Below, in pieces: positions 1-64,000 of a stretch of DNA of 64,000 nt (position 1 is its first letter; each line of letters begins with the position of its first letter). The DNA comes from Lysobacter silvisoli (GTDB taxonomy: Bacteria; Pseudomonadota; Gammaproteobacteria; Xanthomonadales; Xanthomonadaceae), in the NCBI RefSeq assembly GCF_003382365.1, contig NZ_QTSU01000001.1, positions 2,480,001-2,544,000 on the forward strand, written 5' to 3'. Position numbers and translations under genes: made by a program. The notes below the pieces were generated by a model that saw only the letters and a list, made by a program, of their open reading frames with translations, searched no databases and had not been told where the DNA came from.

Positions 1-164
1 TGGCGCGCGTGGGGGGGACGCTACGCGGCGCCGGTTACGCCGACTTTGCCGCCAGCGGGGGTTTTTTGCGCCGAACCGGTCGTATCGGCACGCGCCCTGG
101 GCGCAGCTTAGAATTCCGGCTCGCTCCCGGCCGGCCGCACGCGGCCGCCGTCACTAGGAACCGC

Positions 165-2267
165 ATGTCCCGAAACCTCTGGCTGGGGCTGGCGATCGGC
201 CTCACTGCCGCCGCATTGGCCGCTACCTTCGTCTTCGAACCCACCGCTCTGCGCCGCAAGCCCGCCGTGCCCGAGCGCACGCCGCTGGGCTGGGCCGGAC
301 AGCTGCAATTGCGCGCCGGCGACGGCGTATCGGGCTGGCGCGACGGCGCCGCCGCGCAGGCGCGTTTCGCCGACCCTTACGGTCTGGCGCTGGGCCGCGA
401 CGGCACCGTCTATGTCGCCGATGCCGGCGACAACAACCGCATCCGCGCGATCCGCGCCGACGGCAGCGTGGTCACGCTGGCCGGTGCCGACGAAGGCTTC
501 CGCGACGGCGTCGGCGCAGCGGCGGCATTCGACACGCCCTCGGGCATCGCCCTGGACGCGGCCGGCAATCTCTACATCGCCGACACCGGCAACCACGCCA
601 TCCGCAAGCTCGATCCGCAGGGCCGGGTCAGCACCCTGGCCGGCGACGGCACGGCCGGTTACCGCGACGGCCCGGGCGCGCAGGCGCGCTTCAACGGCCC
701 GGTCGGCGTGGCCTTGGACAAGCAAGGCAACGTCTATGTGGCCGACACCTACAACGACCGCATCCGGGTGATCCGGCGCGACGGTCAGGTGCTCACCCTG
801 GCCGGCGGCGACCAGCCCGGTTACCAGGACGGTCCCGGCCCGCTCGCGCGCTTCGACACGCCCACCGGCCTGGCGCTGGACCGGCACGGCCGCGTCTACG
901 TCGCCGACACCCGCAACAATGCGATCCGCCGCATCGGCCTGGACGGCGCGGTGGACACGGTGCTGCGCACGCAAGCCGAAGACCCGTCAACCGCGCTGCG
1001 GCGCCCGCTGAGCCTGGCGCTCACCCACGACAGCGTGCTCTACATCGGCGAAATGGCGCGCGGCCGCGTGCTGCAGCTGGGCCTGGACCGGCAGATGCAC
1101 GTGGTCAGCGGCGCCACCCAGGCCCAGCGCCTGGCGCGTCCGTCGGCCTTGGCCCTGGCGCCCGACGGCAGCCTGGTGGTGGCCGATGCGCAGAGCTACC
1201 GCGTGCACCGCTTGGCGCCCGCGCCGACGGCGGATGCGCCGCCGGTGGTCGGCGCGGCCGGCCCTTCGCCGCAGAACCCGCTACCGCGCAGCGAAGGCCG
1301 CTGGCCGCTGGCGCCGCAGTACGCCTGGCACGAAGTGGTGGGCACGCTGGGCGAGGTACGTGGCGACGGCGGCAGCGAAGCGCGCCATCACTTGCACGGC
1401 GGCCTGGATATCGCCGGCGATGTCGGCCAGCCGGTGCTGGCCATCGCCGACGGCAAGGTCAGCAACCCCAACAGCTCCTGGGGCCTGGGCGAGCTCGGCG
1501 AAGGCATGGCCCTGGACGCGCTGTCCTACATCCACATGCGCGTGGGCCGCAAAGCCAACGGCGATCCGATCGATCCGGCGCGCTTCCAGGCGCTGCTGGA
1601 TGAGGAAGGCAAGCTGCGGCGCATGCGCGTGCAGCGCGGCACCCGCTTCCGCGTGGGCGATACCCTGGGCACGATCAACCCGATGGCGCACGTGCACCTG
1701 GTGCTGGGCGCCAGCGGCTACGAGCGCAATGCGATGGTCTTGGATTTCGCCGGCTTCAGCGACCGCTACGCGCCGCAGATCGAACGCATCGCCCTGCTCG
1801 ACGCGCTCGCGCAACCGCTGCAGGAGCGCGAGGACGGCCGCCTGCTGGTGGCGCGCGACGGCGGCGGCCTGCAGATCGTGGTCGACGCCTGGGACCAGGT
1901 GGACCGCAATCTGCCGCGCCGCCGGCTTGGGCTGTACGCGCTGGGCTACCAGTGGCTGGACGCCGCGGGCCAGCCGTTGCCCGGCTACGAAGCGCCGGTG
2001 GTCAATCTGCGCTTCGAGCGCATGCCGGCCGAGGACGAAGCCACCCAGATCGTCTACGCCGACGGCAGCGGCGTGACCGTACACGGCAGCGCGATCACCC
2101 GCTTCCGCTACGTGCTTACCAACACCGCCCGCGACGGGCGGTTGGCGGTGGGAGCGTGGCAGCCGGAAACCTTGCCGCCGGGCGACTACATCTTGCGCAT
2201 CACCGCGCAGGACTACAGCGGCAACGCGGCGCAGTCGCGGCGGGATTTGGAAGTGCGCGTGCGTTGA
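165..2267 (+). CDS. NHL-repeat protein with C-terminal M23-like (LytM) domain
   Basis: A 700-residue envelope protein. Residues about 5-25 form an uncleaved signal anchor or signal peptide ([17 protein letters not shown]). Residues about 45-350 carry at least five NHL-type propeller blades, each with a G-(I/L/V)-A-L-D core followed by (V/I)-Y-(V/I)-A-D. A second domain follows with the M23 metallopeptidase signatures HGGLDIAG (His about 411) and HVHL (His509, His511), so the usual HxGxD and HxH zinc ligands are retained. About 190 residues with a beta-rich look follow. I infer a cell-wall or surface protein combining a ligand-binding propeller with a peptidoglycan-type endopeptidase fold; substrate is unknown. 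The ATG at 165 is preferred to an upstream in-frame start at 9 because it has an AGGA sequence upstream and begins directly with the hydrophobic segment. It stands alone, ending at a dispersed repeat. Confidence 0.8.
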   Translation: MSRNLWLGLAIGLTAAALAATFVFEPTALRRKPAVPERTPLGWAGQLQLRAGDGVSGWRDGAAAQARFADPYGLALGRDGTVYVADAGDNNRIRAIRADGSVVTLAGADEGFRDGVGAAAAFDTPSGIALDAAGNLYIADTGNHAIRKLDPQGRVSTLAGDGTAGYRDGPGAQARFNGPVGVALDKQGNVYVADTYNDRIRVIRRDGQVLTLAGGDQPGYQDGPGPLARFDTPTGLALDRHGRVYVADTRNNAIRRIGLDGAVDTVLRTQAEDPSTALRRPLSLALTHDSVLYIGEMARGRVLQLGLDRQMHVVSGATQAQRLARPSALALAPDGSLVVADAQSYRVHRLAPAPTADAPPVVGAAGPSPQNPLPRSEGRWPLAPQYAWHEVVGTLGEVRGDGGSEARHHLHGGLDIAGDVGQPVLAIADGKVSNPNSSWGLGELGEGMALDALSYIHMRVGRKANGDPIDPARFQALLDEEGKLRRMRVQRGTRFRVGDTLGTINPMAHVHLVLGASGYERNAMVLDFAGFSDRYAPQIERIALLDALAQPLQEREDGRLLVARDGGGLQIVVDAWDQVDRNLPRRRLGLYALGYQWLDAAGQPLPGYEAPVVNLRFERMPAEDEATQIVYADGSGVTVHGSAITRFRYVLTNTARDGRLAVGAWQPETLPPGDYILRITAQDYSGNAAQSRRDLEVRVR

Positions 2268-2317
2268 GATCGCAGCGCCGGACCGTGGATGACGGCGCAA
2301 GATCGCAGCTTCGCGTG

Positions 2318-2860
2318 CCCTCACCCCAACCCCTCTCCCGCAAGCGGGAGAGGGGCTAAAGCACAAGCGGCGTCGGATGCATCCCCTCTCCCGCTTGCGG
2401 GAGAGGGCTAGGGTGAGGGGGTGAGCGCGCAGCGCGAATGCTCTTGATCGGGCATCGAACTCTCCACCCCAATAGAAGACCCGAAGAGCCTGCCCCCGCG
2501 AAGGCGGGGGGCGGCGCACAGGACGTGCGCCGTTTTCCGCTCGGGCAGGAGGCCCGATCGGAAAATCCCGGCGCGCGCTTCGATCTCGCAGGGGAGCTCT
2601 GTCCAAGGACAGCGTTTTTCTTTGGTTACTTTCTTTTGACGCTTATCAAAAGAAAGTGACCCGTCCGCTTGCGGACGGAAGCTGTTGCTGTTGCTTAAAC
2701 CAGCACACCCAGACACCTTCGCGAGCTCGGAGCGGATCGCGGCTCACGCCGCTCCTACCCCAAGGCGCCAGGGCAGACCCCCAGCCGACCGAAAGCTTCG
2801 GCGTAGCTGCGGATTCGCGGTCGCAGCTTGCGCAGCTCCTACAGGGGGCTCGTGGGATTC
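2318..2860 (+). repeat. Composite hairpin repeat, copy A
   Basis: The gap between the convergent genes ending at 2267 and 2888 is filled by a modular repeat also found near 7.3-7.9, 26.0-26.5 and 49.2-49.6 kb. Modules in order: two GGGAGAGGGG-type hairpins (2330-2355, 2382-2408) enclosed by a 9-bp outer stem (2318-2326 with 2411-2419); a GGCGCAC hairpin near 2513-2531; a longer hairpin 2533-2565; a 16-bp stem 2624-2639/2646-2661; and the CCGTCCGC-TT-GCGGACGG hairpin 2661-2678. After 2696 come a GATCGCGGCTCACGCCGCTC module (2735-2768) and a GCTGCGGATTCGCGGTCGCA module (about 2810-2855). No protein-coding gene is supported here. It may act as a two-way transcription end or a structured RNA. Confidence 0.85.
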
Positions 2861-2887
2861 GTCGTAGTTGGGATTCGCGGTCGCGGC

Positions 2888-4750
<1,863 letters not shown>

Positions 4751-4927
4751 GGCGCGCATTGTAGCCGGGGCCGCGCTCCGGCGCCCGTCCCGCGCCCTGC
4801 CCCGCCGGCCCTGCATGGCCCGCTGCAGCGCGTCCGGCGGCCGTTTTCGCGCGCTTTTCGGGTCCGCAGCGCTAGGCTGCGGCTTGCATCGGCGCCCCCC
4901 GGCCCACATGCTTGCAGACCGACACGA

Positions 4928-4933
4928 CAGGAG
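4928..4933 (+). promoter_or_regulatory. Ribosome binding site of ybaL
   Basis: CAGGAG lies 5 bases upstream of the ATG at 4939 and decides that start over the in-frame ATG at 4912. Confidence 0.6.
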
Positions 4934-4938
4934 ATCCG

Positions 4939-6630
4939 ATGCATCACACCTCCCTGATCGCGATCCTCGTCGCCGGCTTCGTGCTGGCGTTCGCCTTCGG
5001 CGCGCTGGCCCAGCGCCTGCGCCTCTCGCCGCTGGTGGGCTATCTGATCGCAGGCATCGTCGCCGGCCCCTTCACCCCGGGCTTCGTCGGCGACCAGACC
5101 CTGGCCCCGCAGTTGGCCGAAATCGGCGTGATCCTGCTGATGTTCGGCGTGGGCCTGCATTTCTCCATGCGCGACCTGCTGGCGGTGAAGGCCATCGCCC
5201 TGCCCGGCGCGGTGGTGCAGATCGGCGCCGCGGCGGTCATGGGCTGGGGCCTGGCGCGGTTCCTGGGCTGGTCGCATGGCGCCGGCCTGGTGTTCGGCCT
5301 GGCGCTGTCGGTGGCCAGTACCGTGGTGCTGCTGCGCGCGCTGGAGGAACGGCGCCTGGTGGAAACCGCCAAGGGCCGGATCGCGGTGGGCTGGCTGATC
5401 GTCGAGGACCTGGCGATGGTGTTGGCGCTGGTGCTGCTGCCGGCACTGGCCGGACTGCTCAAGGGCGAGGCCGGCGACGCCAGCGAGGTGTGGAGCGCGC
5501 TGTTCAAGACCTTCGCCAAGGTCGGCGCCTTCGTCGCGGTCATGCTGATCGTCGGTCGCCGGGTGATCCCGTGGATCCTCGAGCGCGTGGCCGGCACCGG
5601 CTCGCGCGAACTGTTCACCCTGTGCGTGCTGGCGATCGCGCTGGGCGTGGCCTTCGGCTCGGCCGAACTGTTCGGCGTGTCCTTCGCCCTGGGCGCGTTC
5701 TTCGCCGGCATGCTGCTCAACGAATCCGAATTCAGCCACCAGGCCGCCAACGAGACCCTGCCGCTGCGCGACGCGTTCGCGGTGCTGTTCTTCGTCTCGG
5801 TGGGCATGCTGTTCAATCCGATGATCCTGGTCGAAAAGCCGCTGGAGGTGCTGGCCACCTTCGCCATCATCGTGCTGGGCAAGTCCATCGCCGCCTACGC
5901 GATCGTGCGCGCGTTCGGCAAACCCAACTCCACCGCGCTGATGATCTCGGCCAGCCTGGCCCAGATCGGCGAGTTCTCCTTCATCCTGGCCGGCCTGGGC
6001 CTGCAGCTGGAAATCCTGCCGCCGGAGGGTCAGGACCTGATCCTGGCCGGCGCGCTGCTGTCGATCGTGGTCAACCCGCTGCTGTTCGCCTGGCTGGACC
6101 GCAAGCAGGCGCGCGAAGCCGCGGCGCTGCAGGAGGCCAGGACCGACCCCGTGCAGCCGGCCGTGCCGGCCGACATCGACAACCACGTGATCCTGATCGG
6201 CTACGGCCGCGTCGGCAGCGAACTGGCGCGCCTGCTCACCGAGCACCGGGTGCCGCTGGTGGTCATCGACGGCGAGGAAAGCCTGATCGCCAAGGCGCGC
6301 GCGGCCGGCCTGCCGGCGATTCTGGGCAACGCCGCCAACGAGCGGGTGCTGCGCGAGGCGGTGCCCGAACGCGCGACCACGGTGATGCTGGCCATTCCGC
6401 AGGCGCTGGAGGCCGGCGAGATCATCGCCAAGCTGCGCGAGATCAAGCCCGAGCTGAGCATCGTCGCCCGCGCCCACAGCGACAACGAAGTGCGCCACCT
6501 GATCGAGCACGGCGCCGACGGTGCGGTGATGGCCGAGCGCGAGCTCGCCCACAGCCTGGCCGAAATGGTCCTGGCCGCGCCGGTCTACCGCGGCGAGCGC
6601 CAGCTGCCGCCGTCCACCACCCTGGTTTGA
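4939..6630 (+). CDS. ybaL: CPA2 K+/H+ antiporter with RCK (TrkA-N) domain, YbaL-like
   Basis: A 563-residue inner-membrane protein. The N-terminal two thirds contains about 12 hydrophobic segments with the CPA2 hallmark sequences SPLVGYLIAGIVAGPFTP and GVILLMFGVGLHFS, and a central LSVASTVVLLRALEE segment. From about residue 415 a cytosolic nucleotide-binding RCK domain begins with HVILIGYGRVGSELARLL, the glycine-rich Rossmann loop. Start, length and opening residues match E. coli YbaL (558 residues). The family exchanges K+ for H+ and the KefC/YbaL branch is gated by ligand binding at the RCK domain. The C-terminus lacks the Lys/Arg-rich extension seen in some KefB/C proteins. The gene is separated by only 10 bases from yceH downstream, so the two are probably co-transcribed. 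Confidence 0.92.
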   Translation: MHHTSLIAILVAGFVLAFAFGALAQRLRLSPLVGYLIAGIVAGPFTPGFVGDQTLAPQLAEIGVILLMFGVGLHFSMRDLLAVKAIALPGAVVQIGAAAVMGWGLARFLGWSHGAGLVFGLALSVASTVVLLRALEERRLVETAKGRIAVGWLIVEDLAMVLALVLLPALAGLLKGEAGDASEVWSALFKTFAKVGAFVAVMLIVGRRVIPWILERVAGTGSRELFTLCVLAIALGVAFGSAELFGVSFALGAFFAGMLLNESEFSHQAANETLPLRDAFAVLFFVSVGMLFNPMILVEKPLEVLATFAIIVLGKSIAAYAIVRAFGKPNSTALMISASLAQIGEFSFILAGLGLQLEILPPEGQDLILAGALLSIVVNPLLFAWLDRKQAREAAALQEARTDPVQPAVPADIDNHVILIGYGRVGSELARLLTEHRVPLVVIDGEESLIAKARAAGLPAILGNAANERVLREAVPERATTVMLAIPQALEAGEIIAKLREIKPELSIVARAHSDNEVRHLIEHGADGAVMAERELAHSLAEMVLAAPVYRGERQLPPSTTLV

Positions 6631-6640
6631 TTCCCTGCCG

Positions 6641-7300
6641 ATGACCACCGAACACGACACGCCCGCCACCGACTCCGACACCCCCGCACCGCAGCTCAGC
6701 GCGGTGGAGGCCCGCATCATCGGCTGCCTGATCGAAAAGGAAGCCACCACCCCCGACGTCTATCCGCTGACGCTCAACGCGGTGCAGGTGGCCTGCAACC
6801 AGAAGACCGCGCGCGAGCCGACCATGCAGTTGGAACCGGGCGAGATCGCCAACGCGCTGCGCAGGCTGGAGCCGCGCGGCTGGGTCAAGTCGCAGCACAC
6901 CGCACGCGCCGAGCGTTACGCGCACCGCGCCGCGCAGAGGCTGGACCTGACCCGCCCGCAGACTGCGCTGCTGGCGCTGCTGATGCTGCGCGGCCCGCAG
7001 ACGCTGAACGAGTTGTTCGGGCGCAGCGAGCGCCTGGCCAAGTTCGAATCCAGCAGCGACGTGCAGTACGCGCTGGAACGCCTGGCCCAGCACAGTCCGC
7101 CGCTGGTGCGTCTGTTGGGCCGGCAGAGCGGGCAGCGCGAGGACCGTTGGGGGCACTTGCTCAGCGGCGAACCGGTGTGGACCGGGACCGTGGGTGGCGA
7201 CGAGGCGGAGGCGGGCGCGCCGGGCTTGGCCGATCGCGTGGCGGCGTTGGAAGCCCGCATCGCGGAGTTGGAAGCGCGCTTGGACGCAGCGGGCGCCTGA
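6641..7300 (+). CDS. yceH: YceH family (UPF0502/DUF480) protein
   Basis: A 219-residue soluble protein. The start of the conserved region, EARIIGCLIEKEATTPDVYP followed by LTLNAVQVACNQK, is diagnostic of the DUF480/YceH family, which folds as paired winged-helix domains. A second winged-helix-like half follows (LTRPQTALLALLMLRGPQT). The C-terminus (about residues 190-217) is a short coiled coil. Function is not established in the family; a DNA-binding role is plausible from the fold only. The 14-residue Thr/Asp/Pro-rich N-terminus is probably disordered. Confidence 0.9.
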   Translation: MTTEHDTPATDSDTPAPQLSAVEARIIGCLIEKEATTPDVYPLTLNAVQVACNQKTAREPTMQLEPGEIANALRRLEPRGWVKSQHTARAERYAHRAAQRLDLTRPQTALLALLMLRGPQTLNELFGRSERLAKFESSSDVQYALERLAQHSPPLVRLLGRQSGQREDRWGHLLSGEPVWTGTVGGDEAEAGAPGLADRVAALEARIAELEARLDAAGA

Positions 7301-7313
7301 GCCCCTGCCCCCT

Positions 7314-7866
7314 GTAGGAGCTGCGCCAGCTGCGACCGCGAATCCGCAGCTACGCCGCAACCTCGTTCCCCTCGCTTCCCCCTTTGCTTGTCTTCCCCCT
7401 TTGAAAAAGGGTGAGAGCGTGCGCTTGCGAACCGCAGGTTCGCGCAGACTCGAACGCCAGCAAGCTGTGCTTTCTGGCCGGAGGATTGAGGGGGATTTGC
7501 TCTTAGGAGCAACAACAACAGCTTCCGTCCGCAAGCGGCCGGGTCACTTTCTTTTGATAAGCGTCAAATGAAAGTGACCAAAGAAAAACGCTTCGCCGGA
7601 GCTTCCGTACGAGAGCGTTGCGTGCGCGGGGATTTTTCGATGGCACATCCCTGTGCCAGCGAAAAACGGCGCACCTCCTGTGCGCCGCCCTCCGGGTCTT
7701 CTGTTGGGGCTGCGAGTTCGGCGCCCGAGCGAGGATCAAGAGCATTCGCGCTTCGCGCTCACCCCCTCACCCTAACCCTCTCCCGTAAACGGGAGAGGGG
7801 ATGCATCCGACGCCGCTTGCTGCTTTAGCCCCTCTCCCGCATGCGGGAGAGGGGTTGGGGTGAGGG
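7314..7866 (-). repeat. Composite hairpin repeat, copy B (inverted)
   Basis: This fills the gap between convergent yceH and the AraC-type gene. Read on the minus strand, the module order is the same as in copy A: paired GGGAGAGGGG hairpins (7776-7800 and 7829-7855), GGCGCAC and GGCACA hairpins (about 7640-7690), the 16-bp stem 7542-7557/7564-7579, the CCGCTTGCGG hairpin (about 7526-7541), then a CCCCCTTTGAAAAAGG module (7393-7411) and the GCTGCGGATTCGCGGTCGCA module (7316-7356). Relative to copy C, about 75 unrelated bases (about 7412-7484) interrupt the CCCCCTTTTTCAAAGGGGG module. No gene is supported in the stretch. Confidence 0.85.
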
Positions 7867-7914
7867 CACGCGTGGCGGCAGATCGCGGCGCGCGTTCGCC
7901 GCAAAGCGCCGCAG

Positions 7915-8802
7915 TCACCGCAACGGCAGATACACATCCGTTCGCAGCACCGCCTCCGGGGTTTCATCCGGATCGTCCAGATACTCGTGGTGCAACGGTG
8001 CCTCGCGCGGCGTTTCGCCGCTGTCGGGCAGCCACTGCGCCAGCAAGGCGTCGGTCAGCGCTTCCAAGCCCTGGTACGAACCGACATGACGCACGCGGGC
8101 GTAACGGCCGCCGCCCAGCTCCGCGCGGCGCAAGCCGCGGCCGGGACTGAACCGCGCGGACAAGCCGATCATGCAATCGAAGGCGCAGCGCGACGGCGCC
8201 ACGTCGCGGCGGTCGTCGTGCGGCACACCGTACAGGCCGGTCAGCGACTCGATCAGTCCCTGCTCGGTCGCCCATTCGAACAGACGCAGATAGCCACCGT
8301 GGTGTTGCTCGTAGCCGCCACGCACTTGCAGCGCCAACACTGGGAATGGCTCCAGATTCACCACTTCCACCCGCAGCGGCGCATCCGTCGCACCGCCGGG
8401 CGGCAGCGACAGACGCTCGATCTCGCGCGCCAGCCGCTCGGGCTCCGCGCGCAGGTCGCTCGGGCTGGCGCCGGTGCGCTGGCGCAGCGCGCGGGCGAAG
8501 GCCTGCGGGGTTTGATAGCCCACGGCCAGCGCGGTGTCGGTGACGCTGCGCGCGGCCAACAAGCGCAAGCTCTGCAGCAGCCGCAGGCGCGCCACGGTCT
8601 GGCCGCTGGTCTCGCCGGTCATGGCGCGGTAGATGCGGTGGAAATGGAAGGGCGAGAACGCCGCGGCCGCGGCCAGGCGTTCGAGTTCGGGCGGTTCCTC
8701 GCCGGCGGCGACGGCTCGTTCGATCAGCGCTACCGCGCACTGGATGCGGTGCCGGTACGAATCCTGGGTGCCGGCCTTGGCGGGCGTGCGGGTCGGAGTC
8801 AT
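7915..8802 (-). CDS. AraC-family regulator with GyrI-like effector domain
   Basis: A 295-residue transcription factor. Residues about 20-115 are an AraC/XylS DNA-binding domain with two helix-turn-helix motifs (LERLAAAAAFSPFHFHRIY and VTDTALAVGYQTPQAFARAL). Residues about 135-290 form a GyrI-like/SOUL-type small-molecule-binding domain (LRVEVVNLEPFPVLALQVRG, then GRYARVRHVGSYQGL). This N-terminal HTH plus C-terminal GyrI-like order resembles Rob and SoxS-related regulators of multidrug responses; the ligand cannot be told from sequence. It is monocistronic. The ATG at 8802 sits after MTPTRTPAKAGTQ, a short non-conserved leader; an ATG start further in is not available before the HTH. Confidence 0.88.
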   Translation of the reverse strand: MTPTRTPAKAGTQDSYRHRIQCAVALIERAVAAGEEPPELERLAAAAAFSPFHFHRIYRAMTGETSGQTVARLRLLQSLRLLAARSVTDTALAVGYQTPQAFARALRQRTGASPSDLRAEPERLAREIERLSLPPGGATDAPLRVEVVNLEPFPVLALQVRGGYEQHHGGYLRLFEWATEQGLIESLTGLYGVPHDDRRDVAPSRCAFDCMIGLSARFSPGRGLRRAELGGGRYARVRHVGSYQGLEALTDALLAQWLPDSGETPREAPLHHEYLDDPDETPEAVLRTDVYLPLR

Positions 8803-8926
8803 GGGACGGTCTCATGCGCTGGGGACGGTGCCAGGATGGCGCTGGTCCGTGCCGGCTGCGGTCCCAATCTTGCGCTTTTGGCGGTCGGCCGATCCACCGT
8901 TGGCGTGCGTGGAAGCAAGATCAAAG

Positions 8927-8955
8927 CTGGATTCCGGCTTTCGCCGGAATGACGG
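8927..8955. repeat. REP-like ATTCCGGC hairpin
   Basis: ATTCCGGC-TTTC-GCCGGAAT (8931-8950) is an 8-bp perfect stem followed by GACGG. The same unit occurs twice in inverted orientation at 23403-23495. It sits just 3' of cobS on the minus strand. Confidence 0.7.
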
Positions 8956-8973
8956 ATAACGGAGTTCGCGGGC

Positions 8974-9726
8974 TTATGCCGCGGCGGATTCGGCGATCGC
9001 CAGCGCGACCAGCACCGCGGTTTCGACCAGCTCGGCCAGCGCGCCGCAGGTGTCGCCGGTCATGCCCTGCAGGCGGCGCAGGCAGGCGCGGCGCCACAGC
9101 GCGAACACGATCAGCGCGACCGCCAAGGCCAGCGCGCCGGTCCACATCACGGTCGCGCACAAGGCCACGGTCAGCGACAAGGCGATCGCGCAGCCCACAC
9201 GCGGTGCGCCGACCAGAGCTTGGCCCAGGCCGCCGCTGCGCGCATAGGGCGTGGTCAGGAAGGCCAGGGTCAGCGCCGCGCGCGCGAGCACCGGCGCCAG
9301 CACCAGCGCGGTCCACGCCGGCGTGCCCAGGCTGGCCAGGGCGGCGAACTTGAGCAGCAACAGCAACACCAGCGCGACCACCGCGGCGGGGCCGCTGCGC
9401 GGGTCCTTCATGATCGTCAGCGTGCGCTCGCGGCGCTCGGCTTCGCTCAGGCCCATGCCGCCGACCCAGGCATCGGCGCTGTCGGCCAGGCCGTCCAGAT
9501 GCAGCGCGCCGGTCAGCAGCACCCAGGCGAGCAGCAGCAAGGCCGCGCCCAGCGGGGGCGGCGTGTCCTGCAGCACAAACGCCAGCGCGCTCAGCGGCAC
9601 CGCGACGACCAGGCCCACCGCCGGATACCAGGCCAGCGAGCGCGAGGCGGCGGCGCCATCGCCCAAGGCCGAGGCCGGCACCGGCACGCGGGTGAGGAAG
9701 CCGATGGCCGCGAGCAGGCCGCGCAT
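8974..9726 (-). CDS. cobS: Adenosylcobinamide-GDP ribazoletransferase (cobalamin synthase)
   Basis: A 250-residue inner-membrane enzyme that joins AdoCbi-GDP to alpha-ribazole (or its phosphate), the last assembly step of the nucleotide loop. Family signatures present are GALHLDGLADSADAW (about residue 75) and TIMKDPRSGPAA (about 105), plus six to seven hydrophobic segments. Its ATG (9726) shares one base with the stop of the upstream alpha-ribazole phosphatase gene (TGATG), so translation is coupled. It is the last gene of the cobalamin operon; a REP-like hairpin follows. Confidence 0.93.
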   Translation of the reverse strand: MRGLLAAIGFLTRVPVPASALGDGAAASRSLAWYPAVGLVVAVPLSALAFVLQDTPPPLGAALLLLAWVLLTGALHLDGLADSADAWVGGMGLSEAERRERTLTIMKDPRSGPAAVVALVLLLLLKFAALASLGTPAWTALVLAPVLARAALTLAFLTTPYARSGGLGQALVGAPRVGCAIALSLTVALCATVMWTGALALAVALIVFALWRRACLRRLQGMTGDTCGALAELVETAVLVALAIAESAAA

Positions 9727-10292
9727 CAGTGCGCCTCGCCGGCGTCGCCGCACCAGTCCAGCGCGTGCAGCGAGGCATGCGGCACGTCGATGCCGGCCAT
9801 GTCGCCGAAGCCGCGCCGCTCGTGCACGCAGCGCAGCAGGCGGATCGCGCCGCCGTGGGTCACCGCCAGCACGCGCCGTTGCGGCCAGCGCCGCGCGGCC
9901 GCGTCCAGCGCAGTGGTCAGGCGCGCGCGGAACGCAGCAAAGCTTTCGCCACCCGGCGGCGGGTGCGCGACCGGGTCGGCCCAGAAGCGGCCCAGAGCCT
10001 CGCCCTGCGACTCGGCCAGCGTCTCGATCGGCACGCCCTGCCACTGGCCGAAGTGATATTCGGCCAAGCCCGCGTCCAGATGCAGCGGCAAGCCACGCGC
10101 CTGCGCCAGCTCGGCGGCGAACTCGGCGCAACGGCGCAACGGCGACGACACGATGGCGTCCCACTCGCGTCCGATCACGGCAGCGTGCAGCTGCGTCCAG
10201 CCGATCTCCAGCAAGGGATCGTCGAGCTGGCCGCGATAGCTGCGCTCACCGGTATCGCCATGGCGCAGCAGGTCGATGACGGTCGCGTTCAT
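9726..10292 (-). CDS. cobC: Alpha-ribazole phosphatase (histidine phosphatase family)
   Basis: A 188-residue phosphoglycerate-mutase-like phosphatase. The catalytic RHG ([15 protein letters not shown], about residue 9) and the second His ([12 protein letters not shown], about 145) are present. CobC removes the phosphate from alpha-ribazole-5'-P or adenosylcobalamin-5'-P. The assignment among histidine phosphatases rests on position between cobT and cobS, as the family is functionally mixed. The start ATG at 10292 overlaps the cobT stop by four bases (ATGA). Confidence 0.85.
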
Positions 10293-11362
10293 ACCTGTTC
10301 CGATACGCCGGCCTGATCGAAGGTGGCCATGCCCGCGTGCAGCGCGCAGGCCAGGCGCAGGGTCGGCACCGCCACCGCCGCGCCGCTGCCCTCGCCCAGG
10401 CGCATGTCCAGTGCCAGCAAGGGCTGCGCGCCCAGGGCGTCGAGCAAGGCGGCGTGGCCGCGTTCGTGCGAGCGGTGCGCGTACAGCAGCCAGTCGCGCA
10501 CGCCGGGGTTCAATCGCGTCGCGGCCAAGGCGGCGGCTGTGGCGATGAATCCGTCCACCAGCACGGGCAGCGCGGCCTGCGCGGCGGCGATGTACGCGCC
10601 GGCCAGCGCGGCGATCTCGAAGCCGCCCAGGCAGCGCAGGCGTTCGCGCGCATCGCGCGCGTCGGCATGCCGGGCCAGCGCGCGTTCGATCACCGCCGCC
10701 TTGTGAGCGATGCCGGCCGCGTCCAGGCCGGTGCCGGCGCCGGCCAACTGCGCTGGCGCCAGGTCCAGCAAGGCGCAGGACAGGGCGGTGGCGGCGGTGG
10801 TGTTGGCGATGCCCATTTCGCCGCCGATGTAGAGCTGCGCATTGGCGGCCAGGGCCAGGCGCACGCTGTCGGCGCCGGCCTGCAACGCCGCGCGCAGTTG
10901 CGGCTCGCTCATCGCCGGCTCGACGCAGACGTTGCCACTGCAGGGTGCGAGGACGACGCGACGCACGCCGGGAATGTCGCCCGGGTCGTTGACCGTGCCC
11001 AGGTTGACCACGTCCAGGCGCGCGCCCAATTCGCGCGCCAGCACGCTGATCGCGGCGCCGCCGCTGGCGAAGTTGCGCACCATCTCGCCGGTGACCGCCT
11101 GCGGGAACGCCGACACGCCTTCGGCGGCCACGCCGTGGTCGGCGGCGAACACACTGATCCACACCCGTTGCAGCGATGGCTGCTCGGTACGCTGCAGCGC
11201 CGCCAGCCGGACCGCCGCCGCTTCCAGCGCACCCAGCGAACCCGGCGGCTTGGTCAGGCGGTCCTGGCGCGCCAACGCCTGGGCCCTGCAATCGCGGTCG
11301 GGCTCGGCGCAGTCGTGCAGGATCCAGTCGGGGTCGGCCGCGGCGGTGGCGGTGAGGTTCAA
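10289..11362 (-). CDS. cobT: Nicotinate-nucleotide:dimethylbenzimidazole phosphoribosyltransferase
   Basis: A 357-residue enzyme that makes alpha-ribazole-5'-phosphate from a lower-ligand base and nicotinate mononucleotide. Diagnostic sequences are [13 protein letters not shown] (about residue 35), [17 protein letters not shown] (about 75) and, near the C-terminus, [17 protein letters not shown] containing the catalytic Glu. The start codon is TTG at 11362, overlapping the cobU stop as TTGA, with AGGAG seven bases upstream; no ATG fits the family N-terminus. It lies between cobU and cobC in the operon. Confidence 0.93.
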
Positions 11363-11877
11363 GGCAGGTCTCCTTTGAGCGCCAGCGGCAGGCCGGCGGC
11401 GACGAACAGCACGCGCTCGCAGCGCGTGGCCAGGGATTGATGCAGGCGTCCGGCCTCGTCGACGTAGCGCCGGGTCAGCTCGCCCAGCGGCACCACCCCC
11501 AGACCGACTTCGTTGCTGACCAGCACGATGTCGCCGGGCAGTTGCGGCAGCAGGTCCAATAAGGCCTCGCGCTCATGCGCGTAACGCGCTTCGTCGGTAT
11601 CGCCGAGCAGATTGCTCAGCCACAGCGTCAGGCAATCGACCAGCACGCAGCGCCCGTCGCGCGCCTGCGCATGCAAGGCATCGGCCAACGCCAGCGGTTC
11701 TTCCACCGTGAGCCACTGCGACGGCCGGCGCTGGCGGTGGTGGACGATGCGTTCGTCCATTTCGCCGTCGCGCGCCTGCGCGGTGGCGATGTAGACCACC
11801 TCCAAGCTGCGCGCGGCCAGGGCCTCGGCCAAGGCGCTCTTGCCGGAACGCGCGCCGCCCAGGATCAGGGTACGCAT
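11359..11877 (-). CDS. cobU: Bifunctional adenosylcobinamide kinase / guanylyltransferase
   Basis: A 172-residue enzyme that phosphorylates adenosylcobinamide and transfers GMP to it. The P-loop [15 protein letters not shown] opens the protein, with the conserved [18 protein letters not shown] and [13 protein letters not shown] segments further in; length is normal. The ATG at 11877 is chosen because the P-loop must be near the N-terminus; an upstream in-frame ATG at 11907 would add ten residues translated over the cobQ end. It overlaps cobQ by 13 bases and cobT by 4. Confidence 0.93.
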
Positions 11878-13349
11878 GCTTGCGCTCCCGCAGGCAGGCC
11901 CAGCCACTGCGCCAGCAGCCCGGTATCCAGATGCTGCTCGACCGCATCGGCCAGGCGGTCGATGCCGCCTTCGCGCAAGGCGTGCATGTCAATGGACTCG
12001 ACTTCTTCCAGGCCCGCCCAGCGCAACAACGCAGCCAGCGCTTCGGGCCGGTCGAACAGGCCGTGCAGATAGGTGGCCAGGATCTGCCCGTCCGCCGAGC
12101 GCGCGCCATCGCTGCGTCCGTCGTCCAGATGCAGCGCCGGTGCCGACAAGGCCGGACCGCTGCTCACACCGCAATGGATTTCGTAGCCGGTTACCGGCGC
12201 GCCTTCCAGGGTCAAGCCGCCGGCGACATTGCGCAGATGCTTGTGCGGCTCCAGCGTGGTGTCCAGATCCAGCCAGCCCAAGCCGTCGCTGGAACCGGGC
12301 ACGCCTTCGATCCCCAACGGATCGTGCACGGCGCGGCCCAGCATCTGCAGCCCGCCGCAGATGCCGATCAGCTTGCCGCCGTAGCGCAGATGGCGGGCGA
12401 TCGCGGTGTCCCAGCCGTGCGTGCGCAGCCAGGCCAGATCGGCGCGGGTGGACTTGGTGCCCGGCAGCACGATCAGGTCGCAGGGCGGCGGCGTTTCGCC
12501 GGGGCCGACAAAGCGCAGGTCCACCTGCGGATGCGCGCGCAAGGCGTCGAAGTCGTTGTGGTTGCTGATTCGCGGCAAGGCCGGCACGGCCACGCGCAAG
12601 GCGGCGCCGGCTTTGATCGCGGCTGCGCGCGGCAAGGCGTCTTCGGCCTCCAGGTGCAGGCCGTGCAGGTAGGGAAGCACGCCGAGCACCGGCTTGCCGG
12701 TTTCGCGCTCCAGCCAATCCAGACCCGGTTGCAGCAACGCCAGATCGCCGCGGAAGCGGTTGATGACGAAACCGCAGACGCGCTCGCGCTCGCTGGGCGA
12801 CAGCAAGGCCAGGGTGCCGACCAGGTGCGCGAACACCCCGCCGCGATCGATGTCGGCGATCAGCAGCACCGGGCAGTCCACCGCCTCGGCGTAGCCCATG
12901 TTGGCGATATCGCCCTGGCGCAGGTTGATCTCGGCCGGGCTGCCCGCGCCTTCCACGATCACCGCATCGAACTCGCCGACCAGCCGCGCGTGCGAGGCCA
13001 GCACCGCCTCGCGCGCTACGCGCTTGTAGTCGTGGTAGGCGCGCGCGTCCATGTTGGCGACTGCCCGGCCGTGCAGGATCACTTGCGCGCCCGTGTCGCT
13101 GTTGGGCTTGAGCAGCACCGGGTTGAAGTCGGTGCGCGCGGCCACGCCGGCGGCCTGGGCCTGCACCGCCTGGGCGCGGCCGATCTCGCCGCCGTCGGCG
13201 GTGACGGCCGAGTTCAAGGCCATGTTCTGCGGCTTGAACGGCGCCACGCGCACGCCGCGCCGGTGCAGCCAGCGACACAGTGCCGCCACCATCGCACTCT
13301 TGCCGGCATCGGAGGTGCAACCCTGCACCATCAGCACCCGCGCGCTCAT
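11865..13349 (-). CDS. cobQ: Cobyric acid synthase (glutamine-hydrolysing)
   Basis: A 494-residue amidotransferase that amidates four side chains of adenosylcobyrinate a,c-diamide. It has the dethiobiotin-synthetase-like ATPase domain ([20 protein letters not shown] at the N-terminus, [10 protein letters not shown]) followed by a glutamine amidotransferase domain with [10 protein letters not shown] (nucleophilic Cys) and the His of TYLHGLF. The ATG at 13349 overlaps the cobD stop by four bases. Longer in-frame extensions upstream lie over cobD and are rejected. Confidence 0.94.
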
Positions 13350-14344
13350 GCCACGCTCCGTTCGGCCGCGACTTCGGCCAAGGCGGCGTCCAGGCGTTGC
13401 CATTGGTCTTCGCTGCCGGGCAGGCCGAAGCGCAGGCTGGCCGGCGCCTCGAATAGGCGGGTCAGGATGCCGCGGCGCGCCAGCGCCTCGTGCCAAGCCG
13501 ATGCGTCGGCGTCACGCCGCCATTGGAAGAAGGCGCAGCCGCCGCTGGGCGCCAGGCCGCGCGCCTGCAGCAAGGCGTACAGGCGCTGGCCCTGCGCGAG
13601 CAACAGCGCACGCATTGCCTCCTGCCACTCACGGTCGGCCAGCGCTTGACGCAGCACATGGCGCGTGGGTCCGCTCAAGGTCCACGGCCCCAGCCGTTCG
13701 CGCAACGCTTCCAGCAAAGCGGGCGAGGCGCAGACGAAGCCGGCGCGCGCGCCGGCCAGGCCGAAGAACTTGCCGGCCGACCGCAGTACCACCAAGCCCT
13801 CGCGCGCGCTGTGTGCGCACAGGCTGCGCTCGGGCGTGGCGTCCATGAAGGCCTCGTCGATGACCAACCAGCCGCCGCGCGCAGCCAACCGTGCATGCAG
13901 TTCCAGCAGCGCCTGCGGCGCATAGGACTCGCCGCCGGGATTGTTGGGATGGATCAGCAGCACCACGTCGTAGTTGTCCGCGCGCGCGAGCAACTCGTCC
14001 GATGCCAGCGTGTCCACCGCATGCCCGCAACGGCGCCAGGCGTGCGCGTGCTCGGCGTAGCCGGGCGCGAGCACGCCCACGCGCGCGGGCGTGCGCAGCT
14101 CGGGCAAAGCCTGGATCGCGGCCTGCGAACCGGCCACCGGCAGCAAAAACGGCGCGCCGTAGTAATCGCGAGCAGCGTCGACCAGGCCGTCGTCGTCCTC
14201 GGGCAATCGATGCCAGGCGCGCGCGGGTATCTGCGGCACCGGCCAGGCCACCGGATTGATGCCCGTGGACAGGTCCAGCCAGTCCGCGGGCGCGATGCCG
14301 TACCGGCGCGCTGCGCGCAGCAATCGGCCGCCGTGCTCAAGCAT
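13346..14344 (-). CDS. cobD: Threonine-phosphate decarboxylase (PLP-dependent)
   Basis: A 332-residue class I/II aminotransferase-fold enzyme that makes (R)-1-amino-2-propanol phosphate, the aminopropanol arm of cobalamin (named CobD in Salmonella, CobC in Pseudomonas). It shows [13 protein letters not shown] near the N-terminus, [10 protein letters not shown] (about 130), VIDEAFMD (about 165) and the PLP lysine in [17 protein letters not shown] (about 195). The position directly before cobQ and after cbiB distinguishes it from histidinol-phosphate aminotransferase. 36 bases separate it from cbiB. Confidence 0.92.
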
Positions 14345-14380
14345 GGGCGCCCTCCTTACGGGCCAGGGGAGCGGCAGCGT

Positions 14381-15319
14381 TCAATGCCCCGCTCCGAAAC
14401 AGAACCAAGCCACCGGCAGCGCCCACAGCGCCAGCCACAGCAGCACGCCGCGGCTCACCAAGGCCTGCGCACGCTCGATCGCGCCGGCATCCGGCGCGGC
14501 GCCTTCGCCCAGCAGCGGCCGCTGTTCCCAGACGCCGTGATACGGCGCCGCGCCGCCCAGGCGCACGCGCAGGGCGCCCGCACCGGCGGCCATCACCGGC
14601 CCGGCATTCGGACTGTCCCAGGCCGGCGCCTGCGCGCGCCAGCAGCGCAGCGCGCCGGCCGCGTGGCCGAGAACGGCGTAAGTCAACGCGGTCAGGCGCG
14701 CGGGCAGATAGTTGAGCGCATCGTCGATGCGCGCCGCGGCCCAGCCGTAGCGTTCGTAGCGCGGCGTGCGATAGCCCCACATCGCGTCCAAGGTGTTGGC
14801 CAGGCGGTACAGCACCGCGCCGGCCGGGCCCAGCAGCGCGAACCAGAACAAGGCGCCGAACACGGCGTCGTTGCCGTTCTCCAGCACCGACTCGGTCGCC
14901 GCGGCGGCCACGCGCTCGGCGTCCAGCGCCTGCACGTCGCGGCTGACGATGCGGCCGACCGCCGCGCGCGCGGCGCCCAGATCGTTCGCGCGCAAGGCGC
15001 GCGCCACCGGCGCCGCGTGCTCGCCCAGACTGCGCAGGCCCACGCAGGCGTACAGCACCACCGCGGCGAACGCCGCAGCCGCCCACGGCGACCAGCGCGC
15101 CAGCGCCAGTTGCAGCGCCGCGGTCAGCGCCGTCGCCGGCAGCACGGCCAAGCTCCACGCCAGCACGCCGCGTAGGCGGCGGTCGCCGTAGCAGGCGCGC
15201 TCGATCGCCTGGGCCAGGCGGCCGAAGCCGACCAGCGGGTGCGCATGCCGCGGCTCGCCGAGCAGGCGGTCCAGCAGCAGCGCCGCCAACAGCGCGGCAT
15301 AGGCCCATAGCGCGCTCAT
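14381..15319 (-). CDS. cbiB: Adenosylcobinamide-phosphate synthase
   Basis: A 312-residue inner-membrane protein that attaches the aminopropanol phosphate to adenosylcobyric acid. Family sequences are [20 protein letters not shown] at the N-terminus, [20 protein letters not shown] (about 120), [19 protein letters not shown] and [14 protein letters not shown]. Four to six hydrophobic segments are visible. The ATG at 15319 overlaps the cobB stop by four bases. Confidence 0.93.
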
Positions 15320-16614
15320 GGCGCCAACAGGCGCAGCGCCGCGTCCGGGTTGGACGGGAAATAGAAGTGGACGAAGCTCGCGGTCATGCGCCGGTCGCGG
15401 TACACCGCCTCGCGACTGGGGCCGCCATTGGGATTGCGCGCCAGGGCCAGGGGCGCGGCGGCGATCTCGGCCTGGGCGTAGTGGAAGGTGTGGCCGCGCA
15501 ATTCGCCTTCGGGCAATTCCACGGCCTGCAGGCCCAAGCCGGCCAGGCGCGGTTGCAAGCGCGCGTGACCGGACAGCAGACCGGCCATCTCGCCGCGCTG
15601 TCCGTCGCGGTCGGCCAGCGAGTCCAGCGCGTACAGCAGGCCGCCGCATTCGGCCAGCAGCGGCTTGCCGGCGTCGCGGTGCGCATGCAGCGCCAGGCGC
15701 AGATCGTCGCGGCGCGACAGCGCGTCCAGGTGCAATTCGGGATAGCCGCCCGGCAGCCAGACCGCATCGCAGTCGGGCAACGCATCGCCGGCCAGCGGCG
15801 AGAAGAACGCGAGTTCGGCGCCCGCGGCGCGCAACAGGTCCAGGTTGGCCGGATACAGGAAGCAGAACGCGGCGTCGCGGGCGATGGCGATGCGGCGGCC
15901 GCGCAACAGCGGTGCGACTTGCGCGCTGGTTGCCGGCGCGAACGCGACCGGCGGCGGCAGCGCCGCATCGGCATGCGCGGCCCAGGCATCGGCCAGCACG
16001 TCCAGGCGCGCATCCAGATCGCCCAGTTCCTGCGCGGCCACCAGACCCAGGTGCCGTTCGGGCAGCGACAGCGCCGGATCGCGCGGCAGCGCGCCCAGCC
16101 ATTGCAGCGACGGCGGCAGGCTCTCGCGCAACAGCTGCGCGTGATAAGCGCTGCCGATACGGTTGGCGGCCACGCCGTACATGCACAGGTCTTCGCGGTA
16201 GTTCGCCAAGCCCAAGGCCAATGCGCCGAAGGTCTGCGCCATGGCCGAACCGTCCAGCACCGCCAGCACCGGCAACCCCAGCGCGATCGCCAGATCGGCA
16301 CTGCTGGGCTTGCCGTCGTACAGGCCCATCACCCCTTCGACCAGGATCAGGTCGGCCTGGCCGGCGGCCTGGTACAGGCGTGCGCGCACGTCGTCCTCGC
16401 CGCACATCCACAGGTCCAGCTGCTGCGCCGGCGCGCCGCTGGCGCGCTCGTGCACCATCGGGTCGAGGAAGTCCGGGCCGGTCTTGAACACGCGCACGCG
16501 GCGGCCTTGGCGGCTGTGCCAGCGCGCCAGCGCGGCGGTGGCGCTGGTCTTGCCCTGGCCCGAGGCCGGGGCCGACACCAGCAAGGCGGGACAGTGGCGG
16601 ACGGCGTCGCTCAT
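15316..16614 (-). CDS. cobB: Cobyrinic acid a,c-diamide synthase
   Basis: A 432-residue ATP- and glutamine-dependent amidotransferase acting on the a and c side chains of (hydrogeno)cobyrinate. The N-terminal P-loop is [20 protein letters not shown]; the C-terminal amidotransferase domain has [11 protein letters not shown] (nucleophilic Cys) and the HFYFPSNP region with the His. [17 protein letters not shown] is typical of CobB/CbiA. The ATG at 16614 is preferred over an in-frame upstream codon at 16665 since the latter lies inside cobO. Its presence implies that cobyrinate-level corrinoids are used. Confidence 0.93.
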
Positions 16615-16618
16615 GCGC

Positions 16619-17236
16619 TTACAGCTCGATGCCTTTCTGCGCCTTGATCCCGGCCTTGAACGCATGCTTGACCACGCGCATCTCGGTCACGGTATCGGCC
16701 GCTTCCACCAGCGCATCGGGCGCGCCGCGGCCGGTAACGACCACGTGCTGACGCTGCGGCCGCGCGGCCACCGCGGCGAGCACCGCCTCGAGTTCGATGT
16801 AGCGATGGGCCAGGGCGATGTTGAGCTCGTCGAGCAGCACGAAATCGAAACTCTCGTCGGCCAGCATCGCCGCCGCCTTGGCCCAGGCGGCCTGTGCGGC
16901 CGCGATGTCGCGCGACTTGTCCTGGGTTTCCCAGGTGAAGCCTTCGCCCATGACGTGATAGGCCAATTGCTCGCCTTCGAACAGGCGGAAGAAGGCCTCC
17001 TCGCCGGTGGAGAAGCTGCCCTTGATGAACTGCACCACGCCGCAGCGGAAGCCGTGACCCAGCGAACGGGCGAGCATGCCGAAACCCGATGAGCTCTTGC
17101 CCTTGCCGTTGCCGGTGTTCACCACCAGCACGCCGCGCTCGATGGTGGCGCGCGCGATCTTGCGGTCCACCAGCTCCTTCTTGCGCTGCATGCGCTCGCG
17201 GTGGCGTTCTTCCGGACTGAGTTCGGTCTGGCTCAT
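16619..17236 (-). CDS. cobO: Cob(I)yrinic acid a,c-diamide adenosyltransferase (CobA/BtuR type)
   Basis: A 205-residue ATP:corrinoid adenosyltransferase. It has the P-loop VNTGNGKGKSSSGFGMLARS (about residue 40), VVQFIKG, FTWETQD and FVLLDELNIAL, all diagnostic of the CobA/CobO/BtuR family, and the last residues GIKAQKGIEL are typical. It supplies the upper axial adenosyl ligand for new or salvaged corrinoids. The start overlaps the btuM-like gene upstream by four bases. Confidence 0.95.
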   Translation of the reverse strand: MSQTELSPEERHRERMQRKKELVDRKIARATIERGVLVVNTGNGKGKSSSGFGMLARSLGHGFRCGVVQFIKGSFSTGEEAFFRLFEGEQLAYHVMGEGFTWETQDKSRDIAAAQAAWAKAAAMLADESFDFVLLDELNIALAHRYIELEAVLAAVAARPQRQHVVVTGRGAPDALVEAADTVTEMRVVKHAFKAGIKAQKGIEL

Positions 17237-17847
17237 GCGCGGGCTCCGTGCTGGGCGGCGCGACCGGCGCCCAGCGCGCGCACGCTCGCCAGCAGCGCGA
17301 ACGCGGCGCCGACGTAGCCGGCCAGGGTGCCCAGGTTACGCGGATAGTAATGGGCGATGCGCTCGGCGAAGCCGGTCAAAGTGGGATCGGGGTAGCGGCC
17401 GGAGAAGAAATAGAAGCCGCCGCCGGAGCACAGGTAGGCGACCAGCGCGGCCAGGGCCAGCATCAGCGCCAGCTTGGGCACGGTGGACCAGCGCTCGCGA
17501 TGCAGGCGCGAGTAGTGGAAGCCGGCCAGCCACAAGGATGCGTAGGCCGGCGCGAGCGCCCAGTAGGCCGGCGACAGGCACCAGTCGCTGATGCTGCCGG
17601 TGCCCAGGCTGATCATGTCCAGCAGCGAGGCCAGCACGAACAGCAACGGCAGCATCCACATCGGCCGCAGCAGCGCCCCGGCGAGGAAGAAGATCGCCCA
17701 GGACGCGCTGGGCAAGCGGTCGACGGTGGCGAAGTGCTGGCCGCGGGTGGCGATCATCAGCGCGGCGAGAGCGACGCCAACGGCGATCTGGACCTTGCGC
17801 GAACTCAAGGGCAAGGTGGCGGCGGACAGGGTGGTGGCTGGGGACAT
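17233..17847 (-). CDS. btuM: BtuM-like vitamin B12 transporter (solitary ECF-type S component), copy 1
   Basis: A 204-residue membrane protein with about six hydrophobic segments. I assign it as BtuM from context (between btuB and cobO) and from residues that line up with those I recall in the characterised Thiobacillus BtuM (His28, Asp67, Cys80, Tyr85, Arg153). Here the matching set is His38, Asp77, Cys90, Tyr95 and Arg163, with identical spacing (39, 13, 5, 68). The cysteine, in DWCLSPAYW, would bind cobalt in the transport site. Recalled family knowledge: such proteins move B12 across the inner membrane without an ECF ATPase module and can remove the cyano ligand. No energising ATPase lies nearby. 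The assignment rests on recalled residue numbers and context, not on a search. Confidence 0.75.
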   Translation of the reverse strand: MSPATTLSAATLPLSSRKVQIAVGVALAALMIATRGQHFATVDRLPSASWAIFFLAGALLRPMWMLPLLFVLASLLDMISLGTGSISDWCLSPAYWALAPAYASLWLAGFHYSRLHRERWSTVPKLALMLALAALVAYLCSGGGFYFFSGRYPDPTLTGFAERIAHYYPRNLGTLAGYVGAAFALLASVRALGAGRAAQHGARA

Positions 17848-17863
17848 GGCGGCGGCTCCGGGT

Positions 17864-18454
17864 TCAGGCCTGCGCCGCGCGCGGCGCGGTGCGGGCGGCG
17901 GTGAGGCGGGCGACGATGGCGTAAGCGGCCAGGCCGACGGCGATGTAGCTCAGCGTGGTGCGCACGAACAGCGGACCCCATTGCCAGACCCGCGACAGGT
18001 ACTGGGCGAAGTTCGGGTCTTCGTAGCGCCCGCCCAGCCAGTAGAAGGCGGCATTGGAGATCAGGAACGAAACCGCCGCCGCGGCCAGGCCCGCGACCAG
18101 CGCGCCGAACAGCGCGCGCGGCGTGGTCTGCAGGCGCGGCGCGTACCAGCGCCCGCCGTACCACAGCGCCGCATAGGCCAGCAGCAGAAAGGCGTAGGAC
18201 GGCGTCACGCAGTAATGCGCGAAGAAGCTCTTGCCCTGGGCCTGGATCGCGATCCAGTCGATCGCCACCGCCACGGTCAGGAACGCGGCGAAGCCCAGGT
18301 GCCGGCGCAGCCAGAGGCCGCCGAGGAAGAACACCGCCATCGACGCGTCGGGCAGATGCAGCGCGTTGCCGAAATGATGGAAGCGGGTGGCGACCATCAG
18401 CGCGGCGAGCGCGGTGAACAGACTGTAATAGACGGATCGGGCGGGTACGTTCAT
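17864..18454 (-). CDS. btuM: BtuM-like vitamin B12 transporter, copy 2
   Basis: A 196-residue paralogue of the next gene, with the same hydrophobic profile and aligned segments (VATRFHHFGNALHLPDASMA against IATRGQHFATVDRLPSASWA). The candidate ligand set is His27, Asp66, Cys82, Tyr87 and Arg155: the His-Asp (39) and Cys-Arg (73) distances equal those of copy 1, while three residues are inserted between Asp and Cys. The Cys motif is HYCVTPSYAF. It follows btuB by 40 bases and precedes copy 1 by 16. Keeping both copies with the cobalt-ligand cysteine suggests both transport corrinoids, perhaps with different specificity; that is inference. Confidence 0.72.
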   Translation of the reverse strand: MNVPARSVYYSLFTALAALMVATRFHHFGNALHLPDASMAVFFLGGLWLRRHLGFAAFLTVAVAIDWIAIQAQGKSFFAHYCVTPSYAFLLLAYAALWYGGRWYAPRLQTTPRALFGALVAGLAAAAVSFLISNAAFYWLGGRYEDPNFAQYLSRVWQWGPLFVRTTLSYIAVGLAAYAIVARLTAARTAPRAAQA

Positions 18455-18494
18455 CGGCGGCCTCGGTGGCGTGGACGGGTCGGCGGGACGGCGA

Positions 18495-20348
18495 TCAGTT
18501 CGCCGGGCGGTAACGCAGGGTCAGCAGGTAGTTGCGGCCGGGCTGGTTGTAATAGGCCGCGGTTTCGAAGCGTTGGTTGAACACGTTGTTGGCCGCCAGC
18601 TGCAGGCTCCAGGTGTCGTCGAAGCGCCAGCCCACGCGCAGGTCGGTGGCGGCGTAGCCGTCCAGGCGGCGGGTGTTGGCCAGATCGTCGTAGCGGCTGC
18701 CGGCCACGTAGACGCTGCTGCCCAGCGAGAACCGGCCGTAGCGACGGTCGGCGTCGAAGCGGGCGCTTTCGCGCGCGCGCCGCGGCAGGATCTTGTCGCG
18801 GCTGCTGCCGCGGCTGTCGTTGCGCGGATCCAGCCAGGTCGCGCTGGCACGCAGGTCCCAGCCGGCCAGGGTGGTGTCGACGGCGGCTTCGGCGCCGCGG
18901 ATGCGCGCGCGGTCGATGTTGCCGGGCAGGCCGATCGACGCATCGAACGCGATCAGTTCGTCCACCCGGCTTTCGTAAGCATTGAGCGACCAGCCGCCCC
19001 AGGCGTGCTCGCCGCGCAGGCCCAGTTCGAAGCTGCGCGATTCCTCGGGCTTGAGCGCGGCGTTGCCGAAACCGGGAAAGTACAGTTCGTTGAAGGTCGG
19101 CGCCTTGAACGCGGTGCCGTAGCTGGCGGTCAGGCGCAGCTGCTCGCTGAAGTTCCAGCCCCACAGCGCGCTGCCGGTGGTCTGGCCGCCGAACTGGCCG
19201 TCGTCGTCGCGGCGCAGGCTGGCCTGCAGCGAGTGGGCGCCGAAATCGCGCTGGTACTGGCCGAACAGGCCGCGGTTGATGCGCCGGTTCTCGGCGTAGC
19301 GGGTGCTGCTTTCGATCTCGTCGCGCTGCCAGTCGTAGCCCAGGCTGAGCAGGCCGCCGCCCAGGCCGACATCGCCCTGCAACGAACCCAGTTGGCGGCG
19401 GGTGTTGAAGGTGCTGGAGTAGACGCCGTTGCGGTAGTTGTCGCTGAGATCGCTGCTGCGGCCCAGGTTCAACGTCAACGTGGCGCGCTCGCCCGGCGCG
19501 TAGCGCAAGCGCGCGCCGGCGACCTGCTGCACGCTGTCGGTTTGATTGTTGGTGCTGCCGTCGTACTCGTTGCGGCCCTCGGCGCGGAACAGCCGCGCTT
19601 CGGCGTCCCAGGCGTCGCTGAAGCGATAGCCACCCTGCGCGGTCAGCGACAGGTTGCGGTAGCCGTCGCGGTCGGGCGAGTTGGTGAAGCAACCGGCGCC
19701 GCCCGGCGAAGGCTTGCCTCGGCAGGCGTTGATGCCGTCGGTGTCTTCGCTGGCGGCGTTGACCGAGTACCAGCCGCGCTCGCCCTTGCCGCCCACGCCC
19801 ACCGCGCCGCGCAATGTGCTCCAGCTGCCGACGGAGGCGCTGGCATAGGGCGCGAACGCGCCTTGCGGGCGGCGGGTGAAGATCTGGATCACGCCGCCCA
19901 GCGCTTCGGAGCCGTACAGGCTGGAGAACGGACCGCGCACGATCTCGATGCGTTCGACCTGTTCCGGCGGAATGTCCTGCAGCGAGGCGCCGCCGCTGGT
20001 GGCCGAGCCCAGCTTGATGCCGTCCACCAGCACCAGCACGTGGTCGGATTCGGTGCCGCGCAGGAACAGCGAGGTCGACTTGCCGGGGCCGCCGTTGTTG
20101 ACGATCGACAGGCCCAGGGTGCCGCGCAGCAGGTCGGGCAGGTTGCCCGGCTGCAGGCGCTCGATGTCCTCGCGGTCGATCACGGTGACCGAGGCCAGGG
20201 TCGCGTCCTGGGTCTGGGCGGTGCGGGTGGCGGTGACCACGACCTGGTCCAGGTCGGTGGCGGCGTCCTTGGCCCAGGCGGGCGCGAACGCGGACAGCAG
20301 CGCCGACGCCAGCGCGCAGCGGCGTACGACGGAAACAGTGGAATTCAA
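18495..20348 (-). CDS. btuB: TonB-dependent vitamin B12 receptor
   Basis: A 617-residue outer-membrane receptor importing corrinoids with TonB-ExbBD energy. A signal peptide ends at APAWA (about residue 26). The TonB box is DLDQVVVTATR (about 32-42); the plug follows with VLVLVDGIKLGSATSGG and ERIEIVRGPFSSLYGSEALG, then a 22-strand barrel. BtuB identity rests on the B12 riboswitch upstream and the operon. The start codon is TTG at 20348, with AGGAG seven bases upstream. An out-of-frame ATG at 20353 sits only two bases from the AGGAG and reads ATG-CTT-TGA. Confidence 0.92.
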   Translation of the reverse strand: MNSTVSVVRRCALASALLSAFAPAWAKDAATDLDQVVVTATRTAQTQDATLASVTVIDREDIERLQPGNLPDLLRGTLGLSIVNNGGPGKSTSLFLRGTESDHVLVLVDGIKLGSATSGGASLQDIPPEQVERIEIVRGPFSSLYGSEALGGVIQIFTRRPQGAFAPYASASVGSWSTLRGAVGVGGKGERGWYSVNAASEDTDGINACRGKPSPGGAGCFTNSPDRDGYRNLSLTAQGGYRFSDAWDAEARLFRAEGRNEYDGSTNNQTDSVQQVAGARLRYAPGERATLTLNLGRSSDLSDNYRNGVYSSTFNTRRQLGSLQGDVGLGGGLLSLGYDWQRDEIESSTRYAENRRINRGLFGQYQRDFGAHSLQASLRRDDDGQFGGQTTGSALWGWNFSEQLRLTASYGTAFKAPTFNELYFPGFGNAALKPEESRSFELGLRGEHAWGGWSLNAYESRVDELIAFDASIGLPGNIDRARIRGAEAAVDTTLAGWDLRASATWLDPRNDSRGSSRDKILPRRARESARFDADRRYGRFSLGSSVYVAGSRYDDLANTRRLDGYAATDLRVGWRFDDTWSLQLAANNVFNQRFETAAYYNQPGRNYLLTLRYRPAN

Positions 20349-20469
20349 AGCATGGCTCCTGGTCCGCGCCTACCCGCGCGGAATCGATGGGTCGGAGACA
20401 GGCGGGGACAGGGACGTGGGGCGGCGGAGCGCGGACGCAGGCAGCCCCATGACAGCGCCCACCGCGTGT

Positions 20470-20690
20470 CGGGTCAGCCTCAGGCCGGTCTCCGGGCTTG
20501 CAAGCGAGGGCCTCCAGCCCTCCGGTCCGCGCCTTCCCATGCCTGCGCACAGTGGCTTCGTTGCGGATCGTTCGTCTTGCTTACCGTTGCGGGGGCAGCT
20601 CCGGACTGGCCGCCGCTCCGTTCGGAGGGCTGGCGCACCGGATTCCCGTTTCAATCGCCGGCAGGGCCGGCAATCACCTCAAGCCCGGCC
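20470..20690 (-). ncRNA. Cobalamin riboswitch (B12 element)
   Basis: Read on the minus strand the leader contains the conserved B12 box AAGCCCGGAGACCGGCCTG (plus-strand 20481-20499), the core GCCCCCGCAACGGTAAG (about 20588-20605), GCCACTG and ATGGGAAGGCG segments, and an upstream GAAACGGGAA-CCGGTGCG region (about 20630-20650) after a P1/P2-like CCGGC hairpin. This is the standard adenosylcobalamin riboswitch architecture. It should repress btuB and the downstream btuM/cob genes when cobalamin is plentiful. The expression platform is between about 20355 and 20470; no U-tract terminator is obvious, so control of ribosome access is more likely. Confidence 0.95.
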
Positions 20691-20840
20691 ATGTTAGCAG
20701 CCGGCGCAAGCTCGCCCGCATGACGGTTCGGCATGAGCGCGGGGCCCTCGCCGGCGGCCCGATGAGCCACTGGACGGCACCTGGGCACACCCAATGTTCA
20801 AAACCATGACGTACGGCCATTTCCTCATAACCCTTCGCGT

Positions 20841-20869
20841 TTGACCCGATTGTTATGACCGTGTTAAAC
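20841..20869 (+). promoter_or_regulatory. Candidate sigma-70 promoter of the TonB receptor gene
   Basis: TTGACC (20841-20846), a 17-base gap, then TTAAAC (20864-20869), 46 bases before the ATG at 20916. The -35 is good, the -10 is weak. The region 20700-20915 between the riboswitch and this gene otherwise holds nothing I recognise. Confidence 0.35.
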
Positions 20870-20915
20870 CCGAATGACATCGTTACCAATCCCATGCCGC
20901 AAGGAGCCGCGCACC

Positions 20916-23297
20916 ATGTCCGTAGTCTTTCGCGCCGTCCGTCGTCCGCTCGCACTCGCCCTGCTCGCCGCCCTGACCGCCCCCGCCTACGCCCAGGACG
21001 CGGCCCCCGCAGAACCCGCCGCCGAGGCGCACAACCTGGATCAGGTGATCGTCACCGGCACCCGGGTCAGCGACCGCACCGTGGCCGAGTCCAGCGCGCC
21101 GATCGACATCATCACCCCCGAGGCGCTGGAGGCCACCGGCACGGTCGAACTGGCCACCGCGCTGGCGCGCGCCCTGCCCTCGCTGAACTTCCCGCGCCCG
21201 GCGATCACCGACGGCACCGACGCGGTGCGCCCGGCGCAGCTGCGCGGCCTGGCCCCGGACCAGGTGCTGGTGCTGGTCAACGGCAAGCGCCGCCACACCA
21301 CCGCGCTGATCAACCTCAACGGCAGCCAGGGCCGCGGCTCCTCGCCGGTGGACCTCAACGCGATCCCGATCGCCTCGATCGAACGCGTGGAAGTGCTGCG
21401 CGACGGCGCCTCGGCGCAGTACGGCTCCGACGCGATCGCCGGCGTGGTCAACGTGGTGCTCAAGGGCAGCGACCACGGCGGCAGCATCGCCGCGCGCTAC
21501 GGCCAGTACAGCGCCGGCGACGGCGAGCAGTACCAGCTTTCCGGCGACGCCGGCTTCAAGCTCGGCGACAACGGCAAGCTGCACCTGGCCGCGCAGGGCG
21601 GCCACCAGGATCAGACCAACCGCGCGCGCCCGTTCCAGGGCGTGGTCGAACAGCGCTACGGCGATCCCGAGATCGACCAGGGCGCACTGTCCTACAACGG
21701 CGAGTACAACCTGGCCGACTACCTGACCCTGTATTCCTTCGGCAGCTACAGCAAGCGCGACGTGCTCTCCAACGGCTATTTCCGCTTCGCCGCCGACCCG
21801 CGCAACATCCCCTCGATCTACCCCAACGGCTTCCTGCCGCAGATCCACAACATCAGCAAGGACCGCGCCGCCGTGGTCGGGCTGCGTTCGGAAACCGCCG
21901 GCGGCACCCAGATCGACCTGAGCTACAACTACGGCCATAACGAGCTCAGCTTCGACATCGAGAACACCCTTAACCGCAGCCTGGGCCCGACCTCGCCGAC
22001 GCAGTTCTACGCCGGCGCGCTGGAAGTCACCCAGCACGTGTTGAACCTGGACTTCGCCAAGCCGGTGGATTTCGGCTGGCAGTACCCGGTGACCTTCGCC
22101 TGGGGCGCGGAATGGCGCGGCGAGGAGTTCACCCAGCACGCGGGCGAGCCGCTGTCCTACGCCAACGGCGGCGTGGCCGCGCCCAACGGTCAGATCATTC
22201 CCGGTGCGCAGGTGTTCTCCGGCTTCCGCGCCAGCGATGCCGGCGATTTCGACCGCCACAGCTATTCGCTCTACCTGGACGTGGAAGCGGACCTGACGGA
22301 CAAATTCTCCGCAGGCATCGCCGCGCGCTTCGAGAGCTACAGCGATTTCGGAGACACCACCTCGGGCAAGCTGTCGGCGCGCTACGCCTTCACCGATAAG
22401 GTCGCGCTGCGCGCCACCGCCTCCACCGGCTTCCGCGCGCCCTCGCTGCAGCAGCAGTTCTTCCAGTCCATCGCCACCAACTTCATCAGCGGCGTGCCCT
22501 ACGAGATCGGCACCTTCCGCGTCGACAACCCGGCCGCGGTCGCGCTGGGCTCGGAGTCGCTGAAGGCCGAGGAATCCACCAACTACAGCCTGGGCCTGGT
22601 GCTGCAGCCGCGCGAAGGGCTGTACATCACCGTGGACGCGTACCAGATCAAGGTCGACGACCGCATCCTGCTGTCGGAAAACCTGACCAGCACCGCGGTG
22701 CGCAACTACCTGCAGGCCAACGGCTATCCGGGCATCGGCGGCGGCCGCTACTTCACCAACGCCGTGGACACCAAGACCCAGGGCGTGGACCTCATCGCCA
22801 CCCAGGCCTGGGAACTGGCCTCGGGCAAGTTCGACCTGACCTTGGGCTACAACTACTCCAAGACCGAGATCGAGCACATCGCGCCCAACCCGGCGCGGCT
22901 GACGGCGATCGACCCGGCCGCGGTGCGCATCGGCCGCACCGAGATCGGCCGCATCACCAAGGGCGCGCCCAAGGACAAGTTCTTCCTGGCCGGCGACTGG
23001 GACACCGGCAACTGGAGCTTCAACGCCACCGCCACCCGCTACGGCGAGTTCACCGAACTGCACGCCACCAACCCGGCGCTGGACCAGACGTTCAGCGCCA
23101 AGTGGACGCTGGACCTGGCCGCCACCTACCACCTGGGCAGCTGGGACTTCACTCTGGGCGGCGACAACGTGCTAGACGAATACCCCGACGAATCCAAGCT
23201 GGTGCTGGGCACGCGCAACTACCTGCCCTACAACACCGCTTCGCCGTTCGGCTTCAACGGCGCCTTCGTGTACGTGAAGGCCGGTTACAAGTGGTGA
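20916..23297 (+). CDS. TonB-dependent outer-membrane receptor
   Basis: A 793-residue receptor. Signal peptide to AYAQ (about residue 27), TonB box HNLDQVIVTGTRVSD (about 40-54), plug with PAQLRGLAPDQVLVLVNGKR (about 113-132) and IERVEVLRDGASAQYGSDAI (about 165), and a long beta-barrel ending in the aromatic C-terminus YVKAGYKW. The plug style (INLNGSQGRGSSPVDLNAIP) is common in large receptors of Xanthomonads and sphingomonads; the substrate cannot be told. An AAGGAG at 20901-20906 supports the ATG at 20916. It is divergent from btuB and has no linked transport genes. Confidence 0.9.
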   Translation: MSVVFRAVRRPLALALLAALTAPAYAQDAAPAEPAAEAHNLDQVIVTGTRVSDRTVAESSAPIDIITPEALEATGTVELATALARALPSLNFPRPAITDGTDAVRPAQLRGLAPDQVLVLVNGKRRHTTALINLNGSQGRGSSPVDLNAIPIASIERVEVLRDGASAQYGSDAIAGVVNVVLKGSDHGGSIAARYGQYSAGDGEQYQLSGDAGFKLGDNGKLHLAAQGGHQDQTNRARPFQGVVEQRYGDPEIDQGALSYNGEYNLADYLTLYSFGSYSKRDVLSNGYFRFAADPRNIPSIYPNGFLPQIHNISKDRAAVVGLRSETAGGTQIDLSYNYGHNELSFDIENTLNRSLGPTSPTQFYAGALEVTQHVLNLDFAKPVDFGWQYPVTFAWGAEWRGEEFTQHAGEPLSYANGGVAAPNGQIIPGAQVFSGFRASDAGDFDRHSYSLYLDVEADLTDKFSAGIAARFESYSDFGDTTSGKLSARYAFTDKVALRATASTGFRAPSLQQQFFQSIATNFISGVPYEIGTFRVDNPAAVALGSESLKAEESTNYSLGLVLQPREGLYITVDAYQIKVDDRILLSENLTSTAVRNYLQANGYPGIGGGRYFTNAVDTKTQGVDLIATQAWELASGKFDLTLGYNYSKTEIEHIAPNPARLTAIDPAAVRIGRTEIGRITKGAPKDKFFLAGDWDTGNWSFNATATRYGEFTELHATNPALDQTFSAKWTLDLAATYHLGSWDFTLGGDNVLDEYPDESKLVLGTRNYLPYNTASPFGFNGAFVYVKAGYKW

Positions 23298-23333
23298 GTT
23301 GAACGGCGCAGGCAGCGCGCTACGGCAAGCTCC

Positions 23334-23357
23334 GACGGCCCGGCACCCCGGGCCGTC
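23334..23357 (+). terminator. Hairpin after the TonB receptor gene
   Basis: A perfect 10-bp stem GACGGCCCGG / CCGGGCCGTC with a CACC loop, 36 bases after the stop. There is no U-run, so it may act with Rho or only stabilise the 3' end. Confidence 0.4.
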
Positions 23358-23396
23358 GTCGCATGAGCGGCCTGAGGGTTCGCAGTACCGCTCCAC

Positions 23397-23500
23397 ACCC
23401 CGTCATTCCGGCGCAAGCCGGAACCCGATCTTGCTCGGCCGCACGCCGTCGTGGCGGCAAAGCAAATGGGTTCCGGCTTGCGCCGGAATGACGGGAGAGG
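23397..23500. repeat. Inverted pair of REP-like ATTCCGGC hairpins
   Basis: Two units, CGTCATTCCGGCGCAAGCCGG (starting 23400) and its mirror GGTTCCGGCTTGCGCCGGAATG (about 23470-23493), form a BIME-like pair about 45 bases apart. A third unit lies at 8931-8950. The rest of the 23298-23632 gap contains the terminator-like hairpin at 23334 and nothing else I recognise. Confidence 0.7.
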
Positions 23501-23632
23501 TGGCGGCGGCGGCACCCCGCTCAACCTTTGGCACGCCTGCGCGCCGCTGCGGATCGGCTATAAGAGGTAACCCTGCCGTGCCCGGCGCCGGGTTGCCGGC
23601 GCCGCCCGCGGCTGCGCCCAAGGAGGGCCGCC

Positions 23633-25690
23633 ATGCGCGTCGCCGCTAGCCTGCTGCTGTCGTTCGCCTTGCCCGCCGTACTCGCGCTTTCGATCTCCGA
23701 CGCCCTGGCCGCACGCCGCGAACAGCTGGTGCTGATGCAGGGCAACGTCGCCGGCAAACAGGTGGTGGACACCGCCGCCGACGGCAGCGTGCAGGTCGAA
23801 TACCACTACACCGACCGCGGCCGCGGCGACCGCAGCAAGACCCGCTGGAAGCTCGCGGCCGACGGCACCCTGGCCGAGTACGAGGGCAGCGGCAACGACT
23901 ACCTGCTCAATCCCTTCGAAGAGCGCTACAGCCAGCGCGACGGCCTCGCCAGTTGGAAGAACCCCAGCGAACAGGGCGAACGCGCGCTGGGCGCGCCGGC
24001 GTTCTTCCTACCGCTGCAATCGCCGCCGGAAATATCCGGCGCGCTGGCACGCGCGCTGCTGCGCACGCCCGGCCAACGCCTGCCGGTGCTGCCGGCGGGA
24101 GAAGCGCGGCTGGAAACCGTGGGCCAGTACGAAGTCGCCGGCAAGCAGGGCCCGGTCAAGCTCAGCCTGCAGCGCATCAGCGGCCTGGATTTCACCCCGA
24201 ACTCGGCCTGGCTGCACGAAGACGGCTCCACCGCCGCGCTGATCTACGCCTCGGGCTGGTTCGTGGTTATCGACGAAGACCTCAAGGACGCGCTGCCCAA
24301 GCTGATGGAGCTGCAGGAACGCGCCGACGCGCAATGGGGCGCGCAGTTCGCCCAGCGTCTGACTCACGCGCCCAAAGGGCCGGTGCTGATCCGCAATGCG
24401 CGACTGTTCGATCCGCGCGATCTCAGCGCCACGCCCGGTACGAGCGTGCTGATCGAAGGCGAGCGCGTGATCCGCGTGGGTCCGGATGCGCAGGTCAAGG
24501 CGCCGGCCGACGCCGAAGTCGTCGACGCCGGCGGTCGCTTCCTGATGCCGGGCTTGTGGGACGTGCACAAGCACTACTCCTCGATCGCCGACGGCGCGTT
24601 GGACATCGCCAACGGCATCACCAGCTCGCGCGACATCGCCAACAACTTCGACACCTTCCCCGAGCGGGTCAGGCGCTTCGACGCCGGCAGCGAGATCGGC
24701 CCGCGCGTGCTCATGGCCGGCTTCATCGACGGCCCCGGCCCCTATGCCGGTCCGACCAAGATGTTGGTGGACACGCCCGAGGAAGCGATCAAGGCGGTGG
24801 ATTTCTACGCCGACCGCGGCTACATGCAGATCAAGACCTATTCCTCGCTCAAGCCCGAGCTGTTCCCGCTGATCGCCGACCGCGCCCATGCGCGCGGACT
24901 GCGCGTGAGCGGGCACGTGCCGGCCTTCATGTCGGCCAGGCAGTTCATCGAGGCCGGCGCGGACGAGCTGCAGCACTTCCTGTTCGTCGAACTCAACTTC
25001 ATGTACCCGCGCGTGCAGGACACCCGCACCAAGGCGCGCCTGACCGAGGTCGGCGAGCACGCGCACGAGTTCCCGCCGTCCAAACCGGAAGTGCGCGAGT
25101 TCATCGACTTCCTCAAGCGCCACCACACCGTGCTGGACCCGACCATGGCCTTGGCCGAAGACCTGTACGGCGGCGATCCCGACGCCAAGACCCCGCCCGG
25201 CCTGCGCGGCGTGGCCGAGCGCTTCCCGGCGCAGGCGCAGCGCAACCTGAGCTGGGGCGCACTGAAACCGCCGCACGGCAAGGAGGAGGCCTACGAGCAG
25301 GCGCTGCCGACCATGCTGCAGCTGTTGAGGGCCGTGCACGAGGCCGGCGTAACCATCCTGCCGGGCACCGATGCGCTGGCCGGCTACATGCTGCACGCCG
25401 AGCTGGAGGTCTACGCGCGCGCCGGCATTCCCAATGCCGAGGTGCTGCGCCTGGCCACGCTGACGCCGGCGCAGGTGCTGGGCGTGGACAAGGACCGCGG
25501 CGTCATCGCGCCCGGCAAGCTCGCCGACCTGGTCCTGATCGACGGCGATCCGCTGAGCGACATGCGCGACATCCGCAAGGTCGACGCGGTGTTCAAGGGC
25601 GGCAAGCGCTACGACCCGGCGGAGATCGAACGGGCGCTGGGGATCGTGCCCAGGAAGGAAGCGAAGGCGCAGGGAGGCGCTGCGCCGTGA
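23633..25690 (+). CDS. Exported metal-dependent amidohydrolase
   Basis: A 685-residue protein with a signal peptide (about 1-27, ending DALAA). Residues 27-245 form a non-catalytic N-terminal region of unknown role. From about residue 255 the amidohydrolase fold begins with GPVLIRNARLFD; metal ligands look intact: VHKH (His312, His314), Lys401 in QIKTYSS, His428 in SGHVPAF, His448 in LQHFLF, and Asp of ILPGTDAL (about 580). The C-terminal LTPAQVLGVDKDRGVIAPGK is the usual closing beta segment. Substrate unknown; periplasmic dipeptidases/prolidase-like and imidazolonepropionase-like enzymes share this layout. AAGGAGG sits before the ATG. The stop overlaps the next gene as GTGA. Confidence 0.85.
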   Translation: MRVAASLLLSFALPAVLALSISDALAARREQLVLMQGNVAGKQVVDTAADGSVQVEYHYTDRGRGDRSKTRWKLAADGTLAEYEGSGNDYLLNPFEERYSQRDGLASWKNPSEQGERALGAPAFFLPLQSPPEISGALARALLRTPGQRLPVLPAGEARLETVGQYEVAGKQGPVKLSLQRISGLDFTPNSAWLHEDGSTAALIYASGWFVVIDEDLKDALPKLMELQERADAQWGAQFAQRLTHAPKGPVLIRNARLFDPRDLSATPGTSVLIEGERVIRVGPDAQVKAPADAEVVDAGGRFLMPGLWDVHKHYSSIADGALDIANGITSSRDIANNFDTFPERVRRFDAGSEIGPRVLMAGFIDGPGPYAGPTKMLVDTPEEAIKAVDFYADRGYMQIKTYSSLKPELFPLIADRAHARGLRVSGHVPAFMSARQFIEAGADELQHFLFVELNFMYPRVQDTRTKARLTEVGEHAHEFPPSKPEVREFIDFLKRHHTVLDPTMALAEDLYGGDPDAKTPPGLRGVAERFPAQAQRNLSWGALKPPHGKEEAYEQALPTMLQLLRAVHEAGVTILPGTDALAGYMLHAELEVYARAGIPNAEVLRLATLTPAQVLGVDKDRGVIAPGKLADLVLIDGDPLSDMRDIRKVDAVFKGGKRYDPAEIERALGIVPRKEAKAQGGAAP

Positions 25691-25998
25691 GCGAGGACGC
25701 GTTCGATCTGGATCGCGCGGTGATGGAGTATCTGCGCGAGGACTACGGCCGCCATGGCAGCCGCATGGTGCCGGTCCAGGTTATCGCGCAGGCCCTGGAG
25801 CAGCGGCATCGGCGCGATGTCCTGGCCGAAGACGTCGCCGCCGAGGCGCTGCGCACGCGCTATGCGCAACGCGCCGCCGACGGCTCCGTGACCGGCATTT
25901 CGCCCTATGGTTTCGGCTTTCGGCTGGATCCACGCGCGCCGCATAGTGTGCAGTTGATGGCCGATGCGTATGAGCGTAGGGCGAGTTACGGGTACTGA
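25687..25998 (+). CDS. Small uncharacterised protein coupled to the amidohydrolase
   Basis: A 103-residue acidic/basic soluble protein, starting with GTG at 25687 in a four-base GTGA overlap. The visible pattern is a helical N-terminus (DLDRAVMEYLREDYG), a second helix (QVIAQALEQRHRRDV) and a closing region rich in aromatic residues (ISPYGFGFRLDP). No signal peptide or known motif. The coupling suggests it is real and expressed with the hydrolase. An alternative ATG at codon 13 would shorten it. Confidence 0.6.
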   Translation: MSEDAFDLDRAVMEYLREDYGRHGSRMVPVQVIAQALEQRHRRDVLAEDVAAEALRTRYAQRAADGSVTGISPYGFGFRLDPRAPHSVQLMADAYERRASYGY

Positions 25999-26032
25999 GC
26001 GGGACTGCGTTAGCGACGGGGAGTTGCGCCTG

Positions 26033-26519
26033 CCCTCACCCCAACCCCTCTCCCGCAAGCGGGAGAGGGGCTAAAGCAGCAAGCGGCGTCGAATGTATGC
26101 CCTCTCCCGTTCACGGGAGAGGGCTAGGGTGAGGGGGTGAGCGCGAAGCGCGAATGCTCTTGATCGGGTGCCGAACTTGCAGTCCGAAATGAAGACCCAG
26201 AGGGCGGCGCACAGGATGTGCGCCGTTTTTCGCTGGCACAGGATGTGCCATCGAAAAATCCCCGCGCCAACTCCGCTCTCGCACGGGAGCTCTGGCGAAG
26301 CGTTTTTCTTTGGTTACTTTCTTTTGACGCTTATCAAAAGAAAGTGACCCGGCCGCTTGCGGACGGAAGCTGTTGTTGTTGCTCCTAAGCAAGAGCAACA
26401 GCCAAAGCAAATCCCCCTCAATCCCCCTTTTTCAAAGGGGGAAGACAAGCAAAGGCGGAAGAGCAGAGATGCGCCGCAGCTGCGGATTCGCGGTCGCAGC
26501 TTGCGCAGCTCCTACACGG
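26033..26519 (+). repeat. Composite hairpin repeat, copy C
   Basis: Same modules and order as copies A and B: the GGGAGAGGGG hairpin pair (26046-26071, 26100-26123), GGCGCACA and GGCACA hairpins (26212-26258), the 16-bp stem 26312-26327/26334-26349, the GGCCGC-TT-GCGGACGG hairpin, the CCCCCTTTTTCAAAGGGGG module (26409-26444) and the GCTGCGGATTCGCGGTCGCA module (26476-26516). It lies between two genes that both point right, unlike the other copies. From 26520 to 26741 nothing further is recognised. Confidence 0.85.
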
Positions 26520-26741
26520 ATTTTGCGGCTTGCGCCGTTTCAATATCGAGGTCGCCGCCGCTTTCCGGACAGGGCTCGCAGCCTCACCCGCACCCTACGC
26601 CGCCGTTCATCGCCTGCCGCCGAGCGAGCGCGTTGGCGATCACAGATCGTCATGACGGGAGCCGATGCCAGGTCGCATGATGCGCCGCGCCAATGGCTAG
26701 CGTCTGGCGCTCCCCCGCACCCATCCCAAGGACGATCCCAC

Positions 26742-27503
26742 ATGAAACCGCAATCGCAGTTCCGCATCGCCTGCCTGGCCCTGGCCCTGCTGGCCGCGCC
26801 GGCCGCCGCCACCGAATGGAGTTACGAGCACGGCACCGAAAGCTGGGGCGCGCTAGATCCGGCCTTCGCCGCCTGCTCCTCCGGCACCCAGCAGTCGCCG
26901 GTCGACGTGGTCACCGGCAAGGCCCACAGCGGCACCCTGCCCGCGCTGAGCTTCCACTACGCCAGCAGCGCCGATTTCCACGTCGACCACCTCGGCCACA
27001 CCGTTCAGGCCGCCGTACCGGCCGGCAATACGCTGACCATCGGCAGCAAGACCTACCAGCTGCTGCAGTTCCACTTCCACACGCCCAGCGAGAACTTCAT
27101 CGACGGCGAGCAGTACCCGCTGGAGCTGCATCTGGTACACCGCGCCAGCGACCAGTCGCTGGCGGTGGTGGCGATCCTGTTCGACGAAGGCGCGGCCGAT
27201 CCGCAGCTGCAAAAGATCGTATCGGTACTGCCGCAGGAAGAAGGCCAGTCCGGCACGGTCAGCGGTTTCAACCTGCGTGCGCTGGTGCCGCATGGGCGCG
27301 TCTATCGCTTCAAGGGTTCGCTGACCACGCCGCCCTGCAGCGAAGGCGTGTCCTGGCATGTGGTCAATGCGCGCCGCAGCGCGTCGCTGCCGCAACTGGC
27401 GGCGTTCGCCCAGCTGTTCTCCGGTCCGCACTTCCCCGGCGGCAACCGCCGCCCGGTGCAGTCCTTGCACGGCCGCCGGCCGAGCTACCGCAGCGGCGAG
27501 TGA
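26742..27503 (+). CDS. Periplasmic alpha-class carbonic anhydrase
   Basis: A 253-residue zinc enzyme for CO2 hydration with a signal peptide ending AAPAAATE (about residue 24). The three zinc histidines are seen in QFHFHTPSEN (His111, His113) and LELHLVH (His130), with the TTPPCSEGVSW segment (about 202) of the substrate pocket and GTQQSPVDV near the N-terminus. Normal length for bacterial alpha enzymes. Likely periplasmic pH/CO2 control. An AAGGAC precedes the ATG. It converges with clpB, 48 bases between the stops. Confidence 0.94.
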   Translation: MKPQSQFRIACLALALLAAPAAATEWSYEHGTESWGALDPAFAACSSGTQQSPVDVVTGKAHSGTLPALSFHYASSADFHVDHLGHTVQAAVPAGNTLTIGSKTYQLLQFHFHTPSENFIDGEQYPLELHLVHRASDQSLAVVAILFDEGAADPQLQKIVSVLPQEEGQSGTVSGFNLRALVPHGRVYRFKGSLTTPPCSEGVSWHVVNARRSASLPQLAAFAQLFSGPHFPGGNRRPVQSLHGRRPSYRSGE

Positions 27504-27551
27504 GGCGCTACCCGGCATGGCGGATCGCTCCGCCATGCCGGTACCGGCGGC

Positions 27552-30137
27552 TCAGCCTTTGCGGAACACCAGGTGGCCGCCCTCTGCGTCCACCTGCACG
27601 GTATCGCCGCTGACGAACTCGCCGGCCAGGATGCGCTGCGCCAGCGGATTTTCCAGTTGCTGCTGCACCGCGCGCTTGAGCGGCCGCGCGCCGTACACCG
27701 GGTCGAACCCGACGTTGCCGATCAGCGCCAGGGCCTGGTCCGACAGCGCCAGCTTCAGCCCGCGCTCGGCCAGGCGCTTGTCCAGGCCGTGCAGCTGGAT
27801 GCGCGCGATCTCGCGGATCTGCGCCTTGTCCAAGGGGTGGAACACCACGATGTCGTCCAGGCGGTTGATGAACTCCGGACGGAAGTGCGCCTGCACCACG
27901 CCCATCACCGCGGCCTTCATCTGGGTGTAGCCCTCGGCGCTGTCGTCGCCGCCCAGCTCCTGGATCATCTGCGAACCCAGGTTGCTGGTCATCACGATCA
28001 CCGTGTTGCGGAAATCCACGGTGCGGCCCTGGCCGTCGGTGAGGCGGCCGTCGTCCAGCACCTGCAGCAGGATGTTGAACACGTCCGGATGCGCCTTCTC
28101 CACCTCGTCCAGCAGGATCACGCTGTAGGGGCGGCGGCGCACGGCCTCGGTCAGGTAGCCGCCTTCCTCGTAGCCCACATAGCCCGGAGGCGCGCCGACC
28201 AGGCGGCTGACCGAGTGCTTCTCCATGAACTCGCTCATATCGATGCGGACCATGGCGTCGGCGGAGTCGAACAGGAACTCGGCCAGCGCCTTGCTCAGCT
28301 CGGTCTTGCCCACGCCGGTGGGGCCCAGGAACAGGAACGAGCCGCTGGGGCGGTTGGGATCGGACAGGCCCGCGCGCGAGCGGCGCACGGCGTCGGAGAC
28401 CACTCGGATCGCCTCATCCTGTCCGACCACGCGCCGGTGCAGCACCTGCTCCATCTTCAGCAGCTTTTCGCGCTCGCCTTCCAGCATCTTCGACACCGGA
28501 ATGCCGGTCCAGCGCGCGACCACTTCGGCGATCTCCTCGGCGGTGACCTTGTCCTGCAGCAGCTTGAAGCCTTGGGTCTCGGCTTCCTGCGCGGCCTTGA
28601 GCTGCTTCTCCAGCTCCGGCAGCCGTCCGTACTGGATCTCGCTCATGCGCGCGTAGTCCTGCTGGCGCTGCGCCGCCTCCAGGTCGAGCTTGGCCTGCTC
28701 GATCTGCTCCTTGATCTTGGTCGCGCCCTGCAGGGTGGCCTTCTCGGCCTTCCACACCTCTTCCAGATCGTTGAACTCGCGCTCCAGGGTGGCGATCTCG
28801 GCTTCCAGGTCGGCCAGACGCTGCTTGGACGCGTCGTCCTTCTCCTTCTTCAGCGCCTCGCGCTGGATCTTGAGCTGGATCAGGCGGCGTTCCTTGCGGT
28901 CCAGCTCCTCGGGCTTGGAGTCGATCTCCATGCGGATGCGCGAGGCCGCCTCGTCCATCAGGTCGATGGCCTTGTCCGGCAGCTGGCGGTCGGCGATGTA
29001 GCGGTGCGAGAGCGTGGCCGCGGCGACGATGGCCGGGTCGGTGATCTCCACGCCGTGGTGCACGGCGTAGCGCTCCTTCAGGCCGCGCAGGATGGCGATG
29101 GTGTCCTCCACCGAAGGCTCGCCCACGAACACCTTCTGGAAGCGGCGCTCCAGCGCGGCGTCCTTCTCCACGTACTTGCGGTATTCGTCCAGCGTGGTCG
29201 CGCCGATGCAGTGCAGCTCGCCGCGCGCCAGCGCCGGCTTGAGCATGTTGCCCGCGTCCATGGCACCCTCGGCCTTGCCGGCGCCGACCATGGTGTGCAA
29301 TTCGTCGATGAACAGGATCACCTGGCCTTCGTTCTTGGCCAGGTCGTTGAGCACGGCCTTGAGCCGCTCCTCGAATTCGCCGCGGAACTTGGCGCCGGCG
29401 ATCAGCGCGCCCATGTCCAGCGACAGCACGCGCTTGCCGCGCAGGCCTTCGGGCACCTCGCCGTTGACGATGCGCTGCGCCAGGCCTTCGACGATCGCGG
29501 TCTTGCCCACGCCGGGCTCGCCGATCAGCACCGGGTTGTTCTTGGTCCGGCGTTGCAGCACCTGCACGGTGCGGCGGATTTCCTCGTCGCGGCCGACCAC
29601 CGGATCGAGCTTGCCGGACTCGGCGCGCGCGGTCAGGTCGATGCAGTACTTCTCCAGCGCCTGGCGCTGATCCTCGGCGTTTTCCGATTGCACGCTTTCG
29701 CCTCCACGCAGTTTGTCGATGGCCGGTTCCAGCTTGGCCTTGTTCGCGCCGGCGGCCTTGAGCGCGCGGCCGGCGTCGCCGCCGTCGTCCAGCGCCGCGA
29801 GCAGGAACAACTCGCTGGCGATGAAGGCATCGCCGCGTTGCTGGGCCAGCTTGTCGGCGACGTTGAGCAGGCGCGCCAGATCGTTGCTCAGCGACACGTT
29901 GCCGGCCTGGCCGGACACCTTGGGCAGCTTGTCCAGCGCCTCGCCCAGGCGCTCGCGCAGCAGCGGCACGTTGACGCCGGCCTGGGCCAGCAGCGGGCGG
30001 GTGCTGCCGCCGCTCTGGTCGAGCAGGGCCGCCAGCAGGTGCACGGGTTCGATGAGGCTGTGGTCGCGCCCGACCGCCAGCGATTGCGCGTCCGCCAGGG
30101 CCTGCTGGAAGCGCGAAGTCAGCTTGTCCATCCGCAT
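27552..30137 (-). CDS. clpB: ATP-dependent disaggregase ClpB
   Basis: A Hsp100 disaggregase of 861 residues (E. coli: 857) that works with DnaK on aggregated proteins. In order: Clp N-domain (starts [20 protein letters not shown]), AAA+ 1 with Walker [10 protein letters not shown] (about 205), the long coiled-coil M-domain (about 400-530, many Glu/Lys/Gln), AAA+ 2 with GPTGVGKTE (about 605) and a C-terminal ClpB D2-small domain. The M-domain distinguishes it from ClpA/ClpC. The ATG at 30137 matches the E. coli start. Transcribed alone from a heat-shock-type promoter at 30206-30233. Confidence 0.97.
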
Positions 30138-30205
30138 GGAGGGTTCTCCGAAAGGTAGGTGGCGGCTGCGGCGCGAGTGTCGCGCGGGGACCGCGAATGA
30201 CCTGT

Positions 30206-30233
30206 TAATGCGGGCTGTGGCGGGTGTTTCAAG
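30206..30233 (-). promoter_or_regulatory. Sigma-32 (heat-shock) promoter of clpB
   Basis: On the minus strand CTTGAAA (30227-30233), 13 bases, then CCGCATTA (30206-30213). This is close to the sigma-32 consensus CTTGAAA-N13/14-CCCCATNT (only two of eight -10 positions differ), and lies 70 bases before the clpB ATG. Confidence 0.75.
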
Positions 30234-30376
30234 GCGCGGCGAGACGCGGGCGAGGCGGGGCTTCAGCGAAGGTGAGCTCGCCCATTCGCCCCTTTGGGAA
30301 AGGGGGCAGGCGCCTGGCGTTGAGGGGTGCAGGCAAGAGCGGCTGCGCGGGGGATTTGCTGTTTGCGGCGCTAAGA

Positions 30377-30413
30377 GCAAATCCCCCCTAGCCCCCCTTT
30401 TTCAAAGGGGGAG
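30377..30413. repeat. CCCCCTTTTTCAAAGGGGG module
   Basis: Stand-alone copy of one module of the composite repeat: AAATCCCCCCTAGCCCCCC followed by TTTTTCAAAGGGGGAG. Other copies are at 26409-26444, 37811-37845 and, split, at 7393-7503. It sits between clpB and gloA. Confidence 0.7.
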
Positions 30414-30433
30414 GGAACAAAAAGCGGGGAAAC

Positions 30434-30964
30434 TTACACACGGCTCGTGGGCTGCAGGATTTCGACCCAATAGCCGTCCGGGTCCTTGATGAAGGCGATG
30501 TCCTTCATGCGCCCATCGGTGAGGCGCTTCTGGAACGGCACGCCGAGTTCCTCGAAGCGCGCGCAGGCCGCCTCCACGTCCGGCACCGACACGCAGATGT
30601 GGCCGAAGCCGCGCGGTTCGCTGTTGCCGTGGTGGTAGGCGAAGTCCGCGTCGTCTTCGGTGCCGTGGTTATGGGTGAGTTCGAGCACGCCGCGCTGGCT
30701 CAGCAGCCATTGGCCGCGGGCAGGCTCCTGCGCCGGAATCTGCGCCGGGTCGCCGACCAGCACCAGGAAATACAGGCTGAACTTGGCCTCGTCGAAATCG
30801 CGCTTGCGCACCAGGGTGAAGCCGAGCACGCGGGTGTAGAAATCCAGCGATGCGCGCGGGTCCTTGACCCGCAGCATGGTGTGGTTGAACACGAAATCGC
30901 GGGTGGCGGCATCGGGACGGGCGGTCACGCCGGGCACGGCGTCGAGTTCGTTCTGCAGGGACAT
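30434..30964 (-). CDS. gloA: Lactoylglutathione lyase (glyoxalase I)
   Basis: A 176-residue VOC-fold enzyme converting the methylglyoxal-glutathione hemithioacetal to S-lactoylglutathione. Metal ligands are visible: His in [11 protein letters not shown] (about 28), Glu in VLELTHNHG (about 95), His in [11 protein letters not shown] (about 122) and Glu in YWVEILQP (about 168). [15 protein letters not shown] and [14 protein letters not shown] are typical. Length is like plant/Xanthomonad GloA, longer than E. coli (135). Cytosolic, monocistronic. Confidence 0.93.
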
Positions 30965-31019
30965 GGCGCGGATCGCTGTCGTGGGGGTAGGCGGAAGCTG
31001 GGGCCGCGGCGCCGCGCTC

Positions 31020-32618
31020 TCAAGCCGGCGGCGGCGCCGGCACCGGGTCGCGCTGGAAAGACAGCAGCAGCAGCAAAGCCGCCAGGCCCAGGTAGGCGCC
31101 GATGAACTGCCAGGCGATGGTGCGCTGCAGCCCTTCCAGCGCCCAGGGCAGGTAGACCCCGCCCTGCGGATGCACCGAATGGATGATGCCGAACAGGCTC
31201 AGCGCGGCGCCGGCGAGCAGGAAGGCGGCGGCGCGGCGCAAGCGGCCGTCGACCATGGCCGCCACCGCCGAGGTCCAGATCATCGAGGTCATGATGAAGC
31301 CGTTGCCCAGGGTCACGATCACCGCCAGTTCGGGCAGGCCGTGGCCGTCCAGCGCGCTCATCAGCTGGGCATGGTGCTCCGGCGCGATCCAGCCGGGATT
31401 GCCGGTCTTGATCGCCAGCATGTAGGCCACCGAGGGCAGGAAGCCGAACACCATCGCGGTGGCGTGCTTGCTCGGCGTGGCCTGGAAGGCCTGAGTGGTG
31501 ATGTCCAGGGCCACGTAGACGATGATCGGCGCCAGCACCGCCAACGGCAGCCACTGCACCAGCCCCGAGACGATGCCCAGGATGCCGCCCAGGCCGACGA
31601 ACAGGCCGGTGAGCAGGGTGTAGCCGCTGCGCGCGCCCATGTGTTTGTACGCGGGCTGGCCGATGTAGGGCGTGGTCTGGGCGACGCCGCCGCAGACGCC
31701 GGCGACCAGGGTGGAAAAGGCCTCGGCCAGCAGGATGTCGCGGGTGCGGTAGTCGTCGCCGGCCGCGCGCGCGCTTTCGCTGACGTTGATGCCGCCCACC
31801 ACCATCAGCAGGCCGAACGGCAGCAGCAGCGGCAGGTAGGGCACCGTCGCCGGCAGGCCCTCGACGAAGCCCAGGTTCGGCCAGGGCAGCACGATGCTCA
31901 GCGGCACCGCCTGCGGCCAGTGGAAACCCGGCGCGCCCAGACCCAGCGCGCCCAGGCCGTAGTAAAGGACGGTGCCGAACACGAAGGCCACGAATACGCC
32001 CGGCAGCCGCACCGGCAGGCGGCCCTTGGCGATCAGCACATACAGCAGCAGGCCCAGGGTGACGAAGCCCACCAGCGGCGAGCGCAGCGTCTCCACCAGC
32101 GGCAGGAAGCCCATCAGCACCAGGGCCACGCCGGCGATCGAGCCGAGCAGACCGGCGCGCGGGATCAGCCGGGTGACCGCGTCGCCGGCGAAGGACAGCA
32201 CGAACTTGAGCACGCCCATCACCACCAGCGAGGCCATGCCCAGGTGCCAGGTGGCGATGGCCGCCGCCTGTTCGTCCAGGCCCTGCTGCTTGTAGGCGAC
32301 GAAGGCCGGGCCCAGCACCAGCAGGGCCATGCCGATGCTGGTCGGCGCGTCCAGGCCCAGCGGCATCGCGGTCACGTCGTCGCGGCCGCTGCGTGCGGCC
32401 AGGCGCCGCGCCATCGCGGTGTAGATCAGGTTGCCCACCAGCACGCCGAAGGCGGTGCCGGGGAACATGCGCGTGTACACCACCTCGGCGGGGAAGCCGA
32501 AGATGCCGATCAAGGCCGCGGCGATGAAACCCAGGATGGACAGGTTATCCACCACCAGGCCGAAGAAGCCGTTGAGGTCGCCGGCGACGAACCAGCGGCG
32601 CGGAGCAGTAGCGGACAT
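31020..32618 (-). CDS. NCS2-like (xanthine/uracil permease family) membrane transporter
   Basis: A 532-residue inner-membrane protein with 12 or more hydrophobic segments. It opens with [20 protein letters not shown] and has [18 protein letters not shown] (about 80) and [20 protein letters not shown] (about 340), which resemble the AzgA-like branch of the NCS2 purine permeases. The substrate is not established and homologues are usually called only permease. The region 32619-32692 before it is empty. I place the start at 32618; upstream in-frame codons belong to other reading frames. Confidence 0.7.
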
Positions 32619-32692
32619 CGGCGGTTCCCGGGCGTAGCGTGGACGATGCGGTGATTGTGCGGGCTGGCGCGCCCGCGCGAACAGCACCCGGC

Positions 32693-33136
32693 TTAGAACG
32701 AAACGTCCGCCCGCTGCCGCGACCACAGCACCGACTGGTGGCCGGTGGCGCGCTTCCAGGCCGCGCGGATGGCCTCGATGTCGGCGCTGCGCGCGGCGCT
32801 GTCCTCGTGCAGCACCACCAGCACCTTGGCGCGCTGGCGCTCGGGCGCGGCGGCGCCGCGGAACAGCCATTGGCCGTAGCCGTCGAACACGGTCAGGCCG
32901 TCGGGAAAACGCGGGGTGACCTCGCGGTCCAGGAACGCGCGCCATTGCGCCTCGTCGACCTGGGTCTGCGGCTGGCCTTCGCTGCCGACGCTGAAGTACA
33001 GCTCGCTGCGGATCCAGGCCTGGGCCGCGGCCGGGCGCGCGGCGTCGCCGCGCAGGGCCGGATCGGTCGCGCCCGGCGGCAGCCAGGCGCAGGCGGCCAG
33101 GGCCAGGCACAGCGGCAGCAGCAAGGCGGGGCGCAT
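32693..33136 (-). CDS. DUF3574 lipoprotein
   Basis: A 147-residue lipoprotein. The signal sequence MRPALLLPLCLALAAC has a clear lipobox with Cys16. The remaining part (SELYFSVGSEGQPQTQVDE, RFPDGLTVFDGYGQWLFRG, KVLVVLHED) matches what I recall of DUF3574. No function is known. It is separated by 62 bases from the DCC gene upstream. Confidence 0.75.
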   Translation of the reverse strand: MRPALLLPLCLALAACAWLPPGATDPALRGDAARPAAAQAWIRSELYFSVGSEGQPQTQVDEAQWRAFLDREVTPRFPDGLTVFDGYGQWLFRGAAAPERQRAKVLVVLHEDSAARSADIEAIRAAWKRATGHQSVLWSRQRADVSF

Positions 33137-33198
33137 GGCAGCGGCTCCAGTGGCGATGCCGGCATGGTTGCCGCCCCGTCGCCGTGGCGCAAGCCGCA

Positions 33199-33615
33199 TC
33201 AATCGAGAAACCGCGCGACGTGCTCGGGCGCGGGCAGCAGGCACTGCTGGTGCCGGCCGAACCAGCGGTAGCGGTTGCGCGCGACCCAGCGGTACAACGG
33301 ATCGCGCAACGCGCGCGGCAGCCAGGCCAGCGCGCGTGCCAGGCGCCAGACGCCGCCCAGGCCGGACAGCACGCGCGCGATCGCCTCGGTGTCGGTCCAG
33401 GCGCGGTCGCCGTCGACCAACAGGAACGACACCGGATCGTCCGGGTCCAGCCCATGCGCGGCCAGCAGCGAGCGACCGTGCGCGCCCTGCATGGCGGCGT
33501 AACGGTAGCGCCCGGTGCGGTCGCGGCGCAGCAGGAAACGCACCCAGCCGTTGCACAGCACGCAGATCCCGTCGAACACGATCACCGGGCCGGCGGCGGA
33601 CACATCAGTCGACAT
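33199..33615 (-). CDS. DCC family (DUF393) thiol-disulfide oxidoreductase-like protein
   Basis: A 138-residue protein with the defining motif near the N-terminus, VIVFDGICVLCNGWVRFLL (Asp-x-x-Cys-x-x-Cys), and the partner region RYRYAAMQGAHGRSLL. The family has a thioredoxin-like fold, with no confirmed substrate. The ATG at 33615 overlaps the DUF4166 stop by 11 bases. Confidence 0.85.
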   Translation of the reverse strand: MSTDVSAAGPVIVFDGICVLCNGWVRFLLRRDRTGRYRYAAMQGAHGRSLLAAHGLDPDDPVSFLLVDGDRAWTDTEAIARVLSGLGGVWRLARALAWLPRALRDPLYRWVARNRYRWFGRHQQCLLPAPEHVARFLD

Positions 33616-34153
33616 CGAGCCAACCCCGGTAATGCACCAGCAGGCCGGCCAGCGGCAGCGCCGCGCGCACGTCGTAGCGGTAGCGACTTTCGCTTTCCGA
33701 TTCGACGGCGCTCACTCCGTCGAACCAACTCAGCGGCAGAGGGATGCCCAGGGCATGCACCTTCCGCACCCGCCACCGCACCGCGCCGTGCTCCACCTCG
33801 AGCGCGAAGGCGAACCGCAGCAGGCCCAGACGCTCGCACAGCCAGCCGTCCTGTGCCCACAGCCGCGAGGGCATGGCGTGGCCGCCGAAGCGGCGCACCC
33901 AACGCTCGCCGCGCGCGTCGGCTTCGATCTCGACCTCGATCGCGCCGGCGGTGTCCGGCGGCAGCCGCGCGGCCCAGCAGCACAGGCGTGCGAGCCCGCT
34001 ACGGCCGCGCACGGCGACGACTTCACCGCGGTAGCGCTGCAGCCCCGTGCGTTCGTGCAGCGTGCGCACGCGCGGCGACAGCTGGCGCATGCGCTCGCCC
34101 AACAGGCTCGGGTACAGGCCCTCGCCCGCGGTTTCCGCCTGCGCTGGCGCCAC
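33605..34153 (-). CDS. DUF4166 domain protein
   Basis: A 182-residue protein. LYPSLLGERMRQLSPRVRTL near the start and RWVRRFGGHAMPSRLW and RKVHALGIPLPLSWFDGVSA in the body fit DUF4166, a domain that often occurs with DCC/DUF393 proteins or at the end of SDR-like proteins. The function is unknown. The start is uncertain: GTG at 34153 (used here) or TTG at 34162, which would overlap the previous stop as TTGA; neither has a clear ribosome binding site. Confidence 0.7.
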   Translation of the reverse strand: MAPAQAETAGEGLYPSLLGERMRQLSPRVRTLHERTGLQRYRGEVVAVRGRSGLARLCCWAARLPPDTAGAIEVEIEADARGERWVRRFGGHAMPSRLWAQDGWLCERLGLLRFAFALEVEHGAVRWRVRKVHALGIPLPLSWFDGVSAVESESESRYRYDVRAALPLAGLLVHYRGWLDVD

Positions 34154-34158
34154 TGCGT

Positions 34159-34962
34159 TCAATCGCGCTTGCGCGCCGGTAGCGCGTACTGGCGGCCGTC
34201 GTAGGCCAGGCGCTGGCGGTCGCTTTCTTCCGAGTCCACCACTTCGTCGCATTGCCCGCCGCGCCAGACATTGCGCGTGACCTTGCTGACGCTGCGCAGG
34301 ATCAGGCCGGCGTAGCCGTGGTCGCGCTTGGCGTCCACGGCCAGGGTGCTGCGGTCGCTGTGGAATTCGCCGGCGCACTGGGTGTCCCATTCGCCGCCGT
34401 CGGAAGCCACCTCCAGGTCGCGCAGCACCGGCCGGACCCGGTCGCCTTCGACTACGTACAGGCTCAGGCGCGTGGCGCTGTAAGGATTGGGCCGCGAGGA
34501 GTTGGCCACCGACACGCGCACGCCGAAGGCGGTGGTGCGCTCGTCCAGGCGGTAGCGCGCGGTGTCCAGGGCCACGCCTTGGACGGCGATGGCGTCGGAG
34601 AACAGCGCATCGTCCTCGCGGTAGCGCGCCAGGATGCGCGGGCGCGCGCTGTCGGCCACCAGCAGCTCCAGGTCGGCGCTGCCCTCGTCCGAATAGGCGG
34701 TCTGGTGCTGCAGGCGCACCGCCAGCAAGGTTTTGTCCGGCGCGGCCGGCCAGACCTTGCATGCCACTTCACCGAGCACGATCCAGCGCGGCTGCGCGCC
34801 CGGCAGGCGCAACAGCTCGCCGTTGTCGCCGGTTTCGCCGACCGCGTCGGGATAGGCCGCCTGCAGCAGGTCGTAAACGCGAGTTTCGCAGTCCTCCGCC
34901 GCGGCGGCCGCAGCCGGCAACGCGAACAGGCACAGCGACAGGGCGAGCGGGCGCAGGCGCAT
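34159..34962 (-). CDS. Exported protein of unknown function
   Basis: A 267-residue protein with signal peptide MRLRPLALSLCLFALPAAAA and cleavage near AAAAEDC. The body has four cysteines and an even hydrophilic character, without motifs I recognise. It overlaps pgeF's stop by one base (TGATG) and is thus translated with it. Probably periplasmic. Confidence 0.7.
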   Translation of the reverse strand: MRLRPLALSLCLFALPAAAAAAEDCETRVYDLLQAAYPDAVGETGDNGELLRLPGAQPRWIVLGEVACKVWPAAPDKTLLAVRLQHQTAYSDEGSADLELLVADSARPRILARYREDDALFSDAIAVQGVALDTARYRLDERTTAFGVRVSVANSSRPNPYSATRLSLYVVEGDRVRPVLRDLEVASDGGEWDTQCAGEFHSDRSTLAVDAKRDHGYAGLILRSVSKVTRNVWRGGQCDEVVDSEESDRQRLAYDGRQYALPARKRD

Positions 34963-35717
34963 CAAGGGTCCATCCAGATCAGGCTGGCCATGCGCCCGGT
35001 GCGCTGGTCGCGGCGGTGGGAGTAAAAGCGTTGCGGGTCGGCGATGGTGCACAGGCCGCCGCCGTGGATGCGCTGCGGCGTCAGGCCGGCCGCGGTCAGA
35101 CGCCGGCGCGCCAGCGCGTACAGGTCCACGCGCCAGTGCTGCGGGCGGGTCGCGGCGAAGGCGTGCTCGGCGCCGCGGTCGGCGGTCACGAAGGCGTCGA
35201 ATACTTCGGCGCCCACCTCGTAATGCTGCGGACCGGCGGCCGGACCCAGCCAGGCCAGCAGGCGCGCCGGCGGCGTGCGCATGGCCGCGACCGTGGCCTC
35301 CAGGGCGCCGGCGGCCAGCCCGCGCCAACCGGCATGGGCGGCGCCGATCTCGCTGCCGTCCTCGGCCGCGAACAGCACCGGCAGGCAATCGGCGGTGAGG
35401 ATGGCCAGCACCGCGCCGGGCAGTGCGGTAACCGCGGCGTCGGCCTCGGGCTCCTCGCCTTCGGGCGCCAAGGTCTCGACGCGGTGCACGCCCACGCCGT
35501 GCACCTGACGCAGCCAGTGCGCCGGCGCCGGCAGGCCGGCGGCGGCGATCAACGCGGCGCGGTTATGGGCCACTGCCGCTTCGGCATCGCCGGCGCGCGC
35601 GCCCAGGTTGAAGCGGTCGAACGGCGGCGCCGAAACGCCCGGCCCGCTGCGCAAGGTGGTCAGCCCATGCACGCCAGGCGGCGCGGGCCAGTCGGCGTGC
35701 AGCCAGTCGCCGGCCAT
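34962..35717 (-). CDS. pgeF: Purine nucleoside phosphorylase/laccase-domain protein YfiH (PgeF)
   Basis: A 251-residue multicopper-polyphenol-oxidase-fold protein. Zn/Cu ligands are visible: His in HWLRQVHGVGV (about 74), Cys in ILTADCLPVLFA (about 110) and His in GAAHAGWRGLAAG (about 127). PgeF/YfiH is reported to edit misincorporated amino acids in peptidoglycan precursors, and other family members act as adenosine phosphorylases. It follows rluD by three bases; the rluD-pgeF pair is the normal proteobacterial arrangement. Confidence 0.92.
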   Translation of the reverse strand: MAGDWLHADWPAPPGVHGLTTLRSGPGVSAPPFDRFNLGARAGDAEAAVAHNRAALIAAAGLPAPAHWLRQVHGVGVHRVETLAPEGEEPEADAAVTALPGAVLAILTADCLPVLFAAEDGSEIGAAHAGWRGLAAGALEATVAAMRTPPARLLAWLGPAAGPQHYEVGAEVFDAFVTADRGAEHAFAATRPQHWRVDLYALARRRLTAAGLTPQRIHGGGLCTIADPQRFYSHRRDQRTGRMASLIWMDP

Positions 35718-35720
35718 GGC

Positions 35721-36695
35721 TCAGCGCGCCTTGGCGGCGGCCGCGACGCTGTCCTCGCGCAGCACGCGCACGAGTTCGCGCATGTCCGCCGGCACCGGCG
35801 CGCTGCAACGCACCGGCGCGCCGCCGATGGGATGGGCGAATTCCAGCGTTTCGGCATGCAGGGCCTGGCGCCTGAAGCCGCGCAGCGCCTCCACCAGCTC
35901 GTCGCTGGCGCCCTTGGGCAGCTTGAGCGGGCCGCCGTACAGCGGGTCGCCGACGATGGGGTGCTTGAGGTGCTGCATGTGCACGCGGATCTGGTGGGTG
36001 CGCCCGGTTTCCAGGCGGCACTCCAGCAGGGTGTGGGCGCGGAAGCGCTCGCGCAGGCGGTAATGGGTGACCGCGTCGCGGCCGTCCTCGCGCACCGCCA
36101 TGCGGATGCGGTCGCGCGGGTGGCGGTCGATGGCGGCGTTGGCGGTGCCGCCGGAGACCAGCGCGCCCACCACCACGGCCAGGTACTGGCGGTGGACCTC
36201 GCGCGAGGACAACTGCTCGATCAGCGCGGTATGCGCCGGCAGCGTGCGCGCCACCACCATGACCCCGGACGTGTCCTTGTCCAGGCGGTGGACGATGCCC
36301 GCGCGCGGCAGCGCCGCCAGGCCCGGGTCGCGGTGCAGCAGGGCGTTGACCAGGGTGCCGGCCGGGTTGCCGGCGCCGGGGTGCACGACCAGGCCGGCGG
36401 GCTTGTCGATCACCAACACGTGCTCGTCCTCGTACAGCACGTCCAGGGCGATGTCTTCGGGCGCCGAGTGCGTCTGCGCCTCCAGCGTCACCTGCAAGGA
36501 CACGGTCTCGCCGCCGCGCACCGGGTCGCGCGGGCGGACCTCGCGGCCGTCCAGGCGGGCGTCGCCGGACTTGATCCAGGCGGCCAGGCGCGAGCGCGAA
36601 TAGTCCGGGAACAACTCGGCCAGGACCGCGTCGAAACGGCGCCCGGCGGCGCTGTCGGGGACCGTGGCCAGGAGGGGGTTTGCGGACTCGTTCAT
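35721..36695 (-). CDS. rluD: 23S rRNA pseudouridine synthase RluD
   Basis: A 324-residue enzyme with an S4 RNA-binding domain near the N-terminus ([19 protein letters not shown]) and the catalytic motif [19 protein letters not shown] (Asp nucleophile, about 133). [20 protein letters not shown] and ARTHQIR-type [20 protein letters not shown] are typical of RluA-family enzymes. It modifies helix 69 positions of 23S rRNA. The ATG at 36695 is favoured over 36719. It is divergent from bamD, the same neighbourhood as in E. coli and Xanthomonads. Confidence 0.94.
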
Positions 36696-36733
36696 CGGAT
36701 GGGCAGGATTCAGGGGCAAGGCGTCGGGACTGC

Positions 36734-36739
36734 TATTAT
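36734..36739 (+). promoter_or_regulatory. Candidate -10 of bamD
   Basis: TATTAT 37 bases before the bamD ATG; no convincing -35 hexamer. An AT-rich island in a GC-rich divergent gap. Confidence 0.3.
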
Positions 36740-36775
36740 CGGCGCTTCGTGCCTCCGGCGCCCGCGACCCCTGCC

Positions 36776-37657
36776 ATGACCCTTCGTTCCGCCCGCTCCG
36801 CTCGCCTGCTCTGCCTGCTGCTGCTCGTCGTCGTCGCCGGTACCGGCTGCGGCCGCCTGGGCAAGATGTTCAAGGACAAGGACGCGGACGAGGGCCAGCC
36901 GGTGGAGGCGTTGTACGACAAGGCCCACACCTCGATGACCAACGGCAACTGGGCCGGCGCCGAAGCCACCTTCAAGCGCCTGGTCGCCCAGTACCCCTAC
37001 GGTCCGTACACCGAGCAGGCCCTGGTCGAGACCGCCTACGCCCAGTTCAAGTCGGGCAAGCACGACGACGCGATCAGCAGCATCGACCGCTTCATCCGCA
37101 CCTACCCGACTCACCGCTACGCCTCCTACATGTACTACCTGCGCGGCCTGGTGAACTCCAGCCGCGACACCGTGTTCCTGCAGCGCGTGTGGCGCCTGGA
37201 TGCCAGCCGCCGCGACCTGGCCACGCCCACCCAGGCCTACAACGACTTCGCCATCGTCGCCGAGCGCTACCCCAACAGCCGCTACGCCGCCGACGCGCGC
37301 CAGCGCATGATCCGCCTGCGCGACATGTTCGCCCGCCATGAACTGGACTTGGCCCTGTACTACCTGCGCCGCACCGCCTACGTGGCCGCCGCCGACCGCG
37401 CCAAGTACCTGCTCGAGACCTACCCGCAGAGCAAGTACCAGAACGACGCGGTGGCGACCCTGGCCGTGGCCTACCACGGCCTGGGCAACGAGGCCCTGGC
37501 CAACGACGCCAAGCGCGTGCTGCAGCAGAACGAGCCCGAGCACGCCTTCCTGCGCAACGAGCGCAACTGGCCGGACTACCCGTCCAACTGGCGCAAGCTC
37601 AACCCGTTCGCGGGCGAGAAGTCGGCGCTGGACAACGTGGATCGCGACCAGGACTGA
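36776..37657 (+). CDS. bamD: Outer-membrane assembly lipoprotein BamD
   Basis: A 293-residue lipoprotein of the Bam complex that inserts beta-barrel proteins. Signal sequence with lipobox VAGTGC (Cys about 25). The body has five TPR-like helical pairs: [34 protein letters not shown]-type repeats and [20 protein letters not shown]. Length is slightly above E. coli (245). A strong terminator follows. Confidence 0.95.
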
Positions 37658-37678
37658 GTCGCGCTGCCGCCGTTATGG

Positions 37679-37709
37679 AAAACGCCGCCTTCGGGCGGCG
37701 TTTTTGTTT
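37679..37709 (+). terminator. Rho-independent terminator of bamD
   Basis: AACGCCGCC-TTC-GGGCGGCGTT stem followed by TTTGTTT, 22 bases after the stop. Confidence 0.9.
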
Positions 37710-37810
37710 GGGGTGTGGCCTCAACCGTAGCAAGAGCAAATCCTCCCCAGCCCTCCTTTTCCCAAGGAGGGAGCAAGGCGCAAAGCAGAGAGCGACGAGC
37801 CGCTCTGGTC

Positions 37811-37845
37811 TCCCCCTTTGAAAAAGGGGATTAAGGGGGATTTGC
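37811..37845. repeat. CCCCCTTTTTCAAAGGGGG module (inverted)
   Basis: TCCCCCTTTGAAAAAGGGGAT and TAAGGGGGATTTGCTTTT form the same module as at 26409 and 30377, in the opposite orientation. A looser relative lies at 37736-37770. Otherwise the gap 37710-37879 holds nothing. Confidence 0.65.
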
Positions 37846-37879
37846 TTTTACCCGGCCAGCACAAGCGCCGGCCGCGCCG

Positions 37880-40060
37880 CTACATCCGCGACACGCCCAG
37901 CACCACCGCTAAACGCCGCACCTTGCGCATCACGTCGGCCAGGTGGCGGCGGTCGCCGACTTCGATGGAGAAGCGCATCACCGCCACGTTGGCGTCGCGC
38001 TCCAGGTATTCGACCCGGTCGATGTTGGACTCGGCCTCGGCGATGGCCGCGGCCACCTGCGCCAGCGCGCCGGGGCGGTTGTCGACCTCGATGCGCAGGG
38101 CGGCGCTGAAGTCGCCGCTGACCTGGCGGTCCCAGCCGATCGGCACCCAGCGGTCGGGCGACTTGCGGTAGTCGGCGACGTTGGGACAGTCCAGGCGGTG
38201 CACCACGATGCCCTTGCCGGCGGTGTGGTAGCCCATGATCTCGTCGCCGGGCAGCGGCAGGCAGCAGTTGGCGAAGCTGATCACGCCGCGCTCGGCGCCG
38301 GTGATCAGGATCTTGTCTTCGGTGGGACGCGGGCGGTCGATGGCGCGGCCGCGCGGCTTGCCCGGGGTCTCGCGCGCCAGCGCCAGCGCCACCTGGTTGG
38401 GCATGCGGTTGCCCAGGGCGATGTCCGCCAGCAGCGCTTCCAGGCGCGGGTAGCGGTTCTCGCCCAGGTAGCCTTCCAGGCGCAGCGCCGGGACCCGGTC
38501 CAGCGAGGTTTCCAGCGCTTCCAGCGCGCGATCCAGCATGCGGTGGCCCAGCTGCACCGCGTCCTCGTGCTCGAGCTGCTTGAGCTGCTGGCGGATCGAG
38601 GTGCGGGCCTTGCCCGAGACCACGAACTCCAGCCACTGCGGCTTGGGCGTGGACGACTTGGCGGTGATGATCTCCACCCGCTGGCCGCTGGCCAGCTTGG
38701 TGCGCAGCGGCACCAGCTTGCCGTCCACGCGCGCGGCCACGGCGCGGTTGCCCACGTCGGTGTGCACGGCGTAGGCGAAATCCAGCGCGGTGGCGTTGCG
38801 CGGCAACGACAGGATGTCGCCCTTGGGCGTGAACAGGTAGACCTCGTCCGGGAACAGGTCGACCTTGACGTTCTCCAGGAACTCCAGCGACGAGCCGGTC
38901 GAGCGCTGCGACTCCACCAGGCTGGCGATCCAGCTGTGGGCGCGGCTCTGCGCGCTGTTGGGACCTTCGCCACCGTGCTTGTACGACCAGTGCGCGGCGA
39001 TGCCGCGCTCGGCGATCAGGTCCATCTCCTCGGTGCGGATCTGCACTTCCACCGGCGAGCCGTAGGGGCCGAACAGCACGGTGTGCAGCGACTGGTAGCC
39101 GTTGGCCTTGGGAATGGCGATGAAGTCGCGGAAGCGCGCGTCCAGCGGCTTGTAGGCCGCGTGCACCACGCCCAGGGCGTGGTAGCAGTCGGGCACGCTG
39201 CGCACCACCACGCGGAAGCCGAACACGTCCATCACCTGGTTGAAGCTCTTATGCTCGTTGCGCATCTTGGTGTAGATGCTCCACGGCGACTTCACCCGGC
39301 TGATCAGGCGGTGCGGCAGTTTTTCCTTGGTCAGGCGCTGGGCCAGGTGGGCCTCGATCTGCACCAGCGATTCGCGCCGCACCACCGGCTGGGTGCGGAT
39401 GCGCTTTTCGATCACCGCATGGCGCCAGGGGTGCAGCGCCTGGAAGCCCAGGTCCTGCAGCTCGGCCTTGATCAGGTTCATGCCCAGGCGCTGGGCGATG
39501 GGCGCGTAGATCTCCAGGGTCTCGCGGGCGATGCGCTCGCGCGCTTCCAGGCTCTGCGCGCCCAGGGTGCGCATGTTGTGCAGGCGGTCGGCGAGCTTGA
39601 TCAGGATCACGCGCAGGTCGCGCGCCATCGCCAGCAGCATCTTGCGGAAGCTCTCCGCCGCCGCTTCCTGGCGGTCGCGGAACTGCAGCTTGTCCAGCTT
39701 GGTGACGCCGTCGACCAGTTCGGCCACGGTCTGTCCGAACTCGCTGGCCAGGCCCTCGCGGGTCAGCGGGGTGTCCTCGATGGTGTCGTGCAGGATCGCC
39801 GCGATCAGCGTCTCCACGTCCAGGCCCTGGTCGGCCAGCACCTTGGCCACCGCCACCGGGTGGGTGATGTAAGGCTCGCCCGACTTGCGGGTCTGGCCGG
39901 CGTGCGCGGCCGCGCCGATCGCCCAGGCCCGGCGCAGCAGCTGGCGCTGTTCCTGCGGCAGGTAGGCGGCGGACTGCTCGAACTCGCGCACGTAGTCCGG
40001 CAGGTCGGCGTCGTCGACGCGGACCGGATCGGATTTCAGCGCGGGCTCGGCAGGAGTCAT
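37880..40060 (-). CDS. spoT: Bifunctional (p)ppGpp synthetase/hydrolase SpoT
   Basis: A 726-residue Rel/Spo enzyme. In order: HD hydrolase domain with AAILHDTIEDTPLT (about 80) so hydrolysis is probably active; synthetase domain (about 240-370) with GYQSLHTVLFG and VEVQIRTEEM; TGS domain (about 395-455, VYLFTPKGDILSLPRNATAL); and C-terminal ACT domain (about 650-726). Likely able to make and degrade (p)ppGpp. Located behind rpoZ, as in most gammaproteobacteria (gmk-rpoZ-spoT). The ATG at 40060 fits the family start MTPAEPAL...; an upstream extension would run into the rpoZ terminator. Confidence 0.96.
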   Translation of the reverse strand: MTPAEPALKSDPVRVDDADLPDYVREFEQSAAYLPQEQRQLLRRAWAIGAAAHAGQTRKSGEPYITHPVAVAKVLADQGLDVETLIAAILHDTIEDTPLTREGLASEFGQTVAELVDGVTKLDKLQFRDRQEAAAESFRKMLLAMARDLRVILIKLADRLHNMRTLGAQSLEARERIARETLEIYAPIAQRLGMNLIKAELQDLGFQALHPWRHAVIEKRIRTQPVVRRESLVQIEAHLAQRLTKEKLPHRLISRVKSPWSIYTKMRNEHKSFNQVMDVFGFRVVVRSVPDCYHALGVVHAAYKPLDARFRDFIAIPKANGYQSLHTVLFGPYGSPVEVQIRTEEMDLIAERGIAAHWSYKHGGEGPNSAQSRAHSWIASLVESQRSTGSSLEFLENVKVDLFPDEVYLFTPKGDILSLPRNATALDFAYAVHTDVGNRAVAARVDGKLVPLRTKLASGQRVEIITAKSSTPKPQWLEFVVSGKARTSIRQQLKQLEHEDAVQLGHRMLDRALEALETSLDRVPALRLEGYLGENRYPRLEALLADIALGNRMPNQVALALARETPGKPRGRAIDRPRPTEDKILITGAERGVISFANCCLPLPGDEIMGYHTAGKGIVVHRLDCPNVADYRKSPDRWVPIGWDRQVSGDFSAALRIEVDNRPGALAQVAAAIAEAESNIDRVEYLERDANVAVMRFSIEVGDRRHLADVMRKVRRLAVVLGVSRM

Positions 40061-40262
40061 ATCAGGGCAATCTACGCGGGCGGCGGCGGCGCTGGCAACG
40101 CGCGGGCGGGCGTTGGCGGCGCCGAAAACATGAATATGGTGGCGATTGCCCGAAACGCCACGCGTACGGGGCGCCGGCGCTTGCGCCGCAGGCCGCATCG
40201 CGGCCGACGCCGCTCCCACAGGGGGCCGACCGGGCCTCCATGGGGAATAACGCGGGAACGCA

Positions 40263-40297
40263 TACGAAAACGGCCCCGCCGAGGCGGAGCCGTTGGT
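40263..40297 (-). terminator. Rho-independent terminator of rpoZ
   Basis: On the minus strand ACGGCTCCGCC-TC-GGCGGGGCCGTTTTCG: a near-perfect 11-bp stem and a short U-run, 35 bases after the rpoZ stop. It would separate gmk-rpoZ from spoT, so spoT probably has its own promoter in 40061-40262. Confidence 0.75.
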
Positions 40298-40331
40298 ACT
40301 GCGGACGCGGCCTGCGCGGCCGCGGCCGGGA

Positions 40332-40631
40332 TCAGTCGTCGCCCTTGGACAGGTCGTCGTCGGCGACCACTTCGGCGGCGGCCCACTCCAGCGCCTCGCG
40401 CTCCTTGCGCTCGCGCTCGGCCTTCTCGACCGCGTCGATGTAATCCGGGGTGATCTGACGCGCGGCGATTTCACGCAGCGCCAGCACGGTGGGCTTGTCA
40501 TTGGCTTCGCTGTTGTCCAGCTGCGGCTCGACGCCGTTGGCCAGCTGGCGCGCGCGCTTGGCGGCCATCATGACGAGTTCGAAGCGGTTGTCGACCACTT
40601 CCAGGCAATCTTCAACGGTGATGCGGGCCAT
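40332..40631 (-). CDS. rpoZ: RNA polymerase omega subunit
   Basis: A 99-residue protein. [20 protein letters not shown] and AAKRARQL are diagnostic of omega; it helps fold the beta' subunit and forms a ppGpp site. The acidic C-terminus ([12 protein letters not shown]) is normal in Xanthomonads. It lies 266 bases downstream of gmk, with an inverted repeat in between. Confidence 0.97.
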
Positions 40632-40768
40632 GGGGCTCCTGGCGGCCGGTGGGCCGTCTTTACAGCGGATGGGGACCGGGAAGTTTAGGCCGAACCGCGC
40701 CCGAGAGCAAGATTTACGGCCGCCAGCCCTTAAGAATCAACAAGATAACAACCAAGGCCGCCCTGCTT

Positions 40769-40871
40769 TGGGGTAGGAGCGGCGTAAGCCGCGACCGCGA
40801 CAACGGCGCTACGGCGTATCTCTGGTCGGATCGCGCGGTTCCGGGTCGCGGCTTACGCCGCTCCTACCCCA
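40769..40871. repeat. 28-bp inverted repeat in the gmk-rpoZ gap
   Basis: GGGGTAGGAGCGGCGTAAGC... (40770-40797) is the perfect inverse of ...GCTTACGCCGCTCCTACCCC (40844-40871), separated by about 46 bases. The unit is one of the modules of the composite repeat (2735-2768, 49612-49645). It can form a long hairpin within the leader of rpoZ or end of gmk. Confidence 0.75.
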
Positions 40872-40897
40872 AGGCCAAGGCAGCCTGCCGGGGCAGA

Positions 40898-41518
40898 TCA
40901 GCCCTCGTCGGCCAGCAGCTGCATCAGCAGGCGCGAATGGCGGGCCACTTGCGGCTCGCGGCGCAGGCGGCTGGCGACGAAGATCGCGCACATCTCGCTC
41001 ACGGCGGTGTCGAAGTGCTCGTTGACGATCACGTAGTCGAACTCGCCGTAGTGCGACATCTCTTCGCGCGCGGCCGCCAGGCGCTGGCTGATCACGTCCT
41101 CGCTGTCCTGGCCGCGGGTGCGCATGCGCGTTTCCAGCGCCTGCCGCGACGGCGGCAGGATGAACACGCTGACCGCGCCGGGCACCTTGGCGCGCACCTG
41201 GCGCGCGCCCTGCCAGTCGATCTCCAGCAGCACGTCGCGGCCGGAAGCCAGCTGCGGCTCCACCGACTGGCGCGCGGTGCCCTTCCAGTCGCCGTGCACG
41301 CGCGCGTGCTCGAAGAAGTCGCCCGCCTCGACCATGCCCTCGAATTCCTCGGCGCTGACGAAGTGGTAGTGCTCGGCATGGCGCTCGCCCGGCCGCGGCT
41401 GGCGCGAGGTGAACGAGATCGACAGGCTGATGTTCGGATCGCGGGCCAGCACCGCGTTGACGATGCTGGATTTTCCGGCTCCGGAGGGAGCGGCGACGAT
41501 GTAGAGGGTTCCGCGCAT
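40898..41518 (-). CDS. gmk: Guanylate kinase
   Basis: A 206-residue enzyme phosphorylating GMP to GDP. P-loop IVAAPSGAGKSSIVNA (about residue 8), SISFTSRQPRPGE (about 35), GDFFEHARVHGDWKGT and VLLEIDWQGARQV are all present; length normal. Upstream 41519-41637 holds degenerate GGGATTCGCGATTC repeats. Confidence 0.96.
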   Translation of the reverse strand: MRGTLYIVAAPSGAGKSSIVNAVLARDPNISLSISFTSRQPRPGERHAEHYHFVSAEEFEGMVEAGDFFEHARVHGDWKGTARQSVEPQLASGRDVLLEIDWQGARQVRAKVPGAVSVFILPPSRQALETRMRTRGQDSEDVISQRLAAAREEMSHYGEFDYVIVNEHFDTAVSEMCAIFVASRLRREPQVARHSRLLMQLLADEG

Positions 41519-41521
41519 AAA

Positions 41522-41637
41522 GGCTGGGATTCGCGATTCGTGATTCGGGATTGGTTGAAGCGCAAAGCGGGATCGAGGCCAGAGCCGATTCGTTCCGGCT
41601 TTCGCCAATCCCGAATCCCTAAACTCGAATCCCGGCC
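41522..41637. repeat. GATTCGGGATT-type short repeats
   Basis: Several copies of GATTCGCGATTCGTGATTCG and its complement CAATCCCGAATCCC flank a short unrelated centre, forming an imperfect inverted repeat in the yicC-gmk gap. Confidence 0.6.
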
Positions 41638-42510
41638 TTACTCGATATTCTGGATCTGCTCGCGCACCTGATCGATCAACACCTTCAGCTCCACCGCCGC
41701 GGCCGAGCTGCGCGCGTCCACGGACTTGGAGCCCAGGGTGTTGGCCTCGCGGTTGAACTCCTGCAGCAGGAAGTCCAGGCGGCGGCCGACGGCTTCGCGC
41801 AGCTTGAGCACGCGCCGCGCTTCGGCCACGTGCGAGTCGAGCCGGTCCAGCTCCTCGTCCACGTCCAGCTTCTGCAGCCACAGCACCAGTTCCTGCTCGA
41901 CCCGGCCCGGCTCGAAGCCGATGCCGTTGTTCTGGGCCAGGTCGGCCAGGCGCGTTTCCAGCTTGGTGCGCTGGCCGCTGCGGATGGCCGGCATCAGCGC
42001 GCGCACGTCCGCGGCGATGGCGGCGATGCCGTCGACGCGCTCGGAGATCACCGCGGCCAGCTTGCCGCCCTCGCGTTCGCGCGCGGCCAGAAACTCGTCC
42101 AGCACCGCCTCCAGCAGTTCCAGCGCGGCGGCGTGCAGCGCGGCCGGATCGGCGGCCTGCGCCTGCAGCACGCCGGGAAAGGCCAGCAGCTGGGTGAAGT
42201 CGGTGTGCAGGCCGGGGAAGCGCGCCTGCAGGTCGATGGCCAGATCGCCGAGTTCGCGCAGGCGGCTGGGGTTGAGCTGCAGCGCGCTGGCGCCCTCGGG
42301 CGCGCGCAGGCGCAGGGCCAGGTCCAGCTTGCCGCGGCTGACCCGGGCGGCCACGCGCTCGCGCAACGCCGGTTCCAGCGCGCGCAGCTCGTCGGGCAGG
42401 CGCAGGCCCAGCTCCAGGAAGCGGTGGTTGACCGAGCGCAGCTCGCAGCCGAGCGTGCCCCATTCGGTGACGCGTTCGCCGCTGGCGAACGCGGTCATGC
42501 TGCGGATCAT
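41638..42510 (-). CDS. yicC: YicC family endoribonuclease-like protein
   Basis: A 290-residue protein. It opens [18 protein letters not shown], matching E. coli Yic[19 protein letters not shown] and the C-terminal DUF1732 region ([18 protein letters not shown]) are diagnostic. The family has been reported to cleave RNA and affect stress responses; the specific substrate here is unknown. The ATG at 42510 is used rather than 42522. It is divergent from rph, as in many gammaproteobacteria. Confidence 0.92.
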
Positions 42511-42542
42511 GAGGAGGTCCAAGGCCTACAAGGGGCGAATGG

Positions 42543-42548
42543 TAAACT
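42543..42548 (+). promoter_or_regulatory. Candidate -10 of rph
   Basis: TAAACT 25 bases before the rph ATG in the short divergent gap; weak evidence. Confidence 0.25.
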
Positions 42549-42573
42549 CGCCGGCCATCAAAACGGTAACCCC

Positions 42574-43332
42574 ATGGCCATGACCGGCACTTCCGCCGCC
42601 CCTTCCGACGCCCCAGTCCGGCCCAGCGGGCGCACGCCCGGGCAGCTGCGCGAGGTCCGCATCGAACGCGGCTACACCGCCCACGCCGAGGGCTCGGTGC
42701 TGGTCAGCTTCGGCCAGACCCGGGTGCTGTGCACCGCCAGCGTCGAGAACAAGGTGCCTGCGTTCCTGCGCGGCAAGGGCGAGGGCTGGGTCACCGCCGA
42801 ATACGGCATGCTGCCGCGCTCCACCCACACCCGCAACGACCGCGAGGCCGCGCGCGGCAAGCAAGGCGGCCGCACCCTGGAAATCCAGCGCCTGATCGGC
42901 CGCGCCCTGCGCGCCTGCATCGACCGCAAGGCCCTGGGCGAGCGCACCATCACCCTGGACTGCGACGTGCTGCAGGCCGACGGCGGCACCCGCACCGCCG
43001 CGATCACCGGCGCCTACGTGGCCCTGGTCGACGCGGTGCGCTGGCTGCTGGCGCGGCGCGAGATCGCCAAGGACCCGATCTTCGGCGCGGTCGCCGCGGT
43101 GTCGGTGGGCGTGTACCGCGGCGTGCCGGTGCTGGACCTGGACTACGCCGAAGACAGCGATTGCGACACCGACATGAACGTGGTCATGAACGACGGCGGC
43201 GGATTCATCGAGCTGCAAGGCACCGCCGAGGGCCACGCGTTCCGGCGCGAGGAACTGGACGGCCTGCTCGCCCTGGCCGAAGCCGGCATCGCCGAGCTGA
43301 TCCAGCGCCAGCGCGAGGCGCTGGCGCCGTGA
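42574..43332 (+). CDS. rph: Ribonuclease PH
   Basis: A 252-residue phosphorolytic 3'-exoribonuclease that trims tRNA 3' ends. [34 protein letters not shown] and [20 protein letters not shown] carry the phosphate- and RNA-binding residues. The N-terminus has about 15 extra residues ([12 protein letters not shown]) before the domain; a second ATG lies at 42580. First gene of a run ending with hemW. Confidence 0.95.
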
Positions 43333-43730
43333 GCGCGGGCGGCCGCGCGCTGGGCGCGCTGACCCTGCTGGTGCGCGACTACGACGAGGCCATCGACTAC
43401 TACACCCGCGCGCTGGGCTTCGCCCTGCTCGAAGACACCGACCTGGGCGGCGGCAAGCGCTGGGTGCGGATCGCACCGGCGGCCGCCAACCAGACCTGCC
43501 TGCTGCTGGCCCAGCCCGGCGACGCGGCCCAGGCCGCGCGCGTCGGCGACCAGACCGGCGGCCGGGTCGGCTACTTCCTCTACACCGACGACTTCGCCCG
43601 CGACCACGCGGCGATGACGGCGCACGGGGTGAAATTCCGCGAAGCGCCGCGCTACGAGGCCTACGGCACCGTGGCGGTGTTCGAAGACCTGTACGGCAAC
43701 CTCTGGGACCTGTTGGAGCCGAAGCGATGA
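43329..43730 (+). CDS. VOC (glyoxalase/bleomycin-resistance) superfamily protein
   Basis: A 133-residue single-domain VOC protein ([20 protein letters not shown] at the N-terminus, [15 protein letters not shown] at the C-terminus). Two metal ligands can be proposed but the first His is missing (Leu), so it may not be a metal enzyme. Starts with GTG in a GTGA overlap with rph and its stop overlaps rdgB as ATGA. Confidence 0.82.
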
Positions 43731-44323
43731 AACTGGTGCTGGCGAGCAGCAACCCCGGCAAGCTGACCGAGCTGCGCGAGCTGCTGGCCGACACCGGCAT
43801 CGAGCTGATCGCGCAGAGCGATCTGGGCGTGGACGACGCCGAGGAAACCGCCACCACCTTCGTCGAGAACGCGCTGCTGAAGGCGCGCCACGCCAGCGCC
43901 GCCAGCGGCCTGCCGGCGCTGGCCGACGATTCGGGCATCTGCGTGGACGCGCTGGGCGGCGCGCCGGGCCTGTATTCGGCGCGCTATTCCGGCGTGCACG
44001 GCGACGCCCAGGCCAACATCGACAAGCTGCTGACGGCGATGGCCGACGTGCCCGATAGTCAGCGCGCCGCGCATTTCTATGCGGTGATCGTGCTGCTGCG
44101 CCATGCCGACGATCCGCAGCCGATCATCGCCGAGGGCGTGTGGCCGGGCCGGATCATCCGCGAGCGCCGCGGCACCGGCGGCTTCGGCTACAACCCGGTG
44201 TTCCTGGACGAAGACCACGGCCTGACCGCGGCGGAGATGGACACCGAACTGAAGAACCGCCTCAGCCACCGCGGCCGCGCCCTGGCGGCGCTGCGCGAGA
44301 AACTGCTGGCCCAGCTGCGGTAG
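43727..44323 (+). CDS. rdgB: XTP/dITP diphosphatase (non-canonical purine NTP pyrophosphatase)
   Basis: A 198-residue Ham1-family enzyme. LASSNPGKLTELRELL at the N-terminus, FVENALLKARHAS, ALADDSGICVDALGGAPGLY and GTGGFGYNPVF give the family and catalytic Asp. It removes ITP, dITP and XTP. Confidence 0.96.
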   Translation: MKLVLASSNPGKLTELRELLADTGIELIAQSDLGVDDAEETATTFVENALLKARHASAASGLPALADDSGICVDALGGAPGLYSARYSGVHGDAQANIDKLLTAMADVPDSQRAAHFYAVIVLLRHADDPQPIIAEGVWPGRIIRERRGTGGFGYNPVFLDEDHGLTAAEMDTELKNRLSHRGRALAALREKLLAQLR

Positions 44324-44329
44324 ACGGCC

Positions 44330-44635
44330 GTGTTCGTGGCGATCTGGCAGTACGAGGTCCGCGCCGGCGCCGAGGCCGAGTTCGAAACCTTGTACGGCGC
44401 CGACGGCGCCTGGGTGACGCTGTTCCGCGAACACGCCGGTTACCTGGGCACCGACCTGCTGCGCGACGCCGACAGCGGCCGCTACCTGAGCATCGACCGC
44501 TGGCGCAGCGAAGCCGACTACCGCAGCTTCCTGGCCGCCGACCCTACCCGCTACGCCAACCTGGACGCGCAGGGCGACGCGCTGACCCTGTCCGAACGCC
44601 GCATCGGCCACTACTCCCCCACCGCCGCGCCATGA
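44330..44635 (+). CDS. Antibiotic biosynthesis monooxygenase (ABM) domain protein
   Basis: A 101-residue ferredoxin-like protein: FVAIWQYEVRAGAEAEFETL and YLSIDRWRSEADYRSFL fit the dimeric ABM/quinol monooxygenase fold. No metal motif. Start GTG at 44330, six bases after rdgB. The function is unknown; a small oxidising or protective role is possible. Confidence 0.75.
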   Translation: MFVAIWQYEVRAGAEAEFETLYGADGAWVTLFREHAGYLGTDLLRDADSGRYLSIDRWRSEADYRSFLAADPTRYANLDAQGDALTLSERRIGHYSPTAAP

Positions 44636-45174
44636 CCCCACGCCCGCTGTTCTTCACCGTCATCGCAGTCGCCGCCCTGGCCGGCTGCGCGCAGATGCAG
44701 GAAATCACCCCGCTGGCCTGCGGCCGCGACGACGTGCGCGAACTCGGCGATCCCACGCCCGCGCGCCGCAGCTACGCCTTCCCGCTGCGCCTGGAATACG
44801 AACAGGACGGCCGCCGCACGGTGGTCCAGGACACCCTGACCTGCCGCTACTGGGGCCGCGACTTCGACCCCGGCGGCTGCGACAACAGCAACCGCTGGCA
44901 CAGCTCGCTCAAGGGAGCGCGCGGCCTGCGCGTCGCCCTGGGCGCGCCGCGCGGCGGCCGCCAGGTGGTGTTCGAACCCGGCGAATGCGAATCGCTGGTG
45001 AATTACGGCCGCGACGAGCCTTCCTACCTGCTGCTGGGCCGCGACGTGGGCGAGGCCGACGACGACACCGCGGTGATCGACGCGCGGCAGATGCGTGAGC
45101 AATACGGCCTGCGCATCGTCGACTACCGCATCGACCTGTCCGCGCGCGCACCGCGCGCCGCGCAGCCGCAGTGA
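44632..45174 (+). CDS. Lipoprotein of unknown function
   Basis: A 180-residue lipoprotein with lipobox AALAGC (Cys about 19). Contains further Cys pairs (LTCRYWG, GGCDNS, GECES). Starts with an ATG overlapping the ABM gene as ATGA and overlaps hemW as GTGA, so it is translated within the rph-hemW run. No known domain recognised. Confidence 0.75.
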   Translation: MTPRPLFFTVIAVAALAGCAQMQEITPLACGRDDVRELGDPTPARRSYAFPLRLEYEQDGRRTVVQDTLTCRYWGRDFDPGGCDNSNRWHSSLKGARGLRVALGAPRGGRQVVFEPGECESLVNYGRDEPSYLLLGRDVGEADDDTAVIDARQMREQYGLRIVDYRIDLSARAPRAAQPQ

Positions 45175-46334
45175 GCGCGATGCTGACCACGCCGCCGCTG
45201 TCGCTGTACGTGCACCTGCCCTGGTGCGTGCGCAAGTGCCCCTACTGCGATTTCAACTCGCACGAAGGCCGCGGCGCGCTGCCGTTCGCGGCCTATGTGG
45301 ATGCGCTGCTGGCCGACCTGGACCACGACCTGCCGCTGGTCTGGGGCCGCACCGTGCAGACCGTGTTCTTCGGCGGCGGCACGCCCAGCCTGTTTCCGCC
45401 CGAGGCCATCGACCGTTTCCTGCAGGCCGCCAGCGCGCGCCTGCGCTTCGCGCCGGGCTGCGAGATCACCCTGGAAACCAACCCCGGCACCGCCGAGCAC
45501 GGCCGCTTCGAGCTCTACCGCGCGGCCGGCGTGAACCGGCTCAGCTTCGGCATCCAGAGCTTCGACGACGGCTGCCTGAAGCGCCTGGGCCGCATCCACG
45601 ACAGCGGCGAGGCCGAAGCCGCGGTCAAGCTGGCCCAGGATGCGGGCTACGACAATTTCAACCTGGACCTGATGTACGCGCTGCCGGAGCAGACCCTGGC
45701 CATGGCCGAGCGCGACCTGGAGCGCGCGTTCGCGCTGCAGCCCACGCATGTCTCGCACTACCAGCTGACCCTGGAACCCAACACCGTGTTCGCCGCGCGC
45801 CCGCCGCAGGGCATCCCCGACGACGACGGCGCCTGGGACATGCAGGAGCACTGCCAGGCCCTGCTGGCCGCGCACGGCTACGCCCAGTACGAGGTCAGCG
45901 CCTACGCCCGCCCCGACCGCCGCTGCGCGCACAACGTCAATTACTGGCGCTACGGCGACTACCTGGGCATCGGCGCCGGCGCCCACGGCAAGATCACCCT
46001 GGGCGCGGAGCAGACCGTGCTGCGGCGCTGGAAGATCAAGCACCCCACCCAGTACCTGGTCCACGCCGGCAGCGCGCAGGCCATCGGCGGCGACGACCGC
46101 ATCGAGCCGGCGCGGCGCCCGTTCGAATTCATGCTCAATGCCCTGCGCCTGGTCGACGGCTTCGCCCTGGCCGATTTCGAAGCGCGCACCGGCCTGGACC
46201 GCGCCGCCATCGCCGCGCCGCTGGCCACCGCGGTCGCCGAGGGCTGGCTGGAGCACGACGGGCAGCGGGTGCGGCCGACCGATTTGGGCCGCCGCTACAC
46301 CAATAATGTGGTTTCGTTGTTCCTCGACGACTGA
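45171..46334 (+). CDS. hemW: Heme chaperone HemW (radical-SAM)
   Basis: A 387-residue cytosolic radical-SAM protein. The Fe-S motif is CVRKCPYC (Cys19, 23, 26); FFGGGTPSLFPPEAI and ETNPGT follow. HNVNYW (HNxxYW) is the heme-binding motif that separates HemW from the oxygen-independent coproporphyrinogen oxidase HemN. Starts as GTG at 45171 (overlap) or ATG at 45180. The gene run ends here; 46335-46537 contains nothing recognised. Confidence 0.94.
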   Translation: MSAMLTTPPLSLYVHLPWCVRKCPYCDFNSHEGRGALPFAAYVDALLADLDHDLPLVWGRTVQTVFFGGGTPSLFPPEAIDRFLQAASARLRFAPGCEITLETNPGTAEHGRFELYRAAGVNRLSFGIQSFDDGCLKRLGRIHDSGEAEAAVKLAQDAGYDNFNLDLMYALPEQTLAMAERDLERAFALQPTHVSHYQLTLEPNTVFAARPPQGIPDDDGAWDMQEHCQALLAAHGYAQYEVSAYARPDRRCAHNVNYWRYGDYLGIGAGAHGKITLGAEQTVLRRWKIKHPTQYLVHAGSAQAIGGDDRIEPARRPFEFMLNALRLVDGFALADFEARTGLDRAAIAAPLATAVAEGWLEHDGQRVRPTDLGRRYTNNVVSLFLDD

Positions 46335-46537
46335 GCGCGACCGGGCGCGGCCCGCGCACGCGCCTTGCTGTCCCGCAGCATCCGGTCCGACCGCCCGGCA
46401 ACGGCTTCTGGCCGCGGCCCCGCCCGCACTGCGTTCGAATCTGTGGCCGCTCCATTCCGGGCCGCTTGGCCGCGACAGGGCTGGCGAGTCTCAAGGGGGC
46501 GTGATTAGATCGCCCGGTCCGGTATTGGTGAAGCTGC

Positions 46538-48796
46538 ATGTCCGTCACGTTCGAGCCCCTAGGCAGGTCCTACCCTCGGCCCACGCTGGCCTCGGCGGCC
46601 ATGCCCAAACGCGTGCGCCGCGTGCTCGAGCACCTCTACGCCCTGGTCTCGGACGAGGTGGCGCGCACGCTCGATCACATGCTGGCCGAGTACGAGCAGC
46701 AGCTGTTCCGCCAGGCCGATCAGGCGCGCAATGCCAGCCTGCAGGCCGTGCACCTGGAAACCCTGCGCCTGGTGCGGCTCAACCGCGTCGATCTGGTGCC
46801 GCGCTATCTGGTCGGGCTGGAAGCGGCGCTGACCAAGGTCCGCGAGCCGGTGGCGAGCGCCGCCGAGCAGGCCGCGCTGCCGACCTTCCGCGACCTGCGC
46901 CTGGTCGACGATCAGGAAGTGGACGAAAGCACCGTGCTGCGCAGCATCGCCACGCGCCAGGAATCGCGCGCCAGCCTGCCGCTGATGCTGCTGGGCCAGC
47001 GCTTCGGCGTGCTCGCCGGCGCGCCGGCCTACGATGCCGAGCGCCTGCCGGTGGGCCCGCACAGCCTGGGCCGGATCCTGGCCGAGGCCTGCGCGACGCT
47101 GCAGATCAGCCAGGAAGCCAAGTTCGACCTGTACCGCGTCTACGACCAGCACGTGATGAGCGGCTACGCCCAGTTGGTGGAGGCGATGAACGCGCTGCTG
47201 GCGCGCGAGAACGTGCTGCCCAGCCTGTCGTTCGTGCCGATCCGCGCGCGCCCGACCGCGCAGAACCCCGAGCGCAGCGCCGACGCCGCACGCCGCGGTC
47301 GCGACGACGCCCAGCGCGGCCCGCGCGGCGCGCGCGCCTACACCGCCTGGAGCGGCCAGGCCGATGCCGGCGCAGCCGCGCCGATGGACGAAGGCGATTA
47401 CGCCTCGCTGCAGCAACTGCTGTCCGGCCGCCGCGATCTGCTGGGCAAGCTGCGCCCCGGCGCGCCGCCCACGCCGCGGCCGCCGCTGGACACCGCCGAC
47501 GTGCAGAGCGCGCTGCGCGCGCTGCAGGCCGCGCCGGCACCGACCGCCGGCAACACCAGCCGCAGCGTGTCCGACCTGCGCCAGAACCTGCTGGTGCAGG
47601 CGCGCCAGCAGCGCGGCGAAGCGGCCACGCTGTCGCGCGAGGACAGCGACGCGTTCGAACTGCTGGACCTGTTCTACGGCGAGATCGAGCGCGAATTGCG
47701 CGGCGACGCCGTCACCGCCGGCCTGCTCGGCCGCCTGCAGGTGCCGCTGCTGCGCCTGGCGCTGCAGGACCGCGCCTTCTTCGTGCGCAGCCAGCACCCG
47801 GCGCGGCAGCTGCTCAACGCCGTGGCCGAGGCCGGCGCCAGCTGGATTCCCAAGGAAGAGGCCGACCCGCAGCTCAACGACCAGCTGCGGCGCGCGGTCG
47901 ACCACGTGGTCGAGCATTACGACGGCGACGCCACGGTGTTCGAGGCCGCCAACCAGAACCTGCAGGATCATCTCAAGTCGATGGCGCGCAAGGCCGAAGT
48001 GGCCGAACGCCGCCACGTCGAGGCCGCGCGCGGCAAGGAAAAGCTGGAGCTGGCCAAGCGCCAGGCCGGCGAGGCGATCGAGGCCGCGGTGCAAGGCCAG
48101 CCGCTGCCCAAGTTCGTGCAGGCGCTGCTGACCCAGGCCTGGTCCGACGTGCTCACCCTGACCCTGCTGCGCCATGGCGAGGAGTCGGAGGAATGGCGTC
48201 GCCAGCTCGAGGCCACCGGCCAGATCGTGTCGGCCAACGTGGTCGGCGCGTCGGTGCCGGCGCCCGGCGGGCTGGACGGCGACATCGAGCACTCGCTGAC
48301 CCTGGTGGGCTACCACGCCGACGAGGCCAACGCGATCTCGCGCCAGCTCACCGCGGGCGCGGCCGCGGGCAACGACGACACCGCCTCGCGCACCGAGCTG
48401 GCGATGAAGCTCAAGGCGCGCGCGCGCCTGGGCGACGACGGCGGCAGCACGCGGCGCGAACTGCCGCCGCGCAGCGAGCACGAGCAGCAGTGCTGGGAGC
48501 ACGTGCGCACCCTGCCCTTCGGCACCTGGTTCGAATTCGTGACCAACCAGCAGGGCGACGTGATCCGGCGCCGGCTGTCGTGGTTCAGCACCATCACCGA
48601 CAACGCCCTGTTCGTGAACCAGCGCGGCCAGCGCATCGGCGAGCAGTCGCTGGACAGCCTGGCGCGGGCGATGGCGCAGGGCCAGGTGCGCGTGGTCACC
48701 GCCGAGAAGGGCCGCCTGGTCGACCGCGCCTGGAACGCCGCGCTCAACGTGCTGCGCAGCTTCGTCGGCAATAGCGCGCAGGAGGCCGAGGCATGA
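46538..48796 (+). CDS. DUF1631 protein
   Basis: A 752-residue cytosolic protein (EARTL-like helices throughout; no signal or membrane segment). VTFEPLGRSYP... opens, then ALVSDEVARTLDHMLAEYEQ and KFDLYRVYDQHVMSGYAQLV, and a C-terminal GTWFEFVTNQQGDVIRRRLS with VNQRGQRIGEQS are features of DUF1631, found in Xanthomonads and Pseudomonads; the name thymidine phosphorylase used in databases is unsupported. Translationally coupled (ATGA) to a PilZ protein, so I infer a link to c-di-GMP signalling. Confidence 0.85.
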   Translation: MSVTFEPLGRSYPRPTLASAAMPKRVRRVLEHLYALVSDEVARTLDHMLAEYEQQLFRQADQARNASLQAVHLETLRLVRLNRVDLVPRYLVGLEAALTKVREPVASAAEQAALPTFRDLRLVDDQEVDESTVLRSIATRQESRASLPLMLLGQRFGVLAGAPAYDAERLPVGPHSLGRILAEACATLQISQEAKFDLYRVYDQHVMSGYAQLVEAMNALLARENVLPSLSFVPIRARPTAQNPERSADAARRGRDDAQRGPRGARAYTAWSGQADAGAAAPMDEGDYASLQQLLSGRRDLLGKLRPGAPPTPRPPLDTADVQSALRALQAAPAPTAGNTSRSVSDLRQNLLVQARQQRGEAATLSREDSDAFELLDLFYGEIERELRGDAVTAGLLGRLQVPLLRLALQDRAFFVRSQHPARQLLNAVAEAGASWIPKEEADPQLNDQLRRAVDHVVEHYDGDATVFEAANQNLQDHLKSMARKAEVAERRHVEAARGKEKLELAKRQAGEAIEAAVQGQPLPKFVQALLTQAWSDVLTLTLLRHGEESEEWRRQLEATGQIVSANVVGASVPAPGGLDGDIEHSLTLVGYHADEANAISRQLTAGAAAGNDDTASRTELAMKLKARARLGDDGGSTRRELPPRSEHEQQCWEHVRTLPFGTWFEFVTNQQGDVIRRRLSWFSTITDNALFVNQRGQRIGEQSLDSLARAMAQGQVRVVTAEKGRLVDRAWNAALNVLRSFVGNSAQEAEA

Positions 48797-49143
48797 GCGA
48801 GGAATTCCGCCGCACCCGCCGCCGCCGCGTCGACGACGCCGTGCAGGTGGTGGACACCATGACCGACACGGTGATCGGCCAGCTCAGCAACCTGTCGGAA
48901 ACCGGCATGCTGCTGATCGCCAACACCCCGCTGGTGGACGACGGCCTGTACCAACTGCGCTTCAGCCTGCGCGACGCACCGCACCGCGCCTCGCCGATCG
49001 AAGTCGGCGCCCATTTGCTATGGCAGGACCGCACCAGCATGCCCGGCCAGACCTGGAGCGGCTTCCGCTTCATCACCATGCTGGAAAGCGAGATGCTGCA
49101 GCTGAGGCAGTGGCTGGATTCGCCGGGCGGGACGTACGACTGA
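48793..49143 (+). CDS. PilZ-domain c-di-GMP-binding protein
   Basis: A 116-residue PilZ protein. The RxxxR-type basic patch lies in FRRTRRRRVDDAV (about 5-17) and the (D/N)xSxxG motif in SNLSETGMLLIA, so c-di-GMP binding is plausible. The C-terminal part (GFRFITMLESEMLQLRQWL) is helical. Coupled to the DUF1631 gene by a four-base overlap. Confidence 0.88.
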   Translation: MSEEFRRTRRRRVDDAVQVVDTMTDTVIGQLSNLSETGMLLIANTPLVDDGLYQLRFSLRDAPHRASPIEVGAHLLWQDRTSMPGQTWSGFRFITMLESEMLQLRQWLDSPGGTYD

Positions 49144-49217
49144 TGCGCCGCTGCTCGCGCCCGCGGGTGTAAAGACCCGCAGAACCAGCGGACGACGCGA
49201 GATCGCGATCCCGCGTG

Positions 49218-49645
49218 CCCTCACCCCAACCCCTCTCCCGCAAGCGGGAGAGGGGCTAAAGCACAAGCGGCGTCGGATGCGTCCCCTCTCCCGCTTGCGG
49301 GAGAGGGCTAGGGTGAGGGGGTGAGCGCAGCGAATGCTCTTGCTCCCCGCTCGAGCACCGAACTCGCAGCCCCAATAGAAGACCCGGAGGGCGGCGCACA
49401 GGAGGTGCGCCGTTTTTCGCTGGCACAGGATGTGCCATCGAAAAATCCCCGCGCCAACTCCGCTCTCGCGCGGGAGCTCTGGCGTAGCGTTTTTCTTTGG
49501 TTACTTTCTTTTGACGCTTATCAAAAGAAAGTAACCCGGCCGCTTGCGGACGGAAGCTGTTGCTGTTGCTTCAACCAGCAGCCCCACACACCTGCGCGAG
49601 TTCGGAGCTGATCGCGGCTTACGCCGCTCCTACCCCAAGGCGCAC
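49218..49645 (+). repeat. Composite hairpin repeat, copy D
   Basis: Fills the gap between convergent genes ending at 49143 and 49660. The GGGAGAGGGG hairpins (about 49230-49255, 49282-49308), GGCGCAC and GGCACA hairpins (about 49393-49455), the perfect 16-bp stem 49499-49514/49521-49536, GGCCGC-TT-GCGGACGG, and the GATCGCGGCTTACGCCGCTC module (49612-49645) occur in the same order as in copy A. Confidence 0.85.
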
Positions 49646-49659
49646 CGCGAGCACGCCGC

Positions 49660-52380
49660 TCAGCGCCGGTGGAACGGCACCGGCTCGGGCTGGTGCAGGG
49701 CGTAGCCCTGAGCGTAGTCCACGCCCATCGCGCCCAGCTCCAGCAGGATCTCGTCGCTGGTCACCCATTCGGCAATCACCTTCAGCCCGCGCTGGTGGCC
49801 GATGTCGGTCACCGCCTTGACGATGGCGTGGCTCATCGGATCGGTGAGCAGGTCGCGGATGAAGGCGCCGTCGATCTTGATGATGTCCACCGGCAAGTTC
49901 TTCAGATAGCCGAACGAGGACATGCCGGCGCCGAAATCGTCCAGCGCGAAACGGCAGCCCACCGCGCGCAGGCGCTCGATGAAGCGCGCGACCTGGGCCA
50001 GGTTGCGCACCGCCACCGTCTCGGTGATCTCGAAGCAGACCCGCTCCGGCGCGACCTCGTGCTTGCGCAGCAGCGCCAGGATCAGGTCGGCCAGAGTCTC
50101 GTCCTCAATGCTGGCGCCGGACAGGTTGATCGTGGCCGTGCGCAGCTTGGCGCCGTTGGGGTGCAGGCGGTCGAAGTTGGCCAGCGCGGTCTCGATCACC
50201 CAGCGGTCCAGCATCGGCATCAGCCCGTAGCGCTCGGCCGCGGGAATGAAGGCGCCGGGCACCACCAGCCGGCCTTCCTGGTCGCGGAAGCGCAGCAGCA
50301 GCTCCAGATGCAGGCCGGTCTCGGCTTCGTCCGACAACGGCCAGACCTCCTGGTACTTCAGCAGCAGCCGGCCCTCGTCGATGGCCCAGCGCAGGCGGTT
50401 GGCCCATTCCATCTCGCTGCGCCGGCGCGCGGCATCGTCGTCGTGCTCGGAATAGAAATGCACGCGGTTGCGGCCGCTTTCCTTGGCCATGTAGCAGGCG
50501 GTGTCGGCCTGCGACAGCAAGTCCTTGAGCGTGGTGTTGGGGCGATCCAGCATGACCCCGCCGATGCTGGCGGTAATGGTGTAGGTACGCTGCTCCCAGA
50601 CGAACACGTAGCCGTCGATGTGCTCGCGCAGACGCTCGGCAACCAGGGTGGCGCCGGCCAGGTCGTGGACCTCGGTGGCAAGCACGCCGAACTCGTCGCC
50701 GCCCAGGCGCGCGAGCACGTCGCCGCCGCGCAGGTGCTCGCTCATCATCGTCGCCAGCTGGGTCAGCAACTGATCGCCGGCGACGTGGCCGGAGGTGTCG
50801 TTGATGAGCTTGAACTGGTCCAGATCGATGTACAGCAGCGCACAGGGCGGTGCGCCGGCCGCGATGCCGGCCAACACCCGCTCGACCCGGCGCTCGAACT
50901 CGCGCCGGTTGTACAGCTCGGTCAGCGCGTCGTGACTGGCCTGGAAGGTCAGCAGTTCGGTGAGCTGGCGCTGCTCGGAAATGTCGGAGGCCACCATCAG
51001 CAGGCGCGAGCGCCCTTCCAGCACCACGCTGGTGATCGACACGTTGGCCCAGAAGCGGTCGCCGTTGACGCTGCGCAGCATGGCCTCCGCGTTGGCGCAG
51101 TCGACCAGATCGGCCGCGCGCAGCTTGTCGCGCAGCAACTGGTCCTCGAACAGCTCCGGCAGCGGCACTTCGTACACGGTCTCGCCCAGGCGCGCGCGCG
51201 AGGCCTGGTTGGCGTAGGAGATGCGGCCGTCGTCGCGGCGCGCCAGCAGCACCAGCGCCGGCAGCAGTTCGTTGAGCGCGCGGAAGCGTTCCTCGCTTTC
51301 GCGGTAGCGCCGGCTCATGCGCGAGCCCAGCTCCAGCGCCAGCCGGCGCGTACGCGCGACCGACCACACCAGCAGCGCCAGCAGCACGCTGGCGAGCAGC
51401 CCCGGCAGCAGCACCCAGTTGCGGCCGTCCGGGCGCGAGGTCACCGCCTCCAGCGCCTGCATGCGCACGCGCCAGCGGCGGCCGCCATAGTTCAGCTCGC
51501 GGGCGAAACGGAAGCCGGTGTCGTGCGCGGGCGTCGGGCCACTGGCGAACAGCGTGGCCACGGTGTTGTCGGTGACGTCGTCGACCTGGATGTGCAGGTT
51601 GCGGCGCACGTCCTCGTCCAGGCTGGCGTCGATCAGCTGGCCGGCGCGGAACGAGATCGCGATGGAGCCGCGCATGCGCGCGCGCCGTTCTTCCAGCGTG
51701 GCCGGCGGCGGGCCGGCGCTGAACACCGGCAGGCGCATGGTCACGCCGTCGCGCGAAGGGTCGGATGGACTTTGTTGGGCCAGGCGGAACGGCGCCGACA
51801 GCACCGCGCTGTCGCTGTCGCGCGAAGCCAGCACGCCTACCAGGTTGGTAGGCTGCAGGTTCACGTCCAGGCCCAGCACGCGCTCGTTGCCGGCCAGCGG
51901 CGCGACCAGGTCGGTGATGTAGTGGTCGCCGTCCACGCGCGTCTCGCGGCGCGAATAGCCCATGGCCTGCAGGCTGGGGAAACGCTCGCGCGGGCGCACG
52001 TTGGCGTAGAGGTTGGCGAACTCTTGCGCGGTGACCTCATCGGAGGTCAGGAACAGGGTCTGCACCGAACGCAGCAGCAGTTCGCAGGCGTGCAGGCGGT
52101 CGTTCAGGGAATGGAACACGCGTTGCGCGCCGGCATCCAGCGCGGCGGTGCGGTCGTCGACCACGCGGCGGTGCTGCGCGCCGCCCAGCCACAGGGTCAG
52201 GCCCACGCCCAGCAACAGCGCCAGCAGGCTCCAGCCCCAGGCCGGCAGGCCCAGCGGCTTGGGCCGCTGCAGCAGCGCGGCATCGGCCGGATCGACGGAC
52301 GCGCCGAAGCCGTGCCGGCCCTCGGGGTGGTCGGACTGCGCAGACTCCGCGTAACCGTCTGAATCCCTGGTCGCCCCCAA
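49660..52380 (-). CDS. CHASE-PAS-GGDEF-EAL cyclic-di-GMP protein
   Basis: A 906-residue membrane-bound signalling protein. TM1 about 48-66 (GWSLLALLLGVGLTLWLG), periplasmic CHASE domain (about 90-300), TM2 about 322-342, PAS (about 365-475), GGDEF with an intact LGGDEFGVLATE (about 575), EAL (about 660-895) with E-x-L as LELLLRF, FALDDFGAGMSSFGYL, IKIDGAFIRDL and VIAEWV. Both cyclase and phosphodiesterase residues look largely present, the EAL motif is the less usual ELL. The start is TTG at 52380 with GGAGG about four bases upstream. It faces the DUF1631/PilZ pair. Confidence 0.9.
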   Translation of the reverse strand: MGATRDSDGYAESAQSDHPEGRHGFGASVDPADAALLQRPKPLGLPAWGWSLLALLLGVGLTLWLGGAQHRRVVDDRTAALDAGAQRVFHSLNDRLHACELLLRSVQTLFLTSDEVTAQEFANLYANVRPRERFPSLQAMGYSRRETRVDGDHYITDLVAPLAGNERVLGLDVNLQPTNLVGVLASRDSDSAVLSAPFRLAQQSPSDPSRDGVTMRLPVFSAGPPPATLEERRARMRGSIAISFRAGQLIDASLDEDVRRNLHIQVDDVTDNTVATLFASGPTPAHDTGFRFARELNYGGRRWRVRMQALEAVTSRPDGRNWVLLPGLLASVLLALLVWSVARTRRLALELGSRMSRRYRESEERFRALNELLPALVLLARRDDGRISYANQASRARLGETVYEVPLPELFEDQLLRDKLRAADLVDCANAEAMLRSVNGDRFWANVSITSVVLEGRSRLLMVASDISEQRQLTELLTFQASHDALTELYNRREFERRVERVLAGIAAGAPPCALLYIDLDQFKLINDTSGHVAGDQLLTQLATMMSEHLRGGDVLARLGGDEFGVLATEVHDLAGATLVAERLREHIDGYVFVWEQRTYTITASIGGVMLDRPNTTLKDLLSQADTACYMAKESGRNRVHFYSEHDDDAARRRSEMEWANRLRWAIDEGRLLLKYQEVWPLSDEAETGLHLELLLRFRDQEGRLVVPGAFIPAAERYGLMPMLDRWVIETALANFDRLHPNGAKLRTATINLSGASIEDETLADLILALLRKHEVAPERVCFEITETVAVRNLAQVARFIERLRAVGCRFALDDFGAGMSSFGYLKNLPVDIIKIDGAFIRDLLTDPMSHAIVKAVTDIGHQRGLKVIAEWVTSDEILLELGAMGVDYAQGYALHQPEPVPFHRR

Positions 52381-52682
52381 GCGCCCTCCATGATGTCCAC
52401 GACCCGGCGATCCTATACCCCAGCCGCCTCGCCGAACTCTAACGCCGTGCTCACGGCGCGCTCGGGCGCGGCGTATCGGGGGAAGCCTTCAGCGCAGGCG
52501 AACGTGGCGCGCCTAACTCATGCCTTACGCAATGCGGACGCGGCCAGCGGCCATGGCGGGGCGTGTGCAATACCCGGAAACGGGAGCGCCGTCACGGCTG
52601 CAAGGCCGCCGGTTGCGGATTCGAACAAGGACGGCGCCGGCCGAGCGGCGCCGCTAGGAAAGCGCTGCCTTCGCCCGCAGCA
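52381..52682. other. Gene-free gap
   Basis: 302 bases between the starts/stops of minus-strand genes; no gene, repeat or clear terminator seen. Some hairpin potential only. Confidence 0.5.
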
Positions 52683-53666
52683 TCACCCCCCCAGCGCTGC
52701 GCAGGCGTCCCAGCCCTGCTGCGTGCCGTCCGTGGATGCGCCGCTGAAATTCTCGCGCAGCGTCGTCTGCGCCCATTCCTCGGCTTGGTCGCGCTGTGCC
52801 GGGCTCAACGCCGCGCCGGCCTGGGCGAGCTGGCGATCGATCTGGGCGGTGCGGAAGCTCTCGGCGCCGAGACGGTAGAGCTTGAGGTAGCGATAGTGCT
52901 GATAGGGGTCGCTGCCGACCAGCCCCGCGAGCATGCCCTGCGCGCCCGGCTCGTAGGCGCCTTGCAGCAGGTCCACGACCCGCCAGTCGCCCGCGGCCAG
53001 GCCGACTTGGATCAGCCGGGTCGCCTGCTGGCGGTAAACGCTCAGCGCGCCGGGTTGCTTGAGCAGGCCGCGCGTGTCGTACAGCGGCCCGCGGCTCAGA
53101 TAACAGGCGCGCGCGTCGGCGTCGCCCAGCCGCGCCGCCTGCGCCAGGTTCGCGTTCAAGGTATCGAGTACTTCGTCGCCGACGCCCTCGCATAGCGTCC
53201 GTCCTTGGTCGACGTCGCGCTGGCGAATCGCGGCGGTGTCGAGCAAGGCCTGGTAAGTGCGCAACTGCGCCGCGCTCAGGTTCTCGGTCTTCTGTTCGGT
53301 GAGATTGCGGGTGTTGCGCATGGTCGACCATTCGATCGCGCGCTGGCGGCTGCAACGGCTGAGATCGCGCAACAACCGCGCCGCCGCCCGGCCGTCGCCG
53401 GCATTGGCCTGCGCCTGCAGCTGGGCGTACACCGATTTGAGCGGCGCCCCCGCAGGCGGCAGCCGCGCGCCGCGATCGAAGCGCAGCGAAGCCTGGGCGA
53501 CCATGTCCAGTTCGCTGCCCGGCGCCCCGCCGACCGGCTGCTCGGCCGCCGCGACCGGCGCCGGCGGCGCGGGCGCGTTCGCGCCTTCCTTGCGGCCGAA
53601 CAGGTAGGCGCCGACGACGGCCCCCAGGGCCAGGACGGCCAGTAGCGGTAGTCGGTATCGGCTCAT
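52683..53666 (-). CDS. Membrane-anchored helical protein, paralogue 1
   Basis: A 327-residue protein with an N-terminal membrane anchor (LLAVLALGAVVGAYLFGRKEG, about 6-26), an Ala/Pro linker, then a mostly helical region with pattern like short Sel1-type repeats (GDGRAAARLLRDLS, ARLGDADARACYLSRG). RTLCEGVGDEVLDTL and YQHYRYLKLYRLGAESFRTA are shared with its neighbour. Likely periplasmic, no known motif. Lies 85 bases downstream of the second copy. Confidence 0.75.
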   Translation of the reverse strand: MSRYRLPLLAVLALGAVVGAYLFGRKEGANAPAPPAPVAAAEQPVGGAPGSELDMVAQASLRFDRGARLPPAGAPLKSVYAQLQAQANAGDGRAAARLLRDLSRCSRQRAIEWSTMRNTRNLTEQKTENLSAAQLRTYQALLDTAAIRQRDVDQGRTLCEGVGDEVLDTLNANLAQAARLGDADARACYLSRGPLYDTRGLLKQPGALSVYRQQATRLIQVGLAAGDWRVVDLLQGAYEPGAQGMLAGLVGSDPYQHYRYLKLYRLGAESFRTAQIDRQLAQAGAALSPAQRDQAEEWAQTTLRENFSGASTDGTQQGWDACAALGG

Positions 53667-53751
53667 GTCGAAGCCTCGGGTGCGGGGGCCGGCACGGGCC
53701 GGATGGGGTGGCCGATTCGCGACAAGGCCCGCGATCGTAGCGAAAGCACGT

Positions 53752-54720
53752 TCATTCTTCGGACGCGGCAAGCGAGCACGGATCCCAGCCGGGCGCGGTC
53801 GATTCGGTGGAATCGCTGCCGCCGAACTGGCTCTGCAATGTTTCCTGCGCCCACCGGTCGGCGTCCGCGCGCTGTTCCGGCCGGATCCGCGCAGCCGCCA
53901 GGGCCAGCTTCCGATCCATGTCGGCGGTACGAGCGCCTTGCGCGCCGAGGCGGTAGAGCTTGAGATAACGGTAGTGCTGCACGGCATCCGGACCCAGCGT
54001 TCCGGCGAGCATGCCGTCCGCACCCGGCTCGTACGCGCGGCGGAGGATGTCCACCACCTTCCAATCGCCAGCGGCCATGCCGGCGTCGATCAGCGACCGC
54101 ACGCCGGTGCGGTACTCCTGGATCCATTCCGGATGACGCATGAGCCCGCGTGCATCGTAGCCGGGTCCGCTGGAGAGATAGCAGGCACGCGCATGCTCTT
54201 CGCCCAGTTGCGCCGCCCTGCGCAAGCTCGGCAGCTGCGTATCCAAGATGCCGCGATCGAGTCCGTCGCAGAGCGTGCGGGCTTTGCGGATGGCTTGCTT
54301 GTGCGATTCCACCGCCTCCAGCTGCAGCCGGTAGCGCTCCAGCGATTGCGCGCTGCTGCCGTCGATCTTGTCGGCCAGGGTTTCGTCGGCCGCCCGCGTC
54401 AGGAACCACTCCAACTGGTCCAGACCGGCGCAGGTACGCAGGTCCTGATACAGGCGCGTGGCCGCGGCGACGTCGCCGGCATCGGCGCGCGAACGCAGCT
54501 CGCCGAACACGCGCCTCAACGGCACACTGCGTCCCGGCAGCGAGGCCGTTATCGGAACCGGGGCGGTCGATGCGGCATGGCCCCCGAGCTGCGACGCCCG
54601 GGCAGGAGCGGCGGGCGCGGCTGCCGCCGGCGCTGTCGGGCTCTGGCCTCGCCCCAGCACATAGGCGCCGATCAACGCGACCAATGCGAGCAGGGCGATC
54701 AGGATGTAACGCAATCGCAT
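53752..54720 (-). CDS. Membrane-anchored helical protein, paralogue 2
   Basis: A 322-residue paralogue of the next gene (shared YDARGLM/YDTRGLL, AAGDWKVVDILRRAYEPGAD / AAGDWRVVDLLQGAYEPGAQ, GW(D)x(P)C at the C-terminus). Anchor ILIALLALVALIGAYVLGRG (about 6-25), Ala-rich linker, helical body. The start is placed at 54720 (MRLRYILIAL) as the anchor begins there. The two genes form a tandem duplication of unknown role. Confidence 0.75.
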   Translation of the reverse strand: MRLRYILIALLALVALIGAYVLGRGQSPTAPAAAAPAAPARASQLGGHAASTAPVPITASLPGRSVPLRRVFGELRSRADAGDVAAATRLYQDLRTCAGLDQLEWFLTRAADETLADKIDGSSAQSLERYRLQLEAVESHKQAIRKARTLCDGLDRGILDTQLPSLRRAAQLGEEHARACYLSSGPGYDARGLMRHPEWIQEYRTGVRSLIDAGMAAGDWKVVDILRRAYEPGADGMLAGTLGPDAVQHYRYLKLYRLGAQGARTADMDRKLALAAARIRPEQRADADRWAQETLQSQFGGSDSTESTAPGWDPCSLAASEE

Positions 54721-54812
54721 TCCAGCATCCACTCCAGAACCGCCGGTAGCGCCGGTAACGGGATTGCCGTCCCGGCCGCTGTTTCGCAAGACCCCATCCG
54801 ATACCGAACCGA

Positions 54813-54840
54813 CAGGGCGGCCCCTCGCGGAGCCGCCCTG
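54813..54840 (-). terminator. Hairpin after the secreted protein gene
   Basis: CAGGGCGGC / GCCGCCCTG 9-bp stem with a 10-base loop, 18 bases after the stop of the gene ending at 54858; no U-run, so the terminator role is uncertain. Confidence 0.45.
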
Positions 54841-54857
54841 CGTTTACCGCTGAACCC

Positions 54858-55784
54858 TTACTGGTACGGAGAACCGTCCCGCACGTACGCGGCCGCAGCA
54901 ATGCCGGTGTCGCCCTGCAGGATCGCCTGGTTCTTGCCCGCGGCCGACGGCAATCCCACCTTGAGATTAACCGCACCGGAGACCAGCGAGTCCAGCAACT
55001 GCGTCAGGATCGGCAAACCCAGGGCGATGTTGCCGCATCCCTTGGCCGCCGGTACGGCGAACGTATTGTCGACCAGGATATTGCCGGTGTTCTGCAGGTA
55101 CGCGTACGGATCGTTGCCGACCTGGATGAAATCCAAGCTGCCGGGGCTGCCCGAGATCGGCGCGGTGGGCGCCGGCGGAGCGGTGGTGCCGGTTTGCAGC
55201 TTGACCACGACCGGATTCTGCGCCGAACCGATGTAGCAGGAGTTGCCTAGGAACGGATTCTGCAGACGCACGCGCAGCGCCAGCCGCACCGCGGTCGGAT
55301 CGCCGCCCCAGTTCGGGTTCAGCGCCGCGCCGAAATCGGTCTGTATCGTCTGCACCGGCTCCATCGTCGCGGTCACGTCGTTGACCGAATTGACCACGCT
55401 CCAGAACGCCTGCCACAGCGGAAGCGGCCAATTCGGCGCCGGGTTGACGATGCCGAGCAGACCGCCCGGGACCTTGCCCGGCGGGGAGTTGAGCGTGGGC
55501 GCACCGACGGCGTCGAACAGCGGCGAGGGCTGAATACCGGTGATGCCGCCCTGCAGGACGATCGCTTTGTCGATCGGCAGGGTGGTGGTGCCGATGGTGA
55601 ACGAGCCCGAGCTCGTCACGCTGTGCACGCAAGCGGTCCCTTCTTCCTGAAGGGGCGGCGTTTCGTACGGGCAGAACTGGAACTTTTCGAAACCCGGGGC
55701 CGGTGGCGCCGCCGTCGCGGCGGGGGTGACGGCGGCTCCGGCCAACGCCGTGGCAAGGGCCGTGTATAGCAATGCCTTGGACAT
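54858..55784 (-). CDS. Exported protein of unknown function
   Basis: A 308-residue protein with a signal peptide (about 1-30, ending ATAAPP). The conserved-looking parts NSCYIGSAQNPVVVKLQTGT and GSPGSLDFIQVG recall a secreted family that I remember mainly from actinobacteria; I cannot name it. Two disulfide-type Cys pairs. ATG with AGGAG upstream. It may be transferred; that is inference. Confidence 0.7.
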   Translation of the reverse strand: MSKALLYTALATALAGAAVTPAATAAPPAPGFEKFQFCPYETPPLQEEGTACVHSVTSSGSFTIGTTTLPIDKAIVLQGGITGIQPSPLFDAVGAPTLNSPPGKVPGGLLGIVNPAPNWPLPLWQAFWSVVNSVNDVTATMEPVQTIQTDFGAALNPNWGGDPTAVRLALRVRLQNPFLGNSCYIGSAQNPVVVKLQTGTTAPPAPTAPISGSPGSLDFIQVGNDPYAYLQNTGNILVDNTFAVPAAKGCGNIALGLPILTQLLDSLVSGAVNLKVGLPSAAGKNQAILQGDTGIAAAAYVRDGSPYQ

Positions 55785-55963
55785 GATGAACTCCTGAAAT
55801 CTGAGAAAGAATCCTGATCTGCGCCCAGCGGACGCCAGTCCGCCGCCCGTTGGCGATCGCCGCATCACCGGGCTATCGCTTGATACGCCGGTTTGATCGA
55901 GCCCATCCAACCGGAGGGGTCGGATGCTCCGCCCCAGCGCCTTCGATACCGCTCGTCAAGAAC

Positions 55964-56000
55964 GCTGCATCAGGCGCGCGGATCGCGCGCCTGATGCAGC
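55964..56000 (-). terminator. Strong hairpin after the PraB-like gene
   Basis: A perfect 17-bp stem GCTGCATCAGGCGCGCG / CGCGCGCCTGATGCAGC with a 3-base loop, about 76 bases downstream of the stop at 56077. U-tract weak (GTTCTTG). The rest of 55785-56076 holds nothing. Confidence 0.6.
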
Positions 56001-56076
56001 GGATGGCAAGGCGGTTGTTGCTGCGACATCCCCGCGCCGCTCGGCTGCCGCCGGGCAGCGAGGGATTCGCACCGAC

Positions 56077-56643
56077 TTACATGTAGCGCAGGGGAGCGCT
56101 GGCCGTCAGCGTCGAGGTGGACCTGACGTTGGTGCAAGGCGATGGCGCCGGCAGGAACTGCGCGGTGAAGGTGAACGTGGCGTTGGTCGCGCTGTTGTTC
56201 AGATTGCCGAGCGAACCAGCGGCGACACCGCCCGTGCACACGCGCGCCGGCGTGTTGAACCTGACCTGGATCGGGTTCGCGTACGCACCGCCGATCGTCA
56301 CGCTCGAGCTCGTCGCGCCCGACCCCACGCCAGGGGAAACGCCCCAGCTCAGGTTCTCCGCCGTGACGTTGCCCGTGCAGGCCGCGCCGCCGGTGAAGTT
56401 GGCGCTGACGATCGCCGCGGTGCCGCTGATCAGCTGCATGTAGAAAGTGGCACTGGAACAGGGAACCGCAATGCCCGAAACCGTAGCGGTGGTGCTGCCC
56501 GTGATCGTCACGAAAGTACCGGTGGGCGTGGTGTCCACCCAGGCGCTACCGTTCCAGTATTCCCAGCCGGCGAACGCGGGCGAGGCCACGAGCGGACCTG
56601 CCGCGATCAGGGAGGCGAGAAGGGTGGCTTTGAGCTTACTCAT
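56077..56643 (-). CDS. Exported PraB-like (alkane oxidation activator-like) protein
   Basis: A 188-residue protein with a signal peptide (MSKLKATLLASLIAAGPLVA, cleavage near SPAFA). A Ser/Thr/Gly-rich body with Cys pairs (PCSSATF, AACTGNV, VCTGG) and short repeating beta strands. The composition resembles PraB-type small secreted proteins of Pseudomonas and Lysobacter; the similarity is of style. ATG at 56643. Upstream 56644-56880 contains nothing recognised except the hairpin below. Confidence 0.55.
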   Translation of the reverse strand: MSKLKATLLASLIAAGPLVASPAFAGWEYWNGSAWVDTTPTGTFVTITGSTTATVSGIAVPCSSATFYMQLISGTAAIVSANFTGGAACTGNVTAENLSWGVSPGVGSGATSSSVTIGGAYANPIQVRFNTPARVCTGGVAAGSLGNLNNSATNATFTFTAQFLPAPSPCTNVRSTSTLTASAPLRYM

Positions 56644-56822
56644 CGTAATTTGCTCCACAGTCGATTGTCGAAATCCCCCGAACGCCAGCGCGCGGAGGCC
56701 GTGCCACGAGGAAGCCAAGTGCCGTGGCGGCACCGAACCGAGGGGCACCGAACATCAGCCTGTTCGAACTCTTGCTCTCATTTGCCAGAGCGCTGAAACA
56801 GATGCGTCCTTGGTCTGTATCG

Positions 56823-56845
56823 ACCGCCCGACGGCTGCGGGCGGT
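56823..56845 (-). terminator. Hairpin after the STN-TonB receptor gene
   Basis: ACCGCCCG-ACGGCT-GCGGGCGG, about 7 bp, 36 bases after the stop at 56881; no U-tract. Confidence 0.35.
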
Positions 56846-56880
56846 TGATGGGGTGAAGCTTGTCGGGTCGAGGCCTCAAC

Positions 56881-60285
<3,405 letters not shown>

Positions 60286-60424
60286 CGGTTCCCCTCCGGT
60301 GGCGGGCCGTCTTTGCGCGGCCTCGTGTTCATAGGGACGCAGGCGTTCGCGAAACCCGAACCTGCCCCGAATATTTCTCTTCGAACTGCGCACCGGCGTG
60401 CCGATTTATTTTTTGCGGCGCAGC

Positions 60425-60463
60425 AAAAAATCCGGCTTCGCGCCGAAGCGGAGCCGGTTTTTC
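60425..60463 (-). terminator. Rho-independent terminator between fecR and the receptor gene
   Basis: On the minus strand ACCGGCTCCGCTTCGGCG and AAGCCGGATTTTTT give a CCGGCT/AGCCGG stem with a six-T run, 45 bases after the FecR gene. A second hairpin GCCGCCTCGCA-GGC-TGCGAGGCGGC (60477-60501) lies in between. Confidence 0.8.
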
Positions 60464-60507
60464 CAACTGGAGAGCGCCGCCTCGCAGGCTGCGAGGCGGC
60501 GGCTGTG

Positions 60508-61581
60508 TCAACCGCGCTCGGGCGGGCGCGACTTCAGCACGATCGCATCGCCCTGATGGCTGGCGCGCTGGATCGGGAAGTAGGCCGTGACCGCGTCGAT
60601 GAAGGTCTCGGTGTCGCCGGTGTTGAACGCACCGCTGATCTTCAGCGCCGCCAGGTCGGCGTCGCCGAGCACGATGCGCTGGCGCGAGTAGCGGTTGATC
60701 TCGGCGACGGCGTCGGCCAGGCTTTCGTTCTCGAACACCACTTGACCGTGGCGCCAGCTGACTTCGCGCTTCACGTCGGCCGCGCGTACCTGCGGCGCGG
60801 TCGCCGCGAGGGCGACGAACTGCTGGCCTGGGTGCAGCTCGGCGGTGGCCGCGGCGGCGATGCTGGTGGGCCGGGTGCGCTCGCGGGTCACGGTCACCCG
60901 GCCTTCGAGCAGGGTGACCTCGAACAGGCGCTCGGACATATGCACTTCGAACTCGGTGCCCAGCGCGGTCACCTGACGGCCATCGGCGGTGACGATGAAG
61001 GGCCGGCTGCGGTCCTTGGCCACCTTGAACAAGGCCTGCCCGCGCTCCAGCGTAATCGCGCGCGTGCCGGCGCTGTAATGCACGGCGATGCGGCTGTCGG
61101 TGTTCAAGGTGATCACCGAGCCGTCGTCCAGCGTGACCTCCGAACGCTGGCCCACGCCGGTCTGGTGCACGTTGCCGGCGATTGCGTCCTGCACGTTGCG
61201 GTACATCAGTCCGGGGGCGTCGGGCCGCACGATCAGCAGGCCGGCGACCACCGCCAGCAGCGAGGCGGCGATCGAATAGCCGTAGGTACGCGCGCTGCAC
61301 CAGGGCCGCGGCTTGGCCGCGCGCGCCAGGGTCTCGCGCCGCAGCGCCAGCATGTCGGGCGCGTCGGCCAGGGCCTGCGCCAGCGCGCGCGCGGACTCCA
61401 CGCGCCGGAACGCGGCCGCGTGCGCGGGCGAGCGCGCGCGCCAGGCGTCGAAGGCGGCCCGCAGCGGGCCGTCGCCGTCGGCGGCGTCGTGCAGCACCTC
61501 GCTCCAGCGCGCGGCGGCTTCGTCGATGTCGTCCGGCAGCGGGCCGGGACCGGGCATGGCCGGGGTGGCTTTCCAGGTCAT
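60508..61581 (-). CDS. FecR-family anti-sigma regulator
   Basis: A 357-residue inner-membrane regulator. N-terminal cytosolic DUF4880-like part (ARWSEVLHDAADGDGPLRAA), one TM (about 97-118, SIAASLLAVVAGLLIV), then the periplasmic FecR domain (GQRSEVTLDDGSVITLNTDS; TALGTEFEVHMSERLFEVTL) and a C-terminal STN-like part. The ATG is at 61581, 46 bases from the sigma gene. Confidence 0.93.
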   Translation of the reverse strand: MTWKATPAMPGPGPLPDDIDEAAARWSEVLHDAADGDGPLRAAFDAWRARSPAHAAAFRRVESARALAQALADAPDMLALRRETLARAAKPRPWCSARTYGYSIAASLLAVVAGLLIVRPDAPGLMYRNVQDAIAGNVHQTGVGQRSEVTLDDGSVITLNTDSRIAVHYSAGTRAITLERGQALFKVAKDRSRPFIVTADGRQVTALGTEFEVHMSERLFEVTLLEGRVTVTRERTRPTSIAAAATAELHPGQQFVALAATAPQVRAADVKREVSWRHGQVVFENESLADAVAEINRYSRQRIVLGDADLAALKISGAFNTGDTETFIDAVTAYFPIQRASHQGDAIVLKSRPPERG

Positions 61582-61627
61582 GGCACGCCTCCCGCCCGAC
61601 GGCACGCCCGAGTGCTTGCGTCGCGGC

Positions 61628-62197
61628 TCATTCGGGCGCCCCTCCGTCCATCGCGCGGCCCAGCTGGGCCAGCGCTTTGGCCATATGCTTTTCGGCGGCA
61701 CGCACCGAAATGCCCAACATGTCCGCAATTTCCATATATTTTCGCCTCTCCATGGTGCGCAGCACGAACACGTCGCGCGTGCGCTGCGGCAGCGCGCGCA
61801 AGACGGCGACAGCCAACTTCATCGCCTCCTCTCCCAGTAGGACGCGCTCCGGCGAGATTTCCGTAGCGGGCTGATGAATTTCTTCGTCGAAGGACTCGTG
61901 CGCGTCCTGGTCGCGAGCCTGGCGGCGACGGCCCCAGTCGCGCAGGGCGTTGGCGGCGATCTGGAACACATATTGCTTGACGTGCTCGATCGGCCCGCCG
62001 CGCGCGCGCCGGACCAGGTGCAGGAACACCTCCTGGGTCAGGTCCTCGACCTCGGCGGGATCCTTGACCCGCTTGGCGAAGAACCCGCGCAAGGGCGCAC
62101 GGTACTGCAGGGAGATGTTCTCCCATTGGCTGCTGCAATCCTCGCCGTAATCGGCGAGCGAAGCCGGTTCGCGCGTAGACGGCGCCGGATCGGCCAT
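61628..62197 (-). CDS. ECF sigma factor, FecI-type
   Basis: A 189-residue ECF sigma. Region 2: QYRAPLRGFFAKRVKDPAEV and VEDLTQEVFLHLVRRAR (about 30-65). Region 4: LPQRTRDVFVLRTMERRKYM and IADMLGISVRAAEKHMAKAL (about 140-175). The ATG at 62197 with GGGAGGG seven bases upstream is used, ahead of the ATG at 62212. With FecR and the STN receptor it forms a complete Fec-type signalling set. Confidence 0.93.
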   Translation of the reverse strand: MADPAPSTREPASLADYGEDCSSQWENISLQYRAPLRGFFAKRVKDPAEVEDLTQEVFLHLVRRARGGPIEHVKQYVFQIAANALRDWGRRRQARDQDAHESFDEEIHQPATEISPERVLLGEEAMKLAVAVLRALPQRTRDVFVLRTMERRKYMEIADMLGISVRAAEKHMAKALAQLGRAMDGGAPE

Positions 62198-62510
62198 CGG
62201 GTCCCTCCCCATACGCGTTGGTATGCGCAAGGCCGGCAGCATACCCCGTCACGCCGCTGTCGGTGTGGAGGCCCGGGTCGGCGCCGCTGCGGCGATGCAC
62301 AGTGCGGTTTTTCCCGGCGAAAACGCGATTTTCCGCGCACGCGGCGATGCGGCAGCGCAGCATCGGGCTGCGCTGAACGCGGCCATGCGGCCACGCGGCG
62401 CGGCGCCGTCGCGGACCGGCCGATCCGGCAAAGCGCACTGCGCGCGCCGGCCTGCGCCGATGGGGAGAATCCGTCAAAATCGGCGTTCGCCCCCAAGAGA
62501 CTTCCCTTCG
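62198..62510. other. Divergent gap between the sigma factor and pepQ
   Basis: 313 bases; I see no gene, repeat or riboswitch. It must hold the divergent promoters; none is clear enough to mark. Confidence 0.5.
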
Positions 62511-63836
62511 ATGTCGCACGATCCAGCGGTCCTCTACCCCGCCCACTTGGCCGAGCTGCAGCGCCGCACCCACGAGGCCCTGGAGCGCGCCGGTTTCGAT
62601 CACCTGGTCGTGCCCAGCGGCAGCCTGCACTATCAGGTCTTCGACGACCGCGACTATCCCTACGCGGTCAATCCCCAGTTCAAGGCCTGGCTGCCGCTGA
62701 CCCGCAATCCCGGAAGCTGGCTGGTGGTCACCCCGGGCCGCAAACCCAAGCTGATCTACCTGCAGCCGTTCGACTACTGGCACGTGGTGCCGCAGGCGCC
62801 GAGCGGCTACTGGGTCGAGCATTACGACATCGTGGTGATCCGCACGCCGGACGAAGCGGCCGCGCACCTGCCGGCGGACCCCGCGCGCTGCGCGATCCTG
62901 GGCGAGCCGCAGAGCGCGCTGGGCGCCTATGTGCCCAACAATCCGGCCGAGGCCATCGCCTACCTGGAGTTCCACCGCGCCTACAAGACGCCGTACGAAG
63001 TGCAGATGATGCGCGCGGCCACCCGCCGCGGCGTGCGCGCGCACCGCGCCGCCGAAGCCGCGTTCCGCGACGGCCGCAGCGAGTTCGACATCCACCTGGC
63101 CTACTGCGCCGCCGCGCGCCAGGACGCGGGCGAGCTGCCGTACAACAACATCGTCGCGCTGAACCAGAACGGCGCGGTGCTGCACTACACCGAACTGGAG
63201 CGCGAGGCGCCGGCGCAGCTGCGCAGCTTCCTCATCGACGCCGGCGCCAGCCACCACGGCTACGCCTGCGACATCACCCGCACCTACGCCGCCGACGCCG
63301 GCAGCGAATTCCAGGCCCTGATCGACGCGGTCGACGCGGCGCAGCTGAAGATGTGCGACCAGGTCCGCGCCGGCAACGACTACAAGCGCATCCACCTGGA
63401 CGCGCACCTGGCGCTGTCGGGCATCCTCAAGGACTTCGGCGTGATCAAGGTGACGCCGGAAACCGCGCTGGAAACCGGCGTGAGCAACGTGTTCTTCCCG
63501 CACGGCATCGGTCACGGCATCGGCCTGCAGGTGCACGACGTGGCCGGCTTCGCCGCCTCGGACCGCGGCGGCAGCATCGCCAAGCCCGAAGGCCAGCCCT
63601 ACCTGCGCCTGACCCGCGAGCTGGCGCCGGGCATGGCGGTGACCATCGAGCCGGGCGTGTACTTCATCGACCTGCTGCTGGACGGCCTGAAGCAGGGCCC
63701 GCACGCCGACTCGGTCGATTGGGCGCGCATCGACCGCTTCCGCCCTTACGGCGGCATCCGCATCGAGGACGATGTGGTCTGCACCGAGGCTGCGCCGATC
63801 AACCTCACCCGCGACGGCTTCGCCGAAGCGGCCTGA
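62511..63836 (+). CDS. pepQ: Xaa-Pro dipeptidase (M24 family)
   Basis: A 441-residue cytosolic metallopeptidase that splits Xaa-Pro dipeptides. Metal ligands: Asp in FLIDAGASHHGYACDITRTY (both Asp), His in HGIGHGIGLQVHD, Glu in TIEPGVYF and Glu in GGIRIEDDVV. The N-terminal SGSLHYQVFDDRDYPYAVN region is typical of PepQ. ATG at 62511. Confidence 0.95.
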   Translation: MSHDPAVLYPAHLAELQRRTHEALERAGFDHLVVPSGSLHYQVFDDRDYPYAVNPQFKAWLPLTRNPGSWLVVTPGRKPKLIYLQPFDYWHVVPQAPSGYWVEHYDIVVIRTPDEAAAHLPADPARCAILGEPQSALGAYVPNNPAEAIAYLEFHRAYKTPYEVQMMRAATRRGVRAHRAAEAAFRDGRSEFDIHLAYCAAARQDAGELPYNNIVALNQNGAVLHYTELEREAPAQLRSFLIDAGASHHGYACDITRTYAADAGSEFQALIDAVDAAQLKMCDQVRAGNDYKRIHLDAHLALSGILKDFGVIKVTPETALETGVSNVFFPHGIGHGIGLQVHDVAGFAASDRGGSIAKPEGQPYLRLTRELAPGMAVTIEPGVYFIDLLLDGLKQGPHADSVDWARIDRFRPYGGIRIEDDVVCTEAAPINLTRDGFAEAA

Positions 63837-63844
63837 GTCCGGCC

Positions 63845-63872
63845 GGCGCCCGCGCCAAGACGGCGCGGGCGC
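63845..63872. terminator. Hairpin between convergent genes
   Basis: GGCGCCCGCGCC-AAGAC-GGCGCGGGCGC, about 11 bp, between the pepQ stop and the cut-off minus-strand gene; may serve both directions, no U-run. Confidence 0.5.
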
Positions 63873-63878
63873 ATCGCT

Positions 63879-64000
63879 TCACCAGACGCGGTACACGCGC
63901 CCGCTTTGCACGCCTTCCACGCTGCGCTGGTAAGCCAGCGCGGCGCGCGCGGCGGTCACCGGCTCGAAGCCGGGGAAGAACGGGCCGTAGTCGGCCCAGG
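63879..64000 (-). CDS. C-terminal end of a protein cut by the window edge
   Basis: The last 39 or so codons of a minus-strand gene: ...WADYGPFFPGFEPVTAAR and RSVEGVQSGRVYRVW, stop at 63879-63881. The tail looks like that of an oxidoreductase or short-chain dehydrogenase relative, but too little is visible to name it. Confidence 0.6.
   Translation of the reverse strand, partial: WADYGPFFPGFEPVTAARAALAYQRSVEGVQSGRVYRVW

Follow-up and report, generated by a model that had tools for sequence, protein, structure and literature searches.

Two adjacent genes in the 64,000-nucleotide stretch of Lysobacter silvisoli DNA analyzed in this work (the window) raised the question of why one vitamin B12 operon should carry two BtuM-like transporters. 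BtuM-A (17233..17847, minus strand, 204 aa) and BtuM-B (17864..18454, minus strand, 196 aa) were separated by 16 bases, and all the genes around them were encoded on the same strand. A cobalamin riboswitch aptamer (20466..20696, minus; RF00174, 94.7 bits) was followed by btuB, encoding a TonB-dependent vitamin B12 receptor (18495..20348, minus; TIGR01779, 743 bits; start codon uncertain, TTG listed), BtuM-B, BtuM-A, and seven genes of corrinoid adenosylation and assembly, all minus: cobO/btuR, a corrinoid adenosyltransferase (16619..17236; PF02572, TIGR00708); cobB, a cobyrinic acid a,c-diamide synthase (15316..16614; NF002204, start inferred); cbiB, an adenosylcobinamide-phosphate synthase (14381..15310; TIGR00380, start approximate); cobD, a threonine-phosphate decarboxylase (13346..14344; TIGR01140); cobQ, a cobyric acid synthase (11865..13349; NF001989); cobU, an adenosylcobinamide kinase/guanylyltransferase (11359..11907); and cobT, a nicotinate-nucleotide-dimethylbenzimidazole phosphoribosyltransferase (10289..11362). 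The end of BtuM-A overlapped cobO by 4 nt (ATGA), and spacing and strand suggest that the run from btuB to cobT is co-transcribed as one operon.

Both proteins were members of the BtuM family. In phmmer searches against PDB chains (E up to 1), each matched a single sequence, the Thiobacillus denitrificans BtuM of entries 8c7p/8ovv (E=1.8e-42 for BtuM-A and E=7.1e-23 for BtuM-B); the identity between BtuM-A and BtuM-B was 33% over 185-200 aligned positions. Positions 28, 67, 80, 85 and 153 of the T. denitrificans chain were H, D, C, Y and R, in agreement with the published numbering, and H28, D67, C80, Y85 and R153 are the residues named in PMC6072759. All five were present in the window's BtuM-A and BtuM-B, Cys90 of the former and Cys82 of the latter corresponding to the cobalt-ligand Cys80. 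The AlphaFold models (mean pLDDT 90.8 for BtuM-A and 90.9 for BtuM-B) had 8c7p as their best Foldseek match (E 1.6e-12, TMt 0.89 and E 5.7e-9, TMt 0.82, respectively), and with VIA-align the BtuM-B model reached Z 20.1 to 8c7p and 19.6 to 8ovv, the next match being a biotin S-component (11.2); both predicted structures thus had an S-component fold like that of 8c7p. A preliminary description of this DNA had noted the shared spacing of His, Asp, Cys, Tyr and Arg with Thiobacillus BtuM, a cobalt-ligand Cys in both proteins and a B12-riboswitch operon; alignment with the experimentally known BtuM placed A and B inside the family with the ligand residues kept, and the riboswitch was real. Neither BtuM-A nor BtuM-B had a match above cut-off in Pfam or NCBIfam, an annotation gap that may leave such BtuM proteins unnamed and the inner-membrane step missing from predictions of salvage in Lysobacterales.

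The pair did not arise by simple duplication. A quick tree of 182 rows, for which the program warned of long branches, grouped A with the BtuM of T. denitrificans, and B with a third group, BtuM-C, each side having a support of 96; among the rows on the B side were four divergent ones that best hits had assigned to A. A more careful tree of 59 rows (12 long or divergent rows dropped and the rest sampled) separated B+C from A and T. denitrificans BtuM (support 100/97), and B, C and the Lysobacterales A (plus one Nevskiaceae row) each formed one side of a branch. Two constraints, picked after the quick tree was seen, were rejected: Lysobacterales A (plus one Nevskiaceae row) forced with B as a single clade (p-AU 0.00215, which rules out a recent or local tandem duplication) and Lysobacterales A forced with B and C (p-AU 0.00206). 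Since the A+B clade was rejected, A and B are not each other's closest lineages, and the pair brings together two old subfamilies, the classical BtuM clade for A and a second clade for B. The two genes had earlier been called tandem paralogues, of which the adjacency and the BtuM membership of both stood, but not the notion of ordinary tandem copies. Lysobacterales A nested beside Stutzerimonas A in both trees, which would fit, judging from sequence, a horizontal gain of A by Lysobacterales. The nearest named A loci were those of Lysobacter, with 76-78% identity (96 named loci found, of which 80 were kept).

A BtuM match (query A) was found in 201 of the 297 genomes of the host's family, a few of them marginal. 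A was called by score in 53/297 family genomes (weakest 8.2e-53, next match 1.2e-31) and B in 64/297 (6.3e-45 or better, next 1.4e-34), to which genome G092 was added as the 65th B genome, its B being partial and seemingly split and counted because of its adjacency to A. Fifty-two genomes carried both genes, 13 only B and one only A (G152). The doubling had been described as unusual, which was true of a sample of the phylum, where any BtuM was found in 19/398 genomes (7 of the 19 from the host's family), but less so of the family, in which the pair was common (52/297).

B lay directly upstream of A in all 52 genomes with both, that is, in 52/53 A-bearing family genomes. Such fixed adjacency and order would be expected if A and B formed a heteromeric transporter, as the preliminary description had proposed for the pair; several observations made this most unlikely, at least for an obligate heteromer. 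The 13/297 genomes with B but no A and the 1/297 with A but no B all had btuB, cobO and cbiB in the locus (14/14). Among the 80 named A loci, 38 had another BtuM as the next gene upstream, which was B in 37 and a more distant protein in the Panacagrimonas locus; in the other 42, considering the locus only, the next gene upstream was not a BtuM: 41 lay outside Lysobacterales, including Stutzerimonas, Pseudomonas, Azotobacter and Methylophilaceae (and counting L112, whose upstream side is missing from the stretch, and the Methylovorus loci L154 and L155 described below), and one was that of X. cucurbitae (L148). Four genomes outside the order (G319, G395, G512 and G595) had one strong A-type match and zero other BtuM matches in a whole-genome search, and T. 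denitrificans BtuM, according to PMC6072759, works in E. coli with no partner BtuM.

Other arrangements were seen among these loci. The Panacagrimonas (Nevskiaceae) locus (L121:5423-6525) had a BtuM pair of its own, whose upstream member carried Pro at position 28, and the Methylovorus loci L154 and L155 had two successive btuB-BtuM cassettes, with a further BtuM about 3 kb upstream of A.

The genomes with B alone also bear on a division of labor in which one of the pair, most likely B, would be mainly a corrinoid processor at the periplasmic face (decyanation or ligand removal) handing its product to A. The T. denitrificans protein couples decyanation to transport through its Cys (PMC6072759), B is the upstream gene and the nearest to btuB, and the loop at its Cys is of variable length. 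Nevertheless, five B-only genomes (G005, G057, G137, G198 and G224), with btuB, cobO and cbiB present, had no other BtuM match, so B would itself be the transporter there unless another permease is, and we regard this arrangement as very unlikely.

The source genome was then considered for other routes across the inner membrane. The preliminary description had noted a solitary S-component with no ATPase nearby and proposed a search for ECF modules elsewhere in the genome; judged on EcfT/CbiQ (PF02361), this gave zero matches, in agreement with the solitary state of the pair, while 10/14 control genomes were positive. The FecCD/BtuC-type permease also had zero matches in the source genome (13/14 control genomes positive). 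EcfT was found in only 1/297 family genomes (G216), one without a BtuM match; dependence of A or B on an ECF module was therefore rejected.

The pair was tied to cobinamide salvage. CbiB matched 232/297 family genomes at a loose limit, 102 of which passed the curated cut-off; the scores split in two sets, and only the upper one was counted (65 genomes at 1.1e-69 or better, the remainder being 4.4e-13 or weaker). Of the 66 genomes carrying A, B or both, 65 had strong CbiB (all but G192, which carries both), as did 0/135 other BtuM hosts, co-occurrence counts that are not independent of phylogeny; the association did not separate A from B. The cobB gene lay in the locus stretch of 42/53 A-bearing versus 3/13 B-only genomes (Fisher p 0.00026; genera not independent). 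CbiC, a marker of corrin-ring synthesis, was found in 0/297 family genomes (7/14 control genomes positive), which fits the classification of Lysobacter and Xanthomonas as corrinoid dependents in PMC11287214. As a separate observation, G092 (L061) and G192 (L060), two genomes of one genus, had operons that were seemingly decaying, with B apparently split in the first and strong CbiB absent from the second.

Three proteins with a B12-binding domain were found in the source genome: MetH, one like IcmF, seen as a partial frame, and a radical-SAM protein resembling BchE. The last (L009:1429-2979) scored above the NCBIfam BchE cut-off (553.6 vs 481.35 bits), which would be odd for a non-phototroph. 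Three other cobalamin riboswitches (L005, L006 and L007) were close to genes for a class I-type ribonucleotide reductase (NrdA), a CobN/BchH-like protein and a second BtuB.

The source genome also had a third BtuM gene, overlooked by the preliminary description: BtuM-C (match G000:C2:49978-50511; gene L002:1489-2070), with the gene of a PduO-type adenosyltransferase (L002:2093-2647) following it after 19 bases if that gene starts at L002:2093. An apparent fusion in a 971-codon open frame was discarded, the frame being a GC-rich read-through and homology pointing to an ATG of its own at L002:1489. BtuM-C had zero matches in NCBIfam at E 1e-20. The gene pduO adjoined BtuM-C in 29/29 distinct C-clade loci read (source genome counted once). 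Loci were read from 22 family genomes that had neither A nor B: 20 had the C-pduO arrangement and 2 a divergent BtuM beside btuB (G022 and G067; L185 and L197); these divergent proteins had Glu or Asp in place of His28 and Gln in place of Arg153, and kept the Cys. From its sequence context, BtuM-C is probably an importer of complete cobalamin.

The subfamilies also differed in residues. With T. denitrificans BtuM as the reference, 170 rows were compared in four groups, and 11 divergent rows were kept apart. Cys80 and Asp67 were present in 170/170 grouped and 11/11 divergent rows; His28 was invariant in A and C, was kept by 88% of B rows and was replaced in 3/11 divergent rows. Arg153 was kept by A and B (97-98% of rows), but position 153 was Asn in 29/29 C rows, including the source genome's BtuM-C. 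Met40, Phe128, Asn132, Trp137, Gly139 and Trp157 were fixed in 56/56 BtuM-B rows, Trp137 and Trp157 being fixed in BtuM-C too; position 40, Met throughout B, was Trp in 96-100% of A and C rows.

The loop preceding the Cys was 3 residues longer in 29/30 rows labelled C, all 29 ending in HYC, and the longer loop was also seen in 21/62 B rows, of which 16 ended in HYC, the window's BtuM-B among them. With the loop excised, the best tree gave two origins of the longer loop within B, and a single origin was not rejected (p-AU 0.221). In genome G044, the loop of B was 14/24 identical to that of its own C versus 11/24 to a related B, and outside the loop the same BtuM-B was 88/132 identical to the related B versus 48/133 to its own C. 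The longer loop common to B and C may stem from a shared origin, from convergence or from gene conversion.

We somewhat favor an explanation in which A and B are solitary corrinoid importers of a riboswitch-led salvage operon, retained for different corrinoid preferences. BtuB would carry corrinoids across the outer membrane, and A and B, as putative transporters with the S-component fold, would act in the inner membrane. By analogy with T. denitrificans BtuM, each would bind the corrinoid base-off with the Cys thiolate on cobalt, might strip an upper cyano ligand and would carry the corrinoid over the membrane without an ATPase. CobO, whose gene overlaps BtuM-A, would trap the corrinoid by adenosylation, and the adenosylated product would enter assembly by CobQ, CbiB, CobU and CobT. 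The two subfamilies would have diverged before the host lineage and have been kept together by their different preferences, the likeliest split having complete cobamides on one side and, on the other, incomplete corrinoids (e.g. cobinamide, cobyric acid or forms of cobyrinic acid). A divided preference is favored by the retention of two old subfamilies beside salvage genes and of a third beside PduO, a pattern suggesting that the BtuM family may be split into specialists for different B12-like molecules.

The alternative is that A and B are redundant importers with the same specificity, kept for dose or as a backup when B12 is scarce. They share operon and riboswitch, and the window's two proteins agree at each of the five pocket residues tested, which speaks against divided specificity. 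Redundancy stays in consideration because a single BtuM, that of T. denitrificans, binds cobalamin as well as cobinamide (PMC6072759); moreover, some relatives carry only one of the two genes, and the 13 B-only and one A-only salvage genomes indicate that a second BtuM is not strictly required for salvage. However, the deep separation of the subfamilies (not a recent copy), the order B-A maintained in nearly every A-bearing family genome and the fixed differences of B, such as Met40, fit redundancy poorly, and we give it a rather low probability.

A wider proposal, extending the divided preference of A and B to the whole family, is offered tentatively, as conceivable but more doubtful than its starting point: at least three BtuM subfamilies may exist, C importing complete cobamides and A and B different incomplete corrinoids for rebuilding, so that importers without an ATPase would discriminate by completeness or side chains, with the two-length cobalt-ligand loop and position 153 among the determinants of selectivity. 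With two subfamilies linked to the cobinamide-salvage operon and the third to PduO, the set provides a ready comparison for the determinants of BtuM specificity and should also be useful for studying how solitary S-components work. The BtuM family itself was already known; in the literature searched, no description was found of paired BtuM genes or BtuM subfamilies, nor of the three-way split and its tie to salvage.

The closest known system is T. denitrificans BtuM (Tbd_2719; 8c7p, 8ovv; Rempel et al. 2018, PMC6072759), the only characterized BtuM in the literature examined. BtuM is reported to move B12 with no ATPase involved. According to PMC6072759, the T. denitrificans protein mediates uptake in a btuF/btuC/metE mutant of E. 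coli, Cys80 being needed, and binds and decyanates cobinamide; facilitated diffusion followed by trapping by BtuR was proposed there as its mode of action. This BtuM has in common with the window's proteins the S-component fold, six helices, the cobalt-ligand Cys and H28/D67/Y85/R153, as well as the lack of an ECF module and the link to btuB and btuR/cobO; it differs in that its clade takes in only A, while B and C form another clade with subfamily-specific residues. The BtuM operons of Pseudomonadaceae and Azotobacter (e.g. L103 and L123) have the same order (btuB, BtuM-A, cobO, cobB, cbiB, cobD, cobQ) but no B gene between btuB and A. The S-components of ECF transporters (BioY, ThiT, RibU and FolT) resemble the BtuM-B model in overall fold (VIA Z about 10-11), but show only 8-13% identity to BtuM-B and belong to systems with the EcfT that is missing here, whereas BtuM ligates the corrin through a Cys. 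Gut Bacteroides, as Degnan et al. reportedly described in 2014, carry several corrinoid uptake systems per genome that distinguish between corrinoids; there, the choice reportedly lies in BtuBFCD-type systems, whereas in the operon described here single-subunit BtuM proteins would make it.
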